NCBI GenBank assembly: GCA_033439295.1
Contig: JAVTLE010000023.1
Span: 2,702,530-2,766,529, forward strand
Length of the DNA stretch: 64,000 bases
Reading direction: 5' to 3'
From: Deuterostichococcus epilithicus
Taxonomy: Eukaryota; Chlorophyta; Trebouxiophyceae; Prasiolales; Stichococcaceae
Each line of letters begins with the position of its first letter. The first letter of the stretch is position 1. Positions 1-64,000 of the stretch are shown in pieces. The notes below the pieces were generated by a model. The model was not told where the DNA came from and searched no databases. It worked only from the letters and a program-made list of their open reading frames with translations. Both the position numbers and the translations under genes were made by a program.

Positions 1-416
1 TGCACCTTATTTAGGGGGCTGGAGAAGGGCAGCTCGGTGCCCGCCCGGCGGAGGACGCTGTACTGCGCCTTTGTGAGCAGCTGGCGCCACTCTTCATCGC
101 TGTGCACGACGCTGAACTGCAACTGCAGTCACACAAGGTTGACCCACATGACAGCACTGATCACAACCGATAACAAGAGAAGTTCAGCGCGCACGTTGCC
201 GCGCATGTCTGACTGAGGGGGAAGCCTTGTCGCCACCGACACCATGCAATGCTGCGTGGGCACCTGTTCCGCATACGCTGAACGAGAGCCGAGCGGACCC
301 CCGACTGCAGCAGCTGCTGCGAGGCCCAGCAGCAGCTGCCGCCTCTTGCTGCCGTCCGGAGCCCCGGCGCCGGCCGCACATCTTGTGTGGCACCTGCGTG
401 ACACGTTGCAGTGCCA
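1..416 (-). CDS. MSRB: Peptide methionine-(R)-S-oxide reductase (MsrB), 5' exons, partial
   Basis: The gene runs off the left edge on the minus strand. The exon at 116..6 encodes the start of an MsrB domain: SDEEWRQLLTKAQYSVLRRAG, then GTELPFSSPLN, and a GTGCA donor at 5..1. The zinc and catalytic cysteines lie beyond the edge. A preceding exon at 416..264 (51 codons, phase 0 at both ends) holds twin arginines, an alanine-rich hydrophobic stretch and AYA before the join (RRQLLLGLAAAAAVGG...AYAEQ). That is the layout of a Tat-type thylakoid-lumen signal. MsrB reduces methionine-R-sulfoxide in oxidised proteins. The plastid transit part must sit in an upstream exon. A possible ATG is at 505, with a short exon ending in CTTTGCAGC, but this is not proven. 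The family call is firm; the lumen location is inferred. Confidence 0.72.
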
Positions 417-1083
417 CTGCAGTCCCGCCAGCTGCAGCAGAACGACCTCATCCAGCTCTTCATATAGTCAGGCGCTACCACGATTCTGAACGCTGCAAAG
501 CTGCATGCTCAAGGGCGCTGAAGGGCGTGCTGGAATGGCCTCATGCCTCAATACTCGGGGCAAAGGCAATAACCTACCTGCAAGAGTGGATCCTCGACCT
601 TTGAGGCGCTGAACAGACAGCCCTCTGGCGCAGTTGGCGCGCTGCAGGACAGCGCTGCGATTCCAGGATTGTGCCAAAGATCGTGTGCGACTGAAGCGCC
701 TGCACCGACGTCATGATCGCAGAGACGCGCCGAGCTGACAATCTGACAATCTTGACAATCTTGTTATCCGAGCTGACCAAAAAAAGTCAGTCCACGCTTC
801 ACGTTTCTGCACTCATGTTTTTGAACACATCGCAATTCGTGTCCTGCAATCCTGATCACTCTAGAAACTGTTCACGAGCAAGAAACCAAAGCAGTACAAG
901 CAAAGTCGACATGAATTGATACAGGCGCAACTCCTCCTGAGGGCCGGTGTGTTTGCGATTGCGTTGCTGTCCATGTGCATGGCCTGTGGACCGCCTGTGG
1001 GAAGGCCGCTGGCCTCTTGGCCCGACCTCTATGCTGCAGCGATCCACACAGCATGCGGGCTCGGCTGCAGGGTGCTGCTGTCA
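417..1083. other. Gap between MsrB 5' exon and MCM2 stop
   Basis: This stretch should hold the first exon and promoter of the MsrB gene and the 3' untranslated region of MCM2, both on the minus strand. A minus-strand frame across 677..468 is basic and rich in Ser, Arg and Leu, like a transit peptide, but it has no good upstream ATG. No other gene is supported here. Confidence 0.4.
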
Positions 1084-8110
<7,027 letters not shown>

Positions 8111-8379
8111 CTGCTAGCAGGCAGCGACGCAGGAAGATGATGGAGGTGCTATGCACAGCATTTGTTGCACGTCGTTAGGCTGCGAGCTGCAGTGACGGTC
8201 TGAATGATGCACGCGATACTCGACTCATTTCAAACTGTCTGCTAGGGGAACGGCGTGTATGCTGAGCGTCCTCCTTCTTGCACCAGCTTTGACTAGCTAT
8301 TCTAATCGGATGTTCCCGGCACGACCAACATCCCCAACCGAGGACCGCACTTCCAGTGAACTGCGTTTGCGGCTGCGAG

Positions 8380-11300
8380 TCAAACGACGGGCACGAGAGT
8401 CCGCCGCTTCCCGAACTCCTCGATGTCTGTCAGCGGCCGGTCCGGCGCCGCGTCGCCGCCGCCGCCGCCGCCGCACCGTTGTGACGTCTCCACCACCAGC
8501 TGCCCGCATGCGCCACTGATATCTTGGCCCTGCAGTTGGGCCGAGGCACTTGAGAGAAAGCAGAGGGCAATTATTGTAATCGCCGGAACTGCCAAAACAC
8601 TTCAGCTGCATCGAACTGGGGGCAGGCACAGCTGCAGTGCAGGAGAACCACGGGTGATTGAGCGACTGCTCTACAGACTTCCAATAATCACCTTCTCCCT
8701 GCGGATGGTCGTTGGGACGCCGTACTCCTGACGCAGGATGCGCTGGAACTCCAGGGTGCGCTCCGGGCCCGGGGCCTCGAAACTGATGGTCGGGCTGCAA
8801 CGGCAAAACGAATGCTCGCCCAGGACTGGCAGCATGCTGAGAGGTGTGCAGCTGCTGGAACAACGCCTGCTACAGGCTGCCTGCCTGCCGTGCTGCCTCG
8901 CAGACACTGTTCAGCAGCAGTTTTCGCTGGAGCATTTCACAGCATTCGAACCGCCTCACACGCGGACGCGGCCTTGCCAGAGGGGCTTGGCCGGCCTGGA
9001 GGAGGGGGACGGCACCTGTAAATGGGGTTCCAGGGGATGAGGTTCTGCACGACATTGCGGCCGCGGAGTAGGGCGCCCAGCTCGTGCGCCTGCTCCGGGT
9101 TGTCGTTCACCCCCCGTAGCATCACATACTCAAAAAACACCTGCGCGTGTGAAGCCGCCGGCAGGTTATTCCGGGTGTAGAAAGGTTGTCCAGCGTGTTG
9201 AACTGTCTGGCAGCCTCAGTCAATCCGGCATCCTGTCGCAACATCTCCAAGGTGATGCATTTACGGGACGACCCGGCGACGAGGCTGTGCAGGCGTGATC
9301 TTGGTGAAGGCAGTCGCGGGGCGGGGTTGGAGAGCAGGCCAGCAGACCTTTTGCCGCGTGCGCTGCTGGTATGTCTCGATCGCCGCCATCAGCTTGTCCA
9401 GCTTGTACGCAGCCGCCGATGGCACGATGCTCTTCCGCAGCTCCTGTGCAAGTTGAAGAATTTGCATCAAGTAGATGATCGCAGTAGATGATCGCATGAT
9501 CGTGCAGGTCGTGCATGAGCCGCAAATGAAGCAAAGGTTGACCCCGACAACCATAACTTTCAATTGCTTCACATCGCCCTGAAACTTGAGCATGCAAAAT
9601 GCAGAGGCAGAACTTCGCCACACCTGGTTCGGTGCGTGCAGCGACAGTGCCAGGCTGACACCCGGCAGGTCGTCCGCGAGTTGGAGAATGCGAGGGATGA
9701 CGCCGACAGTTGACACTGTGACGGCAGACCGCCGCAGGCCGAAGTACCGCCCGTCCGTCATCATCGACACCGCCGGCCTGACCGCGTTGTAGTTGTTCAG
9801 CGGCTCCTGTGGTGCAGCAGTGTGCATTCGTCACGGCTCAATCTCTGCTTCCTGTTCTGTGCCTTTCAGGCCCGCTGGGCTTCTCTGTGCCCTTTGCATG
9901 TGTCGTTGTCAGTCGGGGTGGTACAGGGCAGTCAGTAGATGGCGGCAGCTGCAGCATGCGTTGTGCTGGGTTTGTAAGCTGTGAGACGCCATGCACTTCT
10001 TGAGAGGTGCGGCGCAGCTGCGGCATGGGAGGTGTGAGTGTGCAGGATGCCGAGCAGCGCACCCCCATGCCCATGAAGACGACGTTGCGGATTGGGGCCA
10101 GTGTGCGCGCATGCACCAGCTGCTCCACTATCTCCCCTGCCGTCAGATCACCCTGCCGCAGCGGGTGGGCATCGTCGGTTGGTGCCAAATGCTGCCGACA
10201 GCACGCATTTTCCAACATAGGGGTTGAAACACGCTCTAGACAGCTGCAGGAAACCTTGTCCTGAGGCATGATGAATTTTCCGCCACATTGGTGCTGAGCG
10301 GATGAGAGTCTTAAGTCCCGATCTTGGGGCCCATGGTGCCTGTGAGCAATAGGTGCATCTGGAAGTGGGCCCGACAAGATTTGCACTAGGTGGTGACCTG
10401 TGTATCATCAGCTCCACTGTCCCAGGGCTCGAGGAATCCCCACCTTGAGGCCCATGGTGCCGGTGGCGCAGAAGGTGCAGCCCATCTGGCAGCCCACCTC
10501 CGAGGACACGCACAGCGTCGCGCGCGAGCCGCCGGTGGAGATCATGCTGTCCGCCTCATCGCCCGCCTGCACGATGTCTGCACAGCCAGAACAACCAACC
10601 CGGGATCAGCGAGTGTCTTGACTGCCGGGCGCCCGACAGCCTGCACGGAATCTGAACAACGACACCAACGAGCCGGGATCAGTAGGTTTCTAACGGCCGA
10701 GCTGCTGAACTGCCAGCACGACGTCTGCACCGCAGGCCGCCGACCCAGGGGCCAATCTTGTGGATGACATACTGAGATCCTTAATGGACGGTTGGCAGGA
10801 AATGCAGATATGAGACATTCAAGCACCTTGGAGGTGGGCACGCACGAGTTGGTGTTCACGTCAGTGCACCTGAGGTGTCGTAGTGCATGATGACGGCCTC
10901 CACCGTGAGACCGTCCTGCAGCTCCAGCAGCAGCTTGGAGGTCTCGCCGTCCGACGAGTGCTGCGCCTCCACAACCTGGCGGGCACATACAACGGCTGGC
11001 TGCTTCCCGAAGGATGACGAATGCACGCAGCTCAGCTCCCCATCTGACTTCTGTAATTGTGCGCTGCATCCAGTCTGTCTCGCATGAGCAAACGAACAGT
11101 GCGACACCCGACGTGGCTGTAAGGTGCCATCAGAGCAAATCTCCGGATGAAATCTGGCTGGCATGCGTACCTTGGAGGTGGTCCTGACGAAGTCTTTCTC
11201 GAGGACACTGACCGCCGCCTTAGGAAAGCCCGGGATGCTGTCCCATGCCGCGTCAGGGAAGCGCGTCAGGTGCCTGCGCGACATGCGGGAGCTCTCAGAG

Positions 11301-11540
11301 CTCGCTGCCGCACCGCACGGTGCACACAAGGCGACAACTCGAGCAAACGAGGTCGCAACAAAGATCCGCACAACAGTGCTATGCACGAATCTATGCTAGT
11401 CCACTGTTGAGGACGCCGAAGGAAACTCACTTGTATAGCGTGGCAACATGGACATCTTTGATGCCGGCTTCTGCAAATGCGGCCTGCACCGCCGCGTCAT
11501 CGTACACCGACTGCGGCGACAGACGCCGCTTCTTCACCAT
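8380..11540 (-). CDS. rlmN: RlmN/Cfr-family radical SAM RNA methyltransferase
   Basis: Dual-specificity adenine-C2 methyltransferase of the RlmN type (23S rRNA/tRNA in bacteria), here nuclear encoded. Exons: 11540-11431, 11273-11171, 10975-10870, 10577-10444, 10152-10063, 9806-9624, 9443-9348, 9140-9016, 8794-8692, 8529-8380; 399 residues, all in frame. The radical-SAM cluster motif CQMGCTFC gives Cys136, Cys140 and Cys143. Cys129 sits seven residues upstream and Cys358 is in SGACGQL. These match the two mechanistic cysteines of bacterial RlmN (C118, C355). [24 protein letters not shown] and LIPWNP are further family signatures. The start [11 protein letters not shown] shows no obvious transit peptide, so an organellar target is not visible. 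A Gly-run follows [11 protein letters not shown] near the C-terminus. The start lies 138 bp downstream of the LYR gene stop. Confidence 0.93.
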
Positions 11541-11678
11541 TGCTTCTGCGCTGTTTCAGCCGCCGCGCTGTCGGTGCAGGCTGCTGCTGTGCCCCGCGGC
11601 TGCGTCAGCGCCTTGGGATATGAAGGCGGCTGCAGCTCTAGGCAGCTTCTGAACCGATCAAATTCGTCGCTTGCGATG

Positions 11679-12078
11679 CTACTCGTTCATGAGCAGCGTC
11701 TCCCGCAGCTGCTTCAGCTGCGCGCGCCCGTCTGACAGCAGGTACTTGCGGGCGTAATTGTCCGTCTCGCCGCGGTGCGCCTCGAAGCCCTGCCGAATCT
11801 GCTCCCTCACCTCGCCTGGTGCGGAACGACGGCCAGGTGAGCCCCAGGAGGCGCTGTCGTGGGCTTGGATGTTTCGGCGGGCACCCAGCAGCACCGACTT
11901 GTGAGGCGACACGACACAATTGAAACGCATGCAAAGTGCTGGACCACTGCTACACAGAGTCCACAGCAGTTGCAATACCCTGTGCGGCGGGGGGTGCCTT
12001 CTGCGCCGTCCTGAGGAAACTCCGATACAGTTTCAGCACCTCGCCGCGGAGCACGAAGCCTCTTAGGGATTCGCTCAT
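11679..12078 (-). CDS. LYRM2: LYR-motif (Complex1_LYR) protein, LYRM2-like
   Basis: Two exons, 12078-11979 and 11815-11679, join in phase 1 to give 78 residues beginning MSESLRGFVLRGEVLKLYRS. LYR proteins are small mitochondrial three-helix proteins that bind acyl-carrier protein or help complex I and Fe-S assembly. The LYR tripeptide at residues 17-19, then FLRTAQK, a basic helix with FEAHRGETD, and the C-terminal GRAQLKQLRETL match LYRM2-type members in length and order. The start is divergent from the + strand methyltransferase at 12315, so the 236 bp between them is a shared promoter region. No separate targeting peptide is visible; LYR proteins often have little or none. The exact LYRM subtype is inferred. 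Confidence 0.82.
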
Positions 12079-12314
12079 CAGCTGTGCAAATCTTACTTGA
12101 CCAGATGTAAAAGTCTCAAGTGCAGTTTGTGTGACACAGATCGTTCGCCGCGAATGCAGCCGCAAGCCACGTAGACATGACGACAGGCGAGCACGCATCG
12201 ACTCGCTTGCCTACACGGTTCAGAGCACAAAAATTTATTCTTTTGGTGATTTGCTGATGTTCCACGCATCCCGGGCGGGCACTGGACAAGCGATCTTAAG
12301 AAACGCTCACAGCC
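12079..12314. promoter_or_regulatory. Divergent promoter region, LYRM gene / methyltransferase gene
   Basis: These 236 bp separate two divergent ATGs. The part next to the + strand gene (about 12240-12314) is recognisably repeated in inverted orientation upstream of the exon-1 copy at 37113, including GGACAAGCGATCTT and GCAGCCATG-like bases before the ATG. That supports a conserved promoter or leader here. No TATA box stands out. Confidence 0.4.
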
Positions 12315-14995
12315 ATGTTGCAGGCATACAGCCATCCACAATGTATGTGCGGCAGCCTGCAGACTGGCAGGAGGCATCCCTTTACGCACAGCCACCGTTC
12401 TCCCTTGCAAAGGCGGAGTTCAGCCCCACAGGCGTGCAAACGCAGGCAGCAGTGCAGGGCGTCACAGGACAGCGGCAGCGGCAAACGCAGCACACCGTCA
12501 GCTGAGACGTTTGATTCGTCAAGCAGCAGCCCCTTGGAACACCGGCCTCAGCAGTTTGTGGAGATCAGCGCGGCCCCGACGCAGCAGCAGGCGGCGGCGT
12601 TTCTTGGGACGCCAAAAGGTGCTGCGGCGGCGCTGGCCGTCGCCGGCATAGCGGGCCTGGGTCTTAGAGCTCTCTTTGGTCGGGGCTCGAGGTGCTTCAC
12701 TCTCAGACACCCCACCCTTGGCTTCACGTTGCGAGCACTGCCTGGCACTTTGGCGGTCCGTGCCGGCAGACGGCTGGCATGGAGGACAGACTTGCTGCCC
12801 TGCAGTGGCCCAACGCGATCTGCCAATCCGCTCTTGCTGAAGTGACCAGTATCCTCTGACCCTGTGCAGGGCGTACCAGGACGACAACAGCGTTGGCAAG
12901 GAGTACGACGCCTGGACCAACGAGGGCATTCTGGAGGCGTACTGGGGGGAGCACATTCATCTGGGATATTACAACGATCAGGTGCAACAGCAGCAGCATC
13001 GATGTCCCTCTGCAACTGTGACCACAAAGCCAGCGTCTTGCATGGCCTCACGCTACTTCATTTGGAGTTGTCAGCCATGCTCTTGCGCCTGCCCTGCCAT
13101 GGCTGCCCTCATGGCGGATCAGCCAGGGTCGGTCCAATGCGCAACAGGAGCGGGCGGCGGGGTACAAGAAAAAGGACTTCAAGGGCGCCAAATTCGACTT
13201 TGTGGACGAGATGCTTGCCTGGGGGCTAGGGTCCCGGGACGCGGCGCCGCCGGCTCGCATCCTGGACGTCGGCTGCGGCTTCGGCGGCACCTCCCGCCAC
13301 CTAGCCAAGAAGTTCCGCAGCGCCCAAGTGGAAGGTGGGCGAGGCCGGCAGCGGCGACTGCAAAAAGTTCAATCTGCAATCTGGCTTGACACTGGGCCTG
13401 ATGCACAATTCCAGGCGCACACCGTGCCGCACGACAGGGCTTTGGCAAATATGCCTTTCTGCCGCACATTCCATCACTGCCAGCTGCTCAGGCTGCTCTG
13501 CTACTATCAGCTGATTTGTCACTGTCGGCGCAGGCATCACACTGTCGCCGGCGCAGGTTCAGCGCGGCACGGAGTTGGCAAAGGAGCAGGGTGTCAGCAA
13601 TGCACACTTCCAGGCATGGCCTCTGAAAGCGCTGGTCCTGTGACGAGCTGCCCCGAACACTGCGGCGGCTGCTCCTTCAGGATGCTGGTCTTGTCTTGGC
13701 CAACAGCGCGCACAGTTTCTCGGGCATCAGCATCGCTGCGACAAGAATTGCCCGATGCCGAAGCCCGTTTCATGGCAAGTGCCATGGCACGGCGCCAACG
13801 CTCAGGTGAACATGCTGTGCAGGTGATGGACGCGCTGAAGATGGACTGGCCGGACGACAACTTCGACCTGGTGTGGGCCTGCGAGTCTGGGGAGCACATG
13901 CCCGACAAGAAATTGTATGTGGAGGAGATGACGCGTGTCCTCAAGCCAGGTGCAGATGTGGTGCTATCTGTTTGCTGCTATGTACGCATGCATGACCTCC
14001 AACCAGGGTGCGGACCTTCTGGCTGTGCTCCATTGCCGGCTCGTGGCACATCCACCTGACAAGCAGCTGTGCGTGAGGTGACATGTGTCCTCAAGTCGGT
14101 GCACATATGTGCGGGTGTGCAAGGCTGGTGGTTGATGCAGGGCTAGTTTAACTAACCTCGAGGTCTTGAATCCTTGCTTGTCTCAAATTTGCCTGTCTCA
14201 AAGGTGCAGACGAGGTGCAGGTCAAGCATGTGACCTTTGCCACACGCCCGGCTGAGAGCAGGGCACGCCGCAATGGGCTGCAGGCGGCAGGATCATCATC
14301 GCCACGTGGTGCCAACGGGAGGAGACGCCGCAGACACCCTTCACTGACAAGGAGAAGGCGGAGCTGGACTTCCTGTACACCGAGTGGGCGCACCCCTACT
14401 TCATCTCCATCCAGGAGTATGAGCGCCTCATGCGGGTGTGATCTTAGGGTTTTGGGTTTACCAAACGCCGCATGCAGGCATGGTCAGGAGGGACCCTGCG
14501 CGTGTCTGTCACACACCTGTGAAAATCTCAGGAGGCCTCCTCTATCGGGTTTCCCACGTCGGCTTTGCCGCGGCCGTTGCTCGCTGCAAATCCCTGGCCC
14601 CACCACAGCCCCTCGCAAGGGGCTGGAGACCATTGTGCGCAAGGGATGCCAGGATTTGTGCCAGACCCCGCGTGGCCCTGGGGCGACGTCGAGAGGCATC
14701 TGATGTGTTGGTCTTCGGAACTGCTATGACCCGAATCTTGGTGGCGAAACTGCAGGGCACTGGCCGGCTGGAGCAAGTTGACACGGCAGACTGGACGGAG
14801 CCGACGCTGCCGTCGTGGCGCCACTCCATCTGGGTGGGTGTGTACAACCCCTGGCCCGTCATTGCGAAGCTCAACCCCGTCATCTGGTACAAGACGGTGC
14901 GGGAGATTGTGACGCTGGAGCGCATGCACCGCGCTTTTGACAGCGGCCTCATGGAGTATGGCATGATGCGGGCCGTCAAAACGAAGGGGCCATAG
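12315..14995 (+). CDS. MPBQ/tocopherol-type quinone C-methyltransferase, chloroplast
   Basis: SAM-dependent methyltransferase of the tocopherol/plastoquinone pathway, related to gamma-tocopherol methyltransferase and cyanobacterial MPBQ/MSBQ methyltransferase. Exons: 12315-12691, 12870-12981, 13148-13334, 13534-13613, 13823-13949, 14284-14435, 14756-14995; 424 residues, all in frame. Residues 1-75 are Ser/Arg/Gln-rich like a transit peptide, then comes a hydrophobic segment (AAAALAVAGIAGLGL). The catalytic part has WGEHIHLGYY, SAM motif I DVGCGFGGTSR, GITLSPAQ, SGEHMPD and a C-terminal EIVTLERMHRAF...GLMEYGM tail that resembles the MPBQ-type enzymes. The exon ending at 13613 uses an apparent GC donor. 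Part of exon 5 and its donor is duplicated in the next intron. Exon 1 has an inverted copy at 37113-36757. Which ring substrate it methylates cannot be read from sequence. Confidence 0.87.
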
Positions 14996-15775
14996 GCGCC
15001 GAAAGCGGATCTGCCCACTTGCTTCTTAGCTGATGCGTGCAGACGGCGATCTCGGTGCTCACCTCTGATGCACAGCCCACCTTTTGTGGGCACTCAATTT
15101 TGGGGCTGCACGGCCTTGCCGCAGACTAAACCAACGATGCTGGCTGTGGTGCAGCATCTCATCACAAACGGAGACTAGGATTGAATACATCTGGTTTATT
15201 GACGTATCTTTGTTTCGTTCATACGGTTGTCTGGCTCTCTGCGTGCAGTCGCAATTTCGATATCGCTTACAATATCGTCACAATGGCTGCGCATGCCCAG
15301 GCGTACAATGTCTCCCACCTCTGCAAGGTTAGCATGTTCCAAACCATCTGCTTGAGAGAGCATCATCGAAGTTTCCGCAGTGGTTCAATGAGGCTGCGAC
15401 ATGGTGAGGTTGCATGGCGCAACATCCACATATATGCTGCCGCCACTGCTTGGTGACACAAATCACTGCTAAAGTGTCACACACTGCTCTCAGCGGAACA
15501 AATCAGCACCCAAACAAGCTGTCAATCAGCGCAGGCCAGCGTGACATCCAGGGCAGCACAGAGCCGCCGCCATGACCTTGTTCCTGGCGCAAATGCCATT
15601 CAAATGCTTGCTCCCGGAAAGGACCTCCATGCCTCCATAATGCACCGCCTTGAGTCTTGCACTGAGAGCTGAGGGTGCTTCCGTTCATGGACTTGCTGGA
15701 CCACAATTGATTCCGCCCAAGCCTTTAACGGGCGCCTCGCTTCCAGTCAAGAGGATCAGATCAGCAACATCGCCA
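14996..15775. other. Convergent intergenic region
   Basis: The stops of the + strand methyltransferase (14995) and the - strand membrane gene (15776) face each other across this stretch. I see AT-richer sequence around 15170-15330 fitting 3' untranslated regions, and no supported gene or RNA. Confidence 0.4.
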
Positions 15776-17360
15776 TCAGGGCGCCCGCGCCTTGATGAGC
15801 TTGTTAAGGCTGAAGCCTGAGGAGGAGCGCTGTAGTCCTTGCGGCTTAGGCGAGGGCATCGCCGTCAGCGCCACCCGCGGCGAAGACGACGGCGACTGCG
15901 CCTGCTTCTTGCGCATGGCGCTGGTAATGGACGCAGAGACGTCCAGGCCCCACTCGTACACCACCTGAACCATTTAAGACATTTGAGATAGGGTATATGT
16001 GAAACCTAACCAGCACCCGACACCGTGTTTGCTGCCGTTGCTGCTGATGGGCGCCGGGACGTCCAGGCTCTACACCACCTGGATGCATTGTCCTCTCCAA
16101 CCCCACTGCGAGGCAAGCCTTGACGGTCTGCGCATGCTGGGCATGAGAAACAGGATCCAGCATGCTGGATCAGGCCACCTGACCAGCCCCCCCCTGCCCC
16201 CCCTTTCCGGAATGCAAGACCGTAGTCTGCGAGCTGCTACCATGCCAGGTGCACAAAGCTGAGCTGACAACAGGTCCCACGGGCTGCCGGCCTGTGCGCG
16301 CGCCTTGAAGGGCTTCACGACGCGGCGCGCGTGCTCCGACTTGCGCGTCTCGAACTTCCGCGCCACAACGTACAGGTAGATCCTGCCGGCACGCCATGAT
16401 CCAGTGTCAGCTCGTCGACAGCGACCATTCAGAAACACAGAGGCCCCACTGCTCAGGACACACGAGCCTGCGGGCAGTGTGCCCAGAGCTGGCTCACCGG
16501 CTGCATCGGCAGGGCTGTGCACCGCTGAAATGCTCCAAGAGGAAACAACGATGCGCACCAGTACAGGAAGGCAGCCAGGTGCACCGCCACCAGCAGCAGC
16601 AGGATGCTGCCATGACCGTGCCACAGGCCGTGCGGCGGCTGCAGGTGCTCCTTCCCGCTTCCGCCCGTGTCCAGGTCCATGGCATCGCCCGGCAGGCCGC
16701 CGGCCTCCCCAGCCTCCTGCACATGACCCGGGTGAATTTTTAGCAGCTAGGAACGGAGAAACCAGGTCAAGGTTGCTCAATCGAGATGCAGGCAGGCATA
16801 TGGCACTAGATGCTGCAGCCCTGCACGCCCCGACTGCCGCGCAAACAACAGAAACTCGAGGACTGCCAGACTGATGAGCCGCCCTCGGAAAGCACTTGGC
16901 GAAACACTCGGCAGGCAGGCACACACCAGTCTGGGCAGCGCAGTCGCAGAGTCCAGCGTCGTCGTCGCTCGCGCGCGGCTCGCTACGTTTGACGCTAGCT
17001 CTGAGCTGACATCAGACGCCATGTTGGACGCCGCCTCGGAGGCCTGCAAGTGTTTCAGAGATATATGTTGTACTTTTAGACATTTTTCGCAACATGTCTG
17101 AAAAAGGCGCTTGCGTTCACGACGAATGATGTGCAACTCGGATGCCGACTGGGGCGAGCGCAGGGCGCACCCGGATTGGCGGACAGAACCGCCACCCTTG
17201 ACAGGCCAGACATGCTCACCCGCTCAGCAGCGTCCGCGACGGATGTCATGAGGTCGACTGCACCGCCCTTGGCCCGGTGCACCAGCTCCGCCGCGTGCTT
17301 TCCGGCGCCGATCGCATTGCGGCCACCACTGGCGGCCAGCTCCTGCAGCAGCCACCGCAT
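15776..17360 (-). CDS. Small single-pass membrane protein of unknown function
   Basis: I do not recognise the family. Five exons join in frame: 17360-17196, 17043-16927, 16716-16559, 16382-16292, 15964-15776, giving 239 residues from MRWLLQELAASGGRN. The first part is Ala/Ser-rich and amphipathic (AADELVHRAKG-like helices, ASEAASNMASDVSSELASN). Residues about 128-150 form one long hydrophobic segment (GSILLLLVAVHLAAFLYWIY) that spans the exon 3/4 junction. A basic stretch follows (VARKFETRKSEHARRVVKPFKARAQ region), and the tail is Ser/Pro/Lys-rich. The exon ending at 16292 needs a GC donor to stay in frame. The ATG is preceded by a CTG/CAG repeat (17384-17420). The topology is inferred from hydropathy by eye. 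Confidence 0.6.
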
Positions 17361-17382
17361 GGCCACCAACGATATCTGTTGC

Positions 17383-17383
<1 letters not shown>

Positions 17384-17420
<37 letters not shown>
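17384..17420. repeat. (CTG)n / (CAG)n microsatellite upstream of the 17360 start
   Basis: About twelve uninterrupted CTG units on the + strand lie 24 bp upstream of the minus-strand ATG at 17360. On the coding strand this is a CAG run in the leader. A polyglutamine frame runs into the ATG, but a TAA closes it upstream and no ATG precedes the repeat. Confidence 0.8.
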
Positions 17421-17423
<3 letters not shown>

Positions 17424-17629
17424 CCTCTGCTTGGCAGCCGCTGACGAGCGCGTCAGGCTCGGCGCGAGTTACTGCTGCTATACTAGCGCCTCTCCGCCGA
17501 TTTCCGACCTCGCGGACTGCTGGCCAATCAGGGCAACCCGCCAAGACACTGCTTCAGCTGCGGGGCTGCCGTCAACGCAGTTGCTGCGGCTCCCGCGGTT
17601 GCTCAATTGGCTGGCGCAGGAACCCGCAG

Positions 17630-18416
17630 CTAGGACATCAGCATGTTGCTGAGTGTGAGGTCTGGCACTTCCCTGTAATCGCACTTGCCCAGCAGGTCGC
17701 CGAGTCGCGCCGCCAGCTGGTGCTTGCACTGCGTGAGCACAAGTTTCATCAGGTAGGATGCAGCTGCACTTTGCCAGATGCAAATGAGTTTTGATGAAGC
17801 GTGTTGAAGGTTGCAGCTCCGCTGCATGGTGCGAGTCAAAGCGCGGTGCGGATCCAGTGACAGAGCTGCGGCCATGCCACAGGCGGCGTTTTGACGATGC
17901 CAGGTCTTGAGACAGCAGATGCGACAGCATGCCGCATCGGAGGATGCGCTCACAAGGGCGGCCTCGTTCTTGCCGACGACGTCGAACTGGAAGGCCTTGC
18001 AGGAGCAGTAGTGCTCTGGGAACACGACGTAAGAGTCCACCTTCGACTTGCCGTGCACCTGCGCACCCCGGAACGTCAGCCACTGAAGCCTTTGCACAGG
18101 GTACTGCAGGGCGGCCGCCTGCCGCCCTGAGGTTGTTTCACTGGACAGGCCTTGCATCGCCAGGGGCGCACCACGAATATTCTGCGCCTGCTGCGAGCGG
18201 CGGTGAAACACAGGACGTTGCCGCCCTGGTCCAGGATCTTGAGCGCCTTGTCTAGTGTCTTGTCGAACAGGAAGTGCAAGCTGCATACATGCACCAAGGG
18301 AGGTGAGGGAAGAGCCGGCAGTCCACTGTCGGGTTCAGAGGAGAGTTGCAGCCGGACAGCATAGGTCAACAACACCCACACACACGGCACTCACCTGACC
18401 AGCTGCTCGTCGGTTA
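17630..18416 (-). CDS. ZSWIM7: SWIM zinc-finger protein, ZSWIM7/SWS1 homologue, 5' end unresolved
   Basis: Homologue of SWS1/ZSWIM7, the SWIM-domain partner of RAD51 paralogues in the Shu-type recombination complex. Exons placed: 18416-18395 (VTDEQLV), 18280-18172, 18058-17954, 17728-17630. They join in frame. SLHFLFDKTLDKALKILDQ matches the family's conserved N-terminal helix region, RRRIFVVHGKS follows, and the SWIM ligands are in YCSCKAF...LCKHQL (CxC...CxH). The tail CDYREVPDLTLSNMLMS aligns with the human C-terminus, and the stop is TAG at 17632-17630. The exon at 18416 starts in phase 1, so at least one upstream coding exon exists; I could not place it between 18420 and 19100. The family call is strong on the zinc motif plus flanks. 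Confidence 0.85.
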
Positions 18417-18894
18417 CTGCAGGGCGCACACATCAGCTGATATGAATGTTTTCAAAGGAGTGTCAGCACCGTTCAAATGTTGCATGTACTTGCGCATGCA
18501 GTGTGCAGCTCACAAGACAGTGTGCACTCCGCACGTGTGCGGGGCGATTGTGTGCCCTCGATGCTCTGGAAGATGGCTGTTGCAACCCTGAGCATACGCA
18601 TGAGAAGTATTGCTCAGCACCCACGGCCTAAGACCAGAAGGCTCGCGCAAAAACGACCTGCCAGTCTGTGAGCAGCATTCATACATGCTGCTGTGTAGAT
18701 GCAGCTCACATGGTGTTGGCAAACCAGATGCTCACTTTGAAACGGACGGAATATATGTGCCTGGCTGCTGTTGCATGCGTCCGTCTGGGTGTCCAGATAG
18801 AACTCGGCTTGTGAGCTTCGCCTCGTCAAGCCCTCCCTTCGCTGCGCTCCCAGCGCTGTGCGAGGGACCGATAAGTATCAGCACCACAGAAAGT

Positions 18895-19116
18895 TCAGCA
18901 AATGTCACTGGCAGCGACTCGAACGCATTTGCAAAAGATCTGCAGGAGCTGCCGAGGTTCCGGAATCAGCTCGTCGAAGACAGATGAAGACTGGATGACC
19001 TGTTGCTGCTGGCGGATTGCCTGGCGGCGCCATTTATGCTCGAAATCGTTCACGATGTACAGCCCGTTCCATCCCAAGACCACAGATAAATTGTGGCGAC
19101 GATGCCCAGACCGCAT
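18895..19116 (-). CDS. Small ATG ORF, 73 aa, unassigned
   Basis: An open frame from ATG 19116 to TGA at 18895 encodes 73 residues with the internal string NDFEHKWRRQAIRQQQQVIQ and FDELIPEPRQLL, a charged helical look. It could be a 5' exon of the ZSWIM7 gene, a separate small gene or chance. A CAG acceptor just before the ATG would also allow it to be an internal exon. No family is recognised. Confidence 0.25.
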   Translation of the reverse strand: MRSGHRRHNLSVVLGWNGLYIVNDFEHKWRRQAIRQQQQVIQSSSVFDELIPEPRQLLQIFCKCVRVAASDIC

Positions 19117-19146
19117 GCTGCTATGTGTCCACCTATGTGTCCACCG

Positions 19147-20084
19147 TCATGGCGCCTCGGCCTCGAAGTCATCAGTCATAGTGACTGCACGGAGATCCAG
19201 CGACGCCAGAGGTTGGGTACCCTTTCTGTCCCTGCAGCCGCCGCTCCCATTGCCTGCAGTCCACTTACAGCTTCTTAGGGTCTGCGTGTGCGGCACTACA
19301 AGCTGCATCGTGGGCAACAAGTGCCCAGGTGTGCTACAAACATGATTATACCAAACTCTGCATCATGCAGCAGGGCGCTGGGACGGAGCATCTTACTCAC
19401 ATTGTGCGCCGGGGCGTCTTCATGGAAAGGCTGCGAATTGCCGGATCGAACACTGCTTGTTGAAGGCACAGCTTACCCAGGGAAATTTCGCGACAACGAC
19501 ATGTCTGCACAGTGTGAGAGCTCGCTATCTAATCACCTCGTCGAGCGACACAGCGCGCAACACATGTCCTGCCGGGCTGCTGCCGGGTGCCGGGAGCTTG
19601 CTTCGGCGATTACCTGGTGTCGAAATTGCCACATGGGTGCAGCTGCCTTCCTTCCTTCAAGCAGCGCGTGCACGACCACTCGCACCTGGGTCCGTGCAGG
19701 AGTTTGTGGAGGCACGGCTGAGCAGTGCCTCTGCAGACTCCGGATCCTCGATGTTCCCGCCGTCAAAGATGTCCTGCAGAGCATAACATGCAGCTGACTT
19801 GCGCTCTGGTGCCAAGAAGCCCTTGAGTTGACCATGTTCAGGTCATGCAGCTGGACCAGTGAGGCCGTGTCGTCAAGTAACATCAGCTCGACACCCAGAT
19901 AATGCATGCCTGCCTTGTTGTTGCCCACCTGGCGCTGGGCTGCTGCACGACGGATCAGCGCAGCCATCCTACTGCCTCTGGTGCTGCCGTCGGTGCTGCT
20001 TGCTGCCGATGAGCGAGTCGGAGCGGTCATGATCGTCGTTCGGGCTGCCCTGGTATCGGCAGCCGCCTTCAGCCGATTGCGCAT
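19147..20084 (-). CDS. Tentative gene, unknown function, many very short exons
   Basis: An ATG ORF at 20084 (MRNRLKAAADTRAARTT) reads 84 codons to a possible donor at 19833. A chain of in-frame pieces then follows: 19773-19686 (DIFDGGNIEDPESAEALL), 19642-19614, 19568-19537 (CCALC), 19504-19477, 19430-19401 and 19302-19147, ending MTDDFEAEAP. The total would be 204 residues. Every junction has GT-AG and keeps frame. However, four of the introns would be only 32-46 bp, shorter than elsewhere in the window, so part of the chain may be coincidence. The first exon and the DIFDGG exon look most gene-like. No family is recognised. Confidence 0.3.
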
Positions 20085-20730
20085 GCGCTTGCCGCCTCTC
20101 CAGGCTAGCTGTGCCGCATGAAATTCATCTCGATCCTGGTCGATGATCCCACTTGCTGTCGATCGCCGTCAGGCTTGCCTTGTGGGTCAGGTGCAGCAGA
20201 TGCATGCGATGCCTCACCATGTTGGGTCTTGGTTGTTGCTGCCCACCCGCACCGCCGCGACCGGGCGCGCTGCGCTGCACACGCCCAACACAGCAATCAG
20301 CTTCTTCGACGTGGACCGCGATGTTGGCAGCAGTAGTGCCACACATGCAGCAATCTTGCAGACGGTGTGGTTGTCGTCCATCGCGCCTTGTTCTGCGCTG
20401 GCCTTGCTCAGACGAGCTGCATCGTGTGTGGCGGATTGTATGGCGTTGCAACAGTCTTCCGCGAGTGCTTGCGGGGCAGTTGTAACTTGCGCGAGTCTGA
20501 TCAGGGTCCGACTGCAGATGATGTTATGCCCAGTCATCTCGACATGCAGCAGCGGCTGTAGTTAGAGCTCAGCAGCTTGGTTGTAGCAGCGTACAGCTTG
20601 AGGGCCTTGACAACGGCGGCTCGTATTCGTCACTCGTCCAGATCTTTCAGCATGCCAGAAGCTTGCCAGCAGTGATGACCTGACGTAGTGCTGCAGAGTG
20701 TGGAGACGAGGATTGCTTGAGCCTGCAGTC
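20085..20730. other. Region without a supported gene
   Basis: Open frames exist on both strands here (for example 20143-20565 + and 20537-20214 -), but neither has a recognisable motif, a convincing splice pattern or GC3 codon use better than the other strand. It lies between divergent starts at 20084 (-, tentative) and 20731 (+). Confidence 0.35.
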
Positions 20731-22155
20731 ATGGCTCGGTTGTCAGCTGCGTTGCTGGGGCTGCTGCTGCTATCCTTGCACCTCGCTTCCACCAGCCCAG
20801 CGCAGGCGCAGCAGGCACCAACAGCGGCAGAGCATGATTTGGCCTCTGACCTAGCAGACAGCTTCCAGCGAAGCCATGAACGGACGGACAGCAGCTCGAA
20901 GATGGCTGCAAACAATTCAGCACAGCAGGCGCTGCAGGTCGATTGCAGTGCATCAGTTGCGGCGGCATGTCCTGCTGACGAGAGCAGCGGCCACCCGCTG
21001 CTGACGACAAGCAGTGCGTCATTCGCCATGGTCCACGTTCACAGCCAGGTGATCCTGCTTAACAATGCCGACAGCTTCATCCGGCCCATTGCAGTCCAAA
21101 CTCACACGTGACCATGCTCAAAATGTCAAAGTCGCTCTGTCAATATCGATTTTCAATGTATCTCGAATTGCAGGACAATGCCAGCTGCCAGTGCACCCTT
21201 AGCCTGTTCATGCTGCACTGCGGTGGCGGCAGCGCGTCCGCCGCCAGCCGCATCGCTGTCGCAGAGCTGCTGCCCTTAAACACATTGGACCTGGAACGTG
21301 TGCCTCCCGGCGCCTATGCGCTGTGCATGGGCTGCGGCAGCGGGTGCGTCGTGGAGCCAGCCGGCTTCTGCATCCAGCACGCAATGCCGCCGCCTGTTGG
21401 CAGTGCGGCAGCAGTGCCGGCGGACGACAGCACTGCTGCCGCCCCTGCGGCATTGGAGGACATCGCCGCCACAGGCGCGGTCAGTGCACAGGCAGCTGCA
21501 CCGGACGAGCCGCCGCCAGCAGATGCCACAGGCGCAGCCGCAGTAGTGGACGCCGCTGAGCAGTCGTCGCATCTGGTCGCTGCCAGCCAGGCCACTGCCG
21601 CAGTCTCGCCTGGCCTGCCACCTGCGACGCAGCAGCCGGCGGCGGGTGCAGCAGTCGCTCCTCCGACCGCCTCATTGCCGCCAAATCTTGTGCGCCTTGA
21701 CGTCCTGCTGCGCCGACGCCCGCCAGCAGGTGGCCCCAACGACGGCGCTCCCGGCAGCCGCCCTGGCCGCAGCGAGGGCGGCAGCCTGAACGGCACGGGT
21801 TACGCTCCGCCGACTGTAGCGCCGTGCGCCGCATGGCTGCTGCGGCTGCTGGTGCTGGCAGGCTCGCTGGCCCTGGCAGCTCCCAGCGTCGTCTGCCTGA
21901 TCAGCAAGGTGTGCAGCACTTGTTGTTGGTTTGCAATGGAACGGCTTGCTGGAGGCGTTTGCACGGAAGAATCGACATGCAAAGCGACCTCCTGTCAACC
22001 TGCTGACATGCGTCCTTTGCATTGTTGAACACTGCAGAACAAACCTGCAGATTGAGGACACTCACCAGACAGCTTCCTGCTCACCACAGGCATTCGATGA
22101 GGCGGGCCCATGCGGCGCCAGCCCCGCCGGCAGCGCCATCGCGATCGCACGCTGA
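20731..22155 (+). CDS. Secretory-pathway protein with signal peptide, Cys-rich domain and C-terminal membrane segment
   Basis: Three exons, 20731-21048, 21174-21908 and 22090-22155, each a multiple of three, give 372 residues. MARLSAALLGLLLLSLHLA with a following Ala-X-Ala is a clear signal peptide. The middle has a short Cys-rich stretch (DNASCQCTLSLFMLHCGGG, CMGCGSGC) with one NAS sequon, and then a long Ala/Pro/Ser low-complexity linker. Near the C-terminus WLLRLLVLAGSLALAAPSVV is a single hydrophobic segment, so the protein is probably type I membrane bound with a very short tail. The 3' end is convergent with the RimI gene, leaving 45 bp between stops. The family is not recognised; the linker length suggests a cell-surface or vacuolar role, but that is inference. 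Confidence 0.6.
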
Positions 22156-22200
22156 CATCGTAGCGCACCTGTCGTCCACCACGCTCCAGCGATCGAAGAT

Positions 22201-23277
22201 TCAATTGCCGGTGGAATGGCTCGCGTCGCCTTGCGGTGCTGACAAGTGCTTGCTCATGACGATTGCGTCCTCGCCGTCTGAGTAGTAGCCTCTCCTTTGT
22301 GCTTGCTGACTGAAATGCAGTGCTTCATACAAGGCAACAGCGCCTCGATTGCTGGCCCGGACTTCCAGCCATGCCGTTCGTTCTATTGGCTGCCCCTGCC
22401 TGCAGAGTGGCAGAAAGAACCATAAGGATACATCCTCGACAGGCAAAGACAGTGCTGCGTTTGAGTCAATGCATCAAGCGTGTTTGTGCTCTGTCACCTT
22501 GGCTCAAGCACCTCAGACAACAGCCGTGTTGCCAGCCCTTTCCGGCGCTGCGCTGGCAGGACCGCAAGTTCCAGGATCTGCACCTGCAGCAGTGCGTGGT
22601 TCTGCTACGAGTACGTGCTCACACTGCATCACATGACGTTCTGCGTCCTGCGTGGCACTTCATCTAGCTGTACTCACGCAGCTGCACCTCATCGGCCACC
22701 AGCCAGGCAATGAGCAGCGCGTTCACGGTGCTGTGGTCGCCCGCAATGATCACCGCACTCCACTCCCGCATGATCTCCTCCTGGCAAGGCATGATCTCAC
22801 AGCTTGTGGCGAAACAGGAGGTAGTCTATTCATGATGTGCTCCGTTTGCATGCGGAACTGATATGCAGTAGTGCGCAGTATGGCCACACGACTCACCTTC
22901 AACTGGTCGTTTGTCCAGCTCAGGCCACAGATGTCAGCCAGATGAAGCAAGCTTTGCAAGTCCTCCAGTCTTGCACCCCTCACTGTCGCCGCTGCATGAG
23001 CTGCGGCACTGAACGCATTGTCATGGCTCAGCGTCCGGCGCCGCTGCTGCAGGCCAGAGAAGCTCATCAGTCGGGGATGAAAAACACACGGATGCTTTCA
23101 GCCAGGCTGCTCTAAAAGCCGGCGATCTTGGCAGGTTCAGGCACTGGCACTCACCTGCCTGCCGCTCGGTCCGCTCCGCACCAGTGTCCGTGTCCAAGCA
23201 GTCGCCTTGGCGCCAGAAAGGTGCTTGAACACAACCTTCCTCACGGCAGTATCACGCGGCTGACTCAACTTCAGCAT
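22201..23277 (-). CDS. RIMI: RimI-like GNAT N-acetyltransferase
   Basis: GNAT acetyltransferase of the RimI (ribosomal protein S18 alanine N-acetyltransferase) branch. Exons 23277-23155, 23046-22897, 22780-22688, 22583-22512 and 22395-22201 join in frame to 210 residues. GLSWTNDQLKEEIM, IAWLVADEVQILELAVLP, the acetyl-CoA loop QRRKGLATRLL, and LEVRASNRGAVALYEALHF followed by GYYSDGEDAIVMSK match the family in order and spacing. The first 41 residues (MLKLSQPRDTAVRKVVFKH) are basic and poor in acids, compatible with an organellar transit peptide. The start is divergent from the phosphatase gene at 23748. The family is certain; the substrate and compartment are inferred. Confidence 0.9.
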
Positions 23278-23747
23278 GTGTGAGCAGCTGCACCGGACCG
23301 CCGCAGCGGATGTGGATGCGACCTAGATGCCTGCTCGACAGTCGCGCCAGCCGCCACGACAGCTTATCGATGCGCCTTCAGCTTGCAGTGACAATACACT
23401 CACCGGCTTGCCGACGCGGCTGCTTGTATCCTTGAACGATCTGCAGAATCTCTCGAAAGACATGCACGTGGCAAATATTGATTCTGACGAACGCTCTCGC
23501 AATTGGTACTGCAGCAGCCATTCGCAGTCAAAAAATGTCTGCAGGCGCACTGATAGATACATGAGAACCGTTGCGCTTGTGTCGGCCCACGATCTGCTGT
23601 TACACACTCTCACAATCGCTGCCGATCTGAGCCCGTCAGCCAGGACTGCTGCATTTGCTGCGTCAGCACATACGACAGGTGTATTGCGAGCTTTGCATCT
23701 CAAGTGAATGTGAAGGGCGCCCTCGACCTGGTTGTGCACGGGATTGC
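23278..23747. promoter_or_regulatory. Divergent promoter region, RimI-like gene / phosphatase gene
   Basis: These 470 bp separate divergent ATGs at 23277 (-) and 23748 (+). An open frame on each strand crosses it but has no motif and no support. No distinct promoter element is visible by eye. Confidence 0.3.
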
Positions 23748-26020
23748 ATGTCCGGTGTGACAGCCTGCGCGGCGACTCAGCCTGGCGCTGTGTCCCAGCA
23801 CTACCCGCTGTTACTACTGGCAGCATCTGTGCTCACACTGTCGGCTGTCATTCTCTTCACCGCCCTTGCAGTCGTCCACAAGTGGCATAGCAGGTCAGCA
23901 TGCTGCGCAGCGGCTGTTGCCGCCAGCTTTTGGTCGCTGCTCAAGGGCAGCCAAATCAACGAAGCTGCATGTTGGCCGACGTGTGTGTCCTCGCATGCAG
24001 GAACCAGCGGGTCCACGGCTTTGGAAAGCGCAGCCTGCCACGGAAGATTATTCTGATACGCCATGCCGAGAGCGTCGGCAATGTTGACCCAGCGGCCTAC
24101 GCCACAATACCTGACAGCGAGATCCCGCTGGTGAGTAGTCACATCGACCAGCTGTGGCATTGAACGGGGGTTGTCCAGTCATGATTGACTCGCCACACGT
24201 TGGTTTGCTGTTGCAGACGGAGCAAGGCAAGGCACAGGCGCTCAAAGCGGGCGAGCACATCAGAGTGCTGCTGGAGGACTCTGGCCAGCCCTTCAAGGTC
24301 TTCTGCATCCACAGCCCGTACCGCAGGACGATCGAGACGTCGGACAAGCTCCGGAAGGCGTTCGAGGAGCATGAGATACTGGGCGTGCAGGAGGAGGTGC
24401 AGTTGCGAGAGCAGGTAATCGCTCCGCCGTCAGGCACCCACCCCCAGCCCTCCCTCTGCCAACCGCCCTGCCCTGGGTCCCACGAGGAAGCATCGTATGT
24501 GCACCTGTGGTGCTTGTCCGCAGCAAGATCGGTCGTTATACTGTGCGTCCTTGAGAACCATCGCCCTGGAGCCAATATCATCGCATGTCAACGCGCTGAA
24601 GTTGACGGCCTGCGAACTGCACTGACGTGACGATGCCTCGCTGCAACTGGAGGACTTCGGCCATTTCGTGGGAGAGGCAAAGGTGGAAAAGGAAGAGCGG
24701 CTACGGTTTGGCCGCTTCTTCTACCGCTTCCCCAATGGTGCGCATGTCAGGCCTTGGTGCTGGCAGTCTGATTTCCCGTGGCGTGAACTGATGTTTTGTG
24801 AGAAGATGACGATGCTGAGACTGCGGTATGATTCTGTGGGGTAATGCGTAGGCGAAAGCGGCGCAGATGTGTACGACCGCATGACGATCATGGAGGATCA
24901 TTTGATCCGGGACATCGAAGCAGGTGATTCTGGATCGCCGTAACGACAGATCAAAGCTGATGACAGTCCTCTGCGATACTGGGAGGTATTGCCAGGAGCC
25001 GTCGTCTGCCCGCGCTATGATGGCGCCGCTGCACCCGCCTTGACAGCATTTCAATTGCTTCGAGTTCAACTTGCTCAAGGCTCATTTGCATTTTGCAGGT
25101 CGGTTCCCGAAGGAGACCATCCTCATCCTGATCACCCATGGCCTGGCCCTGCGCATCTTCCTCATGAGGTGGTTCCACTGGAGCGTCTCGCAGGTAGCCG
25201 AACCTTGCGCTAGCCATGCCCAGTGGCACATGCATCACGGGTGCACATGCCATGCTGAAAGGATTCGCGGTGTCTCTGCAGATGCTCGAGGTCTACAACC
25301 CTGAGAACTGTCAGCCCATCGTGCTAGACTGCATGAGCTCGGATGCTGATGACAGGCCGAACCTGCAGGTATGTGTGTATGGCAGTGCTTGGCATTGCGC
25401 ATGGCTGGCTTGAACGGCTCATGTCAAGGTCATCGTACGCCAGCGCACTGGCAGCTTTGAAAGCCGCTTGAACGTGTGTTGATTCATTGTGCAGACGAAA
25501 GCAATGTACCGCATGTCGGACGCCTCAAGGAATCTCATCAAGAACTGCACCGAGGCCATGTGCACCAGCACCAGGTGCGACTCATTTCGAGACAGATTGC
25601 CGAAATGCGCAATTGCATCTCAGGAGACGCTTTGGCCCTTCTCCTCGGCTTGGAATCTGCCGCGCGCAATGGTGAGCCCCACCCAGTGAAATTGGCAAAA
25701 TGCGCCCTATGTGGTGCAGGTACTGGCCAGAGTCGGCGAAGTTCCTGTTCCAAGACGTTGGCGCCAAGAGTTTGGCGCGCCCGCTCGTGCGGTTGAAATC
25801 TAAACTGGGCTCGTCGACGTTGGTCTCCCCCATGGCGGCGCACACGGAGAGTCCCGTTCAGTCGCCAGTCCCATCGGCAGCGGAGGCAATTCGTGAGACG
25901 GCCAGGCGGCGGGCCATGTCCTCAATGGGCGGCGCAACCTGGGGCGTGTCGCTACGGGCACCGGGCCAGCACGAGGATGATGATGCCATCCATGGGTTCA
26001 GGACGACTTACATCGGCTGA
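23748..26020 (+). CDS. Membrane-anchored histidine phosphatase, DET1/phosphoglycerate-mutase type
   Basis: Histidine-phosphatase superfamily member close to the broad-range acid phosphatase DET1 type. Exons: 23748-23893, 24001-24130, 24217-24414, 24653-24737, 24852-24923, 25099-25193, 25282-25368, 25495-25574, 25720-26020; 397 residues, all in frame. Residues 19-44 are a hydrophobic segment (YPLLLLAASVLTLSAVILF) and act as a signal anchor. The catalytic motif is IILIRHAESVGN (His70). SPYRRTIET, REQDFGHF, RLRFGRFFYRFPNGESGADVYDR and ITHGLALRIFLMRW (second His) follow in family order. The tail is Ser/Pro-rich and ends in an acidic stretch. The exon at 24653 uses a GGAG acceptor. Substrate is unknown; the anchor is the unusual feature. 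Confidence 0.88.
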
Positions 26021-26368
26021 TGAGCCAAGGCAGATTACATCGTGGGGCTGAGACCGACACGGCCACACAAATTTGCAGTCGCAACGCCGTGATCAGAATA
26101 CTGACTGAAATTGGACACAAGCAGAGTGTCTCAGTTTGGCAATACAATTCGTCCTACTCTGCAAACCAGAAAACTCTGCAAACCAAACCACATGCTGCTG
26201 TATCAAATCAGTGGCTCTTAGCCTCTAGGGTGCAGAAAGCCTGTTTCAATCGGCGCCAGGAGACCCGAACTTGCACCGCAGCGGGACTTCTTTCTCGTTT
26301 TGATCCGCCTGCAACGGGAAGGAGAATGTACGAGTCAGTTTTGCTCTCAATCTGCCGGCGCGGACGTG

Positions 26369-28240
26369 TTACTCAAGGTGTGTGCAGCAACGACATGTTG
26401 CATCTTGCTGGCACACCTGTACATGTTGTCGGCTTGCGGGCGCCAGGGAGGGGCCCCTGGCCTGGGGAGGTGCTGGCCATGCGGGCGGTGCTGGCCACGC
26501 GGGCGGCGCCGGCCATGGGGGCGGCGACGGCCATGGGCGCGGCGTCGAGGGACTGAACATCCGCTGCTGCGCTCGCGGCGGCGACAGCCGATCCTGTGCT
26601 TGCGGCCGCTTTGCTGGGGGCCTAGGTGCCTGCGGCTGTGCCCCCGATGGGGAAGGCTGCCGCTCCATTGCCTGCGCCTGCTGACGCCATGCCGGCACAG
26701 CTGACAACGCAGCATAGTCCCCCCCCAGATCCGGCGCCAGCGGCAGCGGCTCCATCTCAACGACCACATGGTTGACGTGCGCTTGCGTGTGCAGCTCCAC
26801 TGACGGTGGCATGCTGCTGGCTGCAGTATTGAACGCACTGTCTGCTGGCGTGTGCGGCTCCGCCGCCGCCGGCTGACTGCTGCTGGCTGCTGTTTCGAAT
26901 GCGCTGTCACCTGGCGTGTGTGGCTCCGCCTCTGCTGGCGGGCTGCTACCGGCTGCGGCGTCGACCGTCCTTTCTGCCCATGGCTGCTTTGGCGGTGGCT
27001 GGACGTCGAAGGATCCCAATGACTGGGACCTCCGCTCAAAGTCGCCCACTGCCGAGTCGTAGTCCACGTCAAATCGCTTGTCTGTTGTGCAAACATGAAA
27101 TAATGTCGCGGACGAGGTCCTCACGTTGATAATTTGCGGCAGAAGCGCAGCCCACATCAGGCAGGGCGAGTTTGCGAATTGACGAGATTACCAGCGAAAC
27201 AAGCCAAGTATCGTCTTGAGGGTGAGCAATGGCAACACCCCACCTGGTGTTCCGAATGTCGGCGAGATGTGGGTGGCCCACCAGGTGACGACTTTTCCTG
27301 GACCGACAGTATACCGATCTTGAGCGGAGCACGTCGCTCCGAGCGCTGCCGATGCTGCCGCGATAGTCACGACTTGACTCGCAATTGCACAGTACCACCC
27401 TGCGCAGGGGGGCGGGGGCCTTGGATGCATCTGCATGGCGCGCTCGCGACTCCAGCACGAGTCGTCAATCTGGTAATCACCGCCGTTGCGCATCACGCAA
27501 CGCCCCCTCAGTCACCTGATTCAGGCATCCGCAATTTGAAGAATGCGCTGGAACCCACTGCGGCGACACGATCTGACAAGGCGCCGAGTAGAACAAAGCC
27601 TGCGACGCCCGCCACCAGGGTGCACACGCTGAGAGCTGTCCCTGCATGGAAGCACGTGACTACATCAGTTTACAGGAACATGTTTTGCGTCCAGCAGCAA
27701 ATCCATCTGTGCAGTTATAGCTGCATTCGTCAAGGACGCACTGGTCTTGTGCAGCGGCAGACGGAGGCACAGGTCTGCGACGAACGCCAGCAGGCCCGGC
27801 GCAAGGAACGGCAGAAGCCGTAGCTGAGCCCGATCGACGCTGCCGGTCTGCACTCGAGTAGGTGACAGTATAAGTCAGGGTCCGCACTCTGGTGTGCATG
27901 CAATTGTGCATGAATGTTCGAGTCGGTGTGCAGCGGCAGTACCTTCACGACGCCAACGTCATGACATGCATGAAATCCCGCCGTGAACGCGCACTCCTCG
28001 AACCTGCAAGGCACCATAGGACAACTGTCAGGTCGGCGCCGCAGGCGGGCAGCACAGCGGATGCACATACCTTACGAGTCAAGCCCGGCGCACATCAGGG
28101 TTTGAAGCTTACCATGGCAGCACCAGTGCTGCGATGCTGCAGGCGCATGCGCCAGCGTGGAGGATCACGACTGTCAGCCCATCAACCCGCATGTGATCCC
28201 TGCCGCAGCCGTACAAAGCTTTCACACACGCTCTGATCTG
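26369..28240 (-). CDS. Multi-pass membrane protein with Pro/Trp-rich C-terminal tail, unknown function
   Basis: Several exons join in frame: about 28239-28113 (TVVILHAGACACSIAALVLPW), 28008-27950 (FEECAFTAGFHACHDVG), an exon near 27851-27680 (LLPFLAPGLLAFVADLCLRL), 27641-27516 (LSVCTLVAGVAGFVLLGALSD), 27399-27244 (CAIASQVVTIAAASAALGA) and 27081-26369. Four hydrophobic segments are visible, followed by a roughly 237-residue tail rich in Pro, Ala, Ser and Gln. The tail has repeated PHTP(A/G)DSAF blocks and a WPAPPAWPAPP run near its end. The junction into 27641 could not be made in frame with a GT donor, and the first exon (possibly near 28533) is not placed. Family not recognised. Confidence 0.5.
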
Positions 28241-28562
28241 CGGATAGGAAGTTGCCGGGAAGTACAGTCCTTACAACAGAATGTAGCAGGGTTCCGCCGT
28301 GCAGGCCACACATTTGAGCGCGCGCATGCACCTGCATTTAAATTTCAAGGACTTCGTCCAGCTTCGTCGCAGTGCGACGCCGGAGGTTTAGAATGCAGGC
28401 TCAGGTTCCTGCACGGCACAGTTCCCACCCTCCTGCCATGGTGCATCTGATGAACGCAACGGCGCTCCAGCGTCCTGTAGGCTGAGCATCGATATTTGTT
28501 GACCACGAATCTTTGGGCCATAGTTGGCCCCATCGAGTCGACCAGATTTCCTTGTCCAGCCT

Positions 28563-31500
28563 ATGATATCGCAGAACACCAGATCACTCTTGGTTCACAA
28601 ACGGCTGAGTAGTCCCGCGCCTTGCTGCACCTCAGTCCTCCGCGCCGCAACCTCAAGGTCAGTAGCCAGTCGCACCCGGTCCCAGAGGCACGGCGCTGTC
28701 GCAGAGCAGCAGCAGCAGCAGGCGGATCGATCCATGGAGCAGCCACAGCACGCCAGTCTTGGGGCCGATCCCAGCACAGACCCCGACAAGCCCATCTATC
28801 ATGTGGCGCCGCGCGAGGGGTGGGCAAATGACGGCAACGGATTTATCTTCCACGAGGGCCGCTATCACATGTGCGGACGCCTTCCTCTGGCACACATCGA
28901 GTGATCGCTGACCTCTTCAAGAAAAGCAGCTTGTCGCTCATCACACTCAACATGGTCCGGCAGGCCGTAATCTGGCTGTGTTGCACCTTCCACCAGCATA
29001 TTGCCAAGCAGCGCCTGCGTGCGCCACACGTGCTGCGGGCATGCCTGTGGCGCCATGGACCCGGGAATCGCTTCAGTAGGGCCGAAAGCAGGGCGCTGAT
29101 GTATGCCCATCAACCCGTCGCCATGCTCAGGTTTTACCAGCACATCCCGGGCAGCAGCGACTGGGCATGGCGCATGTGCTGGGGCCACGCCTCCAGCGCA
29201 GACCTGATCAACTGGGAGCACGAGCCTATCGCCCTGCGGCCCACGCCAGGTGCCCGACCGGGGCACGCCAGCAAGCTGCACGGCGCAGCCGATTCGCAGG
29301 CGGCGTGCACATGTTTGGCGGGGGGTGGCAGCGCCGCGCCTGTCCTGGCGCCTTGTCCTGGGGCGGCTCATGGAGAGTATTGCACGTTGCTGCTTTCCGT
29401 GGTGAGGCGACTCCCAGTCGCAAAACCGATCGCCAGACGAAGAAGCGCTGACGGGTGGTCGCCTGCGCAGGCGGGCCTGACGAGAAGGGCTGCTGGTCGG
29501 GGTGCTGCGCCGTGGACCAGCATGGCGTGCCCACGATCCTCTACACTGGCGTCAGGTATCCACGGTTCAGTGCGTGTTGAGCATGGGAGAGAGATCCTGT
29601 GTCAGGGGAACTCGTGGAAGCACACGCAACAACACTGGCCCTTGCGCTCACAGCGTCTCAACCAGAGTCACGGGCTGTTGCAGGCTGGGTGCGGGGCCGT
29701 ACCCACAGCTGCCAGAGGAGGTGGCGGTGGGGCAACCTGTGATCGAGGTCCAGTGCGCGGCGACTGCTGACCCCGGTGCGTTTTGCGTCCTGCATTGCAT
29801 CGCACGCTCACCAGCACACTAGCTGATGGAGCTGCATAAGTGGATCTCGGCGCGGCTGGCGGTTCCAGTTCTGTGGCCCGGCGCATGTCACATGCGCACA
29901 CTTGGAGCTGAGATGCTCACCAGTCTGGGATGCAAATGCCCAGAGCCTCCTGGATATGCAGGGGACAAGTCCCGAAGCGGCCGGAGGTTTCCTGAATGCA
30001 GCAGGAATGTCTTATCCCACTCTTCCCATGCAGTTAACTGTCTGGCAACAACACGACGTCTGAGGTCTACTTTCGCAGACGACAAGCGGATGCACGAGTG
30101 GACCAAAGTGGCAGACCCTATCATCCCCGCGGCGCCGCCGGGCCTCAAGGTCACAGGCTTTCGGGACCCCTTCGTCATCCAGACCGGCGGCAAGGTGAGC
30201 CGACACCACCGAGTGCTCGAGGAGTTATGTTGCGCCCTTTAGTGCCTGTCGCCTGTCGACCCTGAAGTCGCATCCATCATCTGCACAGGGTGCCCACCCA
30301 CCCTGTGTCATGCGTCAAGCAGCAACAGGCCTTTGGCCTGTGCACTGCCATGCGATGAACACATTTTGCAGGAGTCCGATTGGTAGGACCTTTGCCTGCA
30401 GGACCGGGATTGGCTGCTGGTGCTCGGCAGCGGCATCGCCGGCCAGGGCGGCGCGCTGCTGCTCTACCGCTCCCGCCAGCTGTCCTCGGGTGACTTTCGC
30501 CCTGCACAAGTTGGTCTTTGCGCAGCATGATTCTTTGTACAGCCAAGCACGACCGCAATGTGCATCTAATATAATTTTTATCCATACCACACCAAACCCT
30601 GTGGACGAGCACGCTCCAGAACCTCAAAATTTGAATACCTGGTGCAGGCTGGGAGTATGTGGGGCCGCTGTGCGCGGGCAAGCAGTTGCCTGGCGAGGAG
30701 CACGACACAGGGGCTATGTGGGAGTGCCCCTTCTTCGTGCCCCTGCCGGCATCCGGCGCCAGTGCAGGTACTCTTCAGTCACATTCTTCCTCACGACCGC
30801 AAGACGCGACGGTCCAGCGCTCTGTGACGATGCCGCTTCATCACACCTCTGTGAAGGCGCCCGAGCAAATGCCCCTCCCTGGATATTGCCTGCAAACGAA
30901 GCGCTCCTGCCCAGAAATTGGGCTCCGCAGCATGGCCACACTCGTGCCCTCTGCTGGGCAATCCAGCCTGCAGCCTGCGGGAAGTTCAACCATCTTTCCG
31001 ACAGGCCGACTGCCGTGCGGCCAACGACCCACAGTGCGCATCAGAACCTTGTCCCTATCCGCAGGCGTGTCCGCAGACGGCGGCGCGGCGCCGGATGGCG
31101 AGGACTACATCATGTGCGTATCGCCATACCCCCACATGAGCGCGGCGCCCACCAACGCCTGCCTGTACTGGATTGGGCGGTATGCTGATGGGCGGTTCGA
31201 CCTGGAGCACGCGGCAGGTGCGTGCCCTGACAGCTTCGAAAATCACCTTTGCGTCTGGGAACCTGCTTCCGTAGGGGTTGGAATGGCGCATATGCCTGCG
31301 AAAAGAGTTTATATGGGTTATGGGGTCATGGTGTCAGCCTCGAACGCTGGTAATGCACCGATCATGCTGAGGGGTTGCCATATCGGCAGGCCTGCCTGGT
31401 ACCTGCTCGGTCCACCACCGTGCGCCCCAGCCGCCGCCCGCCACCCGCAGCCCGCACACGTCCGTGAGTGCGAGTGCCGTCTCGTGCCCATGCCAAAGCC

Positions 31501-33308
31501 GCCGCGACTGCGCCACAGCCGCCGCGTGCTGCCCGCAGGCCCATGTGTGCTGGACTTGGGGGACGCGCTGTACGCGCCAAATTGCTTTGCAGACGGAAGA
31601 GGCCGGCGCATCATGCTGGGCTGGCTGCAGGAGCTGGGCGCCCGCGGCGCCAGCAGCGGCTTCGACTACAGCGGCTGCCTCACGCTGCCGCGCGTGCTGT
31701 CGCGCCGGGGTGCGACCCCCTTGTGGTACCTCTGCTGTTTTTCCCCTGCACGCTGGCAGCAGCGCATCCGGACTGGTGCACCAGATGCTATCCCGCGAGT
31801 GGTGCTGCACCACAGCCACTTCACATGGACACCGTCCCAGAAGCACAGGCTGCTTCACGGCTTGGAGACTCTGCGAACAAGTCCGTTGGTTGGCGCATTT
31901 CATGTCTCCATGTCCTTGCCATCGCGGCTGCAGGCGACAGGTTGCACAAGGCGCCTGCGCCAGAGCTGCCGAGCCTGCGCTATGCTGGTTGCTCATGTGC
32001 CAGCGAGCCGAGGCATCCAGTCACGTGTAGCTCAGATGTCCACTCCCTTGCTGGGCCCCGCAGGCGACAGGCTGCACCAGGCTCCGGCGCCGGAGCTGCT
32101 GGGCCTTCGCAGGGAGGACGCCGCCTGGCGCCTGGACGACTTCAGTGTCTACGGCGCCCGGGCGACGCTGGTGCCCCGCGTCTCAGGCGCAGCCCTGAAC
32201 GTGGAGGTGGCTCTGGACACTGCCGCCTCTTCAGCGACGGCGTTCAGTGTGCTGCTGGTGGGCAACGGCGCCGGCGCCGACGGCGGCGCCGCCGCCATCA
32301 GCACGGCCGTCACGGTGGACTGGGCCGCCGGCACGCTGCAGGTGACCTCCGGTTGTGTCCCCCTGGTGCATCTGTGCGCAGCCGGTGGCCGCCCCGTTGC
32401 TTCTGGACTTTGGGCGCTCGCCTGGGGCAGCAGCACGTCTCCTGCGTCAAACTGGCTGCTGTGCGTCTGAAATGCCAGGCCCTGCGGCACACGAAATTCA
32501 AGTCTTCCACATGCGTGCGCGTGGCGTCAGACCCATACCAGCACCTGCTGCAAACAGGTGCACCAGTTGGACGGCGTCGACACGGAGGCGTACACCTTTG
32601 AGCCAGCGGATGCGCGCAGCAGCGTCGGCGGCACGGTGCAGCTGGAGGCGGGGCAGCCCATCCACCTGCAGGTGTTCCTGGACCATTCCGCCCTGGAGGT
32701 GAGGAACTCACATTGCGACGCTTGCAGACGCCAGAGGAGGGGTCGCCGCCATGCNTGGGGGGTGGTTGTTGTGTGTGTGTGTGTGTGTGGGGGGAGGGGG
32801 GGAGACCGCCCCGCCTGGCTCGGGGCGGTGCGGTGCCATTGGGCACGATGGCACCTGAAGAGTCTCGGGAGCAGGGGACTGGTCATGCATGAGTTTCGCC
32901 GGACTTGATGGCGTGTCCGCTTTTGATGGCAGCGCCTGACAATGCAACGCCCGGTTCTTGCGACGCTATGTCATGTGAAACCTCTGCTGGACCAGCTGTG
33001 ATCCTGCTCGCCAAACTGTAAGCGGCATGGGAACCGCAGAGTTCACAGCGCTTGCAGGGCACCCTGCGCCAACCGACCTGGTCCGGAAAACAGGTGTCCT
33101 GTCACAGCACCACTGCCGGAACCCACATGCGGCACTTGCACTGCAGGTCTTCCTGGGGACGGGGGAGACGCTGTCCACACGTGTCTACCGACGGGTGCCG
33201 CCAGCTGCGGCAAAGGGTGCGGGCATCGCGCTCGTCGCCCACGGCGGCACTGCGGCGGTCACCGACGCGCAAGCCTTTGAGATGGGCAGCATATGGCGCG
33301 CCAACTGA
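28563..33308 (+). CDS. Glycoside hydrolase family 32 beta-fructofuranosidase (invertase)
   Basis: Hydrolyses beta-fructosyl bonds in sucrose or fructans. Exons: 28563-28870, 29131-29249, 29471-29555, 29684-29775, 30079-30194, 30402-30489, 30648-30767, 31065-31217, 31539-31709, 32064-32341, 32558-32698, 33147-33308; 610 residues, in frame throughout. The first about 60 residues are Ser/Arg/Leu-rich, like a transit peptide. The nucleophile motif is WANDGNGF (Asp90; the usual motif is NDPNG), then [20 protein letters not shown] (Asp231, transition-state stabiliser), MWECPFF (Glu295, acid/base), LYAPNCF and a C-terminal beta-sandwich ending [14 protein letters not shown]. All three catalytic acids are present. 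One unread base (n) lies in the last intron at 32755. The family is certain; sucrose versus fructan use is not. Confidence 0.94.
32769..32790. repeat. (GT)n microsatellite with adjacent ambiguous base
   Basis: A TTGTTGTGTG... tract followed by G-runs lies in the last GH32 intron, next to the single 'n' at 32755. The homopolymers and the dinucleotide run make this the least reliable sequence in the window. It is intronic, so it does not change the protein. Confidence 0.8.
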
Positions 33309-34405
33309 GGGGGTTCTGCCTGGAATTGATATGGGAGTGCACTGGGGATTGACGGCAAGGAGGGAGGCACTCACAGGCATACCTGATGCCATGGGCGGCG
33401 GACTGGTTGGGTTTGTGTGTTTGTTGCTGTCATGATGTTTGAGAGAGGGGGGGAGGTTGGTTATTTTTGCGGCATATTCTTTTCCGGAAAAGGCGGTCTG
33501 CTGAGTATTTGGGAGCTACAGGCAGAGGCAGAGGGCGTGGAAAACGGCCAACCAGGCCTGGCGCGGCTGCGGCTTGGCAAGGTGGGATGAAGTTTTTGCA
33601 GTTACCTCGCCTGTAGACACACCTCCGATGCAGCCCGTTCCATGCCGTGCACTAAGAATTTGCACCCGGCGTTTTTAGAGGCTGCTACAGCAAATGCCCG
33701 TGCGTGTCTGCTTTGCATGCTGTCGGATCCCCAGCAGGGGCTTTCACCTGGCAGCATGTGACTGCCCTGGGCACAGGTGGGGTGCTGGTGACAGCAGGTG
33801 GAGGCTGCCTGTGTATGGTGTCTGACGAGCCTGTTTTGCTCGCAGGCGGAGGTGGCCCGCTCAGGCAATCGAATTAATTACCGGTAGGGAATGAGACAAT
33901 TGCAACAAAGATAGGTTTACACCAACCCACTGTGACCTGCAAGGCATCTGTACCCAGCCTGTCCGCAGGTGGCATCACTCGCAAACGTGAGGATGTCACC
34001 TGCTAGAATTTGACCCTGGCAAGGAACTGGAGCATAGGTAGATATACACATCTGCTTCATGCCCCACACCCATGCAGTATAAGATTTCCAAAACTTATGG
34101 ACTCATGGCCGAGGGATGGTCGAGACCATATCTCACCCTCCCCGTGTCTTGACTGGCATAGTATTCAGGCTACCGTCTCAGTTCGCACGCACTGGCATCA
34201 CCTCCTGCAGTCACGAACGGTGGAAGGTGAGTGGCGCAGCGAATTGGTCGGCGGCAGGCCTGACCAGGTGCACAGCTGCCAGTGAGCCCAGCCATCTGAT
34301 CCACGGGGAGCGTGACGGCGGCCGACAGAAAGCAGGTGCAGACATGTGCCGCAACTACAGGACAGGTATTTACTCAAGGTTCAGGGTTGAGAAGAAGGGG
34401 CCAGG
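33309..34405. other. Convergent intergenic region
   Basis: About 1.1 kb lies between the GH32 stop (+) and the carbonic anhydrase stop (-). Open frames here are short, lack motifs and have no splice partners. I see G-rich tracts near 33440 and an AT-rich patch near 33870, and nothing I can call. Confidence 0.4.
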
Positions 34406-36320
34406 TCAGACTCTGCGACGCACCAGGATGTCGACGCCTCCGTGCTCCACGTTGTAGATGGCGGCCACGACGGTGACCTCGGCCTGCGTGTCGGCTGGCA
34501 GACCTGCCCTCAGGCCAGCGACAACGGCGCGCGCGGCGTGCTTCGAGTTCTCTTTTACGACCTGCATGAGACGAGTCGTGTTGGGGTTGTTCTCGGTGCC
34601 GGCACCCAAAGCGCAGCTGTGTGAAGCGCAAGGGGAGCTCCGGCTCTTGCTACTGCGGGGAGTGCAGGCTTGGCAGAGGCGATGCCGGCTTAGCAGGGGT
34701 GCGCAACGCAAGCCGGCTTTAGGCTTTAGGGCGGCGCACCTCGCCCTTGAAGTCCGCATCGTCCTTGTCCCCGTGCCTGCACCGTCACTCCCGGGCAATG
34801 TCAGAGCAGTCTCAGCAAATTGTGGCAATGACAGTGGCACACAGCACATCGCAGCAGGGCATGGAAGCCAAGTCCTGCCACGGGGCAAATTCGAGCTGCA
34901 GGAAGAGCCCCTCGAAAGCTGTGCAATGGCGACCCACCCGTGGGTGTGGCAGGCGTGCACTGCGGGGTGGATGTCCGCCACCAGGCTGGAGATGGGGTTC
35001 TTCGCCTGGGCGCGCCAAAACCTTGCAGGGTCAGAGATTCACGACCAACAGTGCCCCAGAAAAGGCCGGGTGCTGCTGACAGGGATCCATACTGGTGCTG
35101 CATGTGTGCCCGAGTGAGCAAGCAAGCATCAGTCGGGTACCGTGCCCCTGGTAGGGAGGGCGGACTCACGTCGGGTGGCCCCGAGCTCTTGCCCGCCTTG
35201 TAGGCGTCCACAGTCGCGGAGATGGCGCCGCCTGCAGCAAAGCATTGCGGACGAGTGTAAGTTCTTTGTTAAAACCTTGCTGGTCCAGATGCCAATTCCC
35301 TACCACAGGCTCGGCTTGTCCTCGTCAAAGAGTGGGCACACACAGAAGAGGGATGATGCCTGGGCGAGAGCGAACAAGGCGCACATCTGGTGTGGCCCAG
35401 CACCACGATGACCCGGCTCTTGAGTTGCGCGACGGCAAACAGGAGGCTGCCCATCGCGTGCGGGCCCGCCGCCAAGTTGCCCGCCACCCTGCATCAGCAC
35501 ACCAGGCGATCCAGGTCAAACTCGCTGGCTAGACATGATTGTGCGCAGGCGGCCGGCCGCCGCCGCAGCGCAGCAGCATGGGGCAGAGTCACACACGACC
35601 ATGGCGTCGCTGCACGATGCCCTGACAGCGGCCTCCACACCTGACCACGAAGAGGTCGCCGACACCCTTGTCGAAAACCAACTCCGGAGGGCTGCGGCTG
35701 TCCGAGCAGGCGAGCACGGCCACCTTTGGCGCCTGGCCTGCCGCCAGCTGCAAGCAGCGACACAGTGAGCCATCAGATAGGCATCTGCAGCTCGGCGATA
35801 GTCCGGAAATCACAGGCAGCGGCAATGGGCGCCAAATGAATCTTCCAGGTGGGTGCAACGTGCCTGCTTGACCAGCTTGTTGTCGGCTACGCAGGTCTGC
35901 AGTGTGCCCTGCGGGTCGTGACAACGACACGGGCGTCAGTGCCGAGCTTGCTGTGGCTGTAACACTCACCCTGCAGAGATTAATACAGGATCAGATGACT
36001 AGCCAACGACCCTGCACACGCCGCGGGCCGGATATTGTGGCTCCGATCATACACCCAAAACGACTGGCTGATAACGACTTGCTGATGCTTATCGGATCGT
36101 ACAGCCCTGCCGCGCACGCGCGATCGGTGCCCAGCAACCACGCAAAACTGGGCAGATCACATCGCGACCTGCTGCCTGGCGATCGACTGGTCAGCTGCAC
36201 GTCGTAGTCACATCACACGTCACATCCTCACAGTCGTCCCACCTCAGTGAAGCGCTGGTTGCCGTCCATCAGGTCCTGCAGCGTTGCTGCGTTCGTTGGA
36301 GTTGCCCCAGTGAACGCCAT
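34406..36320 (-). CDS. Beta-carbonic anhydrase
   Basis: Zinc enzyme interconverting CO2 and bicarbonate. Exons: 36320-36243, 35908-35864, 35747-35641, 35488-35385, 35231-35170, 35005-34938, 34776-34740, 34591-34406; 228 residues, all in frame. Zinc ligands are Cys54 (ACSDSR), His109 and Cys112 (GHTRC); Asp56 and Arg58 form the catalytic dyad. [16 protein letters not shown] and [20 protein letters not shown] are class signatures. The C-terminus ([19 protein letters not shown]) is the usual last strand. The exon ending at 35864 appears to use a GC donor (CAG|GCACGT), and the last exon a GAG acceptor. The start [17 protein letters not shown] shows no transit or signal peptide, so a cytosolic enzyme is the simplest reading. 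Part of the CO2-handling set typical of algae. Confidence 0.92.
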
Positions 36321-36577
36321 GGTGCGTCGTGGACGGTGGACGCTGGCAGGTCACAGCGGTAGCGGTGTGAGAGTGTGACAAGTGAGAGTCACAGATAGCG
36401 AGTCTCAATCTCGTGCGCTTGCTACAAAGCGTGGCTGAAGGACTCGATTTCAGGCAGTCCTAATGCCAAGATGAACCACGCATTATTCTGTGCAACCTTC
36501 TGCTGCGTGCTGCGAGCCACTCCTTCTGGAACTCATCCATGCGCTTCAGATCACAAGGGGAATGAAGGGAACAAATC
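36321..36577. other. Upstream region of the carbonic anhydrase gene
   Basis: This short stretch lies between the carbonic anhydrase ATG and the 3' end proposed for the exon-copy gene. It should carry the carbonic anhydrase promoter. No element is identified. Confidence 0.35.
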
Positions 36578-37113
36578 CTACGTGGGTTCCTTGGCTGCGA
36601 CGCCGGCGTCGCCCCTGCACGTGGTCACCGGTCTATTCACCTGACTAAAGCAACTGGCACATGCACCAGGCCGTTTGCAGGGCGGCAAGCCTATTCGCCG
36701 AATCAATCGTGCGCCAAGGTGCCAGCTTGTGGGATGTGTACGAGCAGGGGGAATAATCACCCGGAGCCCCGACCGAAGAGCGCCTTGAGGCCCAGGCCCG
36801 CTCCGACGGCGATGGCCAGCGCCGCCGCAACACCTTTTGGGGTCCCGAAGAACGACGCGGCCTCCTCCTGCTGGTGCTTCGCCGCCCCGGCCGCGCTGCT
36901 GACCTCCACAAACTGCTGAGGGCGATGTTCCAGAGGGCTGACGCTCAGCGAGTCAGTCGTCTCAGCCGATGGCGTGCTGCGGTTGCTGCTGTCCTGTGAC
37001 GCCCTGCACTGCTGCCTGAGCGAGGCCGAGCGGCGAACGTGCGTGACGGGGTACCTCCTGCCAGTCTGCAGGCTACCGCGCATGCATGGCGGTTGGCTCC
37101 GTGCCTGCAACAT
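36578..37113 (-). CDS. Inverted, truncated copy of methyltransferase exon 1; possible small plastid protein gene
   Basis: From ATG 37113 this strand encodes a close relative of residues 1-125 of the methyltransferase at 12315. Shared blocks include SLQTGRR, QQCRASQDS, STPSAET, PLEHRPQQFVE and GTPKG(A/V)AAALA...GLGL(R/K)ALFGRGS. The SAM domain is absent. Read through, the frame stops at 36757. If the ancestral donor (CTCCGG|GTGATT) is used with a CAG acceptor, a second exon ending at 36578 (GGDAGVAAKEPT) keeps frame and gives about 131 residues. About 70 bp upstream of the ATG also matches the parent gene's leader. It may be a relic or a new small protein made of a transit peptide plus one hydrophobic helix. 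The duplication is certain; expression is not. Confidence 0.55.
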
Positions 37114-37613
37114 GGCTGCGATCGTGACTCAAAATCAAGATCGCTTGTCCTGTACCCACCCGGCTGCCTAGATCATCAGCGACTCACGACGAGAAGTAAT
37201 ATGGTCGTGAGTGGCTGTCGTGAGTTGCTGTCGTGAGGCTGGGGCTCGTTATCCTTATTTTATTATAGGTAGTCGGTGACCATGTCCACAGATGAAACCC
37301 TATATCTCCTCGTTTGAATTAGCTCTAGTTTGCCCTAAATTTTCTGACCTTTGGACTTCTGCTTGGCAGGGAGGGACTCGGCACCTGGAAAACATATTGC
37401 CTCGTGCCATGGTGCATCACTTGGAAACCGATATTTGCAAGTTAAACTTCGAATGCGGCTTACGTCCGCTCACACACAACCCACTACCTGCGGGTTCCGG
37501 CACCCTCTACAGTTGTACCTCCGAATTTGCGATCGACCTGGTGGAGCCTGGCCCACCGCTGAACGGGCTTTGAGATCACTTGGTTCAAAGTTGCAATCTG
37601 TCTGAAATCACCT

Positions 37614-40081
37614 ATGGCGCAGTGCCCTGCCCCGACTTTCGAGCCGCCGATCTCCTCGCCATTGGCTCATCTCGCCAACGGCGGGGCAGCTCAGCCACCG
37701 CTGCAGCGCGAGCTCTTTGCGCGATTCGAGGTGCGCAATAAAATGCTGAGGTATTTTACTGGAGCGCGAGATCTGTCTGTGCGACGGTGTCCGCACGCCT
37801 GTGCCTTGCTTCGCGAGATGCATCTGCGGTCAGGCTCCCTGCCGATGCGCCCATGTTGCATGACTGTGGCGCTTGCAGGTTCAGAAGGTACTCGGAAAGG
37901 GGAGCTACGGCAGCGCTTACAGAGCGAAGCGAATCTCAGATGGCAAGCTGTACGCGATAAAGGTGCGGCAGCAGTGCAGCAGCGCTGACGTGTTGATGGC
38001 ACCGCCGCTGCATCCTGAACGTGGCATGCGCTGGATGGCCTGGGCAGCCCGAGACGCTCGGATTACGCGCGATTCGCTGGATGAGAACGTTGAGTTCTCG
38101 CGTTCATGCAGGAGGCTGACATCCAAAAGATGTCGCATGCCGAGCGCGAGGATGCTGTCAACGAGATCCGGCTGCTGGCGTCGATCCGCCACGAAAACAT
38201 CTGCCGCTACCACGAGGCCTTCCTGGACGGCAACTTCCTCTGCATTGTGATGGAGTTTGCACCCAATGGTGACCTGTCGCGCTTCATCAGGAAGGGGCAA
38301 GAAGTCAAAAAGGTATGTAATATCTAATATGCGCATCGTGCGCCGCTGTTGCCTTACCATGCATACATAGTACCTGAAGTTGTGGCGGCTGAAGTACTGG
38401 CAGTGCCGGCCGCCTTGCCATGGCAATCAGCGTGCACGATGAGGCATCGATATGCTGATGACGTGTGCTTTGTAACCTCTGGTATGTAGGCATTCCCTGA
38501 GGACCTGATTTGGAAGTATCTGACAGGTATGGAACCTGCTGCTTTGGGCTCACTGCGCACAGGCAGGGCCCTTGCACGCTATCGCTCTGCGCTGATGTGA
38601 CTTGAGGCTGCGGTCTGCAGTCGGACCCTCCCAAGTTTTGTTTGTTACATTCTTATTGTCAGAAATATGCCTCGGGCTTTACGTCCTCCATGCAAACAAG
38701 ATCCTGCACCGTGACATCAAAGCTGCCAACGTTTTCGTTGGTGACAAAGACTGCATCAAGGTACAACCCTGCCAAATGATGTCTCATGGGCTCGAGCGAG
38801 CGCCACCAGGCCTGCGAACTTTCCTGAGCAACTGGCTGAATCATGCCGTCGGCGGCAGCATGTGGCAACATTGACAAAGGCTCGATTCGAATCGCTGCGG
38901 CGTGCATGCGCAGCTAGGCGACCTTGGTATTGCCAAGCTGGCAAAGACAGAGGGCATGGCGGCGAAAACCCAGATTGGTGCGATGGCAGTGCAGCTACTG
39001 CATCATCTAGATCTGTGCTGGTGGCTGGGCTGGTGTTGTAACCCGCTTACGATGGCACGCGCATGCAGATAATGTCGTTGGCCGCCAACGTCTGTCGCAG
39101 GCACGCCACACTATATGCCGCCAGAGATCTGGTACAACAGGCCGTATGGTGCACCGGCGGACATCTGGGCTGTCGGCTGCCTGCTGTACGAGCTTATGAC
39201 ATACAAGTAAAATTTCAGTCCATGGTTGTCATTTCTACTTCCCCAATTCCTTTCCTGACGGCTCATCGGCGGTGTTTTTGGCACAATAATAGTCATTTGA
39301 TGTACAGGCGGTGAAACGCTCGTGCTGGGCCATGCTTGCAGGGTGCCCTTCGAGGGAAGCAGCATGGGCGCGCTGCGGGACGCTGTCGTCGCCTGCAGCT
39401 ACAAGCCGGTGAGACATCCTCTGCAGTTGACGTCGTTTGCAGTGGCTCTTGGACAGCGCCGCCCAGCCTCAGCTGCACATTGCGCAGGGTGACAACGCAA
39501 GGCACGACCCTACAATTGTGGTCCCTGACAGTCACTGTTGCTGTCTCCTGCAGGTGAAGCCTGGGAAGTACAGCGTCGAGCTGGTCAATCTGATGCAGAC
39601 CATGCTGCAGCTGAACCCGGCCAAGCGCGCGACGCTGATCACCATCCTCCAGCACTCGAAGGTCAGTGGCATGCCGACGCGCATTTTGGGTTCTTGGCTG
39701 CTTGCGGCAACATAGTGCAACGACTGCACATTATTCAGCATAAAAGCGCCTTGCGATTCGAATTGGCATCACGATGATGCATTCATCATGTGCGCAGGTC
39801 CAGGCGAAGCTCGCCAAGCTGCCGCAGAGCCAGCTGGCCTTCATGCCGCCAGATGTGCTGAAAACGATACAGGTGCCGTGCGTGTCATGCATTGGTGCAC
39901 CTGCAGCTCACCACGTGGTTGGACATGCGCATGCAATTTGCAACTTCGTCGCTGGGCATTCCAGCTGTCAAGTGAAAGACAGGGCGCGTCTGGTGTTGCT
40001 GTGCAGGTGCCGCTCGACCTGCGGAACCTGAGCTCAATTCTGCCGGCGGCTGACTACCGCGAAGCTATGGAGACGTCCTGA
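37614..40081 (+). CDS. NIMA-related (NEK) family Ser/Thr protein kinase
   Basis: Exons: 37614-37730, 37879-37962, 38112-38312, 38490-38526, 38663-38760, 38914-38977, 39101-39206, 39342-39408, 39554-39661, 39798-39872, 40007-40081; 343 residues, all in frame. Glycine loop GKGSYG (45-50), catalytic Lys67 (YAIK), HRDIKAAN (Asp164), DLG in place of DFG (Asp182), and GTPHYMPPE activation-segment end followed by [36 protein letters not shown] and [14 protein letters not shown] are NEK-like. The protein ends soon after the kinase domain; the coiled-coil and regulatory tail common in NEKs are missing. NEKs act in cell cycle and cilia. Whether this one serves cilia, in a lineage often lacking them, cannot be read here. 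Confidence 0.9.
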
Positions 40082-40634
40082 CTTACAGCTTCTATGCTGT
40101 CGAGCGTAACACCCGTCGTGATCTGAGGCACAGCGTGCAGTTCTTACAAAGCTTCTGAGCAGCCTCACCCCTCCCCTGTCTCTAACTAGGCTACCCTTTG
40201 ATTTAGCATTGGCGGCTACTGCTCAGTACACCATCAGCCCCAGCTTTCGGACGAACGTGTGAAAGACGTCACAAACTGAAAGAATCGGGACGACAGAAAT
40301 CACGCCGCAGGTCGAAACCGACACCATGCACACATGTAGAAGACCTACCAAAATCTGCCGGCTCAGCGTAGTGATCTCTGCTAACGCCGGCACAGCATGA
40401 CCCGCGCACCCGCAGCAGCTCACGTGCTGCACAGTGCTGCTTAAAGAAGGCTGGGTCGTCCAGAGCACAGCGTCCTTCTCCTTTGTCGCGAGAGCAGTTG
40501 GCGCCAGACCAGCACGCGCCATGCCGCCGCTGCCACTGGCGCCGCTGCCCTGCGGCACCAGAGCTGCCGATGCACTGTGGGAAACCGGAGAAGCCCCGGC
40601 GCCCGCCCTCTGCCGGTTCCCCGCCGCCGCACCG

Positions 40635-43600
40635 TCAGGCCCGCTTCTCGCGCCAGGGCGACAGCCGCTGCGGCAGCAGGCGCCGCGCCAGGCTGGCGGC
40701 GCCGTTGATCCAAAAGCTGCACCAGGCGTGCAGGGAGTACCAGGCAAAGCGCGCCGACGTCTCCGCCGTGCCCGCCGCCTGCTGCGCGGCGTCCGCCGAC
40801 ATCCACGGCCACTGCGGGGCAGCGCGTCCGCTCGGAATGTTATGTCTGGCGGAGCCTCAGTTCCAGCGTCTCATTGCTGTCCCTCAACGTGGAAGGGCAT
40901 GCATCAGGCTCGGGGCGCTGCACCCCAGGATGCGGCACCACTTCAGCTGCCTTCGTGAGGCCCGCGAAAGATGCTTGGTGACACCCACACGCATTTGATT
41001 CGCTCACCTCGGTAGGGTGGATGACGCGGCAGACCCAGCTGATGAGGCGGCGCGACCATTGGCCCCGCGGGAACAGCCGATCCTGGCCACGCCACAGCAC
41101 GCTCGGGTCAGCGCGCTTGCAAGCTCTGCAGCGGTCTGCTCAGGCAGCTTCATCAACGCCGTGCAGCGCGGGTGTGGACACGACGCAGACCGTGCATGTC
41201 CCCTCGTCAATGCGAACTGCAGCGCTGTTCAGGACCTCACGGTCAGACGACCCATGGAACCCTGAACCCTAAACCCTGGCGGAGCGCACCAGGGCCTCGA
41301 AGGCGGCGCCGTTGACGGAGCGGGGGAGGTAGCGGGGCCCGCCCACTGCGGTCAGCTGGTACAGCTCGCTCTCCAGCATCAGCCGCGTCGCCGGCCGGAT
41401 GGCCTGCACACAGTGCCCCGTGAACGCGTCACACCACGGGCACAGCGCTCTGAGGAAGCACCGACAGAGAGTGCCACTCGATGCCTGCTCGCTCTGCCAG
41501 CATGCACCAGCCAGCCAGAACAAGCCGCGCAGGGTGTGCAAGACGGCTGGTCGGGGTTCCTTGGTGACCCCATTCGAGCTGCCCCACCTTGAAGTGCGGC
41601 GACTCGCCCGTCGTGAGCAGCGCCCCCAGGTAGCGCAGCAGCCCCCGCTCCCCGCTGCGCAATGAAAAGGGAACGGATTCTGCTGTGGACACCGGATGCT
41701 CGTTCAGCCAATCAGCGTTCTTGGGAGCAGGGCCCGTTCTCCCCACTGCACAAACTCGAGACGAAACAACAGTCCATTTTGCCGGCCGCCAATGCACCGT
41801 CGGCGCAGCTGCTGTGACGTGGCAGCAGCATTCCCAGACCTCCCCAGACCTACGTCGTTTTGCACGCTCTCGCAGCTGAGCAGGGGAGTCGGGTGAACCT
41901 GATGTGGCGCACGGCCTCGGTGGCCGCGAAGGTGGCACGTGCATGTTGCACAACACCACACTGTCGGCCGGAGGGCGCACACCTGATGTGCCGCACAGTC
42001 TCGGTGACCTCGGAAATGACGTAGTCGGCGGCCTCGCCGTCGCGGTGGCCGCCCTCCGCCAGCGTGTGCGCTGGCGAGGGGAAGCTCTCCAGCGCGCTGC
42101 GCAGCCCCTGCAGGTCAGCAGGGGTCGGGATCGGGGCGGGGTGGGGGGCGTCCGTGCAGGCGCTGGCTACGCTGCTGCCGCCTGAAGGCCCCTGAGCTGA
42201 TTGCGGAGCGTGCTGCGCACTGATTGGTTGAGCAGACGCATGCAGCGCTGCATGCCCGTGCCGGCGCATGAACGACAGCGGTGCTGTGCTGCTTCGCCCG
42301 CCTGGATCCGCAGAAACCCTTACGGCACTCGATCCTCATGACCAGACACAGCCGTATTCCGTCACCGGCTGCCCCGCGTTGCCCCCACATCACCTCCGCA
42401 TCGCTGGCGTGGTCGGACAGCTCTGTTCCATCTGCAAACGCCTCAGCCCAAAAACACCTGCGCCCACCTCCGGTTTGCTGCCCTAGTGGGGCAGTTCTTT
42501 CCATCAGCAGCCGCACTAAACCCTGGAAACCACCACCTCCGGGCTGCTGGCGTAGTAAGGCAGGTAGGCAGCCAATGTCAGGATCCAACAGGAGTTTCGC
42601 TTGTATTTCCCCCCGTTTGCTTCCACGCGTCACCTCCGGGTTGCTGGCATAGTAGGGCAGGTAAGCGGCCACGACGGAGAGCAGCCCCGAGCGCGCGGGC
42701 GGCGGCATGCCGTCCAGTCGCCGGCGGTCGGCGGAAAACACCACCTCCGCCGCCATGAAGGCGTGCATGGGCTTCATGTGCATCGTGCCGGCCTCCACGT
42801 CACCCCACATCATCTGCCGCATGCCTGCGCGCCGTCCGTGCGGGTGACTGGCATACCCATGTATCCACAACCGTCCCACCCCGCAAAATCCTGCCAAATG
42901 CCTGTAAGCCGCCAGGTCGCCATGTTCTCTGCAGCCGAAAACATACACGTACCCAGGAAGCCCAGGCTCGCTTGCCAGAGCCACACTGCATGGCTCAGCT
43001 GCAGCAGCCTCAGCATTGCTGAAGTCCACAGGCAGACCGCATCGTGATGCAAGACGAGGAGCAGCGCCTTGCGGCTTCAGGCGCGGTTTGCCAAGGGAAT
43101 GGATCTAGTGGCTCGCGGCCCACAGCCACCTGACACCATGACCTCGAGGTGCTTGAGGCGCGCCACCATTGCCGACATGCAGAGCCTGTTCTCGATGATA
43201 TCTCAAGGAAACAAAATCAGTGGCTTGCGGCCCGTACCCACCTGACACCATGACCTTGAGGTGCTTGAGGCGCTGCTCCGCGCCACCGGCATCCTTGTTG
43301 AGCAGCAGCCACTGATACAGCAGCATCGCGTAGATAGGCGCCACGTGCGGCTGCCCCCACAGCCGCCGGCACACGTACAGCAGTGCCTCCGCGGCGTCAT
43401 GCTTCTGCGTGCGGCACAGGTTTGAGATGACGACATGCCATTGCACCGCCACGGTGGTGACTCCATGTGAGCCTTGACAGGTGCATGTGGAGCTTCAAAG
43501 AAGAAGGGGCGCGATCCAAGGTCGGACACATCTTTGGGATGCGACCAGGCGGCACGGCGCGGCAGCAGGGGCAGCACCTTCTGAAAGTGCGGCGCGAGGA

Positions 43601-44182
43601 CCTCAAAGAACAGCCGCACAGCCGGGGCCTCCAATTCCTCTGCGACAGCAATCCTCAGGGTGAGGCGCTCTGGCAAGGAGTACGTTTTCTGACAAAAATA
43701 CAAGGCCATCTCCACAGCGAGCTGCCATGCGACGGAGGCACTGACGGTGCCGCCCGCACCCTTGGCATGTGCGTCGAGCTCGCATGTGATGTCGCTGAAT
43801 ACTTCGCTGCAGATGATTTCCCTGTCCTCTTTTTCCTCTGCCTCTACAGCCTGCGGCAGCAATGCCACACATGATTTTTGACACAAACAAACCCAGCCAG
43901 CACCGGCACCAGCACGGCGGCAGATGTCGTGAGGACGTCCCACTTGACTCACCAGGCGCAGCTTTCTGAGCACTTCTCTGGCTAGTTTGTCGAGCACCGT
44001 GGAGCGCAGGGAGCTCATGTAGGTGGCGGCCTTTGCTGTTGCATTCTCGTCTAGCAGGTTTGATCTGGCAGTCACACGAAATGGCGTATGGCCCACGAGA
44101 TTACAACACGAGCGTAAACTATGAGGGCCAGCGTGAGCGCGCTGAAGCTCACAGCGAGCCTGCCGAGGTCTGTGTCCACCAT
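40635..44182 (-). CDS. Conserved-looking protein with N-terminal membrane anchor, family not recognised
   Basis: Start ATG 44182 gives MVDTDLGRLAVSFSALTLAL, a signal anchor. Placed exons: 44182-44097, 44064-43953 (ATYMSSLRSTVLDKLAREVL), 43850 to about 43560 (EVFSDITCELDAHAKG, LFFEVLAPHFQKVLPLL), about 43460-43245 (AVQWHVVISNLCRTQKHDAA, IYAMLLYQWLLLNKDAG), about 42812-42640 (MKPMHAFMAAEVVFSADRRR, LLSVVAAYLPYYASNPE), about 42115-41990 (EAADYVISEVTETVRHIR), about 41660-41560 (LLRYLGALLTTGESPHF), about 41400-41280, about 41100-41010 (WSRRLISWVCRVIHP) and about 40818-40635. It is alpha-helical and repeat-like. Two junctions are flanked by tandem duplicates. The join near 43560-43460 is uncertain because the read-through frame shifts. 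No function is proposed. Confidence 0.6.
42391..42661. repeat. Four degenerate copies of an exon end plus donor
   Basis: Sequences beginning CACCTCCG(G/C) and ending about 30 bp later in GG(A/G)CAG or GGGGCAG start at about 42391, 42465, 42528 and 42630. On the minus strand each reads as the exon end YYASNPE|GTG or a variant (SDHASDAE, YYASSPE). The last is the probable real exon of the 40635-44182 gene. Confidence 0.75.
43107..43275. repeat. Two-copy tandem repeat of an exon end plus donor
   Basis: The string CACCTGACACCATGACC(T/C) with GAGGTGCTTGAGGCGC occurs near 43128 and near 43238, flanked by similar (G/C)AGTGGCT(C/T)GCGGCCC bases. On the minus strand both read RLKHL(K/E)VMVSG|G at a donor. 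Confidence 0.8.
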
Positions 44183-45196
44183 CCGCTTTGATTTTGAACT
44201 CGACGCAGGTGAACCAATCGCTCGGCCGAAGCGTACAACACACTTGCTGCAGCTGACTGCGAAAGTTATCCGATTTGTTGATGGAGGGATGCGTGAAACA
44301 ATTGGCATAATGGTACGAGGACATGCTGCTGGCGTCACCCCCCGCAGATACAGCTGCGGCGGTGCATCGACCTCACTCATGTTCGCTGGAATGCGGAACT
44401 CCCTTCAGCCATGCAAGAGCGAAGGCCCTGGCTAAGGATGCATGGTGTCAAATCTCATTACGGTGGCATGAATACTGCGCCTGTGCACAACATGCAGGGC
44501 AGACGAGGCTTGCCGCAGCAGGTGAGTGTTGCGAGACTGCCGCACAAAGGCGCTGCGCAAGTCCAGCCGCTATCGAATGTGCCTCGGCAGGTTATACTGG
44601 AGTCATATTTGCAGCCGTAGCCCAGGCGGCACCCTCAAAGCTGATGTACAAGTGCGAGCGCGCTGCATTAGGTAGTCACTACCCCTCTGACAAACTATGT
44701 ATGCCGCCATCCCCAATCGTGATGCAGCTCCGTCCCACTTCGATGGCATAATAAACCAACTGATCACTCAAAAGCTGCCGTAAGTCAAAGCCCGCTGTTC
44801 ACAGAACCTATCGCCAGGACCGCCGCTTGAAAATGCTTCTAGGTATGAATGATCTCCGCAACTGCTGCGCACTGAATCCGCTCCTCGACCAAACTGTATT
44901 GCTGTAGGTAGGTGCATCCCGCCCCTGAACTTCGCGACAGCAAGCCCCTTCCTGACAACCAGAACCGCCCGTCGTCCCCGCGGGAGCCCTCGTCACCCAG
45001 CCGTGGCCTCTTGCCTGAGCAACAATCCGAACGTCAAACTGCAGTGCTTCTGATGGTTCCCGCCCCACACGGCCTTTGCCTTTGGCCGACAAAGCTCCGC
45101 ATGACCATGGTCCGCGTCTCCCTAGTCTTGTCGGTCTGACTTCCTCCATGCTTTGTAGCTCCACACACTGCCCGAACCAATGCCCTCGCTGCAGCA
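44183..45196. other. Intergenic region
   Basis: About 1 kb lies between the 44182 start (-) and the RBM45-like stop (45197, -). An upstream 5'-leader ORF at 44380-44339 (MSEVDAPPQLYLRG) could be an alternative first exon of the 40635-44182 gene. Otherwise no gene is supported. Confidence 0.35.
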
Positions 45197-46239
45197 TCAG
45201 GGCGCCACACGCGGCCGCTTCGAGTTGCGCTCCGGGTTGAGCGGGTCTGTCGCGCTCAGCGTCAGCGCCTGCAGTGGTGTCAGAGGAGTATTGGGCGGTG
45301 TGAGTGCCCTCTGAGACGTGACACGACAGGCTCACAAGAAGATGTGGTCCAGGGCCTACGCCGCAGGTCAAAGAATCACACTGGCTCAATGCGCAGCATC
45401 AGACAGCAGCACTCCCGCTCAGGCTCGCACCTGGCCGCAGATGTCGGTGCCTGTGAGGCCGGCCAGCGCCGCAGCGGCGGCCTCAGCGGACGCAAACTGC
45501 ACCACGCCGTGGCGCGGGTCCGACTGCAGGCGCACGAAGTCGACGGCGCCGTAGGCGGAGAACACGTGCTCCAGGGCATAGTCCGGCATAGGGCGCTGCA
45601 GAGCGGTGTACAGCCGCCGCTCCTCTGCGCCTGCGTGGCAACGAAAAGCCGACTCGTCAGTTGGAAGCGCAAAGCAAGCGCATTTTGGGTGCCACAGCGA
45701 TGAGATGCAGGCCGTCATTTGAGCTGACGCGCATATCTGACGGCACAGTCCTACAGAGACATCCCGCAGCGCCGCACCGGGCGCATCCGCAGACTCCCAG
45801 TTCATATCGGAGGTGGTGGGCGCAGCTGCCGCGGCCTGCTTGCGCCCCGTCTTGCCGCCGCCCTCGGCGCCCGGCGCCACCGTCGGCTGCTGCTGCGGCT
45901 GCGGCGCTGCCGCGCCGTCCGACAGCCCGGAGTGCTGCATGGGCTGGCTCTGCGGGTGGTGCGCCTGCTGCTGCAGCTGTTGCGGACGCTGCTGCGGCTG
46001 CGGCTCCAACTGCTCCACTTCCTGCAGCGGCGGCTGTTGCGCCAGCTGCTGCATCAGGGACTGCTGCTGCGCCGCAGCCTGCTGCGCCGCCAGCTGCTGC
46101 ATGTGGCCCTGCATGGCGTCCGCCTGCGCCTGTGCCTGCTGCTGCGCCAGCGCCTGCCGCTGCTGCTGCGCTTGCTGCTGTTGTGCCTGCTGCTGTTGTG
46201 CTTGCTGCTGCAGTGCTTGCTGCTGCACCTGTATGGCCG

Positions 46240-46286
<47 letters not shown>

Positions 46287-48591
46287 AGGTGGTCGCTGCT
46301 CGCCTGCCGCTGGTGGTGGACCTCCGGGCGGCCGATGGCGGGCTGCCCGAAGTCTGAGCCGCGGGAGGGGCCGGGCGCCATCGCCTGCCCCGAGCCAAAG
46401 CCGTCCTCGCCGTACATCGCTGGCCCCACCTCCTCCGCTGCAAGGAGAGGCCAGAGGCATCCTCGACTCGACAATCAGGAACCAGCATAGGAACCAGGAC
46501 CAGAACGAGCAGCTGCACATGCCAGATTTTGATCTACATGGCAGTGCACACATCGTCTGTTCAGCGCACGGCGCCTGTTGGCCAGAAGGTTCCGGTCGAA
46601 TACAAGGCAATAGTTTCTGGTTCGCGAGAGGCACAGCCACACACCGATGGAGGAGGGCAGCGGGAAGCGCAGCGGCGAGGGCAGCACCGGGTCGTCCGGC
46701 GTTGGCAGCGGCCGGTGCCGCGACGACGTCTCGTCCTCAGCTGCTGCACAGCAGGAAATGGTTCAAGGTCGACAAGTTTTGAAACCATCTCTACACCATC
46801 GCGTGCGCATCAGGCACGCAAAACACCCGGCGCCTGTTCCGTGCGGCTCCACTGCCGGGCAGCAGGTGCGCCCGGACACTGGCAGGCGGTGCAGGACTGT
46901 GCAGCTTCCACGCACCGATCGGGGAGGCCAGGCCGTGGGCGGCGGACTCGAGGCTGTCGGACGGCGCGGGCCGGCCGGCGCTGCTGGGGGGCGGCGTGCG
47001 GTGTGAGCCGGGTGCCCTGCTGCCCAGCGGCTCAGCATACATCACCTGCAGAGCGACAGATGTGCAAATGTTTTGCACCAACAATCAACAGGCCACCGGC
47101 CAAGATCACAGGGCAACAACAGGGCACCGCACGCGGGGTGCACGCAGCTGGATGGGCCCCAAACAAACTCAAGGGGCATCGAACACCCTGAGCAGCCTGC
47201 AATCGCCCTGGACACAAGAGGGGCAGAGGGAACATGCGGCGCAGAAGAGGGGACACCGACCTTGAGGCGGGCGCCGGAGGTGGGCGGCCACTCGGCGCCG
47301 TTGAGCGTGTCCAGAGCCATGGCAGCCGCCTCGCGGGTGCTGTAGTTCACGTAGCAGAAGCCCTTGCTCTGCCCTGCCATCATCAAAACAAACTGCGCTC
47401 GGACCGGCGTCTGGTTGACAGATGTTCGCGACGCTCCCCTTCAAATGCTTGCACCGAGCAGCGCGCAAGCAGAGTTGCACCTCCTGTGCAAGCAGAGACA
47501 CACCTGCGCACGGTGCTTGCTGCACGAGTCCTGTTTGCGCATCAACGCAGAAGGAACTCGCAAGATACACACTCGTGCAGATGTACCAATCAGGAAGAAG
47601 GTCGTCAGCAGACGAAGACTTACCGGTGGCGCGGTCGCGCTTGAGGTCCAGGTACTCGAGACCCGGCCAGGTGCGGAACAGGCGTGCCAGCATCTCCTCG
47701 GAGGCGCCCTTGTGGCACACCACGAACAGGCGCTGCCGGTTGAGCGGCTCGCTGCTGCGCAGGCCGCTGGTGGTGCACACGCTCATGCTGCCCGCGCTGC
47801 TCAGCTCCGCGTTGTGGCCGCCCTCTGCGCGGCATAGGTTTGCGGGTGTCACAAGTCCCGGCCACGAGGCTAAGCAGCGAGTCGGGGGCAAGGATGCCTC
47901 CTGGCGCCAGGCGGCACAGCGGTCAGCAGAGAGAGCTCTTTCAGATTTAGCGGCACACTCCTCCCCGCATTCTCCTCACCGCACGGCTGGCTGTGCCCTC
48001 AAAACCGCTGTAGCCTGCCACAGCTTTCAGGAGCTCAAGGAATGTCGTTGACAAGGAGACCGTTCGGCTGTGCAGCTCACCGTGGCGGTCCCGGGGTTGC
48101 AGGCCGTGCGGCGGCTGCAGGCCGCCGATCAGGGAGCCCAGCGTCAGCGCCTCCAGCCCGCCGCGGTGGCCGCCCAGGCCGACGCCTGCCAGGTTGCCGA
48201 CACCCAGGCCCAACCCCGTAGCGCCGCCAAGACCCACCTGCAGTGGACGCTCAGCCATGTGGAAGGCTGGATGGAGGCGCCTCCTAGAGCCGTCCACCGG
48301 TCGTCCAGTGCAGGCAGTTCGTTCTAGTGAAACGTCGTCGAACAGGACGAGGAGATTGCTGAGATCTGACGTCTGGCAACCGAGAAGCATACGTTTCGAT
48401 GCTCATACTGCGCAGCACCATTCACCTGAGCTGCCAAACTACCGAGAGAGCCGTCGCTGGCACCGCCAGAGTGCGCCCGCCCCACGCCCTGGTGCTGCTG
48501 TGGCGGCAGGCCGCCGTGCAGGTGCCCATGCTGCTGCTGTATGCTGTGCTGCGCCTGCAGGCTGGGGTGGTGCTGCTGCTGCTGCTGCTGT

Positions 48592-48623
<32 letters not shown>

Positions 48624-51259
48624 CCGCAGCGCCTCTTGCTGCTGCTGCTGCACCAACCCCTGCTGCGCGAGCGCCTGCAGCTGCTGCGTCGTCAAGCCAC
48701 CCTGCAGCAGTCAGCCCTTGCACATTTGCTCTCTGCCTGGACAACGTTTTCCCACGAAACACAAGGCGGAAGGCATTAGGCAGAGGCGATGGCTTCCCTC
48801 GTCACAAGAGAGGCTCATGATTTGCCACTCTCAGCATTGTGGCATTGTGAAGCCACTGAGTGTCGTGCACGGCTGACATTGGTCAGCAGATCAGCAGAGG
48901 CACCTGGGCCGACAGCTGCTGCAGCTGCACGGCGGAAAGGCCCTGGCTGGCCGCCGCCAGCGCGGCGCCGTGCGCCAGATTCGCGTGCGCCAGGCTGGCG
49001 ATGCCCTGCAGCGCCGCCAGCGAGCCCAGCTGCGCGATGCCAGACAGGCTGCCCAGCGTGTGCTGCATGCCGTGGTCGCCCATGCCGCCCAGCCTGCGGC
49101 AGGTTGCGCATGTCGGTTGCCGAATGGAGGGTTAAGAGAGGGATCATGGACACCTTCGTGGGCTGCTGCAGCACTGTTCCAGCATGGCAGAAGGATGGCG
49201 GATAGAGCGCACCCTGTGAAGCCTGCAGACTGCGCGGGTGTGAGGGACCGCCCCTCGCTGATGCCCGAGGTGAGCGAGCGGGAGTGCGCCGGCGACAGCC
49301 CTGCACAGCATGCAAGGTGGCATGTCAACGGTTACCGATGTATGGTCCAAGCTTGACAAGATAGGCTTATACTGGCGCAAAGCGGGGCAGCAGTCGATGT
49401 GCCGCGTGTCGGTTTGATTGAGTGGGTCAGTCTGATCAGCTAGACTTAAGCTCACCGTGGCCGGCCACGGGAAAGTGGCTGCGCTGGTCACGGAAGGGTG
49501 TGGCTTGCTCGCCGCCGCGGGAGCCGCTGGTGGACGGGCTGGCCACTCCACGGTCACCCTGTGGCCAGACGATGCAAGTTAGGTGCAAGTGGCAGCCAAT
49601 GCTGGGGCAAAAGGAAATGTCATGAGCGGCGGCTACAGTTTGAAGCAGGCATGTTTCGGGAAACATGAAGACCAGTCATGTTCATGCGCCCAGCCAGCAA
49701 GCGGTTCACCTGCCAGGTGGGCCCTGTGTCGAGGCTGCCGCCGCCGCTGTCCGCGCGCCCGCGCTTGCCCTTGGGCTCCGCCAGCATGCACTTTACCTTG
49801 TACCCTGCCAGCTGCGCGACGAGATCGCACCACAGTAGGGACTCTACGGCTTCATCTCTGTAGACTCTGCAGCAACCAGCAAATCGAGACAGGCGGCAGC
49901 ATCTGCAACGCACGCTCATGCTCCCTTGACATCTGCACATAGCCCTAGCTGCTCAGCGCTCGACATAAGAACGCAGCCTCCAATTTGCACGAACCAGGGC
50001 CTACAAGCTGCACAGTGTCCGGCTCACCATGCCATTCTCTGTGACCGCCTCCAGGGCACGCAGCGCGGAGGAGGAGCGCGCAAACTTGCAGAACACCACG
50101 CCCTTTGCCGCGATGAGGTCCGTCTTGCAGTACTGCAGGTCCGGCCACCGCCCCATTTCCTCCTGTTGCATGCACGAGGGCAACGTGAGCCAGCGTGAGC
50201 CAGCAGCTGCAGGCGCTCACATGCAGAAGCAGCACCCTGCCTTCAGGAAAGGCTGGTCGGTCACCAAGCCCCTTTCACGAAGATGTCCATGCACAGGCCC
50301 AATGATAGGAGTTGGAAAACCTCAGTGTACCTGGATGAGGCCGTCGTCAGCGTTCTTCGGCACAACGATGAACAAGCGCGAGCGCGGCGGGATGTTGTCG
50401 GGATCGGTGGCCGCCTCCAGGTCGCCACCGGACCGGTGGCCGGATGTGCGCCTGTGATGCGAATGGACATGCATGTAACAATTGTGCAGGGGCCCAACAA
50501 TACAATGCGGATTGCAGGCGATGCACAGGCAGCCGCCTCCACCACAAGATAAAACGCAGGAGAGCGCAATGCTCCCACACCTGCTGTGCGGCGCCTCCGC
50601 CAGCATGACTTTGAGCTTGGTGCGGCCATCACTCAGCACCGTCTCATGCAGGTGCTCCTGCGCCGCCGCCGCCGAGCTGGCCCTGTCGAACTTCACGTAT
50701 GCCACTGCATGTGAAAGCCACATACCATCAGGCGGTCCGCAGATCAGCTGTGCAACCGCCCTACAGGTGGGGCAGGCGTCAGCAACACTTCGTGCACTGC
50801 TGGCTCCCCGACCCACCTCCCTTGTCGCGGAGCACCTTGACGCTTTGCAGCCGACCGTACGGCTGGAACGCATCCACCAGCAGCTCCTCCTGCGACGGAC
50901 ATCGGATAGCCAAGGATTGCCAAGCTGGTCGACTTCCAAAATCGGAAGCACCCACTTGCAGCGCATTGCGCATGATGCTCAGAGCTTTGCAGACTATCAG
51001 CAATGCATCAGTGCATCGCCAGTGCATCGACAGTGCCCGGAGACCGCGGCGTTCCGGAGCGTCTCAGCATGCGTCGACACCACTACACGGAGCATGAAAA
51101 CCGTGCCAACAATGGCCGGATGCAGTGCAAGCGTATCTGAAATAAAGAGTCACTCACGTCCGCGGCCTTCCCACAGACGATGAACAAACGCGAGCCAGGC
51201 GGAAAGATGGAATCGTCGAAGCTCGCCGCAAGGCCTTGCAGTCCGTAGGCGCTGTTCAT
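45197..51259 (-). CDS. RBM45: RBM45-like RNA-binding protein with four RRMs and polyglutamine
   Basis: Exons: 51259-51158, 50889-50817, 50704-50581, 50451-50331, 50162-50028, 49811-49710, 49558-49456, 49300-49213, 49093-48904, 48701-48426, 48237-48081, 47824-47624, 47373-47261, 47045-46916, 46743-46645, 46437-45778, 45630-45431, 45268-45197; 981 residues, in frame at all 17 junctions. RRM1 has SRLFIVCGKAAD and VAYVKFDRASS; RRM2 SRLFIVVPKNADD and GVVFCKFARSS; RRM3 QRLFVVCHKGASEEMLARLF and KGFCYVNYS; RRM4 VFSAYGAVDFVRL and GVVQFASAEAA. RRMs 1-3 keep the RBM45 (DRBP1) pattern. Between RRM2 and RRM3, and before RRM4, are long Gln/Ala/Gly-rich regions with pure CAG tracts. The tail NSKRPRV is a likely nuclear signal. 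Probably binds pre-mRNA or mRNA; the target is unknown. Confidence 0.88.
46240..46287. repeat. CAG tract encoding polyglutamine (RBM45-like exon 16)
   Basis: About fifteen pure CTG units on the + strand read as glutamines on the coding strand. They sit inside a longer Gln/Ala-rich stretch (about 46000-46290) of interrupted CAG/GCG codons. The pure part is long enough to vary in length between individuals. Confidence 0.85.
48570..48625. repeat. CAG/CAA tract encoding polyglutamine (RBM45-like exon 10)
   Basis: A run of CTG with two TTG interruptions on the + strand encodes about eighteen glutamines on the coding strand. It lies between AQQGLVQQQQQEALRQ and HHPSLQAQHS. The CAA interruptions should make it more stable than the tract at 46240. 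Confidence 0.85.
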
Positions 51260-52321
51260 GGCGCTGTATGGCAACTGGTGCACAGAGGCGGGCCTGCAGA
51301 CTGCTGCTCTAACCAGCAGCGTCTCAGGCAGCTTGTTCTGGCTGTCGAACCGAGCTGGCAGGCCGAGATAGATCACGAGTTTTGGCCGGACGGCGGGACG
51401 GCAGGACACTTCCGGCAATCAGCGAGCGAGCATCGAGCCGCCGCGCGCCGAGGCTGTCGCGCAGCGTAACCAATGCTCTCTTTGTCTCGTCCCCGCTTCC
51501 CTGTGTGCTCATGCATGCCAGCAACTGTTACTAGGGTTTGGGCTTCATGGTTTACCACATTACACGCAAACAGAGATCCAGGAAGCCGAGCAAGCTTGGG
51601 TGGCTCGTCAGAAGTTTGTGGCCCGCTGCTTGCCGCTTGGCAGCCTTGGAGGGGCCCGGCATGTATAGCTTGGATTTATCATAGCTTGCGACCCCCTGCC
51701 GAGGCGACATCTAGGCGAAACACCGTCCCGGACCGTCCGCGAGGTGCGGAGTGCATCACTTGGGTGCTCTGAAGAAAGGATTCCACCTCGATTCAATCTC
51801 AGTGGCCTGAAAATTCGAGGTCGTGACCGTGCTCCTTTTGTGGCGCATCTCGGGAGCCCATCGTCCGAAAGGCAGCGCATCGGATGTGGTGTGCTGACGA
51901 AGGAGACGGCTAGGCGCTGCATACCGCCGAGGTCGGCCAGAAACTGTATCCTAGATCATTGAAAGATCTTTTAAACGCTGCCACAAGCGACTGAGTCTGG
52001 CCCTGCCTTTGAGCAGTGGCCTCAATCGGGCTGAAGGCAGAAGGTCGATGCCGCCATCACGCCTGTGGCCGCTCCAGATGTGATGATTGCACTTGCCGGG
52101 GATTTCATGGGCCATCGACCCTGCAGTGGTCGACACACAGATAGCATGATGCGAGCTCATGCTGAAGGTCATCTTGCAGGAGCACCTGAGCCGCTCCTGG
52201 AGAGTTCAACCAGCCGTTGCCGCAGCCGGGGGAGACTGCTGCACATGCGCACGGCCGCGGGCAGCCCCCCTGATTCAGCGCAGCAAAGCGGCACGGGCGA
52301 CACCTGGCGTAGTCTGCCGGC
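51260..52321. promoter_or_regulatory. Divergent region between RBM45-like and polyketide synthase starts
   Basis: About 1.06 kb separates divergent ATGs at 51259 (-) and 52322 (+). The section 51640-51960 has lower GC and several short frames without motifs. It should contain both promoters. A telomere-like TAGGGTTTGGG is at 51532. Confidence 0.4.
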
Positions 52322-55300
52322 ATGGCAGGCTACGGCCTGGACGACAGCGACTTTGACGAATTCCTGGAAAGCAGCAGCGAGGATGAGGTGGAGCTGCCGC
52401 TGGCGACGCTTCCCGCCGCGCCCGCCGCGCCTGCGGGACCCATGTTCCAGGTCCTGCTCACCAGCACGGCCCAGCGGGTGCCAGCCTCGGGCGCCGCTGG
52501 CGACGCCTGTGTCACGGTGCCGCCGTCCAGGTGAGCCGGGCAGGGCTGGTCGATGCCTTGGCGCCAGGCCAACGGTGCAAACCTCAATGCGCATGCAAAG
52601 GGCGCCACGGCGGCAGGCACGCCCAGGAGCGAAGTTCCCACTGAGCGTATGTGCTCCGAGCTACTCTGGTTCTTTGTGACAGTATTGAGATGAGCTGCGC
52701 ACTTATCATCAGAGCGTCATCTGCGCCACTGCAGGTGGGACGTGGACATCGGCTGGAACGAGACCACGCAGCCCAACAAGCGCTTCGGCAGCTTCGTGCA
52801 GGATGCAGAGATGTTTGATGCCGCCTTCTTCAATGTGGCCGGCCCAGAGGCCGCGGCCATGGATGCGCAGCAGCGACTGCTGCTGGAGGGCTCGCACGAG
52901 GCCCTGCAGCGATCGCTGCCCCGTGACCTCTCAGGCGAGGTCTTTGCGGATGCCGTTCGGTTGTTACCATGCCACCCCTGTTCAAAGCAGCCGAGGCATC
53001 AAACCTTGTTCCTGAGACATCTGCAGTGAATCGCATGGCATCAAGACGCATGCCAGTGAAGGACCCGAACGCAAGCAAAGATAGGTTCTGCTTGGCCGCG
53101 CAGGCGACCAGGCGAGGCAGGTGTCCGTGGCGGTGGGCATCTCGTACACAGAGTATTACCTCAACTGCGTGCACATGGCCATGAGCGCCTACACCGCCAC
53201 CTCCGGCACCCTCAGGTCAGTGACTTAATTATAGCCAGTCGACAAAGACACCATTTCGAAGCATTGCAGCATCACTTCCCCGGCCGCGAGACAAGAAGGA
53301 TGACCACTCGCAGCTGCACAACAGCCAGCACATGGTATTCATTCATGCTGCCCTCGCTGGTCACCTGCACATGGCGGTGTTCCCAAGCCTGACACCCGGA
53401 CCTGTCCCTGCTGCAGTGTGGTGTGCGGGCGCATCAGCTTCACGCTGGGGCTGAAGGGCCCGTCGCTGTCCATCGACACCGCCTGCTCCTCCTCCCTCGT
53501 CGGCGCCCACGTATCCGCCACCAGCTTCCTGTCCGCCTCCTGCCCCAGGTGTGTGCGGGCCTCTCCTGCCTGGGCCGTCATTGCTGGGCCAGAGAAGGAC
53601 AGATTGACTTTTGTCATCAGCTCCTGGCGGTGCGTTGTACGGCGTCCTGCCCTGCCGATCCTGGCTGCAAGGCGAATCGGAAGCTACTTCAAGGGCTTGC
53701 CGGGCTTTACAAACCAGGCAGCGCAGGGCCATGTGCCCACTTGTAGTATAGTACCAGCCACCATATCGACGCTGCTCTTTGGTGCCGACCTGACCCGTTC
53801 GTGATCAGGGCGCTGGTTGCGGGTGTGAACCTCACAATGCGCGCGGAGACGACGGCGGTGCTGGCGAAAGCCGGCATGCTGACCGGTGACGGCCGCTGCA
53901 AGACGCTGGACGCCTCCGCAGACGGCTACGTCCGTGGCGAGGCCTGCGTGGTAAGTTGGCTTGCCCTTCAATCTCCGCAGACCTGAACTGGCAGAGCGAA
54001 ATGCATCAGCAGCACAGGCAAAACACCAAGGAACTCGTCGTTGGATCTGCCGCTTGTGCCTATTGAAGTCCCTTGCAATTTTTGAGCATGAAAGCGCCCT
54101 TGGCACGTCGCAGGTGCACTTGCTGGAGGCGGTGGAGCACGAAGCGCTGCAGGCGATGCTGTCGCAGCCCGAGTCCGTGGCCGCAAACGCCATCGTCATC
54201 CACGGCACGGCGGCCAACCAGGACGGACGGTCGAGCAGCCTGACGGCGCCCAATGGCCCATCGCAGCAGCAGGCACGATCCACTGTGAACCAACTGGTGC
54301 CAGGGGACCGGAGGCGCTGTGTTGATAGCACGTTGGTCTCGAGCTCGATTTGTGTACTGCTGGGTCTGACAGCTGTGCGATTGCCATATCGGTGATGTGT
54401 GAATCTGGTCACTCAGCAATACCTGGCGCATCATGGCCTTTCGAAGTTGACGGCTCTTTGCTTTGCACTAGGTCATTCGTGCCGCGCTTGCCGCCGGCGA
54501 GGCGCGTCCATCGTCCATTGCCGCACTGGAGATGCACGGCACTGGCACGTCACTTGGCGATCCTATCGAGGTCGGCGCCGCCTTTGCCGTGCTGCAGCCG
54601 CCAGCAGATGGCGTCCAGGTCACAGGTGCAATGGCAGACATTGAGACTCTGCACTCCTGCTTCCAACTCAGAAATTAAGCGCCATTCCGGTGATGTGCAC
54701 TCCTCTGCAATGCCAGAGGTGCAATGGCACTTTGAGGCTTCGCACTTGCTCTCCTGCATTTCAATTCAGAGCCAAGCGCTAGTCAGGTGATGTGCACTCC
54801 TCTGCAATGCCAGAAACGGCATTGCTGAAGAAGTACACTCCGACTGTCGTTGGTTACTCTGTTTTCCGCCACGCAATGAGGCTTTTCGACAAGCTGGAGA
54901 GTGTTGGTGGCGAATCCTGCGCCAGGCTTTGTCTGACCACGAGCCCCTGTCCCTACAGCCGGGCCGCTGGAGTTGGCGGCGGCAAAGTCGTCGCTCGCCC
55001 ACACAGAGCCCGCGGCGGGCGCCGTTGGCCTGGTGGCCCTGGCAGCTCGGCTGCTGCGGACTGACGCCTCGCCATTCCTGCACTTGCGGGCGCTGAACCC
55101 TTACGTGGAGAGCATCACGTCCAGCAGCCGCGGCCGCCGTGGCTGGCTGGCGCGGAGGCAGCCAACGGCGCTGCCGCTGCCTGAGGATGCCAGGTACTTA
55201 TTGCAGTCTCATCAGTGACTGCAGCGCTAGGTCCTTATGAACCACCATCTCAGCCACATCTCTATCGAGAGTCCTGCTGGGACATGCTGCCTCCCACCGG

Positions 55301-58300
55301 AGGTGCCGGATCGTTCAGTTGCCTCCCGTGTTGCAGGGCTGGCGTCAGCTCCTTCGCCTACCAGGGCACCAACTCGCACCTTGTGGCTGGCGCGCCTGCG
55401 GCGACAGTGGCGCTCACCACAGAACGAATGATGAGCTGGCAGCGGGCTCGTTTCTGGTACCAGGTGCACTTGCTATTGCTCGCGCTCTGGTGATGCTGTT
55501 GTCTGCTTGAGCGTGTACGGCAGTGTGAATTTTAAACTCCGTTGACATTTGAGAACCTCGGCAGCAGGCTGGCTTCTTTGCAGTGTGCCATCCCAAAAGC
55601 GCATGGCTTTGCTGGGTGTCCTTGCATGCATAACCGGCAGCACGGCGAGGCGATCGATGGCTTCTGGCATTCGCTATCTACGAGCGCCGCAGAGCAGCTG
55701 CATGATAAGCCGTGTCACCCCTGCTGCAGGTGACATGCCACCCGCTGCTGAGCAGCACCCGGCTGAGCGGCAATGGCGCGGTGGAGGTGCAGGCGCTGCT
55801 GCCTCGGCCCGCGCTGGCTTACCTGCGGGACCACCGCATCCAGGTGCTCGTTGCTGCCTTTCGGCGATGCTTTTAGCCTCTGGCTCATGCCTTGCCTCAG
55901 TTGGAAGAACTTTGGCCTGCAGCAATGCAAGTGATGGCAGCGCCGGCTTGAAGTGCATGAAGGGCTGCAAGGGCTCCTGCTCAGGATCAAGTGTCAACGC
56001 GAGCCGACTGCTGTGTCCATTTCTAGCTTGATATCCATAGTAGCCTCTGCCTGCTCACCTGGCAGGGCCACCTCATCGCACCGGCCACCTGCATGCTGGA
56101 GATGGCTTCAGCAGCTGGCAAGCTGCTCGGCTCCGCTGCTGATGTGCCGGGCGGCGCCTCCGCGGTGGTCGTTGACTCGGCGATGGCATCGCCACTGCTG
56201 CTGCCGCACATGGCAGCAGGAAGCATCACGACAGCAGGCAGCTCAGCCGCCGTTCTTGCTGTGGCCTGCGTCATTGACCTGCGCAGCAGCACAGCGCGGC
56301 TGCACACCTTGGCGGCAACTTCCGTCCGTCAGACGGTGCACCTGACAGCACAGTTGGCTGTACTACAGACTGCCAGCAGCAAAGCCACTTTGCATGCGGA
56401 CTTGCAGCTGCAGCAGGCAGATGCAGCACCGGTCGACAGCCGCGCAGCCCGCATGGCGCTGCTGCTGCTGGCGGTTGGCGCCTTGGCAGCTGCAGGCTGC
56501 CAGCAGGCGGTGACTGCGAACATCGACATGCTGTGCCACGCTAACAGCGGCTACGATGTCCACCCAGCCATTGGCGACGCGACCATACATGCCGGCGCCG
56601 CCGCCCGGGCCGCCGGGGACACAACATTCCTGGTATCCACTGCCGTCGGCGCATACTCTGCGCCGAAGATGCTGCCAGCTGGCGAGGCGTCTGTGAGCGT
56701 GCAGCTGTCTGCAGTGGGTGAAGACGGCTCCGTCGTCAGCAGCCACAGCATGCACTGTAGCGGCAGCAAACGGAGGGAGGCAGCAGGCGGCAGCCTGCCA
56801 GGCATCGCCGGCGTGCAGGCGCGGCCGCTCACCAGCACGGCAGCAGCGGCGGCTCAGGTGGCAGCAGCCGCTGCAGCGACGGCGAAAATGGCTGCAGAAA
56901 TGACAATCCCAGAATTTGACTTGTCCTTTGTGGACCCGCCGCCGCTGCCGCGAGTGCTGCCGGACACCATGGCGCCGCTCTCCCCTGAGTTCCTGTGGCA
57001 GGTGTGCTGTGCTTGGCCTGCAATACGTGCAAGATGTCGTTGTTGGGCATTCGATCACCACACTGCAGCATGCTGACCCTGATATGCATTCAATTGCAGC
57101 GGACTTGCTTCTGTAAGGGCAAGATACCTGCCATGCACCTTTGACCTTCTGAACCTACCCAGGCTGGCTTTCTCGCACTGAAAGCGACTGTAGTAGTGCA
57201 CTTTGCTGCAGGTTTTCAGCGTCTGCGCATGCTCTGCAGGTTGCATCAGCGCCGCTGCGGAACGACCTGCCGCCGCACTTCGACGCGGCGGTCGATGAGT
57301 TTGAGGCCTGGTGCCGCCACCTGCTGCTGGCGGCTTTTCAGCAGCTGGGCTTCTTCTGCAGTGCCGGCTCCTCGGAGACCAAAGCCAGCATCATGCAGAA
57401 GGCAAGGCTCCTGGTGCTCGAGTACCAGTCCTCTGGCACAGTCTCCAATCCACCCTCCTCCTGTTTTGTGTCGCAGGGTCTGACGCTGCACACCAATCGT
57501 CTGCCCATCAGCAGATGGAGATCAGGCGCTAGTAAGATGAGCCTACAACCTGTACTGACCTGTAGGTGGTGCCAATGCACGACCGCCTGACGTCAGAGCT
57601 GCTATCGGTCCTGGTTGCGGCCGGCTTCGTGTCGACCGAGTCTGCTGGCGGATTCACAGCCACACCAGAGGTTGACAGCCGGATGATGGCTGCAGCGCTG
57701 CAGCAGCTGCCGGCAACAGCAGAGCGCCTGGCGGCAGACATCGTTCCGCAGCTGCGGTCCAACATTCTGCTTGTCAGGGCGTGCATGGAGGCCCTGCCAC
57801 GTATCCTCACCGGTGCGACAGGCGATTCTCACATCACAAGAAACTTTGTGTGTGTATGTTAGCCACCTGCATGAGGCTAGGGTCACTGCAGCAAGAGGTG
57901 CAGCTCATCATGCCGCTCAGAGTGCAAGGTTCATGTCTGGATCGTCAGGAGTCTTTAATTTGACTTCCACTGAAACTGGTATATGAGCAGCAAGCATGAA
58001 CACATCGTTATGTCGCAGGCGAGGTGAAGGTGCCGGATGTGATGTTCCCCGGCGGCTCGCCGCACCTGGTAGAGCCCATCTACAAGGACCCCGCCCTGTC
58101 GGCGCCCTTCAACGAGCAGCTGGCGGACATCGTGCTGGCGCACTGCCGCCAGCGTCTCCCGGAACTGCAGCCCAGGGAAAAGATCCGCATAGTGGAGATC
58201 GGGTCCGGCTCCGGCGGCACCTCGGCGGTGGTACTAGCGGCGCTGACTGCGGCGTCGGGCGGCGCCGCCGCTGCCGCAGCGGCCGGCACTGGCGAGGGCG

Positions 58301-61300
58301 GCGCGGCGCCGGCAGACCCCTTGGTGCAGACCTTGACAGACCGCCTGGAGATTGTATACACCGACATCTCGCCGCAGCTGGTGGCATACGGGCGCAAGAC
58401 ATACGGCCCGGCGCACCCCTATGCGAAGTTCAGACTGTTGGACGTGGAGCGAGATGTGGAATCTCAGGCGAGTCCCCGATCATGTCTTCTTGTGCCCTGC
58501 ATTCGCTGACAGTTGCCCCGCCTGGATGTTGCGACTCTGAGTGCCTGAGAGGCACCGGTGAGGTCTGAGGACAACCTGCCCGTGATCTCCTCCTTGTCGG
58601 GCTGAGTGCTGTTGCCAGCAACAGCGCTGGCAGGCTCAGGCCAGACCGACAGTGGATGATCGCCTCGTTGGTGCCCTCAGACTTTGCCTGCCGTCTGCCG
58701 CCATTGCCAATCATACTCCTTGCCTGCGGCGGCTTCATTTTTGATATAGTAGTCTCGAATCGGTGGTCTCCATCACTGAACGCAGGGCTACGAGGCGGGC
58801 TCCTGCGACATCGTGTTTGCCACCAATGTGCTGCACGCGACGCGCAACATGGACAACACCCTCGCCCACAGCAAGGTGTGCTGCAGCAAGTTTGTGCGAT
58901 TCTGTGCTTCTTGTGCCGAGCGAAATTCCAGGAATGTGCTGTACAGAAGGCTCTGTACAGCGCCGGCAATCGCAGCGTCACCTGTGCATTTGTTTGTAGC
59001 TCTCTGTTTGCATGCCTTTCTGCAATCAAGCTGGCTGGTGAGGCTTTGACAATTCAAGTGCAGATTGCCGATGTGAAACAAAACTTCTCACATACCTTGC
59101 ACAGGTGCTGCTGCGAAAGGGCGGACTGCTGATTGCCAACGAGCTGACCTCAAAGACGGACTTCCTGACGCTCACTTTTGGCCTGACGGACGGCTGGTGG
59201 CTGTTTGATGACGCCGCACGCCGCATCCCCGGCGCGCCACTGCTCAGCAGGTTCGCATGTTCGGGCCACTATTCTGCCTACCACTTCTTGAAGGACGTCA
59301 TTCATCATGCATCTTGACAAGTAGGATGAGCCGCTGACTTCTTCTTGACAACCTCCTGCGATCTAAACTCTGCGCATCGAAGTGTGATGCAGCATGCTCA
59401 CATCGACGCATGTCGGCGCGTGTGCAGAGAGGGCTGGGTGGCACTAATGGCCGAGCAGGGCTTTGTCAGCGCGCAGCCAGCCGGCAACACCGGCAACCAC
59501 CCACGGCTGCTGTCGAGGCAGACCGTGGTTGTCGGCGCCAGCAACGGCATCATCCGGCCGGCGGCGGCCGCCGCAGCGCCACGTGTGCGTCTGGCAGAGA
59601 CGCTGCCGCTGCCAATGGAGCAGCTGCTGTCCAGGTTCAGGTGAGAGGTGTCTGAGCTGAGCATTGCCTTGCCGTCAGGCTGTAGGCTGACAGGGGCTGT
59701 GGACACAGGTGCTTTGAGCGAGCAGTATCCACCAGCTGCACCCGCACGCTTGCAGTGCAGGGTAATTTATCTACGTCGAAGTCCTGACGATACTTGTCAA
59801 TAGGTATGGTCAGGACATAGACTAGAGAGTTTATGTCCCCTGTAGGCCATCTAGCATCTGGCGGCTCATAACTCAACGCATTGTAGCTACTCGCACCCTA
59901 CTATCTCCGCCTGCCTACGCAGGTCGCTGCCGCTGCGTAATGACCTGCTGCCTGGCTTCGACGCTGCGGTGGCGGTCTTCGAAGCCTGGATGTCGCTGCT
60001 GCTGCTACGAGCGGCGCAGGCGCTGGGCTTCTTTACGACCCCCGGCGCCGCGTGCACGCGCGCAGACCTGGCGGCGGTCATCGTGCCGGCGTACACTCGC
60101 TTCAGCGAGGAGATGCTCGCCATGCTGCAGCGCGCAGGTGTGCTGTATAATATGCAATGCATCAGCTTTCAGATTTGGCCTGCTTATTTGCAAATCAACC
60201 CATGCTGCTGCTCCTGCTGCTGCTGCTGCCGCTGCTGCTGCTGCCACCACACAAGTGCTGAGAGGCCGTGCCCTGCGGCATGCTGCAAGACATCTGGAAG
60301 CAAAGAAGATGGCAATCTCCATGGCTGCCAATCAGAAGGCAGCACCGCGAGTGCAGCAGCCGGTGGATGTGTATCAGCGCCCCAAACCCCGAATGGTGTT
60401 CTGCAGGCTTCCTGGAGGTCGATGAGACTGGCGCAGTCGTCGCCACAGCTGCGGTCGCGAGCGAGGACACGCAGCAGCGGCTGGCGAGTGTCGCGGCAAC
60501 AAAGGCAGAGCTGGAGGCAGGGCCGGCGCGGGACATCGCGTCGAGCATCATCCTCGTCTGGGGGTGCATGGAGGCACTGCCGTGCATCTTGACAGGCGCG
60601 CTCCGACCTCGCAAGGGCGCACATTCATTACAGAGGATGGTTGAGGGCCGATGAGCAGCCTTTGGACCGCAATGGCGCAGTAGCTGGCCCATACAACGAC
60701 ACAACGATGCCAAGATCATTTGAAGACCGGCGATCAGTCGACACAGGCGAATTGGTTGGCATCAACGAAGCCTGTCCGCTGTGGGCGCAGGTGCCGTGGA
60801 CATCGCGGAGGTGATGTTCCCCGGCGGCTCGCCGCACCTGGTGGAGCCCATCTACAAGAACCCCGCCCTGTCGGCGCCCTTCAACGAACAGCTGGCGGCG
60901 GCGCTGACGGCCCGCGTGCGCGCGCTGCTGCCAGCACTGGGCCCCGGCCAGAGGGTCCGCATCGCGGAGATTGGGTCCGGCTCCGGCGGCACTTCGGCGG
61001 TGGTCCTGGCGGCGCTGGCGGCGGCGGACGACGGCGCACTGGCGCCGCACGTCGACTTCCTGTACACCGACATCTCGCCGCAGCTGGTGGGCTACGGCCG
61101 CAAGACGTACGGCCCCACGTACTCGTTCGCCCGCTTCAAGGTGCGCGGCGCCATGCCGGCTGGTTGCGCATCGTGCGGATCGGTAGTGGCCAATATGAGC
61201 AGCAAACGACACCCATGCTGCACTGGAACAAGTTGGTGTCGAAGCACTTTGAAGCAGTGCTGCATTGCCTGCTGGACACAGCTGAGACTGCCGATACCTG

Positions 61301-64000
61301 CAAACTTGGACCTGCAGCTCCAGTCTCGTCGATGGCCTTCAGGGCAATGCAGCATAACTGCACGCTGATCGATTTGTTGCCAAGTCATGCGTTTGATGCA
61401 AATGGTGCCAGACCCGAGTTCTGGTCCGGTGCCACCAACAGGTGCTGGATGTAGAGAAGGACATGTCGTCGGAGGGCGTCGGCAGCTTCGACATCATCTT
61501 CGCCACCAATGTGCTGCACGCCACCCGCAACATGGCCAACACGCTTCAGAACTGCAAGGTACGCATCGCTGGCAGAGTGATTGGACGTGGTGCCTGCCGA
61601 CGGGCGCGGCGCATTTCGCATTCTCTCTCAGTTCCTGAGCCAGCCCTCCTCCGCTGCAGCGGTGTCCACTCGGGTGGTCCACGGGCTCGTCATGGCGCTG
61701 TAGTAGCAAGCAGAGTCTTGCTGTCTGCAGGCTCTGCTGCGCCAGGGCGGCTTCATCATTGCCAACGAGCTGACTGCCAAGACGGACTTCCTGACGCTCA
61801 CCTTTGGCTTGACGGACGGCTGGTGGCTGTACGACGACCCCCATTGGCGCATGCCAGGTGTGCACCTGTTTCCAGATTTGCAGAAACGAGCAAATCAGCG
61901 AGGTGCTTCCGCCCGTGTGCAAGTACCAGTCCGCTTTGATCGGCAAGGTCTCTGGTTAGGATCTGGCGGCCCCTGGGTTTGGACCCACCTTGGCGCCAGG
62001 GGTTATTCTTGCTGACCAAGAGACTTACAAGCCTTAGACTTTCACATAGTGGAACATTGAACACCCATGCGCACAGGGTCGCCACTCATCAGTCGGGGCA
62101 GTTGGCAGGAACTGCTGAAGGCTCAAGGCTTCGAGGGCGTGCTCGTGGCGGGCAGCGACGTTGCCGCGCCGCCGCTGCTGGGCCGTCAATCAGTGGTGCT
62201 GGGCGTCAGCGACGGCGTCATTTACAAGCCCGACTTCACAGCTGCGGCGTTGAAAGTCAGGGCCGCAGCGCCAGCAGCGGCGCCGGCGCCTGCGCCGCTG
62301 CAGCGGGTGGTCGCGACGGGGCCTGATTCCGTTGCCATCGTGAAGGTGCGATGGGCCTATTCGATTAAGCTGGAGTCTAAACTTTGGACTTCCTGTGCAG
62401 ACGCTCGTTGCTGCGCGCCTATGCGTCGACGCATACCCGTCCGCATACCCGTCACATCCACAGCCGCATGCTGTCTGTCGCAAGCATGGCGGATCGTCTT
62501 GCTGGCGCTTCACTGAGACGACACTGCCGAACCTACTGTGCAGGAGCTGCGGCAGGTGGTGAACGAGCTGCTTGGGGAGGAAGTGCCACTCGACCAGCCA
62601 CTCATGGAGGCCGGCCTCGACTCCATCGGTGCTTATCTGCCGCCCGCACTCTGTCCTTCGGACGCTTCCAGCAATCAGCAATGTTTAGCCGCAGGATATT
62701 CTTGATCGTCAGCCAGAGCTCTTTCGATCTTAGGCACACATGAGGCGGCAGAGGACGAAATGAACAGTGGTGCATCGATTTGCGATTTTTGCGACCTTGC
62801 GCTCGTCTTCCATGCTGTGTTTCTTCCTGTCTGCAGGTGCTGTGGAGCTGCACAATGCAATCTCGGCCAAGTTCGGCATGGAGCTACCTGCCACAGCGAC
62901 CTTCGATCACCCCACGATCAGCGCTCTGGCCGTCTTCGTCGCCAGGCGCATGGCCCCCGAGCCAGCGGCCCCGGCCAGTGACGATGCCACGGCGTGGCAG
63001 CATAACGGCACTGTGGCGGCAATGCAGCAGGCTGCAGCAGCAGCTGCGCAGCAGGATCTGCAGAGGCGGCTGCAGCTCGCGGTCGATGAGCTGCTGGGCT
63101 TCCCTGTGGCGGCTGACATGCCACTCATGGAGGCCGGCCTCGACTCCATTGGTGCGTAGCTGCAAACCTGACCCGCCATCGCTTAGTGAAACACGGTCGT
63201 GTGGCCATGACTTACTCCCGGGAGGATAACTCTCGGGTGAGTAGAGGTGCTTCCTGCACACACAAGCTCAGCCTACAGTCGAGCTTTGTGACTTGCAGTC
63301 CTTGATGCATCAGGCGATGGTGCACATCCAGGATTGCAAACCGCATCCCGATCGAATGCAGGCGCCGTGGAACTTCGCAACAGCGTGTCAGCCTCCTTCG
63401 GCCTGGAGCTGCCGGTCACTGCCACCTTCGACTACCCCACCGTCACTGCCCTGGCCGACTTCATCGCCTCGAAGACCACGCCGCCGCCGGCAGACATGGC
63501 GCCCTCTGCCAACGGCAGCCACGAGGTGGTGCTACACACCGCCGCGCCGTCAATTGCTGCCGTGCTGACTCAGCTGCAGGTGTGTGAAACAATCTTTCTG
63601 TCACATGTCTCCGTGTATCGTGTGGCAGCGCACATTGACCTGAAAGGAGGTTTCAAAAAAGGACCAATCCGAAGCGCAGCTACCAAAGTTCGTCTGCATG
63701 CTGCCCGGCTCAGAAGTTGCTTGCGTCAGGCCTGCGGCAAGCAGACGGCGCGCCGATGTCTCGATGACTGACACACTAGAGGCTCGATTTCGTGATTGCT
63801 TGATCGTGACTGCTGTGCCCCTTGCTATACGGCAGGAGGTCGTGAACGAGCTGGTGGGCTTTGAGGTGGCGGCGGACCAGCCGCTCATGGAGGCCGGCCT
63901 CGACTCCATCGGTGTGCCTGCTTCGCCCCCGTTGCTCCTCCCTGATTGGTTCTGAGCTCCCACCTGCAGCTGAACGAGCGAATTCATTCCAAGATGAGCA
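52322..64000 (+). CDS. Large type I polyketide synthase (KS-DH-cMT-cMT-ACP-ACP-ACP...), partial
   Basis: Starts [18 protein letters not shown] and runs off the right edge. 27 exons: 52322-52530, 52735-52939, 53121-53215, 53417-53548, 53809-53950, 54114-54272, 54472-54625, 54959-55193, 55337-55463, 55730-55843, 56066-57001, 57240-57413, 57566-57812, 58019-58467, 58786-58875, 59105-59250, 59428-59640, 59923-60137, 60407-60595, 60791-61140, 61442-61558, 61731-61857, 62077-62345, 62544-62628, 62837-63151, 63362-63579, 63836-63911; 1,929 codons, all in frame. KS triad Cys193 (DTACSSS), His336 (MHGTGT), His380 ([12 protein letters not shown]). DH: His521 in DHRIQGHLIAP, Asp695 in [10 protein letters not shown]. 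cMT1 about 837-1276 and cMT2 about 1277-1690, each [13 protein letters not shown] serines 1725, 1830, 1928 (GLDSIG). No AT, KR or TE is seen. Three introns start with GC. No targeting peptide, so cytosolic assembly is likely. Confidence 0.95.
52370..55463 (+). other. PKS ketosynthase (KS) domain
   Basis: Residues about 45-486. It begins with the algal-type [11 protein letters not shown] instead of the usual IAIVGM...FPGG, then [83 protein letters not shown] and [12 protein letters not shown]. All three catalytic residues are present, so the domain should be active. It ends directly in a WQRARFWY linker that leads into the dehydratase. Confidence 0.9.
54628..54815. repeat. Two-copy tandem repeat in PKS intron 7
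   Basis: The 29 bp string starting GGTGATGTGCACTCCTCTGC occurs at 54689 and again at 54786. The flanks (GTGCAATGGC ... AAGCGC) also repeat with changes, giving a roughly 97 bp unit in two copies. The first copy starts at the intron's own donor. Confidence 0.8.
55730..57001 (+). other. PKS dehydratase (DH) domain
   Basis: Residues about 487-836. The double-hotdog DH opens with [17 protein letters not shown] and [19 protein letters not shown], which carries the HxxxGxxxxP motif. The second half holds [14 protein letters not shown] with the catalytic Asp. Both catalytic residues are present. The distal part is unusually rich in Ala, Ser and Val, and a low-complexity Ala stretch near 56840-56900 leads to the methyltransferase. 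Confidence 0.85.
57240..59640 (+). other. PKS C-methyltransferase domain 1
   Basis: Residues about 837-1276: [20 protein letters not shown] lid region, [23 protein letters not shown]-binding [56 protein letters not shown] and [11 protein letters not shown]. It is complete relative to polyketide synthase cMT domains. It would add a methyl at the alpha carbon of the growing chain. Confidence 0.88.
59923..62345 (+). other. PKS C-methyltransferase domain 2 (tandem copy)
   Basis: Residues about 1277-1690. It repeats the whole of domain 1, including the lid ([20 protein letters not shown]), [58 protein letters not shown] and [14 protein letters not shown]. Intron positions and phases match domain 1. 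Nothing looks inactivating. Confidence 0.88.
60200..60243. repeat. (CTG)n-rich microsatellite in PKS intron
   Basis: Interrupted CTG units (CTGCTGCTCCTGCTGCTG...) lie in the intron 60138-60406, upstream of a CTGCAG acceptor. It is not coding in the model. Confidence 0.75.
62544..63911 (+). other. Three tandem acyl carrier protein (ACP) domains
   Basis: Phosphopantetheine sites GLDSIG occur at serines 1725, 1830 and 1928, about 100 residues apart. Each has the preceding helix ([23 protein letters not shown]) and [10 protein letters not shown] or [10 protein letters not shown]. The first two are followed by AVEL(H/R)N, FGMELP or FGLELP, and TFD(H/Y)PT. The third is cut by an intron after its serine, and its second half lies past 63911 or off the edge. 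Confidence 0.9.

Follow-up and report, generated by a model that had tools for sequence, protein, structure and literature searches.

The window analysed, a 64,000-nucleotide stretch of the Deuterostichococcus epilithicus genome (C19:2702530-2766529; genome of 46.8 Mb in 21 contigs), holds the 5′ part of a giant type I polyketide synthase (PKS) gene that seems to be intact; the gene occupies window positions 52322..64000 on the forward strand and continues for about 86 kb beyond the window end. The first exon (52322-52530, +) opens with an ATG at 52322, KS exon matches on contig C19 run on past the window end on the same strand, and the gene model computed from the DNA (C19:2754851-2852509) comprises 208 exons encoding 13,867 amino acids with zero internal stops, the gene ending at about C19:2852509. 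A second PKS gene without integrated acyltransferase (AT) domains, with six KS modules, lies at C7:2819178-2898600; its computed model (2819178-2899906; 136 exons, 8,063 residues) lacks a readable end and extends into an apparently different gene, presumably a NUP98-like neighbour. Both regions (C19:2744001-2874000 and C7:2814001-2904000; 220 kb) were analysed with a purpose-written spliced profile aligner, using domain profiles from the best 80 bacterial PKS loci by KS query among the matches listed, and with gene models trained on 37,074 coding bases. The splice sites of the 180 introns obtained from spliced alignment have a strong consensus; the gene models are imperfect, with at least one exon missed (in the first methyltransferase) and at least two junctions mis-spliced.

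The predicted protein and Pfam assign module 1 the order KS-DH-MT-MT-ACP-ACP-ACP, without a KR; the two methyltransferases, the three ACPs and the lack of a KR were absent from an earlier note on this DNA. The KS domain (52499..55404, +), identified by spliced profile alignment and Pfam and interrupted by 8 introns, has a spliced profile score of 348, or 405 with trained splice weights, compared with a null maximum of 25.7. Pfam matches to module 1 above cut-off are ketoacyl-synt (163 bits), Ketoacyl-synt_C (75) and PKS_DH_N (43); PS-DH (14 bits, cut-off 23.7) and KAsynt_C_assoc (14 bits, cut-off 33) fall below, such that the DH domain (55736..56666, +) is above cut-off in its N half and below it in its C half, and Pfam returned no AT family in module 1. 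The KS active-site residues are kept, i.e. Cys (DTACSS), His (HGTGT) and His (KSSLAH), as is the DH motif HRIQGHLIAP, in agreement with the earlier claim that the KS and DH residues are intact. The three ACPs, each with the motif GLDSIG in the predicted protein and supported by Pfam, lie at 62343..62955, 63058..63477 and 63559..64000 (all +), the third leaving the window and ending at about C19:2766736.

The C-methyltransferases of module 1 are well defined by spliced alignment to a bacterial profile. The first (57321..59554, +) scores 268.9 bits (reverse strand 18.1), including an exon at 57321-57401 that is absent from the gene model and became visible with the second copy as template; the second (59999..62222, +) scores 254.3 bits (reverse strand 21.1). 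The two are 53.2% identical (205/385 aligned positions), have five introns each and share GSGSGG, NVLHAT and NELT. As in PKS C-methyltransferases of the DisA and CurJ type, both have a SAM motif together with the expected His and Glu residues. The solved structures nearest to the second copy are DisA (6cca, E 2.2e-62), AprA MT2 (6.3e-43) and CurJ (1.6e-35), and tandem methyltransferases of the apratoxin type may be a parallel for this pair. The DNA scan and the predicted proteins revealed no methyltransferase in the other modules of either gene. One or both of the tandem enzymes would methylate the α-carbon in module 1; because this module is without a KR, a methylated β-keto product is the simplest expectation and its DH would probably idle.

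Spliced profile scans and predicted proteins give ten modules for the C19 gene and six for the C7 gene. In the predicted C19 protein, modules 2, 6 and 8 read KS-DH-KR-ACP-ACP, module 3 KS-DH-ER-KR-ACP-ACP, modules 4 and 7 KS-KR-ACP, module 5 KS-DH-KR-ACP-ACP-ACP and module 9 KS-DH-KR-ACP; for module 4, the DNA scan picked up a piece of DH (score 32, against a null maximum of 25.9). Module 10 (KS-DH-KR) is followed, by Pfam and in the predicted protein, by a tandem ACP-TE-ACP-TE at the gene end (C19:2847761-2852509), in which both thioesterases read GTCLG, thus carrying Cys at the position where the family usually has Ser. The C7 gene begins with an ACP, followed by six KS modules, each with a KR and a DH signal (weak in the first), and has one ER and an ACP-ACP pair in its last module; no TE was seen in its predicted protein. 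KS scores range from 329 to 462 in the C19 gene (KS9 being in two pieces, of 103 and 329) and from 311 to 424 in the C7 gene; Cys-His-His is kept in all 16 KSs, and an HxxxGxxxxP DH motif is readable in 5 of the 10 C19 modules and 4 of the 6 C7 modules. That the C7 product feeds module 1 of the C19 gene is a possibility that we rate at slightly below even. With respect to loading domains, a GNAT-type domain suspected by eye ahead of the C7 ACP was rejected, as Pfam identified only PP-binding there and a PDB search nothing. Adenylation domain scores, from a profile of 10 bacterial A domains used without a positive control, were close to reverse-strand level for both the C19 gene (best 29.9, reverse strand 28.6) and the C7 gene (25.5 and 22.4), and hence no adenylation domain was seen in either.

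The KS-DH junction is compact in both genes. In module 1 a single exon of the model (55337-55463) contains the whole stretch from GTNSH to WQRARFW (55365..55457, +), which measures 24 residues start to start, in agreement with the earlier note, where WQRARFWY was placed within about 25 residues of the KS end. The KS end could be located by pattern in 15 of the 16 modules (the exception being C19 module 6), and in 14 of these 15 junctions a [WFY]xRxRxW-type motif follows at a distance of 24-41 residues (24-28 in 13 of the 14); none was found in C19 module 7. Twelve of these motif calls were made by script in the gene model and two by eye, through in-frame reading (C19 module 4 and C7 module 3); the motif occurs in 1.7% of shuffled segments. 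KS end and motif share one predicted exon in nine junctions and one open frame in the two read-on cases, so that 11 junctions are independent of splicing and leave no room for an AT in between. The compact junction thus recurs through two PKS genes.

Among the matches listed, bacterial KSs labelled as cis-AT (n=110) have the motif in 47 cases, at 367-534 residues. The bacterial AT-less KSs (15 of the 16 so labelled, among the matches listed) mostly have it 103-173 residues on (11 of 15), in contrast with the 24-41 residues in the alga; the remainder have it at 43 (one) or 25 (one) or lack it by pattern (two), the latter two seeming by eye to match their close relatives (about 100 and 25 residues). 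A KS-AT linker or flanking subdomain is described as conserved in bacterial trans-AT KSs in the available text of PMC11907408 and PMC11260071. Judged from sequence, both the AT and the KS-AT linker are gone in the algal modules. The compact junction is not unique to the alga, being shared by a few bacterial AT-less KS-DH modules, i.e. L058 and L070 (Acetobacteraceae, Falsiroseomonas) and L045 (Desulfobacteraceae), with junctions of 25 residues in L058 and 43 in L045 by pattern and a short junction by eye in L070.

Spliced profiles, Pfam and the single-exon junction bear out the earlier note in that the KS is joined straight to the DH without an AT. The interval 55193-55730, from which an AT had been excluded, is only 536 bases long and already holds the junction exon, the size of an AT being about 280 residues. 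Across C19:2744001-2874000 and C7:2814001-2904000 the best forward AT score was 28 (rounded), with a null maximum of 28.3 from reverse strands and a reversed profile, and neither the DNA scan nor the predicted proteins revealed an integrated AT in any of the ten C19 or six C7 modules. An AT later in the same protein was likewise sought; the best match in the predicted 13,867-residue protein has E = 0.59, and therefore none was found. An AT concealed by short exons or an assembly gap might be suspected given that at least one true exon, in the first methyltransferase, escaped the gene model, that two junctions were mis-spliced and that five N letters lie within the C19 stretch. However, the same spliced search detects a FabD-type gene on C5 in six pieces at 174.6 bits (its reverse strand 19.3), whereas nothing here exceeds 28.3; KS end and motif are in one open frame in 11 junctions; and the N letters, at 2832319 and beyond, are far from module 1. 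We consider a concealed AT highly improbable. The earlier note had offered either a trans-AT arrangement or a module that lost its AT. Loss by deletion or decay from module 1 alone, in an otherwise cis-AT PKS, would fit with the oddity of this module, with its two methyltransferases and zero KR, but is without support because every module lacks an AT (0/16 across both genes); module 1 has, moreover, retained intact motifs in its KS and ACPs, and the probability of such a lone loss is very small. Both a hidden split AT and a lone lost AT were rejected on the AT null scores, the positive control and the one-frame junctions, leaving the trans-AT arrangement as the part of that proposal that stands.

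The proposed search for a free-standing FabD-like partner gave two candidates. A loose genome-wide search with TIGR00128 (E 10), which worked exon by exon such that diverged or heavily split genes may escape it, returned 12 exon matches in two genes, both outside the PKS regions, on C5 (989442-991270, exon matches) and on C19 (1370476-1372871, exon matches); PF00698 gave one genome-wide match, from two candidates. The C5 gene, in its own single open model (C5:987492-991307), is predicted to encode an ankyrin-AT fusion, with Ank (47.2 bits, cut-off 21.1) ahead of AT (99.1 bits, cut-off 32.7) by Pfam. In the frame of its first AT exon no Met precedes GQGSQ, and an upstream exon must therefore supply the start, though the predicted fusion could represent two merged genes. 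A brief literature search found no publication on an ankyrin-fused transacylase. The C19 FabD-type gene reads SADDQFVHYKVKTAFLFPGQGAQTVGM, which we take to resemble plant plastid transacylases; since it is plastid-like, the ankyrin form is somewhat favoured over it as the trans-acting partner. The FabD-type ATs probably serve the C19 PKS line: a free-standing malonyl-CoA:ACP transacylase of this type would load malonyl units onto the ACPs, and each KS would condense them. The genome thus offers, in the predicted ankyrin-fused FabD-type AT, a concrete candidate for how AT-less eukaryotic assembly lines recruit an acyltransferase.

Because an AT was found in none of the 16 modules, all 16 KSs keep Cys-His-His and two FabD-type genes lie elsewhere, the sequence evidence supports trans-AT as the best reading of the C19 gene, and the window very probably contains the 5′ part of a chlorophyte giant modular type I PKS gene that is loaded in trans. 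The AT-less state and its in-trans solution are already in print, as the available text of PMC4661987, PMC6972661, PMC7073580 and PMC12633428 indicates, and are not new here. The earlier note could not name a system with this domain order; as far as the text of Shelest et al. (2015; PMC4661987) was available, most chlorophyte multimodular PKSs lack an integrated AT, so that AT-less modules already predominate among them. As in the PKSs of that study, the gene is multimodular, no AT was found in its modules and AT genes lie elsewhere, the loading role of the latter being putative. The introns, their splice-site consensus and the plant-like FabD gene may point to a chlorophyte host. According to the same partial text, Chlorella variabilis CvaPKS1/2 and Coccomyxa subellipsoidea CsuPKS1 are likewise AT-less chlorophyte modular type I PKSs in the MDa range, a PKS with ten KSs occurs in Coccomyxa, and a methyltransferase is attributed to CsuPKS1; the ten-KS and methyltransferase-bearing PKSs are probably the same gene. 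Methyltransferases are described there as absent from most algal trans-AT PKSs, whereas two are in tandem here, the comparison being by description.

The Chlamydomonas PKS1-type, in the available text of PMC7073580 (Heimerl et al. 2018 by citation), is similarly a giant chlorophyte trans-AT PKS with a terminal TE, but its description includes an adenylation domain at the N terminus and 10-11 modules of the highly reducing kind; in the present genes no such domain was seen, and each has one ER. Chlorella vulgaris g276, a PKS/FAS-like gene, has, in the accessible part of PMC6972661, 11 KSs and six ERs, without an AT and with two transacylases in the genome, a cytoplasmic malonyl-CoA:ACP transacylase being proposed as AT supplier; in D. 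epilithicus the KSs are instead divided between two genes (ten and six), and each of these has one ER. The additions made here are the tandem C-methyltransferases of module 1, the loss of the linker along with the AT, and the two FabD-type genes, one predicted to be ankyrin-fused.

The proposed KS phylogeny was run against bacterial cis-AT and AT-less KSs (76 rows: 16 algal, 42 of the 110 cis-AT, 16 AT-less bacterial among the matches listed and 2 type II). The 16 algal KSs form a clade of their own (100/99), separate from a clade (100/100) that comprises 11 of the 16 bacterial KSs without an AT, in an analysis whose bootstrap had not settled; in the 76-row tree the algal KSs were not placed in the bacterial trans-AT clade but adjoin, with weak support (80/25), two AT-less bacterial KSs, L058 and L070. 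The algal genes share with bacterial trans-AT PKSs AT-less modules, a post-AT-type motif and a C-methyltransferase of the same family. An alternative to AT loss from a cis-AT ancestor is acquisition from bacterial trans-AT PKSs. In its favour, the algal C-methyltransferase is nearest, among solved structures, to DisA, which is from a trans-AT line, and forcing the algal and 11 bacterial trans-AT KSs into one shared clade was rejected only at a borderline level (AU p 0.046). The two separate clades nonetheless argue against acquisition, as does the linker, which is kept by most bacterial AT-less KSs among the matches listed and gone here; displacement within algae is, furthermore, argued by Shelest et al. 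in the available text of PMC4661987, with which the separate-origin result of our tree agrees. We regard bacterial acquisition as improbable, the KS tree weakly favouring a separate algal origin. A fuller account of an algal trans-AT system is tentative and, taken as a whole, rather doubtful: with the AT and the whole linker removed, the KS would abut the post-AT motif and DH; a cytosolic malonyl transacylase would have acquired an ankyrin-repeat arm for docking to the giant synthase; and the tandem methyltransferases would introduce one methyl group or a gem-dimethyl pair.

The genome also carries, outside the window, a very large NRPS-like locus (C11:1151552-1245941, +; about 94 kb), with 46 Condensation matches in 17 clusters (58/58 candidates scored), at least 14 separate AMP-binding N-terminal matches (PF00501; 14/73 genome-wide candidates scored) and 14 PP-binding matches. 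The available text of Shelest et al. (2015; PMC4661987) describes algal NRPSs as rare and the largest microalgal one as having 10 domains.
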